From: Plicaturopsis crispa FD-325 SS-3
Lineage: Eukaryota > Basidiomycota > Agaricomycetes > Amylocorticiales > Amylocorticiaceae
Reading direction: 5' to 3'
DNA: 64,000 nucleotides
NCBI GenBank assembly: GCA_000827205.1
Contig: KN832555.1
Location: forward strand, 1,414,893-1,478,892
The notes under the pieces are model-generated. The model saw only the letters and a program-made list of their open reading frames with translations. It had not been told where the DNA came from and made no database searches. Shown piece by piece: positions 1 to 64,000 of the stretch; positions within the stretch are counted from its first letter, which is position 1; every line of letters begins with the position of its first letter. A program made the translations under genes and the position numbers.

Positions 1-323
1 ACCGTCAATATATACATACTGTAGCACTTAGTTGGTTGTTTTTGCATAATCGATGATATCCTGACTGAAAAGAAACGGTCTCCTACACAGCTGGACAAGA
101 CGATGAATTCGCCTATAGTAGAGTGAACGATTGTCTTCACTCTGTTAAGGGGTTGCCTACGGGAGACTAGTGACTTCGTAAACTGCGCAGACTCGAAGAC
201 TGGGAACGCATCCGGCCCGGTCGTCCGGGTACTAAACGCGTCCTGAATGTCGCGTCTTCTTGAACTTAACCATCTACGCGAAGTCCATCCGAGTCCTCGG
301 TAGGTGCGGTGCCAAGCTCGAAC
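1..323. other. Left-edge intergenic stretch, no gene seen
   Basis: No coding exon or RNA gene was recognised here. The last 90 bases form the upstream region of the first HTH gene. They share short pieces, such as the AACGCGTCC and AATGTCG words, with the region just before the second copy near position 1465, so the duplication probably took some 5' flank with it. Confidence 0.5.
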
Positions 324-1326
324 ATGCCTAAGGTCAAAAAGACATGGAGTAAAAACAGAAAACCGGTGAGCTTGTTATCTAGCACGACTTGCTCTATGAT
401 TAACCCGATATGCGGCCTCGCTCAGGTTTCGCGGATGATACGCGCCCAAATCCGAGAAATGTCAAAGACCAGCGCCCCAAAGGACGTTCTGGCTCGCTTC
501 AACATCAGCTATACTACTTTGGCGCGGGTGAAGACCGGGAAATATGCTGCTCGCGATAAGCTGGCCGAGGACGCACTGTTAATAAAGGGAACCCTTGACA
601 ATGCCATCGTCATAGACGACAGTTCGGAGGAAAGTGTCGCGGGAGAGCCCACCGGGAATTTGGGAGAGGACGAGCTCGAAGGCGATGAAGAGAACAAAGG
701 TGGCACATCTGGAGCACAGCAGGATCAGCCTCGCCGTAGCACCAGAGAGCGAAAGCGCATTAAATATGAGCCCGAGAGCGACGACGGCGAGCCACCCGTC
801 ATTGCGCCACCGCGGAGGGCGACCGTCATAGTTAAAAACCCAATCAACGGCAGCACGCGGCAGGGTCAGAGTACAAGTTCGTGTGAGTGGCCACGAACCT
901 CGCGCATATAATGACAAGTATTGATCTTCCACTGGACTAGCCTCAGCCTCGAGCTCTAGTAAACAGCAGGCCCGTGAGTTTCATCTACGTTGCCCGAACA
1001 TAGGATGCACGAGTTAATTCCATTTCTTAGCTGCATCCTCAGCCTCTACCTCCGGTGCTACCTCCTCCAGATCCGAGATGGACCCCGCCGTTCAAGAATT
1101 TTTCAAGGGCCTTGGTCTGAAAGGCCTTAGCCACCAGTTCCCCATCCTGTGCATGTTTGGATTCCGCACGACCGAGGACCTCGACTTCCACTGCATGTCC
1201 GTGAAGGACGAGGGGGATGATCATCTCGCCGATTTGGAAGGCAGGCTCTCTGCGAAGGGGATCAACGGAACCGAGTGGATGGCTATCTCGAAGGGGCTGA
1301 AACGGAGGGCGCTCTCCATGAACTAA
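324..1326 (+). CDS. Unrecognised HTH / acidic / SAM-like protein, tandem copy A
   Basis: I do not recognise this family. The model has four exons, 324-365, 426-882, 947-973 and 1031-1326, giving 273 residues. The second exon begins with a helix-turn-helix-like stretch (around ARFNISYTTLARVKTG) of the kind found in transposase and Psq/CENP-B-like DNA-binding domains. An acidic serine-rich middle follows, then a basic RRSTRERKRIKYE patch that could be a nuclear signal or AT-hook-like. The last exon encodes a compact helical block of about 82 residues starting MDPAVQEFFKGLG, which resembles a SAM-like fold by eye. The ATG at 324 was chosen because copy B has the same short basic first exon with its intron at the matching place. 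A nuclear DNA-binding role is inference only. A paralogue lies 250 bp downstream on the same strand. Confidence 0.7.
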
Positions 1327-1576
1327 TGTGGGCGTTGATGGCCCGAGTGTTGTTGTGTTCTGCTGCATAGTATGTGCCTCGGATTCATCGAGTTTTCAGC
1401 TTTTTGTGGTTTACGATCAATGTACGTACTTGACAATGACGATATAAAGCTGATTTAGGGCAATAACGCGTCCGAGTCGCAGCGCGCGCTTAATGTCGGC
1501 AGGTTCGTGTCGTGCCTCCACTAGCGAAGACTAGACCCCAGCGTCCTGCAGCTTCTCGTCCAGCTCCAGCGTCGTC

Positions 1577-2630
1577 ATGCCCAAGGATATCGTGAAGACG
1601 CTCAAACGCAGGCCCGGCAGGCAACCGTCTGTGAGTGACTTTCGTTCAATTCATCTCTGTACGCGCCTGGTGACTTCTGACAGATCTCTCGAACGAAACG
1701 GGCTCAAATCCGAGAAATGGCAAAGACCAGGTCCTACAGAGATATCGCAGCATTCTTTGGCATCTCCTCTATGACCGTTTACAGGGTGAACACTGGCAAC
1801 TACGCGAAGAAGATTGACGACCTCAACGAGGATCGACACTATTTGGATGGAACCATGGGCGATATCGTCGTGATAAACGATGATTCGGAGGACGATGCCG
1901 GGGCCGTCGGTGCGGGTGAACCTGAAGGTAGCGGCTCTGGGAACGAGAGTTTCGAGGCGAACGAGGGCGCGAAGGACGATAAGTCCCAAGTGCAGCAAGA
2001 TCAGCCTCGCCGCAGTGGCAGGCCTCGAAAGCCCATTCAATTTGATTCCAACTCAGATCATGAGGAGTCTGAGCAGCGAGTTGTGATCCCGCCACCGAGG
2101 AGGCCAATAGTCAAGGCGAAGAACCCGACCACTAGCAGGCCGCAGTCTGGTAATGCTGGCAACATGAATGCTCGTAAGCCCGCCTCGCTTAGATGTTCTA
2201 TTCACAAGTACTGACCTGGCTGAGAATTCTATGCAGATGCGGCAAGCTCCAGTCAATCCCGGGTCCGTAAGTTGCATCTCATCCGAGCAAATTGCTCCCA
2301 GATATCTAGACGTATTAACTTCCTTTCGAAGCCGCATCCTCAGCCTCCACCTCGGGTGGTGCATCCACCGCTGCATCTGATATGGACCCAGCCGTGCAGG
2401 AGTTTTTCAAAGGCCTCGGTCTAAAGGGCCTGCACCACCAGTTTCCCATCCTCTGCAAGTTTGGGTTCCGCACGACCGAGGACCTCGACTTCCACTGCAT
2501 GTCCGTCAAGGATGAAGGGGATGAGCACCTCGCTGAATTGGAAGGCAGGCTCTCTGCGAAGGGGATCAACGGGACGGAGTGGATGGCTATATCGAAGGGG
2601 CTAAAACGCAGGGCGCTGTCCATGAACTAG
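1577..2630 (+). CDS. Unrecognised HTH / acidic / SAM-like protein, tandem copy B
   Basis: This is a tandem paralogue of the gene at 324-1326, with the same four-exon plan: 1577-1630, 1684-2173, 2237-2266 and 2332-2630, 290 residues. The HTH-like part (around FFGISSMTVYRVNTGNY) and acidic middle have diverged strongly from copy A. The last exon is almost unchanged, with 4 differences in 82 residues: S/H, M/K, D/E and D/E. The basic patch reads RRSGRPRKPIQFD, and its GRPRKP core is like an AT-hook. Shared intron positions and phases show duplication of a whole gene rather than of an exon. Function is unknown; a chromatin or DNA-binding protein, possibly derived from a transposase, is a guess from the HTH and basic patch. 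Confidence 0.72.
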
Positions 2631-3405
2631 TGGCGGCATACTATGTTGTCGTGTCGTGGAGCTCCGAGGATTATGCCCATATTTTGGATTTTACTGACCG
2701 TTTTGTTGTCGTTGTTATCTGAGTGTTCTAGTTGTGTACTCTATTTGCTTTATGCTCTGCTACTGCTTGATCCTGTCGTACTGGTTCTTATGGATTGTCC
2801 GGAGATGTCAACTACTACTTACTTTATATATATTGGTGGGTGCCGGGCAGCGATGCCGCGTCAATTCATGTGCCGTGAGGAAGTACTAAGGATCCGGGAA
2901 CAGCACCAGCGGAAAGTAACTGTGTTAAATCCACAGCCATCGAAAACATGTCGATTGATTAACTACAAAATGGATTTTAGGATATGCGGTATGAAAGCTG
3001 GTATGAATGTAGTACAACGCGAAAGCTGGGGAAAACAAGAGTCTGGATGGTGTAAAGGGCCGCGAGGGTGGGGAGGTGGGCAGCGGGTGAATGGAAGGAG
3101 GCCCGTGTGAGAAACGACGGCATGAAGGGGAAAGGATGATGTGCGAGGAATAAAGGGCGTGCAGAGAAACAAAGGGCGGGTGGGAGCTGGCGTATGATGA
3201 CGAGATCTAAAGAAAACAATGTGGAATAGTACAGGATGTAGCGGTATCAAAGCGAGGCAGGGCGGGACGAATAGCTATCATGAATGAACACACCATAACA
3301 GTATCAATAACTGACAACCGTCCGAAATAACGTGGAAATGGAAAATCGTCATCTTGGGTCGTGAGGGATGGCGAGGATCGAAACGCGGGTGGAGGTCGTG
3401 GGTTA
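2631..3405. other. Intergenic stretch between convergent genes
   Basis: This lies between the stop of HTH copy B and the stop of the minus-strand DUF6533 gene. A 155-codon open frame at 2643-3110 has low-complexity composition and no recognisable motif, so I treat it as 3' flank. The sequence from about 3000 to 3180 is purine-rich on the plus strand. No terminator-like or RNA structure was evident. Confidence 0.5.
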
Positions 3406-5473
3406 TCACATCGACGCTGTGGTCTTCTCTACGTCAACTCGAATCCCGCTCACGCCGCCCTCCAGACTATGGCTCGGCCTGGGCGCGAAACCCATCTCTA
3501 GCGAGTGATACGCCGGGGCGGGGCTCCCGCCCTCCGTGGTGCGCGTGGTGCTGCGACCGAGTCCTTGCATGCGGAGATCGTTGAGCTCGACAGCATCGCG
3601 CTCTGCCTCAAGGTCCAGGTCTTCAGGGTGCACGATGGTTCCGATCGTGCTGAGGATGACCGCCGAGCTGATGTTGGTCGTCGTGCGGTTGGGGCGGGTA
3701 TATTTGTTGCGCGGAGAGCGCCCGGCCATCTCGGCGGCAGAGAAGGGCGAGTTCTGGGTGTTTGATTTCGTGGTGAAGGCTGCGATGCCGGTGCCTTCTG
3801 AGTGCGAGACCGTTTCGGAGCCACGCTCGCGAAGGTCAAGAATCTGTGTTTCCCGGTTGGTTAGGGACAACTTCGAGCAACTTCAAGGCGGGCGGATGAC
3901 ATACCAGACGACAGGCAAGCACAGGGCCCAGCATAACGCTTAAAGGAATGTTGATAGCAGAGATGACTTGACGTGGTCTGAGTAGAAATAGCGCGTTAGT
4001 TGGCTGCATCGAAAACGTTGACCGAAGAGACATACTGAAGGTAGAAAACGCCGTTGATCTAGAAAGCACGATGTCAGGAAGAAAACATAAGCCAACGGCG
4101 GAAACACGTACCAAGTTGGCGATGGAAATCAAGAGGTAGTAAAAGACACCTGTGAGTGGATCATCAGCAACGACGTCCTCGGCAGGTAGCTAGATACGTA
4201 CCCTCGCGCAGGAATGTCTGGATGAGCCTGCTGTTCGGGCCACCGTTACGACGACGAATGGTGATGGCCTTCCAAACGGTCATAAAAGTGACAACAGTGT
4301 CGAAAAGAAGTGGCGCAATCTGACGGAGATTTGTGTCAAGGCAGCTAAGCAGAGCGTAGGCAAATCTATACATACAAAGAATCCTAGAAACAACAGGATG
4401 ATTAGCATGCGTGTAAGACGTGATCCGATATGAATACTCACCAAGGAGGTGTGCCGAGTGGGGCTTTGAGCTAGGAAAACACGGCCCGGAAGTCTTTACG
4501 GGGCAGCTTACGGTCAACGACGCTGTTTTCGGCAACTATGACCGCTAAATTGACTTACAAATGGTGGTGTGACGAACGGCAAGACTGAAAGGAGAATGAT
4601 ATCAATAAACGCTAAGATCCAAGGCGATCGTGTACTCACGTTGCATCTGCGAGGTAGCGACATAAAGCTGGTATGCGCCGACACCAGCGATGGAGCTGCC
4701 GAGGAAAATCAGGACGAAGACGTTCCGGTTGAAGAATGCGTAGGTGCGGATGAGGAGGATAGCTGTACGCAGAAACCTAGCATAAGCGGGGGTTCGCGTG
4801 CGCTTCTGAGTATCCTGGGACTCACCTGAAGACCCGACTTGATTCCACATTGCGAGAGCAACGGGGATCTATACAAAGCAGTCAGATATTGTTGCTGCTG
4901 GTCGTTGAAGATGAAAGAAATCCAACACTAACCCTGTACATTTTTTCGCACTCTGCCAGCGAATGGTTGACAACAAATGCAAAGAGAAGGTACGGCACGA
5001 CAGCAATGACCCAATACCTGCGAGCCATGTCAAATTGCATCGTGCCATAGGCAATTAGTACGAAATGTCTTACCGGCAGAACAAATAAGCCATTTTGACC
5101 GGTGTCCAGTGGGTCTTCCAGATCTGTGAAATGCGTCGTTAGCGTTCAAAATCCACCCATATTCCAGGAAATGCTCTACAAATCGCCATTCACGAGGAAG
5201 ACTGATGACCCAGTCCCAAAGTACGACGGCATCTAAAGATGGAAATACCGTAAGATCTACTGGACCGTGTTCGAGCGATGAAGATTAGACGATTACACAT
5301 GGCTGCAGACAGAGAAATCAGTGAACTGCGAATGGGAACAACAAGAGGTACATACAACAAAAGTAGACTTGGGTGCTGCACGACACGGACCATGAGTGAC
5401 GCGTTGTTTTTGCTGCAAAATGGACGTACACATAGATGAAATGCTGGGCCTCCTCGAGCGTGTCTGCTGCCAT
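3406..5473 (-). CDS. DUF6533-type multi-pass membrane protein
   Basis: The gene is spread over roughly nine short exons on the minus strand, starting at the ATG at 5471-5473. After a short N-terminus (MAADTLEEAQHFIYVYVHF), one exon gives WDWVISLPREWRF, which continues across an intron into WKTHWTPVKMAYLFCRYW. This is the pattern of the mushroom DUF6533 domain (a LLxYDxLLTFxxE-like segment, then a hydrophobic segment ending NRY). Further hydrophobic exons follow (WVIAVVPYLLFAFVVNH, SAILLIRTYAFFNRNVFVL, SIAGVGAYQLYVATSQM). The last exon is a soluble tail of about 120 residues. Seven membrane spans are usual in the family, whose function is unknown; such genes are abundant in Agaricomycetes. Exact internal exon borders are uncertain. 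Confidence 0.8.
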
Positions 5474-5984
5474 TGTGATTAGACCGGGTATAATCTGCTG
5501 TAGTGATTGAGAGAGGATAAGAAATGTTCAAGATGGAGGGAAAGAAAGAGAGCGAACGGAATACAACGACGACAAAGCTTGAGGCCAGGGCTGAACTTTC
5601 GGGGCGCGATCGAATGCCATAGCTTGTTACGGGCAAATTCGACGCGAACCCAACGCAGCTCGAAGCCCTGTATTTTAGCTCTATTCACGGTAATTGGACG
5701 TCCTATCTCTCTCCGCCACGGAACGCAGACTGTTAGCCACAGCACAGCGTCCCGAGTAACATAGCTCGGAATACCTGGAAAAATTCAAGTTGAGCAGTAC
5801 TATATTAGCATGCAGGGTAACATATTAAAGCTCCTGGAGATCGTTCTGTGAGTCCCAGTATGATCCAAGCACGCTGGGCGCTCAGTTTGGCGGCATTTGG
5901 TTATCAAGGACGCGATTTCAACGCAGAAACGTCACTAAACGTTGAAAGTCAACCTCTAACATTCGATCCCGCGAACGAGGACAT

Positions 5985-6030
5985 GTCGATTCCAGAGAAT
6001 CCGCCCCATCCGTCCGTCCGTCCGTCCGTC
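5985..6030 (+). repeat. Left arm of inverted repeat
   Basis: The arm begins ATGTCGATT, continues AATCCGCCCCAT, and runs into five or more TCCG units. The reverse complement of 6465-6509 carries the same words in the same order and spacing: ATGTCGATT, then 6 variable bases, AATCCGCCCCAT, then TCCGTCCG. The arms are about 27 well-matched bases plus the TCCG tract and lie about 430 bp apart, as in a MITE-like element or a duplicated regulatory module. Flanking target-site duplications were not found. Confidence 0.6.
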
Positions 6031-6032
6031 CG
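6009..6032. repeat. TCCG microsatellite
   Basis: About six tandem copies of the tetranucleotide TCCG. A shorter version, about three units, sits in the opposite orientation at 6470-6481 in the right arm of the inverted repeat. Confidence 0.9.
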
Positions 6033-6464
6033 CCATCACGTGGTCTTAAATAGGACTGTGGCGCAAACATCTGTACCGTCCCGCCGCCGCCTTGAGGCAT
6101 TATACACTACGAAATTGTATCCTAGAGCCAACATAGACATCCAATGCACATACTGACGAGCGGCGGGAGCGTTCCGTCATGTTCTGACAGTAACATAGGC
6201 CGAATAAGTGGCGGGATGCAGGAAAATCTGCTTAAGTCATGTTTGTATGGCGGTAAAATGCTTCGTAGTGGTGATACACGATATACAACTATGGTAGGCA
6301 CTAATATACTATGCGGTAGAGCGCCATGACCGCTTACGAGGGCGGCGGGCATGAATTACGGGTCCCGACGCCCAAACAAGAATCCCGCCACAGCGGCGGG
6401 GGCGCCTGGAGTTCAATGCCGGGCGATGCCGAAAGGTGGGGTACCGGTTGCGATTGAAATCCGT

Positions 6465-6509
6465 CCATCCGGACGGACGGACATGGGGCGGATTTTCTCA
6501 AATCGACAT
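6465..6509 (-). repeat. Right arm of inverted repeat
   Basis: Reverse-complement partner of 5985-6030, with GGACGGACGG followed by ATGGGGCGGATT and AATCGACAT. It ends about 220 bp upstream of the ALG9 start codon, so it could equally be part of that promoter. Confidence 0.6.
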
Positions 6510-6728
6510 TTCCTGCCGCGAACGTTGCGCGGCAGCATTTCTCTGCCGTGACTTCCTAATTTAGCAACTCTCCGGTCGGCATCGACCGACTCGCGTCGGC
6601 TTCGCGTCTCCCGACAACTTTTGGCAGAACCCACTCCCTGCCTGCTCCGAATCCCTTCGCACAAACTCATCTCGTCAGCGCATACAACACGACGACAACG
6701 GACTTGAATAGGCTACCGACCAACTAAT

Positions 6729-9098
6729 ATGGCGTCCAACGCCCAAAATCTCCGTCTACGGAGACCCGACACGTCTGCACCGGCGCCAAAACCTGCGCGA
6801 CACACCGGAATACTCCAGGATCAGCTTCGGAGGTGAGTCTGCTGAAGTACGTGCTATCTGTGCGTTCTGACGATATGGAAGATCTGCGAAGAGAATATGG
6901 AGTCCTAGTTTCTCTTTGGCCGTTCGGATATTACTGCTCGTGCGCATTACCGGGGCCATGTACTCCGTTATCCAGGACTGTGACGAAGGTGCGCGTTTTC
7001 TGTTTGCTGTCTCGCAGAGTACCTGACGCGTCTGCAAGTCTTCAATTTCTGGGAGCCACTACACTATTTGGATCGCGGTACTGGATTCCAGACATGGGAG
7101 GTGTCCCCCGCTTACGCGATCAGGAGTTGGGCGTACATTTTGCTGCATTTGGTTCCCGCTCGCATTCCCGCAGTTTTGCTCGGACCAGACAAGGTGAGTC
7201 AATTGTTTCCGTATCGTTCGGGTGCTAACGCGGGCCGATAGAGACCCGCATTCTTTGCAGTCAGGATCGCCTTGGGACTCGTGTCTACCTTGTGTGAGGT
7301 TCGGTTCTACAGGACGGTCGCGGTGAAAATCAATGAAAGGGTGGGAAGGTACCTTTTCTTCATGTTGATGCTAAGTGCGGGCATGTGGAATGCATCGACC
7401 GGTAGGTTTCATAATTTTCGTGTAAACAAAATGTGCTGACAGACGCAGCCTTCCTGCCGTCGTCCTTCGCAATGTATGCGTCTACACTGGCTTTCTCGTA
7501 CGCCTTCGAGCCACCAAGTGCACGTAACGGATACCGTACCTTGATCTCTACGGTGTTATTTGCCGCCGGGGCCGTCGTTGGATGGCCCTTCGCACTTGCA
7601 CTCGCGATACCGTTTGTGCTCGAAGAGCTCTTGGTACGCGGCGCCGACCGTGTGGCGTCTTCGGCATGGCAGACCTGGATAGTGGCCCGCTGGACGCGTT
7701 TAATCACAGCCGGTCTCGCTGCCGCATTAATATTCGTGAGCGACGCTCCATCTGCTAGAGAAGTACACTATTGAACACGCTTAGATTCCGGTCGTGGGCA
7801 TTGACAGCCTGGCATATGGTCGTCTCGTGGTTGTGCCATGGAACATCGTGTCGTACAACATCTTCGGCGGGGCAGAGCGCGGCCCTGACCTATATGGCAC
7901 GGAGCCGTGGAACTTCTACATCCTTAACCTCGTACTCAACTTCAACCTGCTCGTACCGCTCGCACTGTTCTCGCTCCCGGTGCTCGCTGCGACTTACGCA
8001 TTTGACCGCAAACGACTTGGACTGGTCAGGCCTGGCCCTGACGAAAGCTCGCCATTCACAGTTCTCGCATTACGACTCGCACCCTTCTATATCTGGATCG
8101 GTATCTTGAGCCTACAGGCCCACAAAGAAGAGCGGTTTATGTTCCCTGCGTACCCGGTACTGTGCTTCAATGCCGCGGTGACGCTATATCTGTTGCGTGG
8201 TTTATCTGAGGTGGCCTACGTTACGTGGACCAAGTCACCATACAAAGTAAGCCTTCCATATATGCTTCACACGAAATACCATTCAACAGAGTTCTCAGGC
8301 GTCGCAATCATCGGTATTTGCGCGACTGACGTCGTCGGCCATACTCGCGTCCTCGATTCTCTCAGCCTCCCGAGTCCTCGCCTTACTACTCTACTACCAC
8401 GCACCGAAAACTGTCATATTCGAACTCGAGAACAAGGAGCTCCCGCGCCTGCTAAACGTCACTGGTCTCCTTCCGCCTGTACCTCCCCACACAGACCCTG
8501 ATGATCTTCCGCGCATTGACCTCAGTCCGATCAAGGATTTCGGCCTTCGGTTATGCATTGGAAAAGAGTGGCATCGATTCCCAGGGAGCTACCTGGTTCC
8601 GGAAGGTATTCGCATCGACTTCGTGAAGAGCGAGTTTAATGGAGCTCTGCCGGGCCATTTTGTGGAAGGTGCGAAAGCGGAGAGCTGGAACGGTTGGTTC
8701 AGGCCTGGCACGCGCGTGGTCCCCGAAGGGTTGAACGATCTCAACCACGAAGAACCGAGTCACTATGTGAGCGTGGTTCATACAATGCCCCGTGTACAGG
8801 TGTTAACCAGATATTTTAGGTCCCCGTCGAATCCTGCGACTATCTCATCGACCTCGACTTCCCCAATCACCCCATCGAGTCTGCGCTTGAGCCCCGTTAT
8901 GCAGTAGATGAGGACACTTGGGAGCGGGTGCTTTGCACACCCTTCCTCGATGCCCGACACTCCTCTATGTTGACGCGGATACTCTGGATGCCGGGCGAAA
9001 AGTGGCAAAGTCTGAACGAGTTCGGCGACTATTGCTTGCTCAAGAACAGGGCGTCTGTGGCAGCAAAGGAGCGCAGGATGGCGGCGAAGAAGAATTAG
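6729..9098 (+). CDS. ALG9: Alpha-1,2-mannosyltransferase ALG9 (GT22 family)
   Basis: ALG9 adds the seventh and ninth mannose of the dolichol-linked N-glycan precursor in the ER lumen, using dolichyl-phosphate mannose. The spliced product contains the GT22 hallmark VIQDCDEEYLTRLQVFNFWE followed by PLHYL, then TWEVSPAYAIRSWAYI. Several hydrophobic segments follow, then VVPWNIVSYNIFGG, and ERFMFPAYPV after the QAHKEER motif. The soluble C-terminal part has the family's SYLVPEG and WNGWFRPGTR-like stretches and ends LLKNRASVAAKERRMAAKKN. The first exon (6729-6832) is short, with a GTGAGT donor. Introns also sit right after the DCDE motif and after LLGPDK. Full length for the family, with no sign of damage. 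Confidence 0.93.
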
Positions 9099-9387
9099 AT
9101 GTGGTATGCGTACAATCAAAATGTGATGACCCTTTGTAGGTCCACCATGCTAATAGAATCCTTGCGCGGAATCCACTTGTTCGAGCGAAAGCGTAGGCGC
9201 CCATGCATGTGCCACGTTCCCATCCTCGCCTCATGTTCTGGCGCGATGCACATCACGTGAGCTTGTCGCGCTTTTATTCTGAATATCATCGACACGATGC
9301 TTTCCTTTAAAGGCGCGTTGGATGCATTGCAGCCTTTCCCTTTTACTTCCATCTGCCTTTGTCCCAAACCCCCATCACTGACCAGAT

Positions 9388-12300
9388 ATGAGCCACTCCG
9401 ATTCTTCCGCGCTGGTGCGTCCGCACTTTGTGCTATGCAGTCCTACTGCTAACTGTCTTCTCTAGACTGACCTTGACATGTCCGACTTGGAGACTGAGGA
9501 CGTCGAGATGGCCGATGCTGCTCCTACTGTGGCTGAGGTCTTCGAAGCCGTGGATAAGGGGATGCACAGTTTGAAACAAGCAATGCACGACACGGCCCTG
9601 AATGAGCGTCAAGGAGAATGGAACAAACGCATGGCGCCTTTGATGTTTCCTGAGCCACACCAGCACAAGGTCGCGGTGGTTGGTAGGACCGGGGCGGGGA
9701 AGAGTACGGTCATGAATGCAATCCTGAAAAGTCCTTTGTTGCCGTCGTCCGCAGAGGTACTGTATGCACCTACCTAGCTCACGATCGTCAGGAACTAACG
9801 AAATCCTTTCTACAATGTGCCTTTGTTCTCTAGCGGTGAGTGGTAGATCCATTATGTGGCTCCGGTGAAATCTGATGGCTTGTACCAGTGCATGCACCTC
9901 CACTATCACCGAGATATGCTACTTGGATTCAGACGAGTTTCAGGTCACGATTTCTTTCGTGAGCAAGGAGGACTGGAGAGATGTCAGTTTTTCGTCTCAT
10001 GCTATCGCTAGACTCCTCTGACCCTCGTACATCTTAAGGAATTGGAACTACTCCGAGATGACTTGTAAGACTCACAATTGCAGCAAGATTACAACATGCC
10101 CTAATGGTTGTGGTACAGATTGGAACAACATGACCCGGAGACGGGCTCTCCCGACCGTGGGGATAGCTCAGCTGCAAAGTCCAAAGTTTTCGAAGTGGGC
10201 AGTCCCCTTTCTGTTTCTTCTGTACCTGACGTGACTGGCACGTCGTACAGGTTTATCCACAGTGAGCTTGTCGTTATTAAATCAAGCGTGCCAACTAACC
10301 TGTACCGCCCTAGACTGCGCTCCAAGCGTGTTACAGATTGGTCGATTGACGACCTTATGTTTCAAGAGGACGTAGCCTCGCGCCTCGGTCAAGAGGACAT
10401 CATAGCAGCTACCGATGTCCCAGAATTGCAAGAGAAGGTACGCGCAACAACGGCGCGAGTATTGCATGGCGTCTGACGATAATTATACTAGATGAACATG
10501 TTCCTTACCGGTGAAGCAGACATGTCGGAGAAGCCATCGGTGCGTCGTTGTAATATTTGAGCAGACGCAAAAGTACTGATGACGCCGCTCTAGTTATGGC
10601 CTTTAGTAAAGATGTCAGTATCATTGCATTTGGGGTGTGACGCCATGCCTCATCTTGTTAACTGCGCAGTGCACGCATTGAAGGAAGATTTGATGTCTTG
10701 GCCACGGGGACAACACTCGTTGACCTCCCCGGCCATGGCGACGCTAATCGGGCAAGGTAGTGACCCGTCAGGTCTTGGGTCTATATCAAGGCACTAACGA
10801 CAACCTACAGAGACATAGCAGCGGAGACATATCTAAGGACGGCAGACCATATACTCTTAGGTGCGTGCCCCCCCTTTTATGTGCCTGACCGCGTCTGAAT
10901 AGGTCTCCAGTTGCTGACGCCAAACGTGCCCGCGCGGATATTGTGAGTCCTTCCTCATAACATTCATGCGCGTGACACTAACGGCAATTTTAAGGAAATG
11001 GAGCGCTATTTGCGCAAAATGTTGGTTCCTCCTTATCTTGGTCATTCCTTACCCTGTTAATAATGTGTTTAGCTTGGAGGCTGGAGTCGTTGACGGGAGA
11101 CTTGGCGAAGGCTCGATATCGATGGTGCTGACCGGTGCTGACGTGAGGTTTATTCTCATCAAATTACTTCAGACCAACCTAACAGTGCACTCCCTCATAG
11201 ATAAAGATAGGCGACCGAGAAGTTCAACTCAACGACGACCAGAACCAGAGAGTTCAGAGATTCATCACGGTGACCACTGATTATTACTCTTTTCTTGGTT
11301 CTGACACTGATGCCAATCGGAACACGCAGGCTCAAAGAGAAGCAAGCACAGAAATTACGGCCTGGAAGACCAAAGAGGGTCGTCTCGCGACGCGAGGCCC
11401 GAAAGGTGCAACAGCCGCGGCACAGCAGGCTAAGAAGGACAAGATCAAGCGCAAGGTGACATACATCCCCATGATATTAGCCATCTGAGTGCTTATCTCA
11501 CCGTTCAATCAACAGATTCTAGAGTTGCAACAGCGTCAAGCCGATTCAAGTGCGTCAAAGAACAAGATCCTTGCAGTATGAAGCCACAATCTTGTAAGGT
11601 TTACTACGGGAGCCTGACTAGTACCTTGCAGCAAGCTAGGCGCGACTCCGTACACCATCATCTCGAGAGTATCTATCAGCAGGCTTTCGCTCAACTACAC
11701 CGAGTATGCTTCCGTAATTGCACGACAAACCTTGCATCCTGAACGTCTATCTTCCCAGGATGCCGACATTAAGCCTCCAGCGCTGCCAATGTTTTCCGTC
11801 GGTTCGCGGGACTATCTCGCGATAAACGGTTTCGAGAGTGACTTACCCACTTTATTCGAAAACGAAGACGACGCAAGTATTCCCGTGTTTGCGTATGAAC
11901 TCAGCTTCTAATACCTTGTGCTGTTTTCCTAGACTGGGATACCGCGGCTCCAAGAGCATATCAGTCGCATCGGAGAACAGTCTAGTTTGGCATGCTCAAA
12001 CCATCTTCTCGAAGGCGCCATAAATCTTCTCGGTCAAGTATCCGCCTCCCACAAAATCAGCATCGGTCGGAATAAGCAATTATTGGCATACGAACGGATT
12101 GTCTCGTCGGAGCTAGACAAGTGGAACCAAGTGATACTAACTTACCTTGCTTTTAACGCTCATTCCCTGACGCAACTATTCCCGCAGGTATGCCGCCAAT
12201 CTGTAGAGCAGGCAGTGTCCGACTTGCGGAACGCATTGTCCACCATCGAAGATTTGCTAGGCGCCAGCGTTGAAGAGGTAGGCTCATTTCTCTTCATCTA

Positions 12301-13448
12301 AATCCCATTTATTCATTGCTCTTAGGCTGAACAAAAAAGCATCGCCGTCGTCCAAGGCTGGGGTAAACGCTATACGTGGAAGAAGTACGATGCCATAATG
12401 CGACACAAGGGTGTATGGCACAACACCGATCTACATGATGACCTTACGGAGGGAATCCTTCCGCCCATAGCAGATACGTTAGTGCATTGCTTTCCCCATG
12501 ACATTTGTTTGCATAGTCTTACACGCGGGGTCTCTTTCAGGTGGAATACAGTACTGAATGTGGATATTCCGAGTACTTTGGAGCAACTACAGAAGGTAAG
12601 CTTCAATCACCAGCTCACTCCTGTCTATGCAACGGTGGCTCACTGTTCTCCAGGATATCTGCAAGACAACGAAGGATGTGATCGATACCGTCGGTGCGTG
12701 TCTTAAAACTTCGAGAGGGTGTCAATGTACTCATGGTATTCTAGAGCGCCGTGCACCTAAAGCAATGAAGGTCCAGATCAAGGATGCCGCTGGCTCCATC
12801 GGGCACAAAACTAGAATAGGGAAAGCGTTGAAGCAATCCCTGAAATCGGTCTCGGACTCCCAGAGGTACTTAAACCAATTTACGTGGTCCCTGGAAACAA
12901 AAATTCATTGACATCGATCTCAGGCAGAGCAATCGTTCATTTAGACATATCGTGCGGGGAGAGCTATTGCCGCATTATCTGGCGATCAGCAAGGTCGCTA
13001 GGGGAAAGGGTGTTTTTCAACGCATCAAGGTTGGTAATTCGCTCTCATGAAGCTGTTTTGTATACTGAAAGGACTTGGGATGCTTAGGAAAAGAATATGG
13101 AGTACATCCAGGACAATCACGATGCTCTGTTCGCAGCAATCCCGAGAGAAATTCGCCGCTCATTCGATGCTATGGCCCATTCGACCCAAGTGCACATGGA
13201 CAATGCGCTCGCGGAAATACTCGCCACCGCTAAATCGTCCTTCATTCGTGCGTCCTTCTGTCTCGAACAGCGATTGACCTGTGTACTCATCCGGTCATAC
13301 AGGTTCGGACAGGGGATTGTATGGAGGTCAAAGCTCACGTAGCAAAGTCAAGAAACGCCGAACGGTGCAAGAGTGTCTCGACAAAACCTTACCTGGGTTG
13401 TCCGCTATGCACGAAACTGTGAAGCTTCGCCTGGCCGCGATATCTTGA
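9388..13448 (+). CDS. Dynamin-like large GTPase, SLIP-GC (NUGGC) type
   Basis: The first exon encodes MSHSDSSAL (9388-9414) and the second starts at 9466. The P-loop GRTGAGKST lies near residue 80 and the G3 motif DLPG in TTLVDLPGHGDANRAR. DIAAETYLRTADHILL then follows, as in the nuclear GTPase SLIP-GC family of dynamin-superfamily proteins. The rest is charged and probably helical, with about 20 short introns. The last exon reads RSDRGLYGGQSSRSKVKK and then RTVQECLDKTLPGLSAMHE, ending LRLAAIS before the TGA at 13446-13448. Vertebrate SLIP-GC is a lymphoid nuclear GTPase; the role of the fungal homologues is not known to me. Several internal exon joins are uncertain, so fine structure should not be relied on. 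It starts about 290 bp after ALG9 on the same strand. Confidence 0.8.
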
Positions 13449-13634
13449 TATCCTCGCCTGGTCAACCCGAGGGCTACATACTTACCGTGATTCATGAATC
13501 CTACTTATGCACCATGCGAACCATCTACTTGATATTTCGACTTCGTTTACCATGTATCCCAATTTCATTCCCTATGTAATACCATGTAACAAGTAAAATA
13601 CACACATCTTTCCTGGCATTTGTCCAGACACGAT

Positions 13635-14480
13635 TCACCGTGCGAGGCTCTCGAAAAATCCTACCTTTCTCCTAATCCCGGGGCAAGTAGCAAGCCGGGT
13701 GCGCTCGCTCTCCTGCACGACACTCCTGCCGTTGCTCTCAAGCCATCTGCCGAAGCCAATCACAAAGCCCCCGTCGCGTACGACTTTGGACAGTTTGTCG
13801 CGCTGGATAGACCACTTGAGCTGGCGCATAACCGGCAGGAGCGACCGTGCGATGCCAGGCGACGACGACTCCACGTCGGGGAAGATGTGTGACTGGTGGA
13901 GGGTATGGAGGGCATTCGAAGACACGCTGGTGTTCGGATGAGATAGACGTTTCCGGAGGTGGGAGGAGACGGCGATGCTCGTGTGCTTCCATTGCAAACG
14001 AAGGCCCGCTTCATATTGTTTCACAGACTAGAGATGCAGTCACGTTTGAGATCGCCTTCGTTCATTCGAGGAGAGCGCGGAGTCATAATAGCGCACCTGA
14101 GGAGAGTAGAAGTATTTACCCCTTCTCCACTGCCACTCAATCCTGAGCCCGCGCATCACGTTGCGCTGCGCCAAGTCGCCGACGGTTGGACGCAATGCGA
14201 CTCCATGCGGCCCAAGGGCAAACAAAGCGTGATTCACGCGAGATGGCGCTACTACGCGCACACGCGTGCGATGGAGGATTGGATCAGAGGCCAAAGCGGC
14301 TAGGATAGGCGAAACCTGAGCAACCGCAGCGAGGTCGGGCAAGTCTAGATAGGAGACTGGAGTCGGCAGTAAGCAATGGCTCTCGCGATGGAGGCTATGA
14401 GGGAGCTCACATATATGTAGGATGATCTCTGGTGGAATTGCGGAAAGACTGCATGGCTGCCTTTCAGCACTGACAGTCAT
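13635..14480 (-). CDS. F-box protein
   Basis: Three exons on the minus strand. The N-terminus has the F-box pattern IPPEIILHIYLPDLAAVAQV, completed by splicing out a short intron (donor GTGAGC, acceptor CTATCTAG) inside it. After the F-box come VNHALFALGPHGVALRPTV and MRGLRIEWQWRRGKYFYSPQ. A second intron then leads into SVKQYEAGLRLQWKHTS and HIFPDVESSSPGIARSLLPV. This arrangement matches a conserved fungal F-box family of about 250-350 residues. F-box proteins recruit substrates to SCF ubiquitin ligases through Skp1; the substrate here is unknown. Its stop lies 186 bp from the stop of the convergent GTPase gene. Confidence 0.82.
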
Positions 14481-14898
14481 TTCAACTTCCCGTTCTCGGT
14501 ATGGACTTGGGGCCCGGGAGATTGCTCAGGATGCGCAAGCGTGGGCAGAGAAAGTCTTGAGTGAAGAGAGTCAGTGCGTAACAGTGAAATGAGCGTCAAG
14601 ACCAGTACTCAGGCCTCAGGAGTCGGAGGGAGATTTATCTGCGACAGAAGTTGCTGCCTGGTTTAACTTACTGCGAGGGTCATGTTTTCATGAGCACGTC
14701 TCCGAGATCGGGCCGCGTGGGCCGCGGCGCAGTCAACGACGCCACAACTTGCGAGGATATCCTCATCTTGTCTCCTCTCGTTCCAAACTACGTCGCTGGA
14801 AGCCCGAAACTCTCCATTACCAGTAGTTCAGCGTGAAAGGAGTCGATTCAATTGCTCGAAAACGTCAGCTTTCTCGCCCTTTCCCTCTATCCAATACA
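14481..14898. other. Divergent intergenic region, F-box / CutC
   Basis: This 418-bp region lies between two divergent start codons and probably holds both promoters. No coding or RNA feature was recognised. A run of C and T before the CutC start, ending CCAATACAATGG, resembles a fungal core promoter. Confidence 0.45.
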
Positions 14899-16039
14899 AT
14901 GGTCGGTCGGCATATAACCATCGAAGTCTGCGTCGATTCTGTAGATTCTGCCATCTCGTTCGTCTCTTGTGCGATTCCTCGGATAAATGGGACGTCCGTC
15001 TTAACTAACTTGCCCATAAAGTGCCGTGCGTGCTGGTGCTGACCGGCTTGAGCTATGTGGAAATCTGGGACTTGGTGGTGGCACCACACCCAGCCTTGGG
15101 CTGCTGAAATCCGTCCAGGCAGCAGTTCCGGGCGTCCCTATCATGGTGCGTAAATTCGGGTGTTAAACCTGTCTGAATATTATGTTTTACACCCTTGCAA
15201 TTTAGGCCATGGTCCGACCACGCACTGGCGATTTTCTGTACTCGGATTCCGAAATTCGTGTCATGCTCGAAGACATACGTGTATTCAAAGAACATGGTGT
15301 CTCGGGAGTCGTCTTTGGGATCCTTAAGAGCGACGGCACTATCGACGTGGCTCGCACCCGAATGTTGGTCGATTACTTCGAACATACAAATGCAGCTCAA
15401 AGTTACGCCTAGGCTAGTGAGCGAAGCCGTGCCGTTGGAGGGTGCGTTCATACGACAGACGTAGTGCTGTTATCTTACTAATATACGCGAATGTTTCAAG
15501 TGTGTTTTCACAGAGCTTTCGACTTGACGGCCGACGCAGATGAAGGTGAGCGCCGCAGCAACATGGCGCGCCCATTGCCGGTTTAATGCCCTCTCAGCAC
15601 TGCGTAAAGTCTCATCCATCCACGGGATAACGCGAGTCTTAACTAGGTACGGTCTATTCCGATCATCGGCGAGCACGAGTTCACCTCAAGTTGCATGTTT
15701 AGCGGCCACGCGCAAAAGGCGCATACTGCGGTCCCGCAGCTCGCATCTCATCTCCAGAATGCGTCAAGATTAGCGCAACACGAAGGCCGACCACCCGTGT
15801 CTATCCTGCCTGGCTCAGGTGTCAACGACAGTACAGTCCACATACTCCTCACCGAGCTTTATGCTCACGGGCTGCAAGAAATTCACCTTAGCGGTGGCGC
15901 TTGGGAGGACGGGCAGATGGACTACAGACCCCCGGGTTTCGACATGGGCGTCGGTCCGGGGGAATGGGGCGTTTGGAAGGTGAGAGAAGATACCGTCGGG
16001 AGTGTACGGAGAGCGGTGGACGGCTACGATCCAGAATAG
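14899..16039 (+). CDS. CUTC: CutC family copper homeostasis protein
   Basis: Six exons give a CutC protein of about 250 residues (TIM barrel). Recognisable pieces are MVGRHITIEVCVDSVDSAIS, AVRAGADRLELCGNLGLGGG, MVRPRTGDFLYSDSE, GVVFGILKSDGTID, CFHRAFDLTADADE and VSILPGSGVNDSTV, then EIHLSGGAW. An in-frame TAG near 15409 lies inside an intron: splicing from AT/GTTGGT to CGCCTAG restores RTRMLVSEAVPLEVCFHRAFD, which fits the family exactly. Human CUTC binds Cu(I), and bacterial CutC was tied to copper tolerance; the enzymatic role is unsettled. The C-terminal exon ends RRAVDGYDPE. Confidence 0.92.
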
Positions 16040-16493
16040 CTCAAGGGATAGGCATCATGCTCTACTTAGGTATGGCTGCCTGTCATCTTTCAGTATGTCA
16101 GACCGTTTCCGTCTCCGAGTCACTTATTAATTTTCCGACCACCTTTGCTCGTTCGCTTTTGTTTTGCTAAAACTTGTGCGCAGTGGCGATAAATACACTT
16201 TTCAGAGCAGACACTCCCTGCAAAGCACAAGTCGCACACTCCAGTGTTTCGATTGGCGGTTGAGCAGGAGGAGACCTGAGGAAACACTGTGTCACTGAGA
16301 CGGGGCCTTTCGTAACGTTGGTCGCGTAAACGCGATCACGAACTTCACGATCGAACCCGGAAATTATTTAGATGCCGCGGCGCGTCACGGTTTCTTTAGC
16401 CGCAGCTCAACGTCAACTTCCTCGTTTTTCCCTCTTATTTATGCAACACCACATCGCACATTCCGAATCCTAGCTCGTTTTCTCCCTGTGGCC
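16040..16493. other. Intergenic region upstream of the desaturase
   Basis: This runs 454 bp between two same-strand genes. CT-rich tracts appear close to the desaturase start (for example CCTCGTTTTTCCCTCTTATTT). No gene was seen. Confidence 0.45.
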
Positions 16494-18374
16494 ATGGTCT
16501 CCAAATCCTCGAGCGCGCCAATTGCAACACCCCCGCCAAAAATCTGGTGGAGCAACAGCATATTCTTCTGCGCGATCCATATTGCCGCCGCGGTGGGCGT
16601 GTATTACTACCCACCGTCCGTCGTCCCGCGCGCGACTCTTGCATTGTCGCTGGCGGTATGGCAGCTTGCAGACTTCGGGTATGTGTCTACTTTTTTCTAG
16701 GATACAACGAGCGTATTTTAACCTCTGGACGCGTAGGATCACCGTGGGGTACCACAGACTGTACTCACATCGCGCGTTTCGCGCCAGCCTGGGAACTAGG
16801 GCTGTTCTGGCGGCGCTGGGGTCGGCCGGATTTCAGGGGTCTATCAAGGCAAGTCTGGATGAACTCTGCATGTGTAACCGTGCGCTCATAACTGATGGGT
16901 GAGAGAAGTGGTGGTATGTGTTTTGGCTGCGATCGAGCAAGTTGTGTCTGAGCCAATTGAATTAGGTGTCTTCGGCATCGCCTGCACCATGTACGTTGCC
17001 GCCTTACTGCGGCTATGATGTCTCACTAATGTCTGTCACCCGCAAGCGTTTCACAGATGATCCTATTCACGACCCGTGCGCCTACGTTCACAATGCCATG
17101 CTCTGTGCACATATTCACTGCCCGTTTTCCCAGATATGCCGCCACTAGAGGTCTCTTTTACTCTCACGTGGGATGGATTTTCTACAAACCTACATATGAA
17201 CGCATGGAGCTAGTAGACCGCGAGGACCTTGATAGCGATCCAGGTGTGTTTGATCTACAATTGTGCAAATGTTTGCTCAATACGCTTCAGTCGTTCGCTT
17301 TCAGCACAAGCATTACGGTGCGTTTACAATATTCTCGCAGTGGTGGTAGCATGATTTGACGTATTTCATGCAGTTCCGTTGGCTGTGTTTTTTGGATTTG
17401 TCGTGCCTACGTTACTTGGGTACATGTGGGGTGACCCAATGGGTGCTTATGTCTGGGGTGGTTTGGTGTCGCGGATAGCGAGTAAGTTAAACTCTCAAAG
17501 TTTCAGCTGCATTTTACTGATATATATGGATGTAGTTTGGCACTGCACTTTCCTAGTGAACTCGTATGTGCATTGCATACCGTTGATAGATAATCTTAAC
17601 TCAACGAAACCTGTTAGACTCGCTCATTGGGATGGCCTCCAGCCTTATTCGGACGAGGATACATCACGCGGAAATTTGGTTTGTGAATGTGCATCACACC
17701 ATCTTCTGCAGTAAAACTGATACGCAGCCGCAGATATTAGCGCTTCTTACCGGCGGCGAAGGAAACCATAATTTTGTTCGTCTTCCTAGTTCATATACAC
17801 TGTGATTTACGCTCACGGCAGTTGGCAGCACCACTCATTTCCTAATGACTTCAGGTCTGGGCCATCCCTGTTTGACTGGGATCCGTCCAAATGGATCATT
17901 TTGGCCCTGCATCGGCTTGGCTTTGCAGCCGGGCTGCGACGCGCTCGGGAGGGTGACCTCAAAGAAGCCAAGGCGTATATGCATCTCAAGGCGCATCACC
18001 AAGCGCCGGTAGAGGACGACGATACTTGGGACGGCGAAGTGTGGACCATAGACCAAGTAGAAGACTATAGAAAGGGCAGCCCGGGCAGGTGTATGCTTCT
18101 AGTCGGGGGCTTCGTGATCGATGCTACAGCGTACCTTGCAGAACATGTAAGTCTGCTTTGCTTTGCAGCAAGAGCTTTGCTGACATTCATTCTATCTCAG
18201 CCCGGAGGCGCATCCATACTACGCACGTACTCGATACGGGATACACCGGACAACGACGGAATAAGTAAATGGCGAGACGCGACATGGGCGTTTGAGGGGG
18301 GTCTCAATAACCACACGCGCGCCGCAAAAAGGCGGATAAGAGAGTTGAGAATTGCAAAACTTGGAACCTCATGA
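16494..18374 (+). CDS. OLE1: Stearoyl-CoA delta-9 desaturase with C-terminal cytochrome b5 domain
   Basis: This ER membrane di-iron enzyme inserts the delta-9 double bond into saturated acyl-CoA. All three histidine boxes are visible after splicing: HRLYSH in one exon, HRLHH in a small exon at about 16967-16990, and NHNF/HHSFPNDFR, which is split by an intron. Hydrophobic segments include SNSIFFCAIHIAAAVGVYYY and VPLAVFFGFVVPTLLGYMWG. The C-terminus is a fused cytochrome b5 domain with the haem-ligand region EHPGGAS and a second candidate His in GGLNNHTRAAKRRI. This fused layout is the fungal Ole1 form, which supplies its own electron donor. The ATG at 16494 gives a short cytosolic N-terminus. 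About eight introns, some splitting catalytic motifs. Confidence 0.94.
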
Positions 18375-18651
18375 ACGGTATAGATGTTTGTATATGGTAG
18401 CTACTGGTGTCTGTCGTTGTACATATCTGTTGCGCGTGTCCATGCTTAGTACTTAGCATTAATATTGTTTTATGTTTCAACAATCGGCGCGTCGCGTTTA
18501 CACGATTAAAGGTCACATGACTCCTTGACCGAATGGGCCGACGTAGCAATTCCACCGAGAATTGACAAGTTCACTGTCCTCGACACAAGTCTTTGATTTC
18601 AACGACAAAGAATTCTCCAGTCCCGTAGTTATCCACGACGTCCTTGAGCCG

Positions 18652-20990
18652 ATGCCGTTGAAGAGGGACCTCGAGTTGTCCGCAAGTGTCGTGCACCCCG
18701 ACGGACCGAGAACAAAACGCAGGCGGGAGGCAACCGCGTCAAGTCCAGCGCCCGCCAACAACGATGATACTGCCATGGCTGATGGCACACTTGCGGCGGG
18801 TGAAACAGGCAAGAGAGCAGAGGTCCTGAGTCCTGAGGAGGTCAAAGAGAAAGGTCTAGAGATGTGGCAGACAATCAAGGACGCGGTGGATAAAGAGTGC
18901 GTGACATTCTGCATGCCATCTTTGACAAGATTGGCCATTCTACTTCGTTTGTTAACCCACGTATCACCCTACCCTGCTTTTCACCTCTCAGAGGTCGCAA
19001 ACTCTCGACAGATTTCCTGCGCCAGCCCTCGAAACGCCAGTACCCAGATTACTACGAATTGATCCAGAAACCGATCGCCTTGGAAGACATCAAGAATGCG
19101 CTCGATACCCACCACTACACGACTCTCGAAGCTGTCAAGAAAGACTTTGACCAATGCTTCAAGAACGCGAAGAAATATAACCAGAAGGAGAGTCCAATAT
19201 GGAAAGATGCGAAAACTCTCCAGGTCGGTTGGGTTCCAGCAGTCCTCCGCCTCTGTATTCACCCTCTTGCATGTAGAAACTGGCCGGAACAGAATATGCA
19301 AGGCTAACTGGCACTGGCGAGAACGGCAAAGCCAATGCCGTTGGCGACGAATATGGGGAACATGGGAACGAGGAGGGTGGGGACAAGAAGAAGGCCAAGG
19401 CGCCCAACCTTACCCGTATGCTCAAGTCAAGGCTGCAAAAGGTAGTGGAGAAGGCGGATGATACGTGAGTACTTTTTCAAGGGTCTGTAGATTCCCGAAC
19501 TGATTCTCCTGTCTGCCTCAGTGGACGCGTGCTTTCAGCCGAATTCATGGACCTTCCTAACAAGAAATTATGGCCACAATATTATGTCGAGATCAAACGA
19601 CCGCAATGTTTGGAAAACATCTTTGTACGTGGCCTCGCCGATGCATACTCTCTAACGCTCCTGACTTCTCCGCAGAGGAAGCTGAAACGCAAAGAATACT
19701 ACAAGGCTGAAGATTTTGCCAATGACGTCGAGCTGGTTTTCTCCAATGCCATCGCATTCAATCAAGATCACTCAGAGCTCTGGGAGGATGCAGTGACCCT
19801 TCGTGTAAGCTCTTGCGGCTGATCAGACTCACTACATACTGACGACATATCCGATCCAGGATCATTTCCGTAACCTTATGGGTGACCTGCCTCAGCCCTT
19901 CTCTCTCCCCCAATATGCCAAGCCGACTCCTCCAGCGAAACTGAAACTGAAAATGCCCTCTGCGAAGAAAGCGTCGAATATCGGATCGTCACCCCTTCCC
20001 CCTGCAGCTCCACTTCCGTCAACCTCTTCTGGGTCGTACATCGCACCCGCGCAAGGCGCAAATGGCATGGCCCCGACGCCAGCCCCACCTATGGCGTCGC
20101 AGATGAAAGTGATGTCTCCAGTCGCAGCTCACCCTGCTCTTCCCCACCAGCCCGCGCCCGCGGCACCTTCTCCCGCGGCTCGCCACACTCCGCTGCCACC
20201 CAACACCCTGCCGGTGGCGCCACATACGTCCTCCGCGCCTCTCAATTACAATAATAACAATACATACCCCCATCACTACTCGAATGCCTCGTTCCGACCG
20301 CCGGGACCTATACCCACAGGGCAGGATTTCCACGCCCCCTCTCCGGCGCCTCCTGCGAATACCCATATAGCTCCAGCCGCCATTCCCCAGACGCTACCGA
20401 GGTCCCCCGCCCCCGTTATCGATCCCCGCCGCTTGCTGCGATGCGTAACTGTAACAACGATGCCCCGCGGCCGGCCGATCCGACTTGACTACCGCGATGG
20501 GGTCAAGAGCTGGGCGATGCGGCTGGTCCAAGGGGAGAAAAGCATACACATCTCCGACGTGGCGTTCATGGGCGATGAGGACGAGGAAGGCAGCCAGGAC
20601 AGTGCGCAGGAGGAGGAGGAGCCGCTCGAAGTGGCTGCGCCCGTGCAGAGCGCTCGCGGCCGCGGCCGAGGCAGGGGTAGAGGCAGACCGAGAGGACGTG
20701 GCCGTGGGCGAGGTGGCAGACCGCCGGCCACTGAATCGGACCGGCCTGTCGAAGCAGACACTCCTCCTGTTGAGGTGGAGAAAACCCCCCGGACGCTGAA
20801 ATCACGCCCGAAGCAGGCACATCCTCGAGACAATCTCCAAGTCTTGCTCAACGGCGTGCTTTGGAAGGAAAGCGCGGATCGTTCGGGAGAATGGGACCTA
20901 GAATTGAACGTCGGTTCCAACGTTCTCGAGGTCGGTGAGAAGGGCGGGGTAACCTGGAAAATGTACCTCGAAAGGACGGCTTTCCAATAG
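18652..20990 (+). CDS. RSC4: Tandem bromodomain protein, RSC4-like chromatin remodelling subunit
   Basis: There are two bromodomains in series. The first contains YPDYYELIQKPIALEDIKNAL and KNAKKYNQKESPIWKDA. The second contains WPQYYVEIKRPQCLENIF and FSNAIAFNQDHSELWEDA. Both keep the acetyl-lysine-binding Asn (YN, FN). A proline/alanine-rich linker follows, then a block GRPIRLDYRDGVKSWAMRL, an Arg-Gly run (GRGRGRGRGRPRGRGRGRGG) and a final beta-rich segment ending MYLERTAFQ. This layout fits Rsc4 of the RSC complex, which binds acetylated histone H3. An open frame reaches upstream of 18652, but the first in-frame ATG is MPLKRDLEL at 18652. The intron from about 18898 to 18990 joins KDAVDKE to GRKLSTDFLRQP. 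Confidence 0.9.
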
Positions 20991-21149
20991 TCCCCCCTTT
21001 AGCACATTCGCCCCCAAGATTCCTTGCAGTATTATTCATATCTTGATGCTCTGTTCCCTGCTCTGGTTTTGTCCTCGACTATCTTCCCAGTGTGTTGTTA
21101 TATTAGTATTTCCCTTGGTCCGTTTAAACTACACTGGATACGTGCATAA

Positions 21150-23150
21150 TCAATTAGCCACTTCGACATGCCCTGCCTGTAAATTATCGTCCGTCTGAAC
21201 GTCGTCACCGCTGTCCTCGCCCTCGCTATAAGGCTCCGGGACATATATGTTGTACCTCCCCTGCTCGTCACCTAGGCTCTCAACATACTGCCGTAGCATC
21301 GCCTCCCTGTCGATCGGCGCGACTTCGTACCCCTCTGAGCCTCTCCGTATTCGCCGCGTGCCGCTATCATCACCATAATCGTCTGAGTCGGACTCAGACT
21401 GCGATGTGGGGGACTGTGTCGATGGAGATATAGATGTGGAGCCCAGATTGTCGGGCGCGGAGGGATCGTAATCGGGGTGGTAAGGCGGGACGGCAGACAT
21501 CCCTCGCGGTCGTTGTCGTCTGGAACGCAGCAGTGCGCCGTTGGACGGCCGGAGCGCTGGGTTGACAGAACCGTTCTCGTATGTCCACGGGCTCTCGGGT
21601 AACTCTAGTTTGTGATCCGCAGCGGGGTCGCGGGGAGGCCAAGATTTCTGGGGATCGTCTGACACTACCATGATGCCCGTTAGTTAGTAGGTTGCTGTAC
21701 AAGGAGAGACCATACGAAACGGAGAGAAGGGAGACGAAGACGAACGCTGAAGACGCGACACACATTTGCATTCCCGGCTCTTCGAGGATACGGACGGACG
21801 GATGAATTACGGCTCGTATCCGTATGCGTCGCGATTTCGGTAGAGACCGCCGGGCTTGCCCATCTCTATCCACTTACCATCACCTTCCGCTAGTTGATAT
21901 TTTAGCCCCGTGCCCGGCGTAGGTCTGGGCCAACACCAAAGCCATGGATTGCTCCCTAGTACGGAGTCGATATTCCGCCTGGCGCCCAGGTTCTGGTAAA
22001 CATATGAGCACGTCTAAGATCGGGGGTTGAGGAAATCCATACGTAGGGGAATTTAATCTGTCCGCATGACACGTAGATGAGGACGATGGAATACAGATAT
22101 AAGACAAGCACAAACCTCGCGTATTTTGCCTCGTCGTACTAGCGTCGCCACTTTGTCTTTCTCCCATCCTTCGATGGTTGTGGTATTCCCTAGGAGGCTC
22201 CAGAAGTGGTACAGGCTTTTGAGGAGCTCAGGTGTTAAGAGATGACAGTAAAGAGATGGATAGTTGAGCTTACCTGAAAGCGCCGACCGCCATGAGTACA
22301 GGCACGCAGAACACATAGTTCAAAATTATGAACACCAATTCCAGACCACTGGGTTCATCCTGATAACAACGTTGAGTAATGAAGAGCTGTGAGTCGTATA
22401 GACTGGGGATATACCCAATAGCGTCCACCCATGGTATAGTAGACCCGCCGGGTCACCATGGCGAGATGGTAGGAGCACGACACGTCGACGAAGAATAGAA
22501 AACGGATGAAATGGCCGTAGTTAAAATGGCCGACACAATTATTCACCCATGGACAGTGGTGGTCTGTTAAATGGTTCAGTATTGATATTGTATCACTCAA
22601 GATATAGCTGCTTACCCATACGTAGTACACAGCTGACATGTATACGCACAAATTAGCGCTACGAAGATAATGAATCTGGAATGAGGCGCACCGATTACAC
22701 TGCCTGCAGTGATGAGACCGGGGCGGCTTGTATTGCTCGCAATTACGGCAGTACCGAGGGCCTCCCGTGAGTTTCTTGACTTCATAGCCCTCTCCCGCCT
22801 GCGTGTCCGGTCGCTGTATGACAATCACTCCCGTCAACGAGCTGTACGCATTCACAACACGGAGACATACCCATGAAGCTGGGACGCGACCAGGATCGGT
22901 CACCACGCAGAGGTAGTAATTCCATAAGAGCATGCCTACGAATACACTGCGTTCCAAATTGTTCGTGTTAACTCTGAGTATACTGAGCGGTGATAAAGAC
23001 TGACTTGAACGGAACGAGCAAGGTCAATAGGTCGACGGAGACCTCGCGACCGTACCACGGCCAAATGATGAATATTTGGGATGAATAGGCTATGAAAGAA
23101 ATGAGACAAAGTACAAGTCCCACTATTATACGCCCCAAAAGACGGCCCAT
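21150..23150 (-). CDS. PFA4: DHHC palmitoyltransferase PFA4
   Basis: The first exon starts at 23150 with [20 protein letters not shown], a membrane segment, followed by [21 protein letters not shown] and then [15 protein letters not shown]. The zinc-binding/catalytic region reads [20 protein letters not shown] and [20 protein letters not shown] after removal of two introns, one between CNR and CVLRM and one inside MDHHC. The catalytic DHHC is intact. [20 protein letters not shown] follows. The C-terminal tail of about 170 residues is acidic and disordered. Yeast Pfa4 is an ER enzyme that S-palmitoylates chitin synthase Chs3 among others. The gene is convergent with RSC4, about 160 bp from stop to stop. 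Confidence 0.92.
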
Positions 23151-23352
23151 ATCGTGCAAGGAGACCAGGAGGAGACGCCGTCGAGAGTCGAGACGCACAG
23201 TCGGATGGTCGTGGCCGCGAGACGCAAGCTGTTTACGCGCTCTCCCGACTCCGGCGCGCGGTGAAATTGTGCTTGCTTCCGTCCTACCATCATCTGCTGT
23301 ACTCGTCTGACAGCAATTTTCTCTGCTCCTCGTCCCTCTTTCCGTTGCTTCG

Positions 23353-24545
23353 ATGCAATGCCACATCTCGGGCATTGCTAGTCGACGGACTGCGTTGTAC
23401 ACCCGCAACGCTCGTCTTTTTTCGTCTACTTTGCCAACAAGTACCGACGGCGCACCCGGCGCTAGTGCACCGGGCTCCAGCGCTCCTGCTCTAAGCGCAG
23501 CAAGTGAAGCATCGGAGAGGGCTCCTGACGACGCTCCCGCAGAGTCTGCAGCTACCCGGGCGCCGCCGAAACTACGCGTCGCACCAATCGCGAGCTCTTT
23601 CGGTGACATATCCATATGTGCGTATGGACACGTACAGCCCAATATGCAATGTCCTGACATGCATCGTTTTCTCTCTCTTCAGCGAATTTCAGGTCGCAGC
23701 CACCAAAATTCGTCCGAATCAAACCTGACCCTGCACCTCAAGCCTACAAGGCCGACCTCAATTGGATTTCCCAGGCGTCGGGCAACTCGCTGGCCGCTCG
23801 CATGGCAGCTAGGTCGAAAGCCGCCACTGCAGCAGAACCGCCTCGTGAGGATGTAAAGCCGAATTCCATATCCCCGTCCACGGCAGAGGCTTTGCGCAGA
23901 AGATTGCGGGGAGAACAGAAAACTCCCGATCGCAAGAAGCGTAGTGAGGACGGGACACCGCGCAGGGAAGGGCAACGGGTTTCTGGGCAGGGCCAAGCTC
24001 AGAAAAACTCGACAGGTGTTACCACCCGTGCTCTGTTGTCGTCGCACCGTCGTGACCAGGACGCTGCGCCGAAACCTGCTCGCAAGGTGGTGCCCCCGCC
24101 GCGACGTGATGCGAAACAGAGGAAGGAGGCTCAAGCAGCGGCTCGTGAAGCGCAGAAAAAGGAAGCGGCGGAGGAAGACGAAGAGCAGCTGAAAGAGATG
24201 TGGACGGAGGTGCAGAAAGTCGGGGCGATAGATCTGCAGGAGACCAACCTCACCGAACTTTTCTCGGGGCCATCGCCGGAGCTTTCTTCGCCAGTCTCTG
24301 TCGACAAAAATCGGTCGCTTCACGGTCGCGTCCGCCTGGTACTCGAGCGGGCTGGTGGAGACTACGACCGCTACGTACCGCCAGCACTCTCTGCACGGGC
24401 GGGAACCCCACTCAGTCCTGTCCAATACGCGCAGTTGACTTTGGCGAAGAGGAGGGGAGCAAGCTTGCGGTCGCGACGCAATACGTTGCATGTCATAGAG
24501 AAGTTTGTGCGCCCTAAGCCCACGGACTCATTGCTGAAGGTTTAA
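23353..24545 (+). CDS. Unrecognised, probably mitochondrial, basic protein
   Basis: Two exons, 23353-23617 and 23683-24545. The N-terminus ([20 protein letters not shown], then RLFSSTLP) is rich in Arg, Ser and hydrophobic residues and has no acidic residue, as expected of a mitochondrial targeting sequence. The first exon ends in a proline/alanine-rich stretch and [14 protein letters not shown]. The second begins [19 protein letters not shown], continues [19 protein letters not shown], and has a long Lys/Glu-rich probable coiled coil. The C-terminus is basic ([16 protein letters not shown]). I cannot assign a family; a mitoribosome-associated or mitochondrial RNA-binding role would fit the composition but is a guess. 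It starts about 200 bp from the divergent PFA4 gene. Confidence 0.75.
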
Positions 24546-24686
24546 ATTCATTACTACAATATCGCAATACACTGCAGTTCTCGCAAAAAAATAGCCATAA
24601 GATATATAACCCAGACGGAAAACGGGCGTCGTAGTACTTCACTGGGGGACCAAGAAGCAACCGAGACATAAGTAGCTGATTGACAA

Positions 24687-26379
24687 TCATCCATCTGAAT
24701 CCTCGGCCAGCTCATCCTCCTCGTCACTACTAGCCTGTACGCCGTTGACACGTGGAGAGACCGCGAATGCGACATGCGGCTCTTGGGAGACCTCCGACGA
24801 CCACCTATGCCCCCCAGGGCCCTCGGTGTCATAGAGCGCCTCGTGCAAACTCTCCTGATAGTCTGGATGTATCCACTCGGGGAGCTCAAACTCGCTATAC
24901 ATCTCTATCTCCTGCGGGACCTTAGTCCCAAACGCCGTTATATGCCGTTGAGTCTTGCGAGTGTTCTGCGTTCCGGAGCTCAGAATGGCTGCTTTCATCA
25001 AAACACACTCCGAGCCTCCCGAGCGTGACCGATGGTGCCCAGAATCGCTGGACCGACTGATGTGTGCCGACGCAGATTGACCATACTCTTCTTCGTCCAT
25101 GGCATCCGCGTCGTGCACAGACCGCTTCAGGCGCTTTGCAGCTCTCTTGTGGGAAATGGAGTCGGCGGGATCAGAAGAACCGTGATCTCGGGCTGGTAAC
25201 GCATAGGGCATTGACGAGGATGGTGAAGGGGATGGTCGGTGGAGTTGAGTTTTCGATGAATGTTTGACCGGTTTTGTGTGCTTTCCCGAGGCGCTGAAAA
25301 TTAATCCAGGAGCGTCTCGGGGAGGAAACTTGATCTTTAACTTGATCTTCTGGGTTTCCTTCCGAGTTATTTCAGCCACTGCTGCCTCAGAGTCCCCATC
25401 CGATCCACCGTCTCCGTGTGGCCAATGATCGCTACCACTTGCAACTACCGGCTCTGGCTCTGCAGAGACACTTCCAGCGCCGCCATATTTTTCCGCTGGT
25501 TTTCTGTCCGACGGTAGTAATGTCCGGTAGCGCTCCTCCAGACTGAACGCCACGTCAAGCATTTCTTTCCTTCGCCGCTCGCCTTCGTTATGTGTCGAAG
25601 CACCTTCCTGGCTTGTGCTGTCGTCGGCATCGTCCTCCGGGGGAGCCGGTATCGGCAGAAAATAATCATTTGGGAGGGTAAGGAACGCGGAGCCGTCCAT
25701 CGCACGCAGCTGCTCGATGCGTTCTTTCAGCTTGTATTGCTCATGCTTGAGTTTTTCCTTCTCGCGCAGCCGTTGCCGTTTCTCGAAGGTCTCGTATTTA
25801 CGGTGCCGCTTCTCGTACGCTGCATCGGAGGTGTCGGCACTCTCCTATAGAGTTTATGATAGTACGCGTGGATGCGAAAGGAGCGTCATAAAACAATATT
25901 TCACCAACAATGAGTGTACACCGGGGAGAGGAGTAGCAATGGACACTAACTTCTTCGGATCCCCTTGGCCTGAACCGTCCACCAACACTTGCGTCCTCAG
26001 AAAGCAAAGTAAATTCTGGCGTTTGGATGACCTGCTGCTCCTTGGCAGCGTTGAGCACCTCCGGCCGATCAAAATAGCGTTCGTCCCCAACGGCCTTTGT
26101 GCTTGTCTCTCCGGAAGTTGAGGGGAAAGATGGTAGGAGTAGGGAGCTGTCCGTCGTAAGCAAAAACTTTGTGTCGGCGGGTATCAATGGTTCGTTTTCA
26201 GCTGTGCGTTTCGGTATGAGATTGGTACAGAAGGCAAATGTTCGCGACGCACATTTTCTCTTGTAGGTGTCCAGGATCATCAGGTCGACATCACACGTCC
26301 CTACTCCAGGGCCACCGCGCCGAGAACGAGATGGCAAGACGCGCTTTTGACGGGGCTGCGCCTCTGGCGTGGCAGGCAT
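24687..26379 (-). CDS. Nuclear protein with PEHE-like charged segment, conserved hypothetical
   Basis: Three exons. The N-terminus MPATPEAQPRQKRVLPSRSR is followed by GGPGVGTCDVDLMILDTYKR. A 48-nt intron is removed, then ENEPLIPADTKFLLTT and RYFDRPEVLNAAKEQQVIQT. After a second intron comes a strongly charged stretch (YEKRHRKYETFEKRQRLREK, then EQYKLKERIEQLRAMDGSAF), which recalls the PEHE region of MSL1-type chromatin proteins. The rest is disordered, with Ser/Glu runs, a KIKLKIKFPP segment and an acidic C-terminus ending EDELAEDSDG. Related proteins occur across Agaricomycetes as far as I know. A role in a histone acetyltransferase-like complex is inference from the PEHE resemblance only. 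Confidence 0.7.
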
Positions 26380-26886
26380 ACTAGGAGGTTTTGCGTGCGG
26401 AAAACCTTCCCCAATCTAGGGCGGTCAGGTAGGACGAAGGTTTGCTTTCGAATGCTGCTGCACTACGGCCCGAGCGCGATGTACAGGGGTTCCCGAGGCA
26501 ACCTGCTGGCAGGTACCGTTGTACCACCCGCAATAAAATGATTTAGAGCCGATGGGTCAAGCCCGGGTAGAATTGGGATAGGAAACGCGTTTAGAGTGGC
26601 GTGCAGCAGCGTCAGACTGCAGTCGCAGCTGAGTACATATGGACCATGGTCAATTTACAACGACCTTCTTCCGGGGCGACAATAGGCACCGAACAATCGC
26701 ATGCCTGGTTCATTTAATTTACACAACTTGCCATTGTACAGACCACTGGCACACGATAGTCGAACGTTGATCCTGCATTGTCAACACGAGGAGGAGAACT
26801 GTTCATTTGCGGCCCCTGCTGGAGACCTCAGTCGACCGTGTAGTCTGAATCCTCTGGATCCTAATATTCTATCAACCTAAGCCCCC
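26380..26886. other. Intergenic stretch, no gene seen
   Basis: About 500 bp upstream of the PEHE-like gene and downstream of the ACT-domain gene. No exon, repeat or RNA gene was recognised. Confidence 0.45.
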
Positions 26887-27490
26887 TCAGCTTGCATCCG
26901 ACACATGCTTCACGACCCATCCATTCTGTCTAAGCGAGTTCTCGGCAAGTTCAAGTTTATCTTTGGGTACCAAGATATAATCGGTATTCCTGTAATCAGT
27001 CGCGACGTTGGTTTTAGCATCGGCATTCTCTTCCTTTTATTGAGGCCAAACACACCATGTAGACAATACGAAGACACCGACTCCACTGTCCTTCAGAGGA
27101 GCCGTAAATGAGGCCACTACGCCCGTGAGATCTGGTAGATATGCAGTGTCAGCACGAGTACCACACACTTACAATCGGGCTGTAGTGACAGCGTTGCCGA
27201 GACGCGTAGGAACAAAGTTTACCGAATTCCATCGGCCCAGCTATCTTAATGCACCTCCAGTTCGCATTTGACGGGGCAATGTCTTGCGCAGCTATGGATA
27301 AATCTCCAGAGATCGATATCTCCTCCCGAGTTCGCGTAATTGAGAGAAACTCGGACTTCGTCTGCAGCAGCTCGCGCGTCCAAGCCTCCAACGATGAGTC
27401 CCCTGGTTTCAGCTTGATGACGAAGAAATCATTTGGGAGGACATAAAGATGTAGACTTGGGTGGTCCGGGGGTGTAGGAATTGGGGGCAT
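26887..27490 (-). CDS. Small ACT-domain protein, CASTOR/GATS-like
   Basis: Three exons give about 148 residues. Exon 1 runs MPPIPTPPDHPSLHLYVLPN, DFFVIKLKPGD and ends NWRCIKIAGPMEF. Splicing then gives DLTGVVASFTAPLKDSGVGV, FVLSTWNTDYILVPKDKLEL and NGWVVKHVSDAS. The pattern of a regulatory fold with GxLTGV, an LST-x-NTDYxLV strand and a final helix with GW is that of the ACT domains in the CASTOR/GATS family. Vertebrate CASTOR1 senses arginine for mTORC1; the fungal single-domain proteins are uncharacterised to my knowledge, so an amino-acid-sensing role is an inference. The TGA is at 26887-26889. Confidence 0.85.
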
Positions 27491-27853
27491 CGTAAGAGTG
27501 GTTGACCGTCGCCCGATGCCACAGTCTGGCCACAGTACAGCACTGCCAGCCGGCTAGTTTTGCACTGAACTTTCAAAGCCAGATCCGGGCAGGGTGGCGC
27601 AGGGCATTCAACTTCAGGTTGCACCTGCGAGGCCTCAAACCCCGGGGTGTGCTTGTGTTTCTGGGCACAACCAAAAAATCACTACATCTCACATCTCATT
27701 CTAACGTTTATTGACAAAGTACCAAGACCATCGAGAAAGGGCAAAGCATAGAAGCTAGATATAAAGGCAGCAAGATCAGCGGCAGAAATTGGCAGCGCGT
27801 CGGAGAAAGTACCTCGAAGTGAACGCATTATTGGTACGTTGGAGGGATTGCTT
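27491..27853. other. Intergenic stretch
   Basis: Upstream region of the ACT-domain gene and 3' flank of the first RNase T2 gene. No feature was recognised. Confidence 0.45.
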
Positions 27854-30070
27854 CTATGATGCCACAATACCCAGGTTAAAAAGATGGGAGTGGCCACTTC
27901 CTGTGAAGACCGTTTCCTGATCATCCCCGCTCGGAACGCCATCACTAGAGAATTGTGTCGATCCGCCAGACGCCACCAGTGTGTTGCCTCCAGAAGAAAC
28001 CTGACCCACACGATTAGCACACATCGGACACTGTCGTTTGCACGAGGAGACTTACAGCCGAAAATGAAGTGGCCGAAACTCCGCTACCACATGCAAACTT
28101 GCCCCCAGATACGCCGCAAGATCCCTTGGACGTTTTGAGAGTGAAGCTAGACGCGGAACCGGAGAATGTGTAGGTAGCTAGCGTCTGCGTCGACCACGTA
28201 CCGGCAGTCAAGAGACCGCCGGTGGTGGCACCGCTAGACGTGACAGCAACAATGGTGCCCTTGGTCGGAATGCTACCTGGTGCCCCCGTTGGCGTTCCAG
28301 TCTAGTGAGGGATCCCGCCGTTAGCCGAGCTTTGTGATGCATGGGTAGGCAATACTTACTGCCGTTGTCTTGGTCGACGTGTGAGTACCCTGGGTTTGCT
28401 TAGTCACTGCAGAGATCCATACACTAGCCGGGAGTACTTACGATTGTTGTCTGCGGGCAGGCATAATCGTGATGAGAGCATTGCAGTACGGAGAGTGTAT
28501 TTCACTTACTGTGGTCGCTACTGGGGTTCCTGTCTTTGTGGGGTACGAGAGCGAGCCCGACTTACAGGATCCAGCGGACGGTGCATCTGGCGTCCGGCAT
28601 ATCAGCGTTCATGAGAGCGGAGAGTAGCGCGGTTGGTATGTACGCACCAATAGGAACGAAAGTACCGTCAATGACGGAACCTTTCACGTTGAAATACCAG
28701 CTGATCTGGCTCAATTTGCTTCCATCACAGTCGAGTGCAGGTGTAACCTATAGCAGAGACTCGCGCGTGAGCGTGATCACGAAAAATATGGAGATCATGA
28801 ACTTACACCCGTGGCGGACTTGAGAGCTGCCAGAATATTGGAGAGCGTGTACGTCTTGCTCGACGACGGAGTGATGTCGGCGGCCGCTAGGAAGTCGTAG
28901 GTAGGGAGCGTCTGAGTGTTGGCACGGTTAGACAATGTGATTCTCTGCCGATACTAACATATATCCTACCTTGAAAAGACGGACGACTGTCTCGAAGAAA
29001 GCAACGGCCTACGTTTCTTGTCAATGCGTGAAGTTCAAAGACAACTTGATGAATGCCCACCTCTGCGCCGCGAGGACTACCGCTCGGCAGACACGACGGC
29101 TCAAGGGTGGAGTAACATGTTCCGTGCGTCGCCCATTCATGCTATCACAGCGCAAGCCCTGTTAGAATATGCACGGAAGAACCTTGCAATTGAGCCTGAC
29201 CTCCCAAAACTCCTCATTTGAACCATCTGGAATAAGCATCGCGAGGGATGGACTCATTGCAATCATCAACTTGAAGGTGACCGACACGCACCATCCGGAT
29301 CGTTGATCTATGAGCATAAATTAGCGGGAATCATATGCGTTTAGGCGGATACACGAACCCAGAACTGATTCATGAATGATAGCGTGTCGCTCGCTCCCTG
29401 AGCAGTGAGGAGCTGTGTAATGAACGAGTAGGTATGAGCATATTTCCATCTGGGACAGGCGATAGGACGTACACTAGATATACCCGTATAATCACGACTG
29501 GAATCGCAATTCTCAGTGAACGTCCCGTCGCAACTGAGCGTTATCATTAGTGAGGTTCAATATGTAGATCTTGCGCTGTCTGACTTACTTGTCTGGCCAT
29601 AACCCTTCGATTTATCATTAATTGCATGTCGAGTCAAGTCTTAGCAGAGTCTCACCGTGAATAGTCCACGAGTTGGTCGGGCCTGAAGGGCATGTATGAA
29701 ATCAATTGTATCAAGGCTACATGGGAATTACTTTCCTGTCGAAGGATCAGTGTCCCAAAACTGCACAGACACGATGTCAGCATCTAGCTTGCGGTGTACC
29801 AGTACCGATCACGCACTTGGGTCTGCAACAGCAACCCCTACAAATCGCGTTGAGACAGAAGATCAGCGGCATTGGAGGCAACAAACTCACTCCAGGTGCC
29901 TCAAAGCAACAAGTTCCCTTGGCGCTCGAAGAGCATGAAGCAGCGCCAGAGGTCGAGCATCCGGAACTGGCTCTCTTGAAGATCTCGAATGGCTCGGCTG
30001 GAGAGAAGAGCGGTTTCGCCAAAGATGAGCCAAGCAGAGCAAGTATGAGCTGAATCACTACGGTCTTCAT
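27854..30070 (-). CDS. Secreted ribonuclease T2, copy 1
   Basis: The start at 30070 gives a signal peptide (MKTVVIQLILALLGSSLAKP). Family landmarks follow in order: SSGCSTSGAASC, CCFEAPG, LLLQTQ, FWDTDPSTG, WTIHG (first catalytic histidine box), PDNCDGTF, NDPDGSNEEFWE with HEWATHGTCYS (second box, catalytic His/Glu/Lys-type site), CLPSGS and AVAFFETVVRLFK. A Ser/Thr-rich linker leads to a beta-rich C-terminal extension (TYTFSGSASSFTLKTSKGSC) ending LFNLGIVAS, as in other basidiomycete T2 enzymes. The gene needs about 14 introns. One of them, 29683-29735, has a GA rather than GT at its 5' end. Two introns, before HEW and before AVAFF, are absent from copy 2. RNase T2 cleaves single-stranded RNA outside the cell or in vacuoles. 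Confidence 0.88.
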
Positions 30071-30987
30071 GCTGTAACAAAACCACGAGGAGAGGAGGCT
30101 AAGCGACATGGGGGACCACCACCGTGCTCATAAGCGATTTCGAAATTGCTCCAGGGGCGCCCAGTCTGTGCGTTGCGCGTGGACATCCCGCCGAGACCAC
30201 AGCTTGTACGAAAACAAATAGATGAGACGCATGGGTCAGGCCCGTGGGGGCTACATGAGGCTACAGCAATAGAAGAACGAGTGGGAAAACGCAAAGTGCA
30301 TGCGGTTGAAGTGACAAATATAGAGCATCGACTCACCAACGTTCAAGGCCCAGCAGGACGTCTACATATTTTCTGATGAATAGCGCCTGTTTGGTAGACA
30401 CCGATATGGAAAAATCGTGAGACGACGTGATCGTGAGAGGACGGTGATCGCAGGAACTCACCAGCTCTCCGACATACTCACACGCCTGTTGCGCTTTCAA
30501 CCTTGACCCCAACGCACGACGGCCTCGATGTATTTATATTCCGTAAACGTTTGTGGGCTGAACCCTGGATTGAAGCACGATTAGAATCGGCAGCGGCGCG
30601 GCGCAAGAGAAGTTCAGTTTCAAGCGTAGCGCTAGTAATACTAATGAGCTTTGCTGCAGGGGAAGCATTCATTCCATAACTGTACCGAAGTTTTCAGTAC
30701 TCACATACGTCTGCATACACCTTGCACAAGCTGCAATGATCACAATGTCGTTTGAGTCAGGTTTTGGAGATTGGTCAGAAGACTCAGGAGACATTCCCGA
30801 TCGGGGACGGGAGGTGTGCAAAGGCTTCTTTGTCAAACAGAGACAAATACCGCGGTTAGTATTAATATTTTGAGCCTTGGAGCTCGACTATTTGAACAGA
30901 CTCTAGGAGTCGTATCTTTAGCCTTAGGCAATGGGCTTTGCAGTGCCATGGAATATTCTATACACTGCGCTTATGACTACTACGTCC
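30071..30987. other. Intergenic stretch, RNase T2 promoter side
   Basis: These 0.9 kb lie between the RNase T2 copy 1 start and the terpene synthase stop. Several open frames of 60-97 codons occur on either strand, but none has splice-compatible extension or motif. Presumably promoter of the RNase gene and terminator of the synthase gene. Confidence 0.45.
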
Positions 30988-32188
30988 CTACGGTAGCCCG
31001 AGCTCCAACTCATGAAGTTTATATCTCTTCTCGCACGTATGCCAGGTTACATATCCTCGACTGAAACTTCTGAACGCATCCGCAGCCTCCGGGTGCGGGG
31101 AAAGTATTCGGACAACCGCTGCGTGATGAGCGACTGCCTTGTCCGCGACAAGGCGGAGGGCTTCGAGCTTGGTGATATTTCTGTACTTGGCGATCGACGA
31201 GACATAGTTGAGACTGTCTCCCTCCTCGAGTTCTTCCTTGTAGAACGACATCGTGTCACTGGAAAAATACGGTTCCAATCATGCCAAAAGCTGTATATAT
31301 CGCGACTCACTTCATGGCATTGATGAAGGACGTGATATCGGGAACTGCTTGGATGTACCAATGCAAAGGTAATTCCCTGGGGAAGGCAGAGAGCGCGATT
31401 GATTCTGCAGCGCCCGACATCGTACGGGCCCACCCCGCATAGCTTAGACCCGAAGGATGCAACTGCAAGTTCCCCGTTTGTCAGTCGGTGGGAATATGCG
31501 TCTAAGGCCTGCTCACCTGCATTCCTTGCGTCTCGCGTTCGAGAAAACAGGCGGTCACAAAACTCAATAACGTGTTCACCATGATGCTAGCAGGGAGTCG
31601 TTCCTTGTGAATCGTCAGATAGATGCGCAACGTATATGGATAGAATGCTCACAAAGTATTGTGGAGTTCGTCGCAACAAGTCCGCCCAATCTTCCAGGAC
31701 CTTATCACGTTGCGGTTGGTGCGAATAAAACCGCTCGTTGAAGCCTGCCATGGCGTCCACATCTTTCTCGAAAGCGTCATCGACATATACCCCAAGAGAC
31801 GCCCACAGGCAGAGGTGGACCTGTGTGGGTTTGCTGGGAAGATGTGCGAAGGACGTGGTGACCGCCATAACACCTAAGGGGATGTACGGCTCGATAGATT
31901 TGGGGCCCTCCATAGAGTAACCGCGACGCGCCCCCTCCGCACGCACGGCCGCCTCCAGCTCGTGGTCGTACGGTACGTGCGCGACGTAGGGGATGTCGCA
32001 CCGCGCCATGAATGACTTCACGGTCATGCGTATGTCGTGTATCCCGACTGGCAGTAGCTGGAATCGAAAGCAGTGCCGACCATTAGTCGTGCAACGGCGA
32101 CAAAAATGTACATATTGCCCACTTGAATTTGATCGATTGCCTTCACAACATTGTGACGGTGGACAGATTCGGTTTTAGACACTGGCAT
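30988..32188 (-). CDS. TRI5-type (trichodiene synthase-like) sesquiterpene synthase
   Basis: About five exons. The ATG at 32188 opens MPVSKTESVHRHNVVKAIDQ, then an intron and LLPVGIHDIRMTVKSFMARC. YIPLGVMAVTTSFAHLPSK and VYVDDAFEKDVDAM (aspartate-rich metal-binding motif) follow. Later exons give ALSAFPRELPLHWYIQAVPD, then the NSE-type motif in NDTMSFYKEELEEGDSLNYV, ending HELELGLP. These features match Pfam trichodiene synthase (TRI5) proteins, which cyclise farnesyl diphosphate using magnesium. Mushroom members mostly make sesquiterpenes other than trichodiene, so the product cannot be told. Both metal-binding motifs are intact. No P450 or transporter lies next to it; instead it sits between two RNase T2 paralogues on the same strand. 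Confidence 0.9.
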
Positions 32189-33347
32189 GTCGACGATGTT
32201 GGTGCAGATCTGAGGCACGGTCGAGAGCTTGAGAGAGGCCGTAAGCACTAAGAACAATGCGGTAGATCGTGAATATAGCACTCACGACGACTCGGACGAT
32301 ACTCGGGAGTGCAGAATAACGGCATCATGATGCACCAACAGGGACTTCATATACTTCTTAGCAAGAAATCGAACAAGGAAGGTCGGTCAACGTTTTTTCC
32401 GAGCAACGCGAGGAACGATGAAGGAACATCATTTACCTTCTGGGTTACCGTATCACACACGCGAGCTCTTGACACGGGTAGTTTCAAACCTGTTTCAAAA
32501 CTGCTTCAAACTGTCAACAACTGGAGCCCGAAGATTTGAGTCTCAAGAACTGGTTGAAACTCACTCGGTGATCCATGGTGACCGTTGCACCTAGTACTAT
32601 CTCCCGAGGCTGTCGCACATTCCCTCGCCGGTCTCTGTCGCTTTTTCGAAGAGCCTTTCAACGACCTCCGGTGGCCGTCCTGAGAGTGTCAGGGACCTGG
32701 GATGGGCGTGCTGATGATGATCCGAGTGCGACGTAGCGCGACTCTAATTAATATTCCGGGTATAGCCACACGTTCAATTAAACCACCGGAATCTGAGCGC
32801 GAGGGTGCATCAGATTTCATACACCCAGGGGCCAGGACAGATACTTATTGGAAGTCACGATCAGGTCGAAATTCGAACGGCGCGACAACTGGACCGTGAC
32901 ATCGCTCCGAGTGCACATGTACATTCATTTTATCCATACCAAGTCTATCTCAACCCTCGACTCCCGACCCTTGGCAATGGCTTGGAAATGCATCAGATTT
33001 TTGCAAAAGGCCGCTTCACAGCTTCAGATCAGAAAAAATGTAGGTAGGTACTTGGTATTAGCCGGTCTCAAGCTGATCCGTGTTCCAAGGGGAGCCGGTA
33101 AACCAGCATCCATACGACATCCCCTTCATATCCCCCTGCCCGCACGATAAGCCCATCCTTATCAGTCGAGAGTCGCGATTCGATGACGAGCGTCGCACAG
33201 AGTCCCGGTAGGCCTCTTAAGTCGCACCACGTCAACAATATGCACTGCTCGGCGCGCTCCGTGAAGACCGAGAGTTTTAGAAGATACACCTTACATTCAT
33301 TCAAGATGCCAATTGCCCCGTGTATCATACAAGGGATCCTACAAGGC
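32189..33347. other. Intergenic region upstream of the terpene synthase
   Basis: These 1.16 kb contain a phased triple TTCAAA repeat near 32481-32513 (listed separately) and no recognisable gene. Open frames up to 100 codons on the plus strand at 32702-33150 lack motifs. Confidence 0.5.
32481..32513. promoter_or_regulatory. Three phased 11-bp TTCAAA repeats upstream of the terpene synthase
   Basis: Three consecutive units, GTTTCAAACCT, GTTTCAAAACT and GCTTCAAACTG, are spaced exactly 11 bp apart, close to one helical turn. They lie about 290 bp upstream of the terpene synthase start codon. A diverged inverse copy (GGTTGAAAC) lies about 40 bp further on. A binding site array for a cluster regulator is possible; this is inference. 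Confidence 0.4.
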
Positions 33348-35323
33348 CTATGCCGATACAATAACGAGCTTATACGCATTATCGTGGCTGCTCCCAGTGT
33401 ACACCGTTTCCACGGTGCTCCCACTCGGCGTGTCGTCGCTCGACCACTTCGTCGAGCCGTCGTACGCTAGGAGGAGGCTCGAGCCAGACGTAACCTATTC
33501 ACGCGCATCGTCAGAGCATGCGGGTTCTAGTGAATGTGAATGAAGAAGAGTGCGTACGGCAGAGAATTTGGACGCAGCCACGCTGCTGCCGCACGCGAAC
33601 TTGCCGCTGGAGACGCCGCAGGCGCCTTTGGAGGACTTGAGGGTGAGGCTGTCCGCGGAGCCGGAGAGGGTGTAGCTGGCGAGGGTCTGGGTGGACCATG
33701 TGCCTGCGGAGAGGAGACCGCCCGTCGAGCCGCTCGAGGTCTTTGCGGTGATGGTGGCTTTCGACGGGATGCCGGTGGGCGCGGAGGTCGAAGTCGAGGA
33801 CTGCAGACGTCGTTAGCATGGCATGATATAGCGATGGATTAGAGGACTCACTGTAGAGGTGCTTGTCTTGGTAGACGTGCCAGTCGTGGTCTGGTATATA
33901 GGTTAGTAAGCGATAGCTTTATGACGCCTTTCACATGACACTCACCGACGTGGGCGACGACGATCCTGATTTCGGGAGGTACGATACAGAGCCCGAGCAG
34001 GAGCCAGCCTCAGGCGTATCTGAAAAAACGGTTGAGCAACACGGCCGATATTATGCCAGGACACGAATGCGCTGATGTACCGATCGCAACGAAATCACCG
34101 TCAATGACCGACCCTTTCAGGTTATAGTACCAGCTGATCGAGCCCAGCGCACCGCTCGTGCAGTCTATCGCAGGAGTTACCTGAAGTTCCTAGCTTAGTT
34201 GAAAGTACGGATGTAATTGTGAAGGAAGAACGTACACCACCGGCCGACTTCAGAGCAGATAGAATGTCTGCGGTCGCGTACTTCTTGCTGGAGGAAGGAG
34301 TTATTCCCGCCTTGCTCAGCCAGTCGTACGTAGGCAATGTCTAGATATAGATGAGCGGCCGATACAGTGAGAAGTGTTTCGGGTGACCGACCTTGAATAG
34401 CTTGACGACAGTCTTGAAGAAGGCAACGGCCTCTGCGCCCTTGGCAGACCCGCTAGGAAGGCAGGAGGTCTCGAGAGTGCTAGCAGAGAACAGCTCAGTT
34501 ACGAGATTTTGGACCGACTGTTCATAGCAATATACCTGTAGCAAGTTCCGTGTTTCGCCCATTCGTGTTCCCAGAACTCTTCGTTCGAACCATCTACGAG
34601 AGAATCAGTAAAAGATGTATACCTTATCTTAGCAAATTATTTCACCATCCGGGTCATTCACCCAGTAGGTGTCCATGTACGAGAGCAGATCACTCTCGCC
34701 AGCATCAGTGAGAAGCTAAAGACCGTCCTTCGGTTAATGCGGCGTCTGAAGGGGGTGTTGGAATGGACGTACACCGCTGATATCTGTGTAAGCCCGCGAA
34801 GGGTCGCAACTGGATTCGTAAGTGCCGTCGCAGCTAAGGACCAGAGACTGTAAGTATCTGATTAACGAGACTAAGCTAGAAGAAATTACTTGTCGGGCCA
34901 CAAGCCTTTCAAAGGGGACGAATATCAGTACTAGTGTACATTGAGTCATGGTCCGTACTCACCGTGAATTGTCCATGAGTCCGTCGGGCCTGTCGAAGGG
35001 TCGGTGTCCCAGAACTACGAGCCGACAGTCAATATCACCGGTCTCGATATTGTAATGACGCCATACTTGAGTCTGCAAAAGTAAACCCTGAAGAGTCGCG
35101 ATTAGTGGTGCACGGTCGTCGAATTAGGATCAAGACCTACTCCTGGCGCCTCGAAGCAGCAAGAGTCTTTCTCCACTGTGGTGTTATGGCATGAGGTGGC
35201 GCCGGTGGTGGAGCATCCCGAACTGATCCTCCTGAAGAGGTCCATAGGCTCAAAGGGGCTCGTGAAAGGCGTCGCCATAGACGAGCCGGCGAGGAGCGCT
35301 CCGACAATCAGTGCGGAAAGCAT
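33348..35323 (-). CDS. Secreted ribonuclease T2, copy 2
   Basis: The start at 35323 gives the signal peptide MLSALIVGALLAGSSMATPF. Landmarks are SSGCSTTGATSC, CCFEAPG, FWDTDPSTGPTDSWTIHGLW (first His box), PDNCDGTYESSCDPSRAY, GSNEEFWEHEWAKHGTCYS (second box), LETSCLPSGS, AVAFFKTVVKLFK and LPTYDWLSKAGITPSSSKKY. A Ser/Thr-rich linker precedes the C-terminal beta extension (TYTLSG-like, KGACGVSSGKFACGSS), ending SSHDNAYKLVIVSA. All splice sites I used are canonical. It has an intron after HGTCY that copy 1 lacks. Closely related to 27854-30070 and in the same orientation, with a terpene synthase between them. Confidence 0.9.
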
Positions 35324-35790
35324 TGTTGCAGTGGGACGACGGGGAGCGGCTGGGGTGAAGAAAGGACCTTGACGATCCTGTTTCCCATAAACTCAATTAT
35401 AAGAACGCGAGTGCTCCCAATGGACGTTCCTGTTGTCGTCGCGGCAGATTGCCACCATATGACATCGCGGTCCTGTTGAGATAACCAAGCCGATCAGTGC
35501 GCGAGACACGCTGTACACGAGGGCGATCCTATGGCAAAGGTTACTGCAGAGTTTCGACTGTTGCCATGAGCAGGCCACGAGCCGGGTGGGATATTGAGCG
35601 AGACGCTGTGCGCGTCGCGACCCACGCGGTTTCGAGCACTGTATCAGTCACGTGCGTCAAAAGTCGCATGGCACAGGGCACCCGTCCTCATGGATCGCTG
35701 CAACATGGCTCAGCGGTCAACGCGCGTACGCCTTGGGCAAAAGATATCAAGCAGACTCCAATGCTCGCTTTATACAGATACTAACCTACA
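35324..35790. other. Intergenic stretch upstream of RNase T2 copy 2
   Basis: 467 bp between the NAF1 stop and the RNase T2 copy 2 start, both minus strand. No feature was recognised. Confidence 0.45.
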
Positions 35791-37724
35791 TCATGCGTCG
35801 GGTCCGCGATTATTCTCTTGGCCACCCCCGTCTGTAGACTGGCCGCCGTGCACAGTCCATTCATCTACCCAATTGGACCCTCCAACGTTCCCTGGCATAG
35901 TAGGGTCGTATGATGCATAATCCCCATACGACTGAGGCTGCACGAAGCCCGCGTTCATCCCAAACGCAGATGCGAACCGGGGGTTAATATGTGGCTGCAC
36001 ATACGGCTGTTGCGGGTGGTATCCCTGCCCGTCATACCCGTACTGCGGCTGCTGCTGGTATGGCTGCTGGTACGGTTGCTGATAAGGCCATGTTGGCGCA
36101 GCGGCCGACATAACAGGGGACGGCGGCACAGGGGCTGCAAAATTCGATCCATCCGGATGCTGGCCGGTAGCTCGTGCGATGGCCATTGAGGTGGGCGATA
36201 ATGGACGGGGCGGCCTACGGTCAGGCGCAGAATAATCCGACTGTTGACCCTCTGGTCTCCGGTTCGACCACCCGTTGGAGTCTCCGTCGCTTCGTCGGGC
36301 ACCCCGCCCGCGTTCAGGTCGTCCACGCCCTCTGCCACGCTCTCGCCCCCCACCTCGTGCATCTTTCCGGTCCCGTCCTCGTCCCCGGCCACGTCCTCTG
36401 CTGGCAAATGGTGCTTCACGGTCCGAAGGAGCCTCACCGGCGCTGCTGGGTCCAGGAACAGAGGGTCCAGGATCACCACTAAAGTCGGCAGCATAAGGAT
36501 CGTCGTCGTAAGGTATTGGCGCTGGTCGCGATGGCCCAGCACTGAAGTCCATATCGTATGGGCCATGCGCGGCGTACGGGTTGGCTCCCGTGAAGGAGTC
36601 CCCGGACATATCCTGGTCGTGCATTTGGGAGGGAGAGGGCGTCGGAGCGCGCGAAGAGGCTACGGAGTTTGCCCGTGATTGTCTACGCCAGAGGAGCAGT
36701 TAGCATCATGAAAATACCAACTGTATGAATGACTCTTTGCACGCACCTTTTTCTAGAGCTCTTGAACGCAGCTTCTTGCTCGTCGTCCGAGAATTCCAGT
36801 TCGTCGTCGGCGGGTTCTTCGTCGTGTACATTGCTAGCGTCGCTACCCTTGAATTGCTTGATCTGGCTGAGGAACACAAAGTTGCTGCGCTGCAGTACGT
36901 GGAATACCTGACGAGATATCCGTACTTTCTCCGGGTCTATGGGATACGCCTGGTTGAATTTGACTTGATACATGGGTTGGTGCGTCGGACCAAACGTTTC
37001 GTAGATCTGAATAGCACAGTCAAGTTTAGGATAATCCAAACCCATAGACAGATGGAGAGACGTACGTATCCTAAAACTTTCCGGTCTTCAAAGACAAGCA
37101 AAGTATCAGAGTCAAGAGCTCTCTCGGAGGCCCTGAACGAGAGCGCGTCGGACGCGCCCTTCACTATGACCACACGATCCGTGATATTCATCACCTCCCC
37201 GACTCTCTCCAGCTCCTCTTCCGGACCAACTTCTTCAATGTCTGGTACGTTGATTTGGGCTTCGACGATTTCGTTTTTGGTCTGGAAATATTTTCCTGTG
37301 GAGGCGACGGGCCCGGACTCGTCGTCGTCGTCCACATCGAGGTCGTCCGCTTTGCGGTGGGGTGCGGGGTCGGGCTCAGAGTCCGAGTCGCTTGAGTCCG
37401 AGTCCGAGTCGGACTCGGAGTTTGAGTCTACAGGTGCTACACTGATGCAAAAGAATGTATGAGTATAAACGGAGGAATATAAGTCGGAAGGACGTACGGT
37501 GGGAGGGGGGTTGCATCATCCTCGGTTGTTGTTGGTGCGAGTAGTCCCTCCTCGACTTCCGCCTCACTAGCAGTGTCGTCGTCGTCCGAGCTGGAGATCG
37601 AGTCCTCTGGCTGTGCCCGCGGCGGCGGAGGCACCTCGACGGGTACTTTTCCGACCAAGTTTTGAATTAACAGGAGATCCTGTGGTACATTTTCTGGCAC
37701 CTTGAATGCGGGCCATGCGTCCAT
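35791..37724 (-). CDS. NAF1: H/ACA snoRNP assembly factor NAF1
   Basis: The start MDAWPAFKVPENVPQDLLLI (37724) is followed by an acidic Ser/Asp region (SISSSDDDDTASEAEVEEG). The Gar1/Naf1-type beta-barrel core comes next: GKYFQTKNEIVEAQINVPDI, GEVMNITDRVVIVKGA, LVFEDRKVLGY, IYETFGPTHQPMYQVKFNQ and AYPIDPEKVRISRQVFHVLQ. After the core come SDDEQEAAFKSSRKR and a disordered tail rich in RG, Gln, Pro and Tyr, with repeated PYQQ units. Naf1 escorts Cbf5/dyskerin to nascent H/ACA RNAs before Gar1 replaces it in the nucleolus. About four introns. Head to head with mitochondrial EF-Ts. Confidence 0.93.
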
Positions 37725-37876
37725 ATCGTTCGATACAGCAGATATTTGATAATACACGGAGGAGGGACAAGATGAAGAGAAAGCGGAGAATCCTCGATCG
37801 CGAGTCGCGTCGTGAAAAATATTTTTTGTTTCGTCACGCGTTTCCACTTTCGAATCCACCTTTCCCCTGGGTCACC
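37725..37876. promoter_or_regulatory. Bidirectional promoter NAF1 / mitochondrial EF-Ts
   Basis: Only 152 bp separate the two divergent start codons, so both promoters and 5' UTRs must share or overlap here. No consensus TATA box is evident; TATTTGATAATA near 37743 is AT-rich. Confidence 0.6.
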
Positions 37877-38920
37877 ATGTTCAGATTCTCCGCACCAGCT
37901 CGCACAGCGCTCCCCAAACCCAGGCTCTACTCCACCGACGTGCCCAAGCCCTCCATCAAACTCGTCGCCGAGCTGCGCAAGCGCACCGACGTTTCCATCA
38001 ACAAAGCCCGGGAGGCCCTCAGCGCATCGAGCAACGATGTCGACGGCGCGCTCGCCTGGCTGCAGAAAGACCTCGTCACCTCCGGCGCAGCGAAGGCCGC
38101 CAAGGTCGCAGGGCGCCACGCCGGCGAAGGCGTCATCAGCATATGCGCATTGTCCCGCGGAACCGGGTCCGCGACGGGCATGGGCAGCGTCACCGCAGCC
38201 ATGATCGAGCTGAATTGCGAGACGGACTTTGTCGCGCGCAACGAGCTCTTCCGCAAGCTCGCGGCCGATATCGCGCATACCGCTGCGTACATGCCCCCGC
38301 CGGAAACGTCCTCCTCCAAGCAGCTCATACAGCAACATTCCCGCGCAGCGCTGCACGACGCACCGTTGATATCGCAGGACAGCCCGGGGGACGCGTCGCC
38401 TACGGCCACTGTGGGAAGCGCAATCCGCGACACCATCTCGAAGGTCGGCGAGAAGATTGAGCTCCGGCGGGCCCTCACGGTGCAGCAGCCCGACGTGCAC
38501 GCGCATAGGTCCGATGTCGGCCTCCGCCTCGCCGCATACGCGCACCCGAACGCGACCCATGGCCGCATCGGCGCCCTTGCGCTGCTGGCCCTACGGTCAC
38601 CACGGCTTCCGGCTGCACTGGCATCGCCCGGGTTCGCGGAACGGCTCGACAAACTCGAGCGGTCGCTCGCGCGGCAGATCATTGGGTTCGACACGCGGAG
38701 TATCCGACCTGCGTCTGGGGCTGCGGATGAAAGCGCGTTGTATGAGCAGCCGTTCGCGATGTATGGGGGGGAATTTGCGGACGCGCGCGTCGAGGCGGTG
38801 CTTCGCGACTGGGCACTCGGTGCGGAATTGGTGGATGTTGGCAGCGAGGAGACGGGCATTGAGGTTCTCGAGTTCGCGAAATGGACTGTCGCTGAGCCTT
38901 TAGAACACGACAGCGAATGA
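37877..38920 (+). CDS. TSF1: Mitochondrial elongation factor Ts
   Basis: A single exon of 347 residues, unusual beside its many-intron neighbours. The N-terminus MFRFSAPARTALPKPRLYST is a mitochondrial presequence. The UBA-like start of EF-Ts follows (IKLVAELRKRTDVSINKARE, then ALAWLQKDLVTSGAAKAAK), then EGVISICA and the signature IELNCETDFVARNELFRKLA. The C-terminal part has GRIGALALLAL and the QIIGFDTRSI segment. EF-Ts recycles EF-Tu-GDP in mitochondrial translation. An open frame extends upstream to 37706, but the ATG at 37877 gives the presequence. The third codon positions are very GC-rich, which also creates a long spurious antisense open frame. Confidence 0.94.
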   Translation: MFRFSAPARTALPKPRLYSTDVPKPSIKLVAELRKRTDVSINKAREALSASSNDVDGALAWLQKDLVTSGAAKAAKVAGRHAGEGVISICALSRGTGSATGMGSVTAAMIELNCETDFVARNELFRKLAADIAHTAAYMPPPETSSSKQLIQQHSRAALHDAPLISQDSPGDASPTATVGSAIRDTISKVGEKIELRRALTVQQPDVHAHRSDVGLRLAAYAHPNATHGRIGALALLALRSPRLPAALASPGFAERLDKLERSLARQIIGFDTRSIRPASGAADESALYEQPFAMYGGEFADARVEAVLRDWALGAELVDVGSEETGIEVLEFAKWTVAEPLEHDSE

Positions 38921-39274
38921 GGATCTGCGCATAAAAGTGTACGTCCCCCTTTACTTACCATGACACGCAGTATAGGCCACTTACGACTTCGAGCAGAATT
39001 TATTTCGACATACACCCCACTCACTCATGTCCCTCATACCTGAAAGGACCTACATCTCGCATGTCTAATATAATCTAGGTTTTCTGCCAGCGGAATGCTC
39101 ACGGCGTCCAAATGAAACCAAAGATGAATGAAGCCCTAAGATGCATATATTACATGTTTCTACATCGCTCTCCGTACCATGTGTTGGATACGACAGAGCA
39201 TACATTAAATTGTGATCCTTGCCCATGGAGAGAAGAAAAAGGAAGTCGGAGCTTTGGCATTCGCACATGCGCGA
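38921..39274. other. Short convergent intergenic region
   Basis: 354 bp between the EF-Ts stop and the ceramidase stop. No gene or repeat was seen. Confidence 0.45.
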
Positions 39275-40543
39275 CTACTGCACTTTAACAGCACGTACGC
39301 GGCGGACGTGGGGGAGTACGCTTGTCCATCCGAGTGTGTAGTTGCGGTAGTCATCCTTGACGCAGAGCGTCCTGGGAGGACAGGTTAGGCTTGTACATAA
39401 CCTCACATCAGAATGGGATGGCTCACAGATCTGGATGGTAAAGGGGTCAATTTGAGAAGGAACGTTTACGATAGATAGATAGGAGACTTACATGTGGTAG
39501 CGAGAAGCATTAGGTATGTTCCAATTCCCTGAGAGAAGCGATAAGATACTAATTGAATGCGTGGATCGACATAGCTACTTACAGTGAAGAGATGCCACCA
39601 AGAGTGTCCTGCAGCGGAAAAAATCACGTACAGCTCAGATTGATAAACGAGAAGCAAAATTGCCAAGAATCTACCTTCCAGTAAAAAGGCGGGAGGCCAT
39701 CCGATCGAGGTTTTCCACTGCGTCAGTGTATCACAAAAGATATTGTCCAGGTTCCACACGAAGAATCCGAGGATAAAAATCGCAGCGCCAGTGAGGTAAA
39801 GGTTCTCTATAGTGGCCGTCGTGCGCGCTCGCGAAGGATTGGATGACGAACGGAGAAGGTAGCTCGAACGCCCTACAAGGGCGAACATGATTGCCCCGAA
39901 AACAACCTGGTGATATACGGGGTTCCGGTACATCATGCTAGGGGGTAAATTAGCTCAAAGGTGGACTTGATAGATCCTGTCACGTACTAGCTCCATGTGA
40001 ATAAAGCATCGAACAGGAGAGTGGCGCCAAGGAGAGCTTTTCCGTGTGGTGACCGCCGCATGGAAAATCCAGGGGATGTCTCGAAGAGGAGATACAATGT
40101 GTACGTCGCCACATATATCATTGGTAACTCGTCAGCCAGTTGTGCGCGGAAGAGCAGCGTTGCATGGAATGCGAAACTGCCAAATCCGATCATAGCAAAT
40201 CCCTGAAATATGACTAGTTCGGAGCGATTTCCTGCGGGACAAGAGGATATTTCACGTACTGCAAACGATAATAGGTATCGGGACGGAAGAGATTCCTTAT
40301 GGGCTTGACGGATCCCATGCAGTGCTAGGCCTATCGAGAAGAGGTTCGAGTATGTATTGGCCATCTCGGCGATATAGTGGGAGAACTGGTAATTTGCCTG
40401 CGAATGCACGTAACACATGCACTTAGTCAGTGCGATATAGTACCCTCAGGAGCCCAACACACCTCGCACCAGTCCAGCGTCGCAGTGACTGGACCCCAGT
40501 TTCCGAACTTCGAAACATCTGCGGTGGATGTGAAATTTGACAT
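39275..40543 (-). CDS. YPC1: Alkaline ceramidase (YPC1/YDC1 family)
   Basis: The start at 40543 gives MSNFTSTADVSKFGNWGPVT, then ATLDWCEANYQFSHYIAEMA (split by an intron after WCE), the typical ceramidase opening with an NYxxSxYIAEMANT motif. Hydrophobic spans follow, with GFGSFAFHATLLFRAQLADE, LPMIYVATYTLYLLFE, FFVWNLDNIFC and EGHSWWHLFTGIGTYLMLL. The conserved Ser, His and Asp residues of the CREST-superfamily metal site are visible (GFGSFAFHATL, WNLDN, GHSWWHLF). The C-terminus is reconstructed through a 4-nt micro-exon at 39427-39430 to give ATTYLTLCVKDDYRNYTLGW and a final VRRVRAVKVQ. The enzyme hydrolyses (phyto)ceramides in the ER/Golgi. Confidence 0.92.
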
Positions 40544-41806
40544 CTCGTGCGATACGGACGGTGGTGGTAAGAAAAAGAGAGATATGGTTTACTGTACGGC
40601 GTTTTGACGGCTTTCGGTGCTCCCTATCCAGCCCGGGCTGCTTACTGACATCGACAGTCCCGCCGTATACCGGCATCCTGGCACGTGGCATCGGCATTTG
40701 GGTCAGCAATATTCTGTAATCGTCTTCTGCGTGTACTCACCGTCAACATTCACCGTGCGCTTGAGTTTCGCCATGTTTTATGGTATGTTCTCCAAGTGAC
40801 ATGGACTTTGCTATTCGCTGACGTTGCGAAGCCGGGGCAAGCCCTTCATCGGGTGACAGGATCGAGATTGCATATAGTCGCGGACAATCAAAACTCTAAA
40901 TCTGCCAAGATCAGGGAAAGTGGAACCATTTCACTTTTGACTGCATGACAATATTTCAGCGAATCGTTGGTCCAACTCTCGTCGTCGACTGTTATTCGAG
41001 CCTCTAATCCTCTTCAGATGAAAGTCGACGGGCATGACTGCGGTATGCCTCCAGTACTACTTCCAGCATGCACTCACTGTCTAATATGCCGCTTTCTTTG
41101 TATCCCCAGAGTCTCAAGTCCTTCAGAACTTTCAAGGATGACGACTACAAGATCAGAACAGACAAGTTTTGAGTTGAGTGGAAAACTTGGGCATCTAAAG
41201 CTCGTACGATATGAGCACGGGCCCTTCGGTCCTTCGGTCCTTCGGTTCCATACACCGTTCAGATGGCAGTTTGTGCTCTGGCCCCTCCGGTGCGTAGCCC
41301 TTTGACTGTTAGCGGAGCGTTTAATCGAGGTGCACTACGACTGTCTCTGACTTGACCGTATCAAAACAGCGCAGATGCTAATACATTTTCACACCGCAGA
41401 ACACAGACACGGAGCATCTGCGGAGCCGTCAAACCGAGACTGCGGCATAGGATCGGACCTGCCGTGGTACGTGCACCTTATGCACTACGCTAATACGATA
41501 CCTTTGTAGACAGACCTGGACCAATCCTCTTGGCATTGGCACATCCGTATCGCTCTACGTCCCGGGCTTAACATGTTTACTTTCTCATGCAACTGATCTG
41601 CATGTCAAACGCACTCGAGTAGCACATTGATGAGATTGCATCAACAAGTGTGAAACCCCAGCACCTGAATGTCTCGGACTGTGTAATTGATACATGAATC
41701 TACGCAGTGGTATCTCTCGCCGGGCCCGTCAGGCCTCCGTCTGGTCCATCTTTCCTTTAAGAAATACTGGTGCCGTGATATACAACCTTAGGGGAGGAAA
41801 CGTTAC
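40544..41806. other. Gene-poor stretch between ceramidase and tRNA-Cys
   Basis: 1.26 kb without a recognisable gene. A 112-codon open frame at 40967-41305 has no motif. A threefold CCTTCGGT repeat lies at 41223-41246. Most of it is probably the ceramidase promoter and spacer DNA. Confidence 0.5.
41223..41246. repeat. Three tandem CCTTCGGT units
   Basis: Exact threefold tandem repeat of an 8-bp unit in intergenic DNA. No function suggested. Confidence 0.85.
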
Positions 41807-41889
41807 GTCTCAATAGCTCAGTGGTAGTAGCGTGCGATTGCAGTTTGCACTGTATCGCAATGTCACGTGTTCGAACCACGTTTGGGACT
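41807..41889 (+). tRNA. tRNA-Cys (anticodon GCA) with a 10-nt intron
   Basis: A cloverleaf can be drawn by hand. The acceptor stem is GTCTCAA / TTGGGAC and the box A-like segment is TAGCTCAGTGG. The anticodon stem is TGCGA / TCGCA, and the T arm ACGTG-TTCGAAC-CACGT contains box B. The anticodon loop is 17 rather than 7 bases (TTGCAGTTTGCACTGTA), which fits TT-GCA-G plus an intron of about 10 nt after position 37. The discriminator base at 41889 is T (U73), an identity element of tRNA-Cys, which supports the GCA reading. The D stem has three pairs plus a mismatch. A T5 run at 41894-41898 can end Pol III transcription. Confidence 0.85.
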
Positions 41890-41893
41890 GGTG

Positions 41894-41898
41894 TTTTT
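41894..41898 (+). terminator. Pol III terminator of tRNA-Cys
   Basis: Run of five T residues starting 4 nt after the mature tRNA 3' end. A longer T8 run about 90 bp further on could be a backup. Confidence 0.6.
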
Positions 41899-42051
41899 GT
41901 GCCAGGGCGATCCAACTTTTTGCACGAACCGCAAGTGTAAGCTTGTTAGTAGCTCCGAGCCTTGGAAAGTTCAGGTCGATGGAGAAAATTAGTTTTTTTT
42001 CAACGCTATATACTACTGTATCAGGATGTTGACACGGAAGAGGATCACATA

Positions 42052-45000
42052 TCAACCGGAAAGACCGTCTCCTGCCAATAAAGAAAGCATAGCTCCTAAG
42101 ACAGGATTGTTTCCCTGGGAGTTCAACATAGTCCCATCCTCGATGCACCGCTGTAGCTGTGCATCTAACAGGCGTCTGAGTATGCAAATGCATCGTTAGC
42201 TCGTAGGAGCATATGAAGAAGGCTGCCAACATGCTCACCGTAGCTGATTGACCAAAATTCCGATTCTCGGCCATGCTTTAAGCTTTATCCAACTGTCCTT
42301 GGTGCCAACCGTAACACCGCCCGCGATATGATTTACGGACACGGTACCTCCGAACAACAGGAGCGCGTATAATGGAACCTGCAGCGGTCAAGTCAGAATC
42401 TTGGCCTGCGGAAGGAGGTGCCTGCGTACCTCCGTGGCATCCCTCAAGAACACTTTAGTAGTCGCGTGCTTCGAGAAATACGCCAGAAACGGCGATTTCC
42501 ACGCTGCGGCGCCAAACAGAACCGACCCAGGGTGCAAAAAGACCCTCCCCTCGCGCAGATCGTACATCTTGAACTCCTTGGCCACATTCTCCCGCTGCAC
42601 CGTGCCCGCCTGCACCTTATCGAACTTGATGGCGGACTTGGGTAGGTGTACGCGCGCGACTCGCGGCCACAGACCGCCAAGAATGATGGCCTTGACGAGA
42701 TTGGTGACGCCGGAGTTCGTGTTGAGTTCAGGCGATGATGGCGTTGACGAGAACGGGACGAATCCGAGGTCGGATAGGGAGGACAGGAAGTCTTGCCGTA
42801 AAGAGTTTATGTCGCGGATTGTATTGGCGTTTATAAAATTCTGAGGGCGATCAGGAACGATGAAATTGTCGTTGACTGTCAGCGCACTCACTTCTTCACA
42901 GAAACTACGGATAGCGCTTTGCGGTTTCCCTTCTGTTCGGAGGCGCGTGCACGCGTCGTAGGCCTGCAAGTCTGTCAGGAGATCACTGCCGCCGGTGGCA
43001 AAGCGTGCTCTGGCTCTATGATTTCAGGTGATAAGCGGATTGAATTTCTATCACTACATTGGACTTACTGTGATGCCTCCTCCCGCTTATCCATGGGACT
43101 GACGAACAATGGCTTCGACGAGAGAGAGGCTGCGACGGTAAGGATAGGTCCAAGGCACTGAAACACTGTGCCTAAGACCAACATCTAATTCGGTTGAGCA
43201 CCATTTCATCGCTCCGTTCGCATGTGACATACCTTAGCTAGTCTTAAATCAACTGGGAGCACAGACTGAAAATTTTGATATCAGCAGGGAAAGAGGGAAC
43301 AGAATCAATATGCGCACAATGTGTCTGCCCAGTGCCGTGAGTTTGCCGCTTTCATCCACCGCACCCAGCTCTTCGAGGATTGACCAGGCCTTTTCCATGG
43401 CAGCGATCTTCGGCGGGTCAATAGCTCGACTTAGGAAGAGCTAGAGAAATACATGAGAGACAAGGATATAGACCTCGGGAGATCGACTTACCTTTACATC
43501 TTCCTCTTCACGCATTACTTTTACAGTCAGAGAGATACTTTCCAGCGGCACGCGAAGGATCTCCGGGACAGGGAATCTAGGCATCTGTTCCTCCCGCTTC
43601 CGTGTATATAGCTTGTAGCATGTGCCAGGCTGGGTGCGTCCCGCACGACCTCTCCGCTGCCTTGCCGCAGCGCGGGTAACGTACGACTCGACGAGGCGTG
43701 ACAAGCTGTTCTCCGGGTCGTATTGCGTCTCTTTGACCTTGCCAGCATCTATAACATATATAACATCGTCGATGGTGATTGATGTCTAGGAAGGATCAGA
43801 GACGGGGCGCCATTCGGGGACAAGATTGAAAGTTCTACCTCTGCAACATTGGTAGCGGCGATAACCTTCCATTTAGAGGTCGGAGCGAAGACTCGTTTTT
43901 GCTCCTCGTTGGAAAGATTAGCATGGAGCGGGAAGATCTCGGCTTCGTTGGACGCAAATCCACTGCGCAGTGCATCGATGCACTGGCGAATCTCCTGCAC
44001 ACCGGGCAAAAAGATAAGAATACCCCCTCGTTTCGGCGCTGTAGAGGTGATATGTCCAACAACAGCAGCAACGAGCTAATGCATAACGCGTCAATACCGT
44101 AGTGTGTATCGCACCTGGGATATAACTCAGCGTACCTGAAAGTCGATTCGATCTGACCGACTGATGTTTTGAATGGCGTTTACACTCGGATCGTCGAGCC
44201 CTTTCGACTTGAACTCGTCTCGGAAGGCTCGTTGTTCTGCATCGCTTTCTTTTTTCCCCGGCTTCGTCATCGGAGGGCGGTACTTGATCAACGGGATAAC
44301 GTCCTCGAGATATCTGTGCGAATAGATGATAAATGACTAAGACACTGAGATATTCTCAGCCCCACTCACATATCGGTAACGGGGTGTGTGAATCCAGGTA
44401 TTTCAAGCAACGGAGCACCGTTGAAATAACGCACGAAAGTTTCATGGTTTATGGTGGCGGACATGAGGATAACTTTCAACGTGGAATGGCGTTTGAGGAG
44501 CTCCTTTAACTCGAGAAGCAAAAAATCTCCATCGACCGAGCGCTCGTGTACCTAGTCGTTGTACGAGATAAGTATCAAGTAAAACATGATAGAGATACAA
44601 CCGCACCTCGTCTACGATTACATGGGTGATGCCATCGAGACTATCCCCTGAGCCAAGACGTCTCAAGACAACACCCGTGGTACAAAATAAGAGCTTTGTC
44701 CGCGGGGTTTGTATGCTCTCGCCACGAATGGCATATCCTACAGACCCGTCCTCGAGTCGTTCCGAAGAAACGCGAGCTGCGACTGAGATAGCCGAGATCC
44801 TTCTAGGCTGGGTGACGACGATAGACGCTGTGGAACCGCGGTTTGATAATATCAAGGAGTCCAGGATAAATTGCGGCACTGTTCGCGAGAGACATTAGCG
44901 CTCTCATGTCAAGCATTGAGTTGTCCGCTCCGACTGACACTGTGTCGTCTTTCCGCATCCTGTTTGCTGGATTCAGATCGAAGCCACTGTATCCAAGATA

Positions 45001-47140
45001 AGTGCACAGGACCGACCTGTTTCACCGACTACAACAACCACGCGACTGGATTCGAGTTTTTCAAGGAATTGATCTTGTGCAGAGAATGCTGGAAGTTTCT
45101 TCCGGGCATCGTATACCTTTTTGTACTTATCGCTTTGACATAATGCTTCAAATTCCGCTTTTATCTGGCCGTCAGAGCGAGGGTCACGGCGGGGCGGGCC
45201 CCTCTTCCTCCTACCATCCCCGAGGCCTGCGGCTGCGTTGCCTACAACAGCTTGGTCGACAGTCGAGTCTACTCGCTTGCGGGGAACCAGATGCTGAAGC
45301 ACAGTAGAGATGTCTGGTGGTCCGTTCGTTTCGATTGCGGCCCACTCATCCTCTAGAACCCGCATGGATGCCATGAGCAATCCCTCCCCTGTTTCGACTA
45401 AGGAATCGGCTTGAATTTCCCGAAGAAGTTTGGCCAAAAGATGCAGTCGTACGTATGCAGGAACCGAGTCCGAGGTGATGTACATAGGCGGCGCGACGAT
45501 GCCTGCGGGGTATCCATTGGAGGAGAGGACCAGATGAAGTTTGACTGGGGCGCTGAATAGTGTCATGACGAGATGCGAAGGGTCGAGGTATGTTGCCCCC
45601 AACGCCTCAGTCTCCTCCTCGGTGATGTTATACTTCTCGGAGAGTGATGTCGAGCTCGATTCGCCGTCGAGCAAGTCTTCCAAATCACCGCCAATGAGTT
45701 TCCTGCCGAGCGCTGCAATCAAGAGTTCCCAGCTTCCAAGCAGCCGTGTATCGGTTGTGCACTCCTTGACAACATGTGATGGCCAGCCAGCCTCTTTGAC
45801 GGCTTTGTCCTCTATCCAGCGTTTCTTTAGATCGTCTATTCCGGAATGCGCAGAAGTGACAAACGGATTGGAAGAATTAATGGCGGGCAGGAAGCGCTGA
45901 GGAAGGTCGCACTCGGGTACATGGAGGACTAGATATTCTATGGCGGCCTCCAAAGTGGATAAAGATCCCAAGAGATTCGAAGCAAGCGCGGAAGGCTGGG
46001 ATAGAAATTTGACAGCTTTTTGGGCTTGAGCTGCGTGGAAACCAAGGTGTCCAAGCTGTTGCATTATCTTTGGGGCGCTGTCTTCGGATATGACTGCTGG
46101 GGCCACGTCCCCAGCTTCCGGGTAAAGCGATAGAGCCTGAGGTATACAAAGTCAATCCCAATATTATCGATACTGTATGGAACCTACGACTCTCACCTTC
46201 TTTACAGCCTCCTCGACCATTTCACGCAAGCCGGTCGCCATTTTGACCTCGGGTGCCTGGGCAAATTCACCAGAGACCGGAGCATTGCGCGGGTGAGCGT
46301 CGCTTGATGTTTCGCCTGTTGTCCCGCTCGCTTCTTCCCGCTTTTTGGATGCCTTAGCCTGACGCTCATCCACAGCCTTACGGGCGGCGAACGGATCTGC
46401 ATCGTACATCCAGCTCATGTGTTCGGGCGCGCCTTTGTGTTCTGCGGCGAGCTCAGTCCAATATTCACGAGGACCAGGCGGTAGGACACGGTTTAGCTGC
46501 ATGCCATTGCAAAACTGACGAATTCACGATTTAATAGTGTGTCAATATTATCAATCGTAGACATGAGTTCACGAACACGGTATAGAGCATACGTAGCACC
46601 CCAATGGCGTGCCTCCACCGCTGTTGGCCTCAAATAGGGAGGATGCGGCTCCAATCGAACAATTTCTCGCGTCGAATTCTTTTTGTTCAGCCGCGCGAGA
46701 GTAACCACAAACGAAAAGCCATCTTTCTGTCGTCGCTAGATAGACCAATACATATCCGTTAGTAATTTACAGATATAGGAGAGCATATACACGCACCGCA
46801 TCTACTATGGCTTTCTCCCATCCATTTTTCTGGCACCTGTCCTCAACAGTCAGTAGCAGTCCGGTGGGTGAGGGCCTTTGGGCCGCACTGAGGCTGCTTT
46901 CCGGGATGTGCTTGTTCCGTCGCGAAACAAGCAAAAGAACATGACATTTCAAGAGATAAGAAAGCACCTTTCGTTGAGCAAACTGAGAGGGTACTTGGAG
47001 CCAGGTGGAAACAGAGGTTTCTCGACCTCCGATGCCTGTGCGCCGCTGCTTGCAGCCGAGGGAACAGCGGTCGGTTTCGATTTACTGGAATTACCTGCGT
47101 TCCCAGAGCTGACTATTCCACGGCCCTTCTTGGGCGGCAT
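42052..47140 (-). CDS. DExH-box RNA helicase, DHX57/YLR419W type
   Basis: The protein is about 1,350-1,400 residues. The N-terminus (MPPKKGRGIVSSGNAGNSS) is followed by a UBA-like stretch (KIMQQLGHLGFHAAQAQKAV) and an RWD-like region (LDPSHLVMTLFSAPVKLHLV). The helicase core has motif I GETGCGKTTQ, assembled across an intron inside GETG. TQPRRISAISVA is motif Ia and DEVH, split by another intron, is motif [25 protein letters not shown] and QRRGRAGRTQPGTCYKLY (motif VI) complete the core. The helicase-associated C-terminus has VLPVDLRLAK and LQAYDAC, and ends LLDAQLQRCIEDGTMLN, closing at LLAGDGLSG. UBA plus RWD plus DEVH core is the DHX57/DHX29-related layout. The exact RNA substrate is unknown; DHX29 acts in translation initiation. 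Head to head with PRP22. Confidence 0.9.
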
Positions 47141-47328
47141 CTAGGGCAAGAACCAGAAAGACAAAGCACGAGTGCTAACGCAAGTAAGGTGGACTGTGCA
47201 GTCTGAACTTTGTGAAGAAAGCTCGCGACGTCTAGGAGCGTGATTTGTAAGCAAGCATTGAACTTGCATTGGACTCTGAATTTCGTCCCCTTCCGTCTAC
47301 GACTCGCCTCTTGGTATCTCTGTTCACC
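47141..47328. promoter_or_regulatory. Bidirectional promoter between two DExH helicase genes
   Basis: 188 bp between the divergent ATGs of the DHX57-like gene (47140) and PRP22 (47329). No obvious TATA box. Such a short gap implies a shared nucleosome-free region. Confidence 0.55.
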
Positions 47329-51066
<3,738 letters not shown>

Positions 51067-51389
51067 GATATCGGACTTTTCCTTGTTTTTTTTGTATCTG
51101 TGTATTCCTATGAGGAGCCTCCTGCTAAACCATCTATCTCCTGCTCGCTCCCTAATATCAATTTTCCTCGAGCACCTGTCCGTCCATCCTTCGCGTGGTA
51201 GGATAAGTGTTCGCGTACACCGCTATAGTGTAAGGATCTGGTGGTGTCGCAAAGGGGGTAAGTGCTGCGAGGCTATGTGGAGTCGGCATATGCGATGTGT
51301 AGGGCATTCTGCACGAACACTCAACCGCGGTTCGTAATGTGCAAAATGAATCTACTCACCGGGTGGTATCGAGCTGCCTGACGCCAAAT
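51067..51389. other. Short convergent intergenic region, no gene seen
   Basis: 323 bp between the PRP22 stop and the NXT1-like stop. A pyrimidine-rich tail of PRP22 3' UTR is visible near 51080-51150. Nothing else was recognised. Confidence 0.45.
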
Positions 51390-51985
51390 TTATCCAACGA
51401 ATCTCATGGAGTCTGCGTTCACGTAGTATTTGGCGACCTCTCCCGTTTTCGTGGGCGGTGCTGTTGGATCAGGGACGAGCATGAACGTCTGGGAGAAAAC
51501 TCGAGGTTGGCCGTCGATTGATTTTGCAGGTGTCGCTGCCGGATTTCCGGAAGGCCCTTTGCCATGAACGACGTTCCCCGAGACTGTTACGAGGAGCGAC
51601 GGCGGTTGGCTACCTACATCATTGCCAATTGTAAGAAAGCCATATAGCAAGCGAGGAAGCGAAATTTACCTGGTATAGGATGGCAGTCGAAGGACTGAAC
51701 GTCGTGTTTCGTTGGCGGCATCTTCTGTATCAGGTCCTTCACGCCATCTGAACCTTGGTACGGTTTCCCATTCCACGCAAGCGAGGAGGTGGGCCGGTAA
51801 AATTTGGGCAGATCCTCCACGCGCGTAGGGGAATCGTATGTGGTGTAATAGACGCGTTGGAAGTGGTCCGCAGCTCTAGTCGCGATCTCGATGCTAAAGA
51901 AATGTTAGCGGCGCGTTTCCCCTGTATTTTGGAATGGCGAGAATACCTACTCTTTCCGAGTCAACATCGTCGTTGTGGTGGCCAT
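51390..51985 (-). CDS. NXT1: NTF2-like mRNA export factor NXT1 (p15) type
   Basis: Three exons. The first encodes MATTTTMLTRKD. The second gives IEIATRAADHFQRVYYTTYD, LPKFYRPTSSLAWNGKPYQG and PPTKHDVQSFDCHPIPG. The last gives QPPSLLVTVSGNVVHGKGPS and RVFSQTFMLVPDPTAPP, ending DSMRFVG. The order of the NTF2 fold motifs (FYxxxS-LxWNG, QSFDCHPIP, LLVTVSG, FSQTFMLVPD) matches NXT1/p15, the partner of the general mRNA export receptor NXF1/Mex67. The insert in the C-terminal half is longer than in animal p15. A general NTF2-like protein of other function cannot be excluded, but the order and spacing favour NXT1. Confidence 0.86.
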
Positions 51986-52082
51986 GGCTGTCGACGGCGA
52001 AAAGAAAGAACTGACTCCGACGCCGATCTTGAAAGTCGCGCCAGAGTCACATGCCGGCTGTCCTCCTCAGCCTCCGACGCCC
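51986..52082. promoter_or_regulatory. Bidirectional promoter NXT1 / ISC1
   Basis: Only 97 bp between divergent start codons, the shortest shared promoter in the window. Confidence 0.55.
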
Positions 52083-53612
52083 ATGTCCGCCAGTCAAATT
52101 CGTGTTCTTACTCTGAATTGCTGGTCCGCCGCTTAAATCATTACCTTGACTATATCGTTGACGTTGGAACCCGCAGGGGCCTGAAGTTCGTTTCCAAAAA
52201 TCGGAATGAACGCGTTGCTGCCATCGCGCGTGCTCTCAGTGACGCGGACCACGACATTGTAGCATTGCAAGAACTCTGGGTCTTCTCGGACTACGAGCAT
52301 GTGAGGGACAGCGTGTCAAATAAACTACCCTATGCAAAATTCTTCTACAGGTGTGTACCAACGAGGGCGATGCGAGTATATTTAACGAGCTCGACCACTT
52401 AGCGGCGCACTTGGGGCCGGCCTGGTCATATTTTCTCGGTGGCCTATCGTTGCGTCGTCCGTGTATCCATACGCATTGAACGGGGCGCCGACAGACGTCA
52501 TCGCAGGTGACTGGTTTGTAGGCAAAGCAGCCGCTAGCGTTGTCATCGCCCATCCTATCCTAGGCCAAGTCCAGATATTCAATACCCATGTACGTTTATT
52601 GTCCCCACCACATTTTTCATCCGCTAAAATATACAAGCTTTTCGCCAAAGGAGGAGAAGGTGGCCCCGAGCACCACAGGGCTCATCGGCTAGTAAACTCA
52701 TGGGAGTTCGCCAAACTTGTGAGGACAGCCGCCGAGCTAGGTCGCTATGTCATCGCCGTGAGCATCAAGCGTTCCATTATCTGCTCCTGCAAGGTCTCAA
52801 ACATGACCCAGGCTGGCGATTTTAACAGTGTTCCGACCAGCCTCCCCATGGAAATCATCCGTGACCATACTGGTTTAACAGACGCATGGGCCGTGTCCCA
52901 TCCGAATGCCCCTGCATCTACGACCAATGCCTTGGAAGCCATTCATAAATTTGGCGTCACAGCGGACTCTCCTCTCAATTCGTATTCTGCAGGAAAGCCC
53001 CTCGAGCCATACGCCCGCAAATTCATGGGTAAACGCCTCGACTACGTGTTCTTCCGCCACCCACCCCCATCCACGACTTCCGATGTATTACCTACATTGA
53101 CCTGCACGCAATCTCGCGTCGCGTTTACCGACAAGGTTCCCGGCGCGGATTTCTCATACTCTGACCACTTCGGGCTCGAGGCTACGCTAGAGATACAGCA
53201 GGGCTCCGCCGACGCCACCGACGCGATACCTCCATCGACGCAGCTCTCGGCTGCAGCTATTACCAAGACGATCCAAGCGCTGACAGCGTGCTATCGATTC
53301 TCGCGCACGCGCGGCCGCAACGAGCTGAGCGTCTTCGGGCTGTGCGTCCTCACGCTCTTCGGGCTCATCATAGGCTCGGCATGGCTCCCGCACTCCTGGA
53401 TCAACCCTATCTTCGTCCTGTTCACCGTGTTTGTCGCTTGGCTGGGCACCACCATGCTGTACGAAGGGTTCCTGTACGGGCGGTGGGAGCTCAACGCACT
53501 CATGAACGTCATAGAGGAGCTGGAGATACACAGGAAAAGTGTCCATGACACGCCCGAGTCAAGCAGAGGCGTGTTGGATGCTGGAGAGGACGGATACGCG
53601 TTTTCGCCTTGA
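52083..53612 (+). CDS. ISC1: Neutral sphingomyelinase / inositol phosphosphingolipid phospholipase C
   Basis: The ATG at 52083 opens MSASQIRVLTLNCW, and a short intron joins it to GLKFVSKNRNERVAAIARAL. Catalytic DNase I-like motifs follow: LQELWVFSDYEHV (metal-binding Glu), FSRWPIVASSVYPYALNG, NTHLFA, AGDFNSVPTSLP, KRLDYVFF and FSYSDHFGLEATL (catalytic SDH). The C-terminus has two hydrophobic segments (FGLCVLTLFGLIIGSAW and NPIFVLFTVFVAWLGTTMLY), as in Isc1 and mammalian nSMase2-related enzymes. Isc1 cleaves inositol phosphoceramides to ceramide at ER and mitochondrial membranes. An upstream ATG near 52053 is out of frame. A second ceramide-metabolism gene, the ceramidase, lies 12 kb away. 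Confidence 0.92.
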
Positions 53613-53855
53613 CTACACGAGATATGTGGGTTGCAATAAATACACAGGACCTTTGCCATTCGTTCCTGGGTATTGAATTCCTATTACAACAGCTATACTA
53701 AGAGCAAGCCTTCAGTAACATTATGACGGCGAGTACAGTAGAGTACAGTGCATCGATATGTCAATGAGTACAATGATACAATACACCGCATGCAATTGAT
53801 AAGTAAAAAAATGTCAGGCTATGAACAAGAGATGCGAGTGGGTGATACGAGAATA

Positions 53856-56229
53856 TCATCGCTTCGGCTGATATATAATCGTCTGGTTTGCAGGGCCATG
53901 ATTCCACTGCTCGACGAGTGATGTGATGTCTGGGTGACTCAGCCCCCGGCGTATGCTGGGCGAAGGCGGCGGGGACGTCAGGCTAGACATGCCCATGGAG
54001 ACGGTGTTGAACCGCGGGTGGGCATTGGTACTGGAGCGGGCTTGGCCCGAGTCCGTATGGGAGGAATTCCTGGAGAGTACAGGTGTCGCTGTCCGTGTGA
54101 GCGATGGACGTGGTGCGGTATCACGAGCGAAGAGGGAGAGGGTTGATTTAATGCGCCGCATACCGGTAGAATCGGGTGGCGAGGAAGTCACCGTATGCGC
54201 ACGAGGACGGTGTGGCTTAGACGACTCCGCCTCGTCTTCGCTCGGGCACGATGACAAAGCTGGCGTGGGTGACGCGTTAGTGGCTTTCTGCCAGCTCGAA
54301 TCGTCTTCGGAGCTGTTCGCGTCGCTCTCTCTGCGCCTGTCCTGCTCCTCGACCTCTCGACCTGCAGCGATCTCGACACCATCCCCGCTGACGATGCGCG
54401 CCTGGTCATTGTCGATCTCATCGTCAAGCTTCGATTCCACCGCATCGCCAAAGGATTGGGGTACTTTGACTTGGTGGGCTGGAATGGTGGTTCGGACGAA
54501 CTCCCTGCAGGATAAAAATGCACGCTTAGAAGCATCCAGGAAGGGATATGCCTGGAATACATGGATCTGGAAACGTGTCAGTGCAAGCGTGACGGAAAAC
54601 TGGTAGGCTGGACTCACAGCATCCTCATATAGCTCATGCTTGACTTCGACACCTGCAAGGGTTGCTTTATGAGCCAATAAAGTAATCTCGTCCCTCAGGA
54701 TCTCCGCGTCCCCGGCTTGAATGAGAAGGGGAGGCAAGCCCTTGAAGTCGCCGAATAGCGGACTAGCATAAGGGTGCGTCAGATATTGTTCCATCCCCAT
54801 TCCCAGGTACAAGGAAACTGGGTTTAGATGGTCGTCTGGGGCAGCGAGAGGCACGACGTCGAAGGGCGCGTTACTCTCGATTGATTCACAGCTCATTGTA
54901 AGATCTGTACGGGCGTTCCGTCAGACCCCGCAACGACAACGCGTACAGCAGTATTGGGGAGACTCACCGACCCATGGACACATAAGTATCGCACCGGAAG
55001 GCAACGGGTAATCGTTGTCCCGCAGATACATCAGCAATGCAAGAGACAGACCGCCCCCGGCACTGTCCCCCGCTATCACGATGTTCTCTGGTGGTATGTG
55101 GAGGTCCTCAGTAAGACGGAGGTACGCGCAAACACAATCGTGCAGCGGGCCGGGGAAGACGGTCTCGGGTGCCAATCGATAATCCAACGCTGAAGCCGCA
55201 TGTGTGTGAGCATTAGCTCGAAGTCCGATCATAGGAGACGGTCATCAGACGTACCAAAAACACGAGCATCGGCGTATTTCGACAGCGGGATGGATATGAT
55301 CCTCTGTGCGGCCGCGCTGGAGACATAATACGCCCCTGTGACCATGCAACTTTAGCTCTTCTGAGTTCCCCGCCCCAGGAAGTCGAAAGGGCTCACCTCC
55401 GTGCAAATATAGTACGACCGTGTGCGGCTGTGGCTTCCTCTTTCCGGATCCTGGTGTTTCCCCACCCTGCTGACCTTCCGTGGTTCTCCCAGCCTTCCAT
55501 TCCGCTTGAAGTCTCTGCCAGAGGCGTTTGCCCACGACCCATTCCCCGGAGAGCTGCCTTCCGCCTGTCTCCTGAGCGTCGTACTCCGCGAGTATGCCCC
55601 TTAACTTGCGCTTCCGGACGCGGAAGGTTACTGGGGTCACTAACGCGTCGGATGGGAGTGGGACGAAGCCCGCGAGACTCATGGCTAGACGGATCATGGC
55701 CTGTGTTTGATATTGCGCGGCGAAGTCAGGGAAGGATAATGGTGTCGAATGCAGAGCGAGGTACTCACGACATTCGCAAGAGCTGAGTGCCGGCCGACAT
55801 CTCTCATGAGGGAGGTAATGATCGTCATCTCCACCCCCCAAGACGGCCGTCTAGGGCCCCATATGTGGTGGTACAGGACGTCCCTAGTCAATATCGTAGC
55901 TGTCCCAGTGCATATTTTAGCCAATATCTCGAAACGACAAACAAACGCGAATGAAGCCTAGACATTGCAGAGTCCCTCGGGTATCCAGAAACGCGACACT
56001 CACCTTTATTAGCAACGAACGCCCCATACTTCCACAGATCGCGGACCCTAAGGGGCCGATACTCTTGCGGCCGTATGCGCGGGTCGACCCTCGACGACGG
56101 GGGCTGGATCCCGGGCGTCTCATAGTGTATAAGCAGGGACGACAGCGTCGGTTTCGACGCCGGAGGATATTCCTCAGCGGCTGGTTCGACGTATAATCGT
56201 TGGAGCGGCCACGGAAGGGAGATGTGCAT
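53856..56229 (-). CDS. HSL-family alpha/beta hydrolase with long disordered tail
   Basis: The start at 56229 gives MHISLPWPLQRLYVEPAAEE. The oxyanion motif HGG (VVLYLHGGAYY after splicing) and nucleophile motif GDSAGGGLSLALL place it in the hormone-sensitive-lipase/steroid deacetylase-type group (abhydrolase_3). ALDYRLAPETVFPGPLHDCV lies between them. Further on are YASPLFGDFKGLPPLLIQAG with the acid D, and a catalytic His region joined as ELYEDAIHVFQAYPFL. After the hydrolase ends there are some 230 extra residues rich in Ser, Glu and Pro (for example KSTLSLFARDTAPRP, SLTSPPPSPSIRRGLSH), likely phosphorylated. Esterase or lipase is expected; the substrate is unknown. About six introns. Confidence 0.88.
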
Positions 56230-56548
56230 GGCGAGCCAGAGTCATGCCACAGACGTGGCCAATGGAGGGGTTATGAGTGAGGTACGTGCGCCGATAGAGG
56301 GCTCGGATGTTTGATACGGAAAGAGAGAGCGTAGGGGAGGAGACGGGGATGAAAGGAGAAAGGAGAAAGAGAGAGAGAGGATGCGTTGGGTGTTTCGCCG
56401 CTGGAGACTTTTTGCTCGGACCGTAGGAGGGTACTTTGAGGGGTCGTTTACCCCGGATACATCATCGATTCATTATGCCCTGTCGTCGCTCGCGTGGGGC
56501 CTCGTTCCTACTTGGCTACACGGCCAGGAAGTGGAGATGAGTTTAAAC

Positions 56549-56660
56549 CGTGTTGACGGCCGTATGCGTTCAACTCGAGTTCGGAAAATAATAGCTGCAT
56601 TTTATCACCCACAGGTTGAACACGCATTTGATCAAACTCGCGTTCAACTCGTCTTCGGCT
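56549..56660. repeat. GTTCAACTCG motif cluster 1
   Basis: The words GCGTTCAACTCG, GGTTGAACACG and CGCGTTCAACTCG occur within about 110 bp, in both orientations. The motif is shared with a larger cluster at 57468-57652. Confidence 0.55.
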
Positions 56661-57467
56661 AGCATTCGGACCGATTTCGACCGACAGCTGCTGGCAACCG
56701 TTCGCGGTCGCTCGCCCGTCGAAATTCTCTATACCCCGGCGCATTGCCTCATTCACAACTGGTAGAATAGGGAATAAAATATTATTATGACTACAGTACG
56801 GTACATTGAGTCTACTCTACAAGGCTATAAGAAATCTACAGCCTCGAGAGGCATGGGAGCCCTGAGAGCTCTCGTCGGACTTAGTGGACGCGGCGGACAC
56901 TGGCGACGGGCGCAGGCATCGAGACCCATGAGCGGCGGGCCGGTGCTTATCACAGCTGTGGCTTCATACGCGAGCTCGACGCGTCTTTCCACGACGGGGA
57001 CGACATAGCTGCACAAACTTGGTTAGTCAAGAGGGTCATGTCAATGGAGAGAAGGCGTACCGCCTTGAACTAGCCGTAGCACACTCTGACCCCCGAGCAT
57101 GTGACTGCAGCAGTTTAGCATCGTGAGTTTAAGTCATTGCAACAGGCGAATGACGCACTCACCGGTCAAGACACCAGACTGTTGTGCAACGGCAGACTGG
57201 GGCACGGGAAGCGTGTTAGCTTGCGAGCAATGAGCGGCGAGAGATAACTCCTTGATGGCTCACAAGAGGACAGACGCGGGGGACTTGTCCGCAGAGGGAT
57301 GGCGGAAGAGTGGGAAAGAGGGAAGAGGAGGGGCGCCGAAGGGGCGCGAAGTTTTGAAGGGAGCAACTGTACAGTTTTCCGGAATATTCCGCAGCCACTC
57401 GACAGCTGACGTGGCACGGCGGGCAACAGCGGACGCAAAAGGCGGCGCTGGAGCCGATGTGGTCGAG

Positions 57468-57652
57468 GTGTTGAACGCGAGTGACAGTTTGTGTTGAACG
57501 CGACATCGACGCGACGCGCGTTGAACTCGAAAGTGCAACTCGCTTTGCACATGAGCCGAGTGCATCCGAAATCAAATCGAGTTCATTTCGCGCTCAACAC
57601 AAGACCAGATTTACGTTCAACTCCAAATCAGATTGGACGTGTTCAACTCATA
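57468..57652. repeat. GTTGAAC motif cluster 2
   Basis: Across 185 bp the sequence repeats GTTGAACGCG (twice), GCGTTGAACTCG, GCGCTCAACAC, GTTCAACTCC and GTTCAACTCA. These alternate with CGAGTT or GTGCAACTCG words. A degenerate minisatellite or a dense transcription-factor site array are both possible. Confidence 0.6.
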
Positions 57653-58086
57653 CGAGTCTCTGGCCGTGTAACCAATAGCATGCCGCGTGTAACTGTAAGT
57701 ATGAAGCCTGTCCGGCTTAAAACAAAATCGAGGAGGTTTAGGTGTAGGTCGACCATAGCGGATGTGCATATAGAGCTCAAAAATGCACACGACTCGGCCT
57801 CACTGACCTTACCCGAGAAGACCGCTGTTAAACAGATATTCCTCCTCGTTCCTAGATATCAGATACCTTGGCAAGTAGTTGTTACCGTTAGATTGTTAAC
57901 TGGGCGCTCGGTTGACCCAAGTCTTATCATATGAAGCAACGCCCTACAGACGTCTCTATTACATAGCACAACTCAACAACGCGCCCAGTGAATACAACGG
58001 TGATAATTATCCATTTACAACACAAAGGGCGGCGGCCTAACGTCTCGTCGACAGAAATTCCACGCACAGAGGCAGGCGTATAGTAT

Positions 58087-59879
<1,793 letters not shown>

Positions 59880-60518
59880 GGTGGGAGGGAAAGGGGGTTA
59901 CGACAACGGGACAGGATGCATCGCGAAGACTTTAAGTTTTTCCATCGGGGGCAAGCATCCATAGAGATCATGTGACTGGATAGCGACTGACTAAATTGGG
60001 GGCCGTCAATTGAGAGGCTTTCATTGGCGCAGTTCGTTAGGGCTCACGCATCCCGCATATGTTGCTCTACACGCTAATTAAAGTTGCTCGGAATGGGAAC
60101 AACAAGCACTAAGAGAAATATCGACTCTAAAATGGAAGCTTTGAAGGGGTTGTAAGAGGACCCCCGTATTCACGGAAGTGCATGTGTTCGCGGCGGCTGC
60201 GAAACGGACCGTGCAAGCCATCGTTGACTGGGCGGCGCAACATTGATCAGCTTAGACACAAGGCCATGGAGGAAGCGGCGCATGCCCAAATGAAGGGGAA
60301 ATGTCCGAGTCGGGAGAAACAGCACGTACAATCGCACGTTTGTACTTGTCAAGCTGTACCCACCCGCTTGCTGGTAGCTGCAAAGGCTTGGATGCATTTC
60401 AGCAAAAATTTCCGAAGGATGATAGCTGAGGGTTGTATATGGCCAATCCATAGGAATCACAATACGGTTACAAGAGGATAGAGGATGCACACGACACGAC
60501 ACACGAAAAAACAGCCAA
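59880..60518. other. Intergenic region between MetAP2 and histone H4
   Basis: 640 bp upstream of the MetAP2 start and downstream of the H4 stop. Open frames of about 100 codons exist on both strands but carry no motif. No gene was recognised. Confidence 0.45.
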
Positions 60519-60660
60519 TCAAGCACCGAAACCGTACAGCGTACGCCCACTGCGCTTCAGAGCGTAGACGACATCGAGAGCAGTCACGGTTTTGCTAAAA
60601 GGATGACGAGGACATAAGTACGATTCGCGGTTGCACAGAGAAAGGAGAACGCACCGCTTC

Positions 60661-60701
<41 letters not shown>

Positions 60702-61003
60702 GAGGAAGATCTTGAGGACACCACGAGTCTCCTCGTAGATAAGGCCAGAGATACGCTTTACGCCTCCACGACGCGCGAGACGACGAATAGCCTAGAGGAC
60801 GCAACCAGTCAGCGAGGAGTAGGGTGGGGTACAGATGGCACATACGGGCTTAGTGATACCCTGAATGTTGTCACGAAGAATCTTGCGGTGACGCTTGGCA
60901 CCGCCCTTTCCGAGACCCTATATCCAACCCTTGGTCAATTTCTTCGAATCCTGAAGTAGAGCGGGCGCATCCGTACCTTTCCACCTTTACCGCGTCCAGA
61001 CAT
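60519..61003 (-). CDS. HHF: Histone H4
   Basis: After splicing the protein is the 103-codon-type H4: [53 protein letters not shown] and [14 protein letters not shown], then [20 protein letters not shown] and GFGA. The first exon covers only the first nine codons (61003-60977), and further short introns follow after ITKP and after AKR. Intron-bearing H4 genes are normal in filamentous fungi, unlike animals and yeast. No H3 partner is present within the window; the other side is RIB7, transcribed divergently. Confidence 0.97.
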
Positions 61004-61330
61004 TGTTATAAGGGTGAGGAGAGTAGGTCGTGTGAGTGGCGACGAGGCAAAAAGTGGCGGCGGTGGCTAGAGGATGTGGTGGTCGAGAGCAAAGACGTTC
61101 GTTTGGCTGTTTACCGTTGTCGTCGTTTAAGTGCCCCTGCGCCCTCACGTGAGTCGCGTACCCGACTCCCGATTCCGACCCGTCGTCGCGCCACCGTCCT
61201 TCAACGAGCTCAACGTTCCCGGAATCTACCTCGCAGCGATCTTGCAGTCGAACGCTACGGTGCTGCTCAGCTTCAATACTGTAATTGCGTCTTCAAATAA
61301 CATACTTGTTGCGCTCTCGAACGGCTTCAC
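61004..61330. promoter_or_regulatory. Divergent promoter region, histone H4 / RIB7
   Basis: 327 bp between the two start codons. An upstream open frame on the plus strand (from about 61131, with MPLRPHVSRVPD) has no motif and is likely leader sequence. Cell-cycle elements for H4 should lie here but none could be named by eye. Confidence 0.45.
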
Positions 61331-62378
61331 ATGGCTACGCCCGCAGGAGCACCCATCCCACCAGAATTCCTAACATCAATCCTTGACCAACGATCCCCAA
61401 GCTCAGGCGACCGACCCTATGTGACCCTGACCTTCGCGCAGTCCATCGATGCCAAAATCGCCGGTGTAGGCGGGAAGCAATTGATCCTAAGCGGCCACGA
61501 AAGTATGGTGATGACCCATTGGTGAGCACCATACCTCTACTATTACTCGAACGGACCAGATCAACTGTTATCCTAAGTTTAGGATGAGGACGATGCACGA
61601 CGGGATACTGATTGGCATCGGGACTGCACTCAATGATGATCCACAGTTTAATAGTGAGTGCAATGATATCAGTGATCATGCATTTTGACGAACCTAACCT
61701 TTATATTCCTTGAAGCTCGGCATCTTCCTCCCCTTCCACAGGACGTTACAGATCCCAAACGACACCATCTTCCGCGCCCGATCATATTGGACACACATTT
61801 GCGCTTTTCACCCACGTCCAAGCTTGCCAAAAATTACGCATCCGGGCACGGAAGACGTCCCTGGATAATCACTGCTGCGCCACCCAAAGACGCGCTGCCA
61901 AACGACGACTGGGCGAAGCGCAAGGCCGTGCTGACGGAAGCGGGGGTAACAGTCCTCGAAGTTGCGAGTGTCAATGGTTAGCCCTCTTTCCATATGCGGG
62001 TTCTACGGGGCCTTATTTATCACCACCAGGACGCCTCTCAATCTCTTCCATACTCACGAAGCTCCGCGAGGCGGGGATCATGTCCCTCATGGTCGAGGGT
62101 GGTGCCCGCATCATCAACGCTTTTCTCTCCGAGGCCGCCTTGTCCAGTCGTGGGGGTACAAGTATCGTAGATACCCTGATCGTGACTGTGGCCCCCGTAT
62201 TCGTCGGGTCCGACGGAGTAGGCTATGGTCTCGGTGCCGCAGAGCAGGTAAGCATATTGGGATATGAACAAGCTACCTGTCTAACGGTGTACGTGTGGGT
62301 TAGATGCCAGCATTGCGCCATCTGCGTACGGAGGTGCTGGGCAAGGATACAGTGGTAGCGCTCGCCGTCGGTTCTTAA
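61331..62378 (+). CDS. RIB7: Riboflavin pathway reductase RIB7
   Basis: About five exons. The ATG at 61331 opens MATPAGAPIPPEFLTSILDQ, followed by RPYVTLTFAQSIDAKIAGVG, ESMVMTHWMRTMHDGILIGI, GTALNDDPQFN, HLPRPIILDTHLRFSPTSKL, PWIITAAPP, GIMSLMVEGGARIINAFL, VDTLIVTVAPVFVGSDGVGY and a last exon MPALRHLRTEVLGKDTV ending with TAA at 62376-62378. These are the motifs of the RibD C-terminal-like NADPH-dependent reductase acting on 2,5-diamino-6-ribosylamino-4(3H)-pyrimidinone 5'-phosphate, the second step of riboflavin synthesis in fungi. Upstream open frames from 61131 are read as 5' UTR. It shares a roughly 330-bp divergent promoter region with H4. Confidence 0.94.
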
Positions 62379-63566
62379 CGCGCGTTTGCGCATGCCAGCT
62401 CTCAGGTATGATTGCCAATTTCATGAGAGTAACATGTTAATCTCTGGCTTGTACTTACAGACGAATGCCCGCTAGCATTGTTTGAAGAACGACTGGCAGT
62501 GTCACTTTTCCTTCTTCGTTGTCCCCAGTCGATTTACCTTCTGGCCTTGTGTGCTAGCCTGCTTAGTGTTCAGACTCTCCCCATAATAGTTAATTGGTGC
62601 GTCTGCCAGGAAGTTTAATGTGTATTTTTTTGTTCGCCGTTAAGTAAGCCTACCAAGCAGCCCCGGATGATTCACATCTGTTCATCAGTCTTTCTACGAT
62701 ATACGGCGCCTATCACCCACGTATCGATCCCGACGCGAGCGGTCAGGCTACTAGGCGCCAATCTGCTTAACGGAGTCTCTTCCAGAACGGTATCGACGCA
62801 AAAGAGGGCCCTGGCGCAGCAGCAGCGTGTAGACCGGGGATGTTTTCGAGGTTTCCCATCGGGGGAGAGTAATATGATTGATCTCGCATTTGCTACTACT
62901 TAACCCCGTTTCTGTCGGTTCTATCTGTACTGTACCTGCCGACCATTCCCAACGTTCGACCTTGAGCGACGTATAATATTGGGCAATGCTCTGCAAGTTG
63001 CAATTACAACCTAGTCGATTTCTGTGTGACATGGGCCCGGGCGCGTCGTGGACGCGTAGATAACCGAGTCGGCGACATGATCGAAACATGATAAGCGAAA
63101 CCTCTCACGTCTCAACGACAACGTCAGCTATGACGACCTCCTCGAGCACCTGCCGCTATTTCGACTTGCTGTTTCTCTACGATCTGGGAACGTTTCGACG
63201 CTGCCGAAATTCCCCGTATTGCCCCGTCATCCGCCAGACTCGAAAGGACACAAACCGGGGCAGGCGTTTGGTCAGTTTGGTGTATGCTTTGCGGTTGCAC
63301 GCTTAGATGATGGCAAAAATGAAAAGCCATGACGGGTATCATGACAGCTATAGCCAGAGTTTTGGTCGGTTTTTGTGCCTCGATGATAGCCAAATATTGG
63401 TAGACTTTTCATTGGACTTGCTTTGGGACTTGCTTTCAACGTTCTGCACCCTTCTCCAGCTTGTCTTCCACACCACACTCGACGTCAACGATGGCGTCTG
63501 CAGCCTCCCTATAATCGATTAGTGCTGGTCACATACATTCTTGCAGGATCATCGCAGTGTTCCATA
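62379..63566. other. Gene-poor stretch upstream of the right-end gene
   Basis: 1.19 kb. Short open frames at 62667-63520 lack motifs. A frame at 63088-63306 beginning MISETSHVSTTTSAMTTSSS is Ser/Thr-rich, but I cannot link it to the next gene. Nothing else was recognised. Confidence 0.45.
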
Positions 63567-64000
63567 ATGTCCCCCTGGTCTTTGGCTGCCAGGTGGCTCC
63601 CATTCGTGTCGAGCCCCAGTCCGATTCGCAGGTCTCGTTCGGCCGTATATCTGGACGACGGCGACATGATCGTGACCCCAGAGTTCGACTACCCGCTGTC
63701 GAGGCCGACTTTGAGACCGCAGACGCGCCTCCCGCTCCCGAGCGCGTGCAATTCGGACGGGTCAGCGATATCTACCGACAGTTCCTCGAATGGGCTGTCA
63801 GTGGACACTTCCTCGCCTTCGTGCTCGTCTTCGTCTAATAGCCATGCACATGCGGCTCTGAGTCCGAGTTCGAGTCTCTCCAGCTCGGATCATGAGAAAC
63901 GGCGCGAGCTTATCCACGCGCTGAACTATTCCCCCCCGCCAGCCGTCCCCGATCCCGACACTCTTCCGCAGACATCGCGGAAGTCGCGGAAACTGCGTAA
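63567..64000 (+). CDS. Serine-rich unknown protein, N-terminal part (runs off the window)
   Basis: An open frame of 144 codons starts MSPWSLAARWLPFVSSPSPI and stays open to the right edge. It contains DDGDMIVTPEFDYPLSRP, a long Ser-rich stretch (around SSSSNSHAHAALSPSSS) and then DHEKRRELIHALNYSPPPA, ending in a basic SRKSRKLR. The final bases read CTGCGTAA, so an intron donor could lie at the very edge. No family is recognised. A competing same-strand frame (63557-63838) exists, but it has no ATG at its start and closes early. Treated as a partial gene with moderate confidence. Confidence 0.55.
   Translation, partial: MSPWSLAARWLPFVSSPSPIRRSRSAVYLDDGDMIVTPEFDYPLSRPTLRPQTRLPLPSACNSDGSAISTDSSSNGLSVDTSSPSCSSSSNSHAHAALSPSSSLSSSDHEKRRELIHALNYSPPPAVPDPDTLPQTSRKSRKLR

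What the first reader, a model, noticed from the sequence alone, without database searches (positions are those of the whole stretch)
324..2630. Tandem HTH / acidic / SAM-like gene pair with a frozen last exon
Both copies have four exons at matching positions and phases. The HTH and acidic parts have diverged strongly, while the last exon keeps 78 of 82 residues. Either the C-terminal block is under strong constraint, as a partner-binding or oligomerisation surface, while the DNA-binding part diversifies, or gene conversion has homogenised the last exon. A DNA-reading head that changes on a fixed tail is the pattern expected of a diversifying regulator family. The HTH resembles transposase-derived domains. 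I do not recognise the family, and it is my best candidate for something undescribed here.
Basis: partly seen in the sequence, partly recalled or inferred. Interest (0 to 1): 0.72.

Follow-up and report, generated by a model that had tools for sequence, protein, structure and literature searches.

The report
Fungal DNA-binding gene quartet, shared tail
A fungus carries four neighbouring copies (one dead) of a small, unnamed gene that joins a transposase-like DNA-binding head to an almost unchanging tail; the tail seems to be kept alike both by strong selection and by copying between neighbours, so this looks like a small regulator family and not a fast-evolving arms-race family.

Summary
Genes A (324-1326) and B (1577-2630) each have four exons with matching phases, and 78 of 82 C-terminal residues are identical. 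Two more copies lie 11-14 kb upstream on the other strand: C, intact, and D, a pseudogene. I found no further copy in the genome.

Constraint or conversion? Both. In the A-B tail, 23 synonymous stand against 5 amino-acid-changing differences (dN/dS 0.04), so constraint is strong. Synonymous divergence is also lower there, and shared sites switch from pairing A with C in exon 2 (25 of 39) to pairing neighbours A with B in exon 4 (7 of 9), the mark of conversion, on few sites.

The head is an HTH whose predicted fold is nearest to IstA and Tc3 transposase DNA-binding domains. It is old, with dN/dS 0.18-0.37, so 'diversifying' is not supported. A basic motif and a possible SUMO-binding motif follow. 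The tail matches no Pfam or NCBIfam family; its SAM reading does not beat chance by sequence.

Most likely these are nuclear DNA-binding regulators with a shared assembly tail (inferred). No fungal comparison set was available, so novelty is provisional.

The parts
324..1326 (+). Gene A, 273 aa; exons 324-365, 426-882, 947-973, 1031-1326
   Evidence: open frame through four exons, GT..AG introns, same plan in copies B, C and (broken frame) D
1577..2630 (+). Gene B, 290 aa; exons 1577-1630, 1684-2173, 2237-2266, 2332-2630
   Evidence: as for A
432..536 (+). HTH of A (three helices, placed by alignment to B)
   Evidence: alignments; weak Pfam HTH_psq E 0.083 and 0.024, below cut-off
1690..1794 (+). 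HTH of B (helices at exon-2 residues 3-12, 18-25, 29-37)
603..635 (+). possible SUMO-interacting motif in A (AIVIDDSSEES)
   Evidence: hydrophobic core followed by acidic/serine residues, same place in A, B and C; motif consensus recalled, strict form fits C best; function inferred
1864..1896 (+). possible SUMO-interacting motif in B (IVVINDDSEDD)
   Evidence: as above
732..767 (+). basic motif of A (RRSTRERKRIKY)
   Evidence: alignment with B and C; function inferred
2008..2043 (+). basic, AT-hook-like motif of B (RRSGRPRKPIQF)
   Evidence: alignment; AT-hook consensus recalled, not tested
1078..1323 (+). conserved 82-residue C-terminal block of A
   Evidence: 78/82 identical to B, 76/82 to C; dN/dS 0.04 and 0.08
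2382..2627 (+). conserved 82-residue C-terminal block of B
   Evidence: 79/82 identical to C, dN/dS 0.02; model all-helical but low confidence (pLDDT 64.4, pTM 0.48)

Best explanation
A small family of fungal nuclear DNA-binding proteins, unnamed in the libraries searched. It sits as two tandem pairs in mirror order (D< C< ... A> B>), about 11 kb apart, with POM152 and other open frames between. Each intact protein has a short N-terminal transposase/paired-type HTH that reads DNA, an acidic stretch with a possible SUMO-binding motif, a basic motif, and an 82-residue C-terminal helical module that probably binds itself or a fixed partner. The head has diverged since the early duplication under moderate purifying selection. 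The tail stays nearly identical because most amino-acid changes are removed and because copies, above all neighbours, have exchanged the last exon by gene conversion. Shown here: gene structures, copy number and layout, purifying selection, the switch in grouping, and the HTH fold prediction. Inferred: nuclear role, DNA binding, SUMO binding, oligomerisation.
For: Four copies found, no others. Shared four-exon plan. Tail block A-B: 23 synonymous and 5 nonsynonymous differences on 52.8 and 193.2 sites, dS 0.65, dN 0.026; exon 2: dS 1.58, dN 0.50. Synonymous divergence drops towards the 3' end in all three pairs: A-C near residue 111 of A, pS 0.69 to 0.31, reached by 0 of 2000 shuffles; A-B near residue 155, 0.69 to 0.42, p 0.0135; B-C near residue 54, 0.85 to 0.46, p 0.006. 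Quartet patterns: exon 2 AC|BD 25, AB|CD 8, AD|BC 6; intron 2 6, 1, 1; exon 4 AC|BD 1, AB|CD 7, AD|BC 1; Fisher p 0.0018 (AC|BD and AB|CD, exon 2 against exon 4); best breakpoint in intron 3, permutation p 0.0003 for the AB|CD class and 0.0144 for the AC|BD class. A-B intron 3 is 66% identical against at most 58% in 12 shuffles; C-D identity is 88% in exon 4 against 61% in exon 2, although D is broken. GC3 0.77-0.84 in the tail block against 0.61-0.64 in exons 1+2. HTH model and fold rows.
Confidence: 0.55

Rival explanations
1. Constraint alone: the last exon is conserved purely by purifying selection, and lower dS there comes from codon bias.
For: dN/dS 0.02-0.08 in the block; dS still 0.41-0.68, so no recent wholesale copying; GC3 higher in the tail.
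Against: The grouping of copies switches from AC|BD to AB|CD near intron 3/exon 4, which codon bias does not predict. D is broken yet 88% like C in exon 4 against 61% in exon 2. The synonymous break between A and C lies inside exon 2, not at the exon border.
Confidence: 0.2
2. Conversion alone: the tail is unconstrained and only homogenised.
For: Lower dS in the tail; switch in grouping.
Against: With 23 synonymous differences on 52.8 sites, an unconstrained block would show about 84 nonsynonymous differences on 193.2 sites; 5 are seen (numbers).
Confidence: 0.02
3. Arms-race family: the HTH head is driven to change by positive selection, for example against mobile elements, on a fixed effector tail.
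For: Recognition-helix residues differ between A, B and C; head shares a fold with transposase DNA-binding domains.
Against: Head dN/dS 0.18-0.37; synonymous sites near saturation, so the head is simply old. Only four copies found, one dead. Site-wise tests were not run.
Confidence: 0.08
4. Decaying domesticated-transposon debris without function.
For: Transposase-like HTH; D is a pseudogene; no wider conservation could be shown.
Against: Three copies keep full frames, splice sites and strongly skewed synonymous/nonsynonymous ratios. No transposase catalytic domain in the pieces of A and B scanned. Self-comparison of 40 kb shows the gene copies, one repeat-rich open frame and one short inverted repeat, no element ends around the genes.
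Confidence: 0.07

Closest known systems
LEAFY (plant transcription factor; PMC4844672, search listing, abstract and outline seen)
   Same: DNA-binding protein with a separate small helical oligomerisation domain (SAM) that shapes where it binds (abstract)
   Different: LEAFY's SAM is N-terminal (abstract), the module here is C-terminal; no sequence relation tested or claimed; SAM identity of our tail not shown
IstA and Tc3 transposase N-terminal HTH, Pax paired domain
Pfam HTH_28 / HTH_23
   Same: B matches HTH_28 at E 2.8e-4 and HTH_23 at 0.002
   Different: Below the curated cut-offs; A matches neither, nor does C's head
SAM domains (PF00536, PF07647)
   Same: Short all-helical C-terminal module by a weak model
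   Different: Comparison with three SAM domains of the same genome by profile and by shuffled scores does not beat chance; one of the three was read through a probable insert

Membership tests
HTH_28/HTH_23 homeodomain-like HTH | profile score over the curated cut-off | tested here: not met
   B 21.3 bits against 25, and 18.3 against 24.6; A and C no HTH_28/23 hit
HTH fold (broad) | three-helix unit with turn between helices 2 and 3 | tested here: met
DNA transposase | DDE/D catalytic domain after the HTH | tested here: not met
   no catalytic domain in Pfam scans at E up to 10 of A exons 1+2, B exon 2, and the tails of A and B; of C only the head was scanned; proteins are 269-290 aa
SAM domain | match to a SAM profile | tested here: inconclusive
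   no family at E up to 10 for the tail, with HMMER's filters on; genome searches with SAM_1 and SAM_2 list other loci, not these; shuffled-score p 0.23-0.69
SAM domain | five-helix SAM fold | tested here: inconclusive
   model of low confidence, four helices (pLDDT 64.4, pTM 0.48); fold search uninformative
SUMO-interacting motif proteins | hydrophobic core next to acidic/serine residues that binds SUMO | not testable with these tools
   pattern seen at the same place in A, B and C; consensus recalled; binding needs an assay
MAT-A homeodomain mating-type genes | homeodomain, and location beside the M3-family peptidase gene (layout recalled) | tested here: not met
   these genes are not hit by Homeobox_KN; three of its five hits lie at C2 2.637-2.646 Mb near an M3 peptidase at 2.631-2.632 Mb, 1.2 Mb away

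The most novel reading that the evidence does not exclude
An undescribed fungal regulator family whose 82-residue tail is a new assembly domain. Tail homogenisation between neighbours keeps all members able to co-assemble, while the heads keep separate DNA targets, so that members form mixed complexes on different sites.
Probability: 0.15. Interest if true: 0.6.

Novelty: new variant of a known kind. Interest (0 to 1): 0.35.

Why it matters
If true, it adds an uncharacterised domain and a compact natural case in which selection and gene conversion both act on one exon, separating 'what it binds' from 'whom it assembles with'. The pieces are ordinary: HTH regulators, tandem duplicates and local conversion are all well known.

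Tried and rejected
SAM identity of the tail: Pfam, NCBIfam, PDB sequence, PDB fold and comparison with three SAM domains from the same genome gave nothing above chance. PDB fold rows for the tail (isochorismate-pyruvate lyase, mitoribosome, CtTel1) are treated as noise from a poor model. PDB sequence hits were at chance level: head E 0.59, tail E 0.73 and 1.1. Relatives of the tail in GTDB genomes and IMG/VR: 41 and 2 pattern matches, none confirmed; these collections hold prokaryotes and viruses, so they say little about a fungal gene. Mating-type link rejected. Papers: five searches, of which I saw the listed titles and abstract starts only: 15 of 41 papers, 10 of 195, 10 of 58, 10 of 238, 1 of 1; and the outline with abstract of one paper. 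None of those listed seemed to describe such a family; absence from print is not claimed. The other HTH_28 match in the genome (contig C10) was not followed after one search failed.

Full report
Setting. The window is C2:1414893-1478892 of a 33.2 Mb, 49-contig genome. Pfam matches nearby (POM152 nucleoporin and inorganic pyrophosphatase; a helicase with HA2 domains and an Alg9-like mannosyltransferase) and short introns fit a fungus. Homeobox_KN matches near an M3 peptidase gene are the layout I recall for the MAT-A locus of mushroom-forming fungi. The species was not identified.

The observation. Genes A and B have four exons with identical phases (0, 1, 1) and open frames. The last 82 residues agree at 78 of 82; exon 2 agrees at 69 of 151 aligned residues. 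Two more copies lie upstream on the minus strand. C has an open frame of 269 aa. D has in-frame stops and, against the other copies, gaps including one in the HTH region. Searches with DNA, exon 2 of B, the head of B alone and the tail of B found these four places; the only others were three weak exon-2 hits with E 0.097 to 0.31. The tool scores only its best candidates, so counts are lower bounds.

Layout. The order is D< C< (about 11 kb, with POM152 and other open frames of which three scanned had no Pfam hit) A> B>. Exon 2 and intron 2 pair A with C and B with D, as expected if a two-gene unit was duplicated in inverted orientation; exon 1, intron 1 and the flanks give no clear grouping, so this is tentative. 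Over 40 kb, self-comparison shows only the four genes' similarity, a repeat-rich open frame at 1399.6-1400.5 kb, and one short inverted repeat.

Constraint. For the 82-residue block: A-B dS 0.65, dN 0.026; A-C 0.41, 0.032; B-C 0.68, 0.016. For the HTH part: dS 1.3-2.1, dN 0.38-0.52, ratio 0.18-0.37, with synonymous sites near saturation. Both regions are under purifying selection, the tail far more strongly. D was left out of these counts because its frame is broken. In the basic part of exon 2 the ratio is 0.36-0.72.

Conversion. The bootstrap intervals of pS are 0.56-0.77 for A-B exon 2 and 0.30-0.56 for A-B exon 4; for A-C 0.43-0.63 and 0.20-0.42; for B-C 0.50-0.73 and 0.27-0.52, the last two values of B-C overlapping slightly. 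The best single break in synonymous divergence lies at about residue 111 of A for A-C (pS 0.69 to 0.31; 0 of 2000 shuffles), 155 for A-B (p 0.0135) and 54 for B-C (p 0.006), so different pairs have different tracts or the decline is gradual. In the four-copy alignment, columns with a gap were set aside and only two-against-two columns counted. Patterns AC|BD, AB|CD, AD|BC: exon 1 3, 2, 2; intron 1 1, 1, 3; exon 2 25, 8, 6; intron 2 6, 1, 1; exon 3 0, 0, 1; intron 3 4, 4, 0; exon 4 1, 7, 1; upstream 12, 5, 7; downstream 8, 6, 8. Fisher's test of exon 2 against exon 4 gives p 0.0018; the best breakpoint, in intron 3, has permutation p 0.0003 (AB|CD class) and 0.0144 (AC|BD class); the first four informative sites of exon 2 are, however, AB|CD. 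I read this as exchange of the last exon between neighbours, though not recently between A and B (dS still about 0.6). Limits: small exon 4 counts, and higher GC3 in the tail (0.77-0.84 against 0.61-0.64), which may mean codon selection or GC-biased conversion.

Mechanism. I read the family as nuclear DNA-binding regulators with a shared assembly or partner-binding tail, working like LEAFY, in which a SAM domain drives oligomerisation and affects site access (PMC4844672, abstract and outline). DNA binding, nuclear location and assembly are inference.

Verdict. The best answer is constraint plus conversion. The 'diversifying regulator' claim is not borne out. The family is unnamed in the libraries searched, but no fungal genomes could be compared.

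Noticed in passing
contig C2 1401633-1402589 (minus), outside the window: Copy D is a pseudogene, yet its last exon is 88% identical to that of C.
   Followed up: yes
window 236 and 1466: ACGCGT lies 88 and 111 nt before the start codons of A and B; C has ACGCGC at -130. The word occurs 25 times in the 64 kb window. It equals the MluI cell-cycle box (recalled); may be chance.
   Followed up: partly
contig C2 2630842-2646387: M3 peptidase and three Homeobox_KN matches close together: possibly the MAT-A mating-type locus, on the same contig.
   Followed up: no
contig C2 1399475-1400620 (minus): Ser/Thr/Val-rich open frame with internal repeats (317 nt at 91%), no Pfam hit at E 0.01; may be a cell-wall type protein.
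   Followed up: no
window 24690-25844 (minus): Open frame with weak SAS4 (E 8e-5) and PEHE (E 7.5e-4) matches, below cut-offs; possibly a chromatin-complex subunit.
   Followed up: no
contig C10 1289410-1289571 (minus): The only HTH_28 match over cut-off listed for the genome; not listed as a relative of B's head.
   Followed up: no
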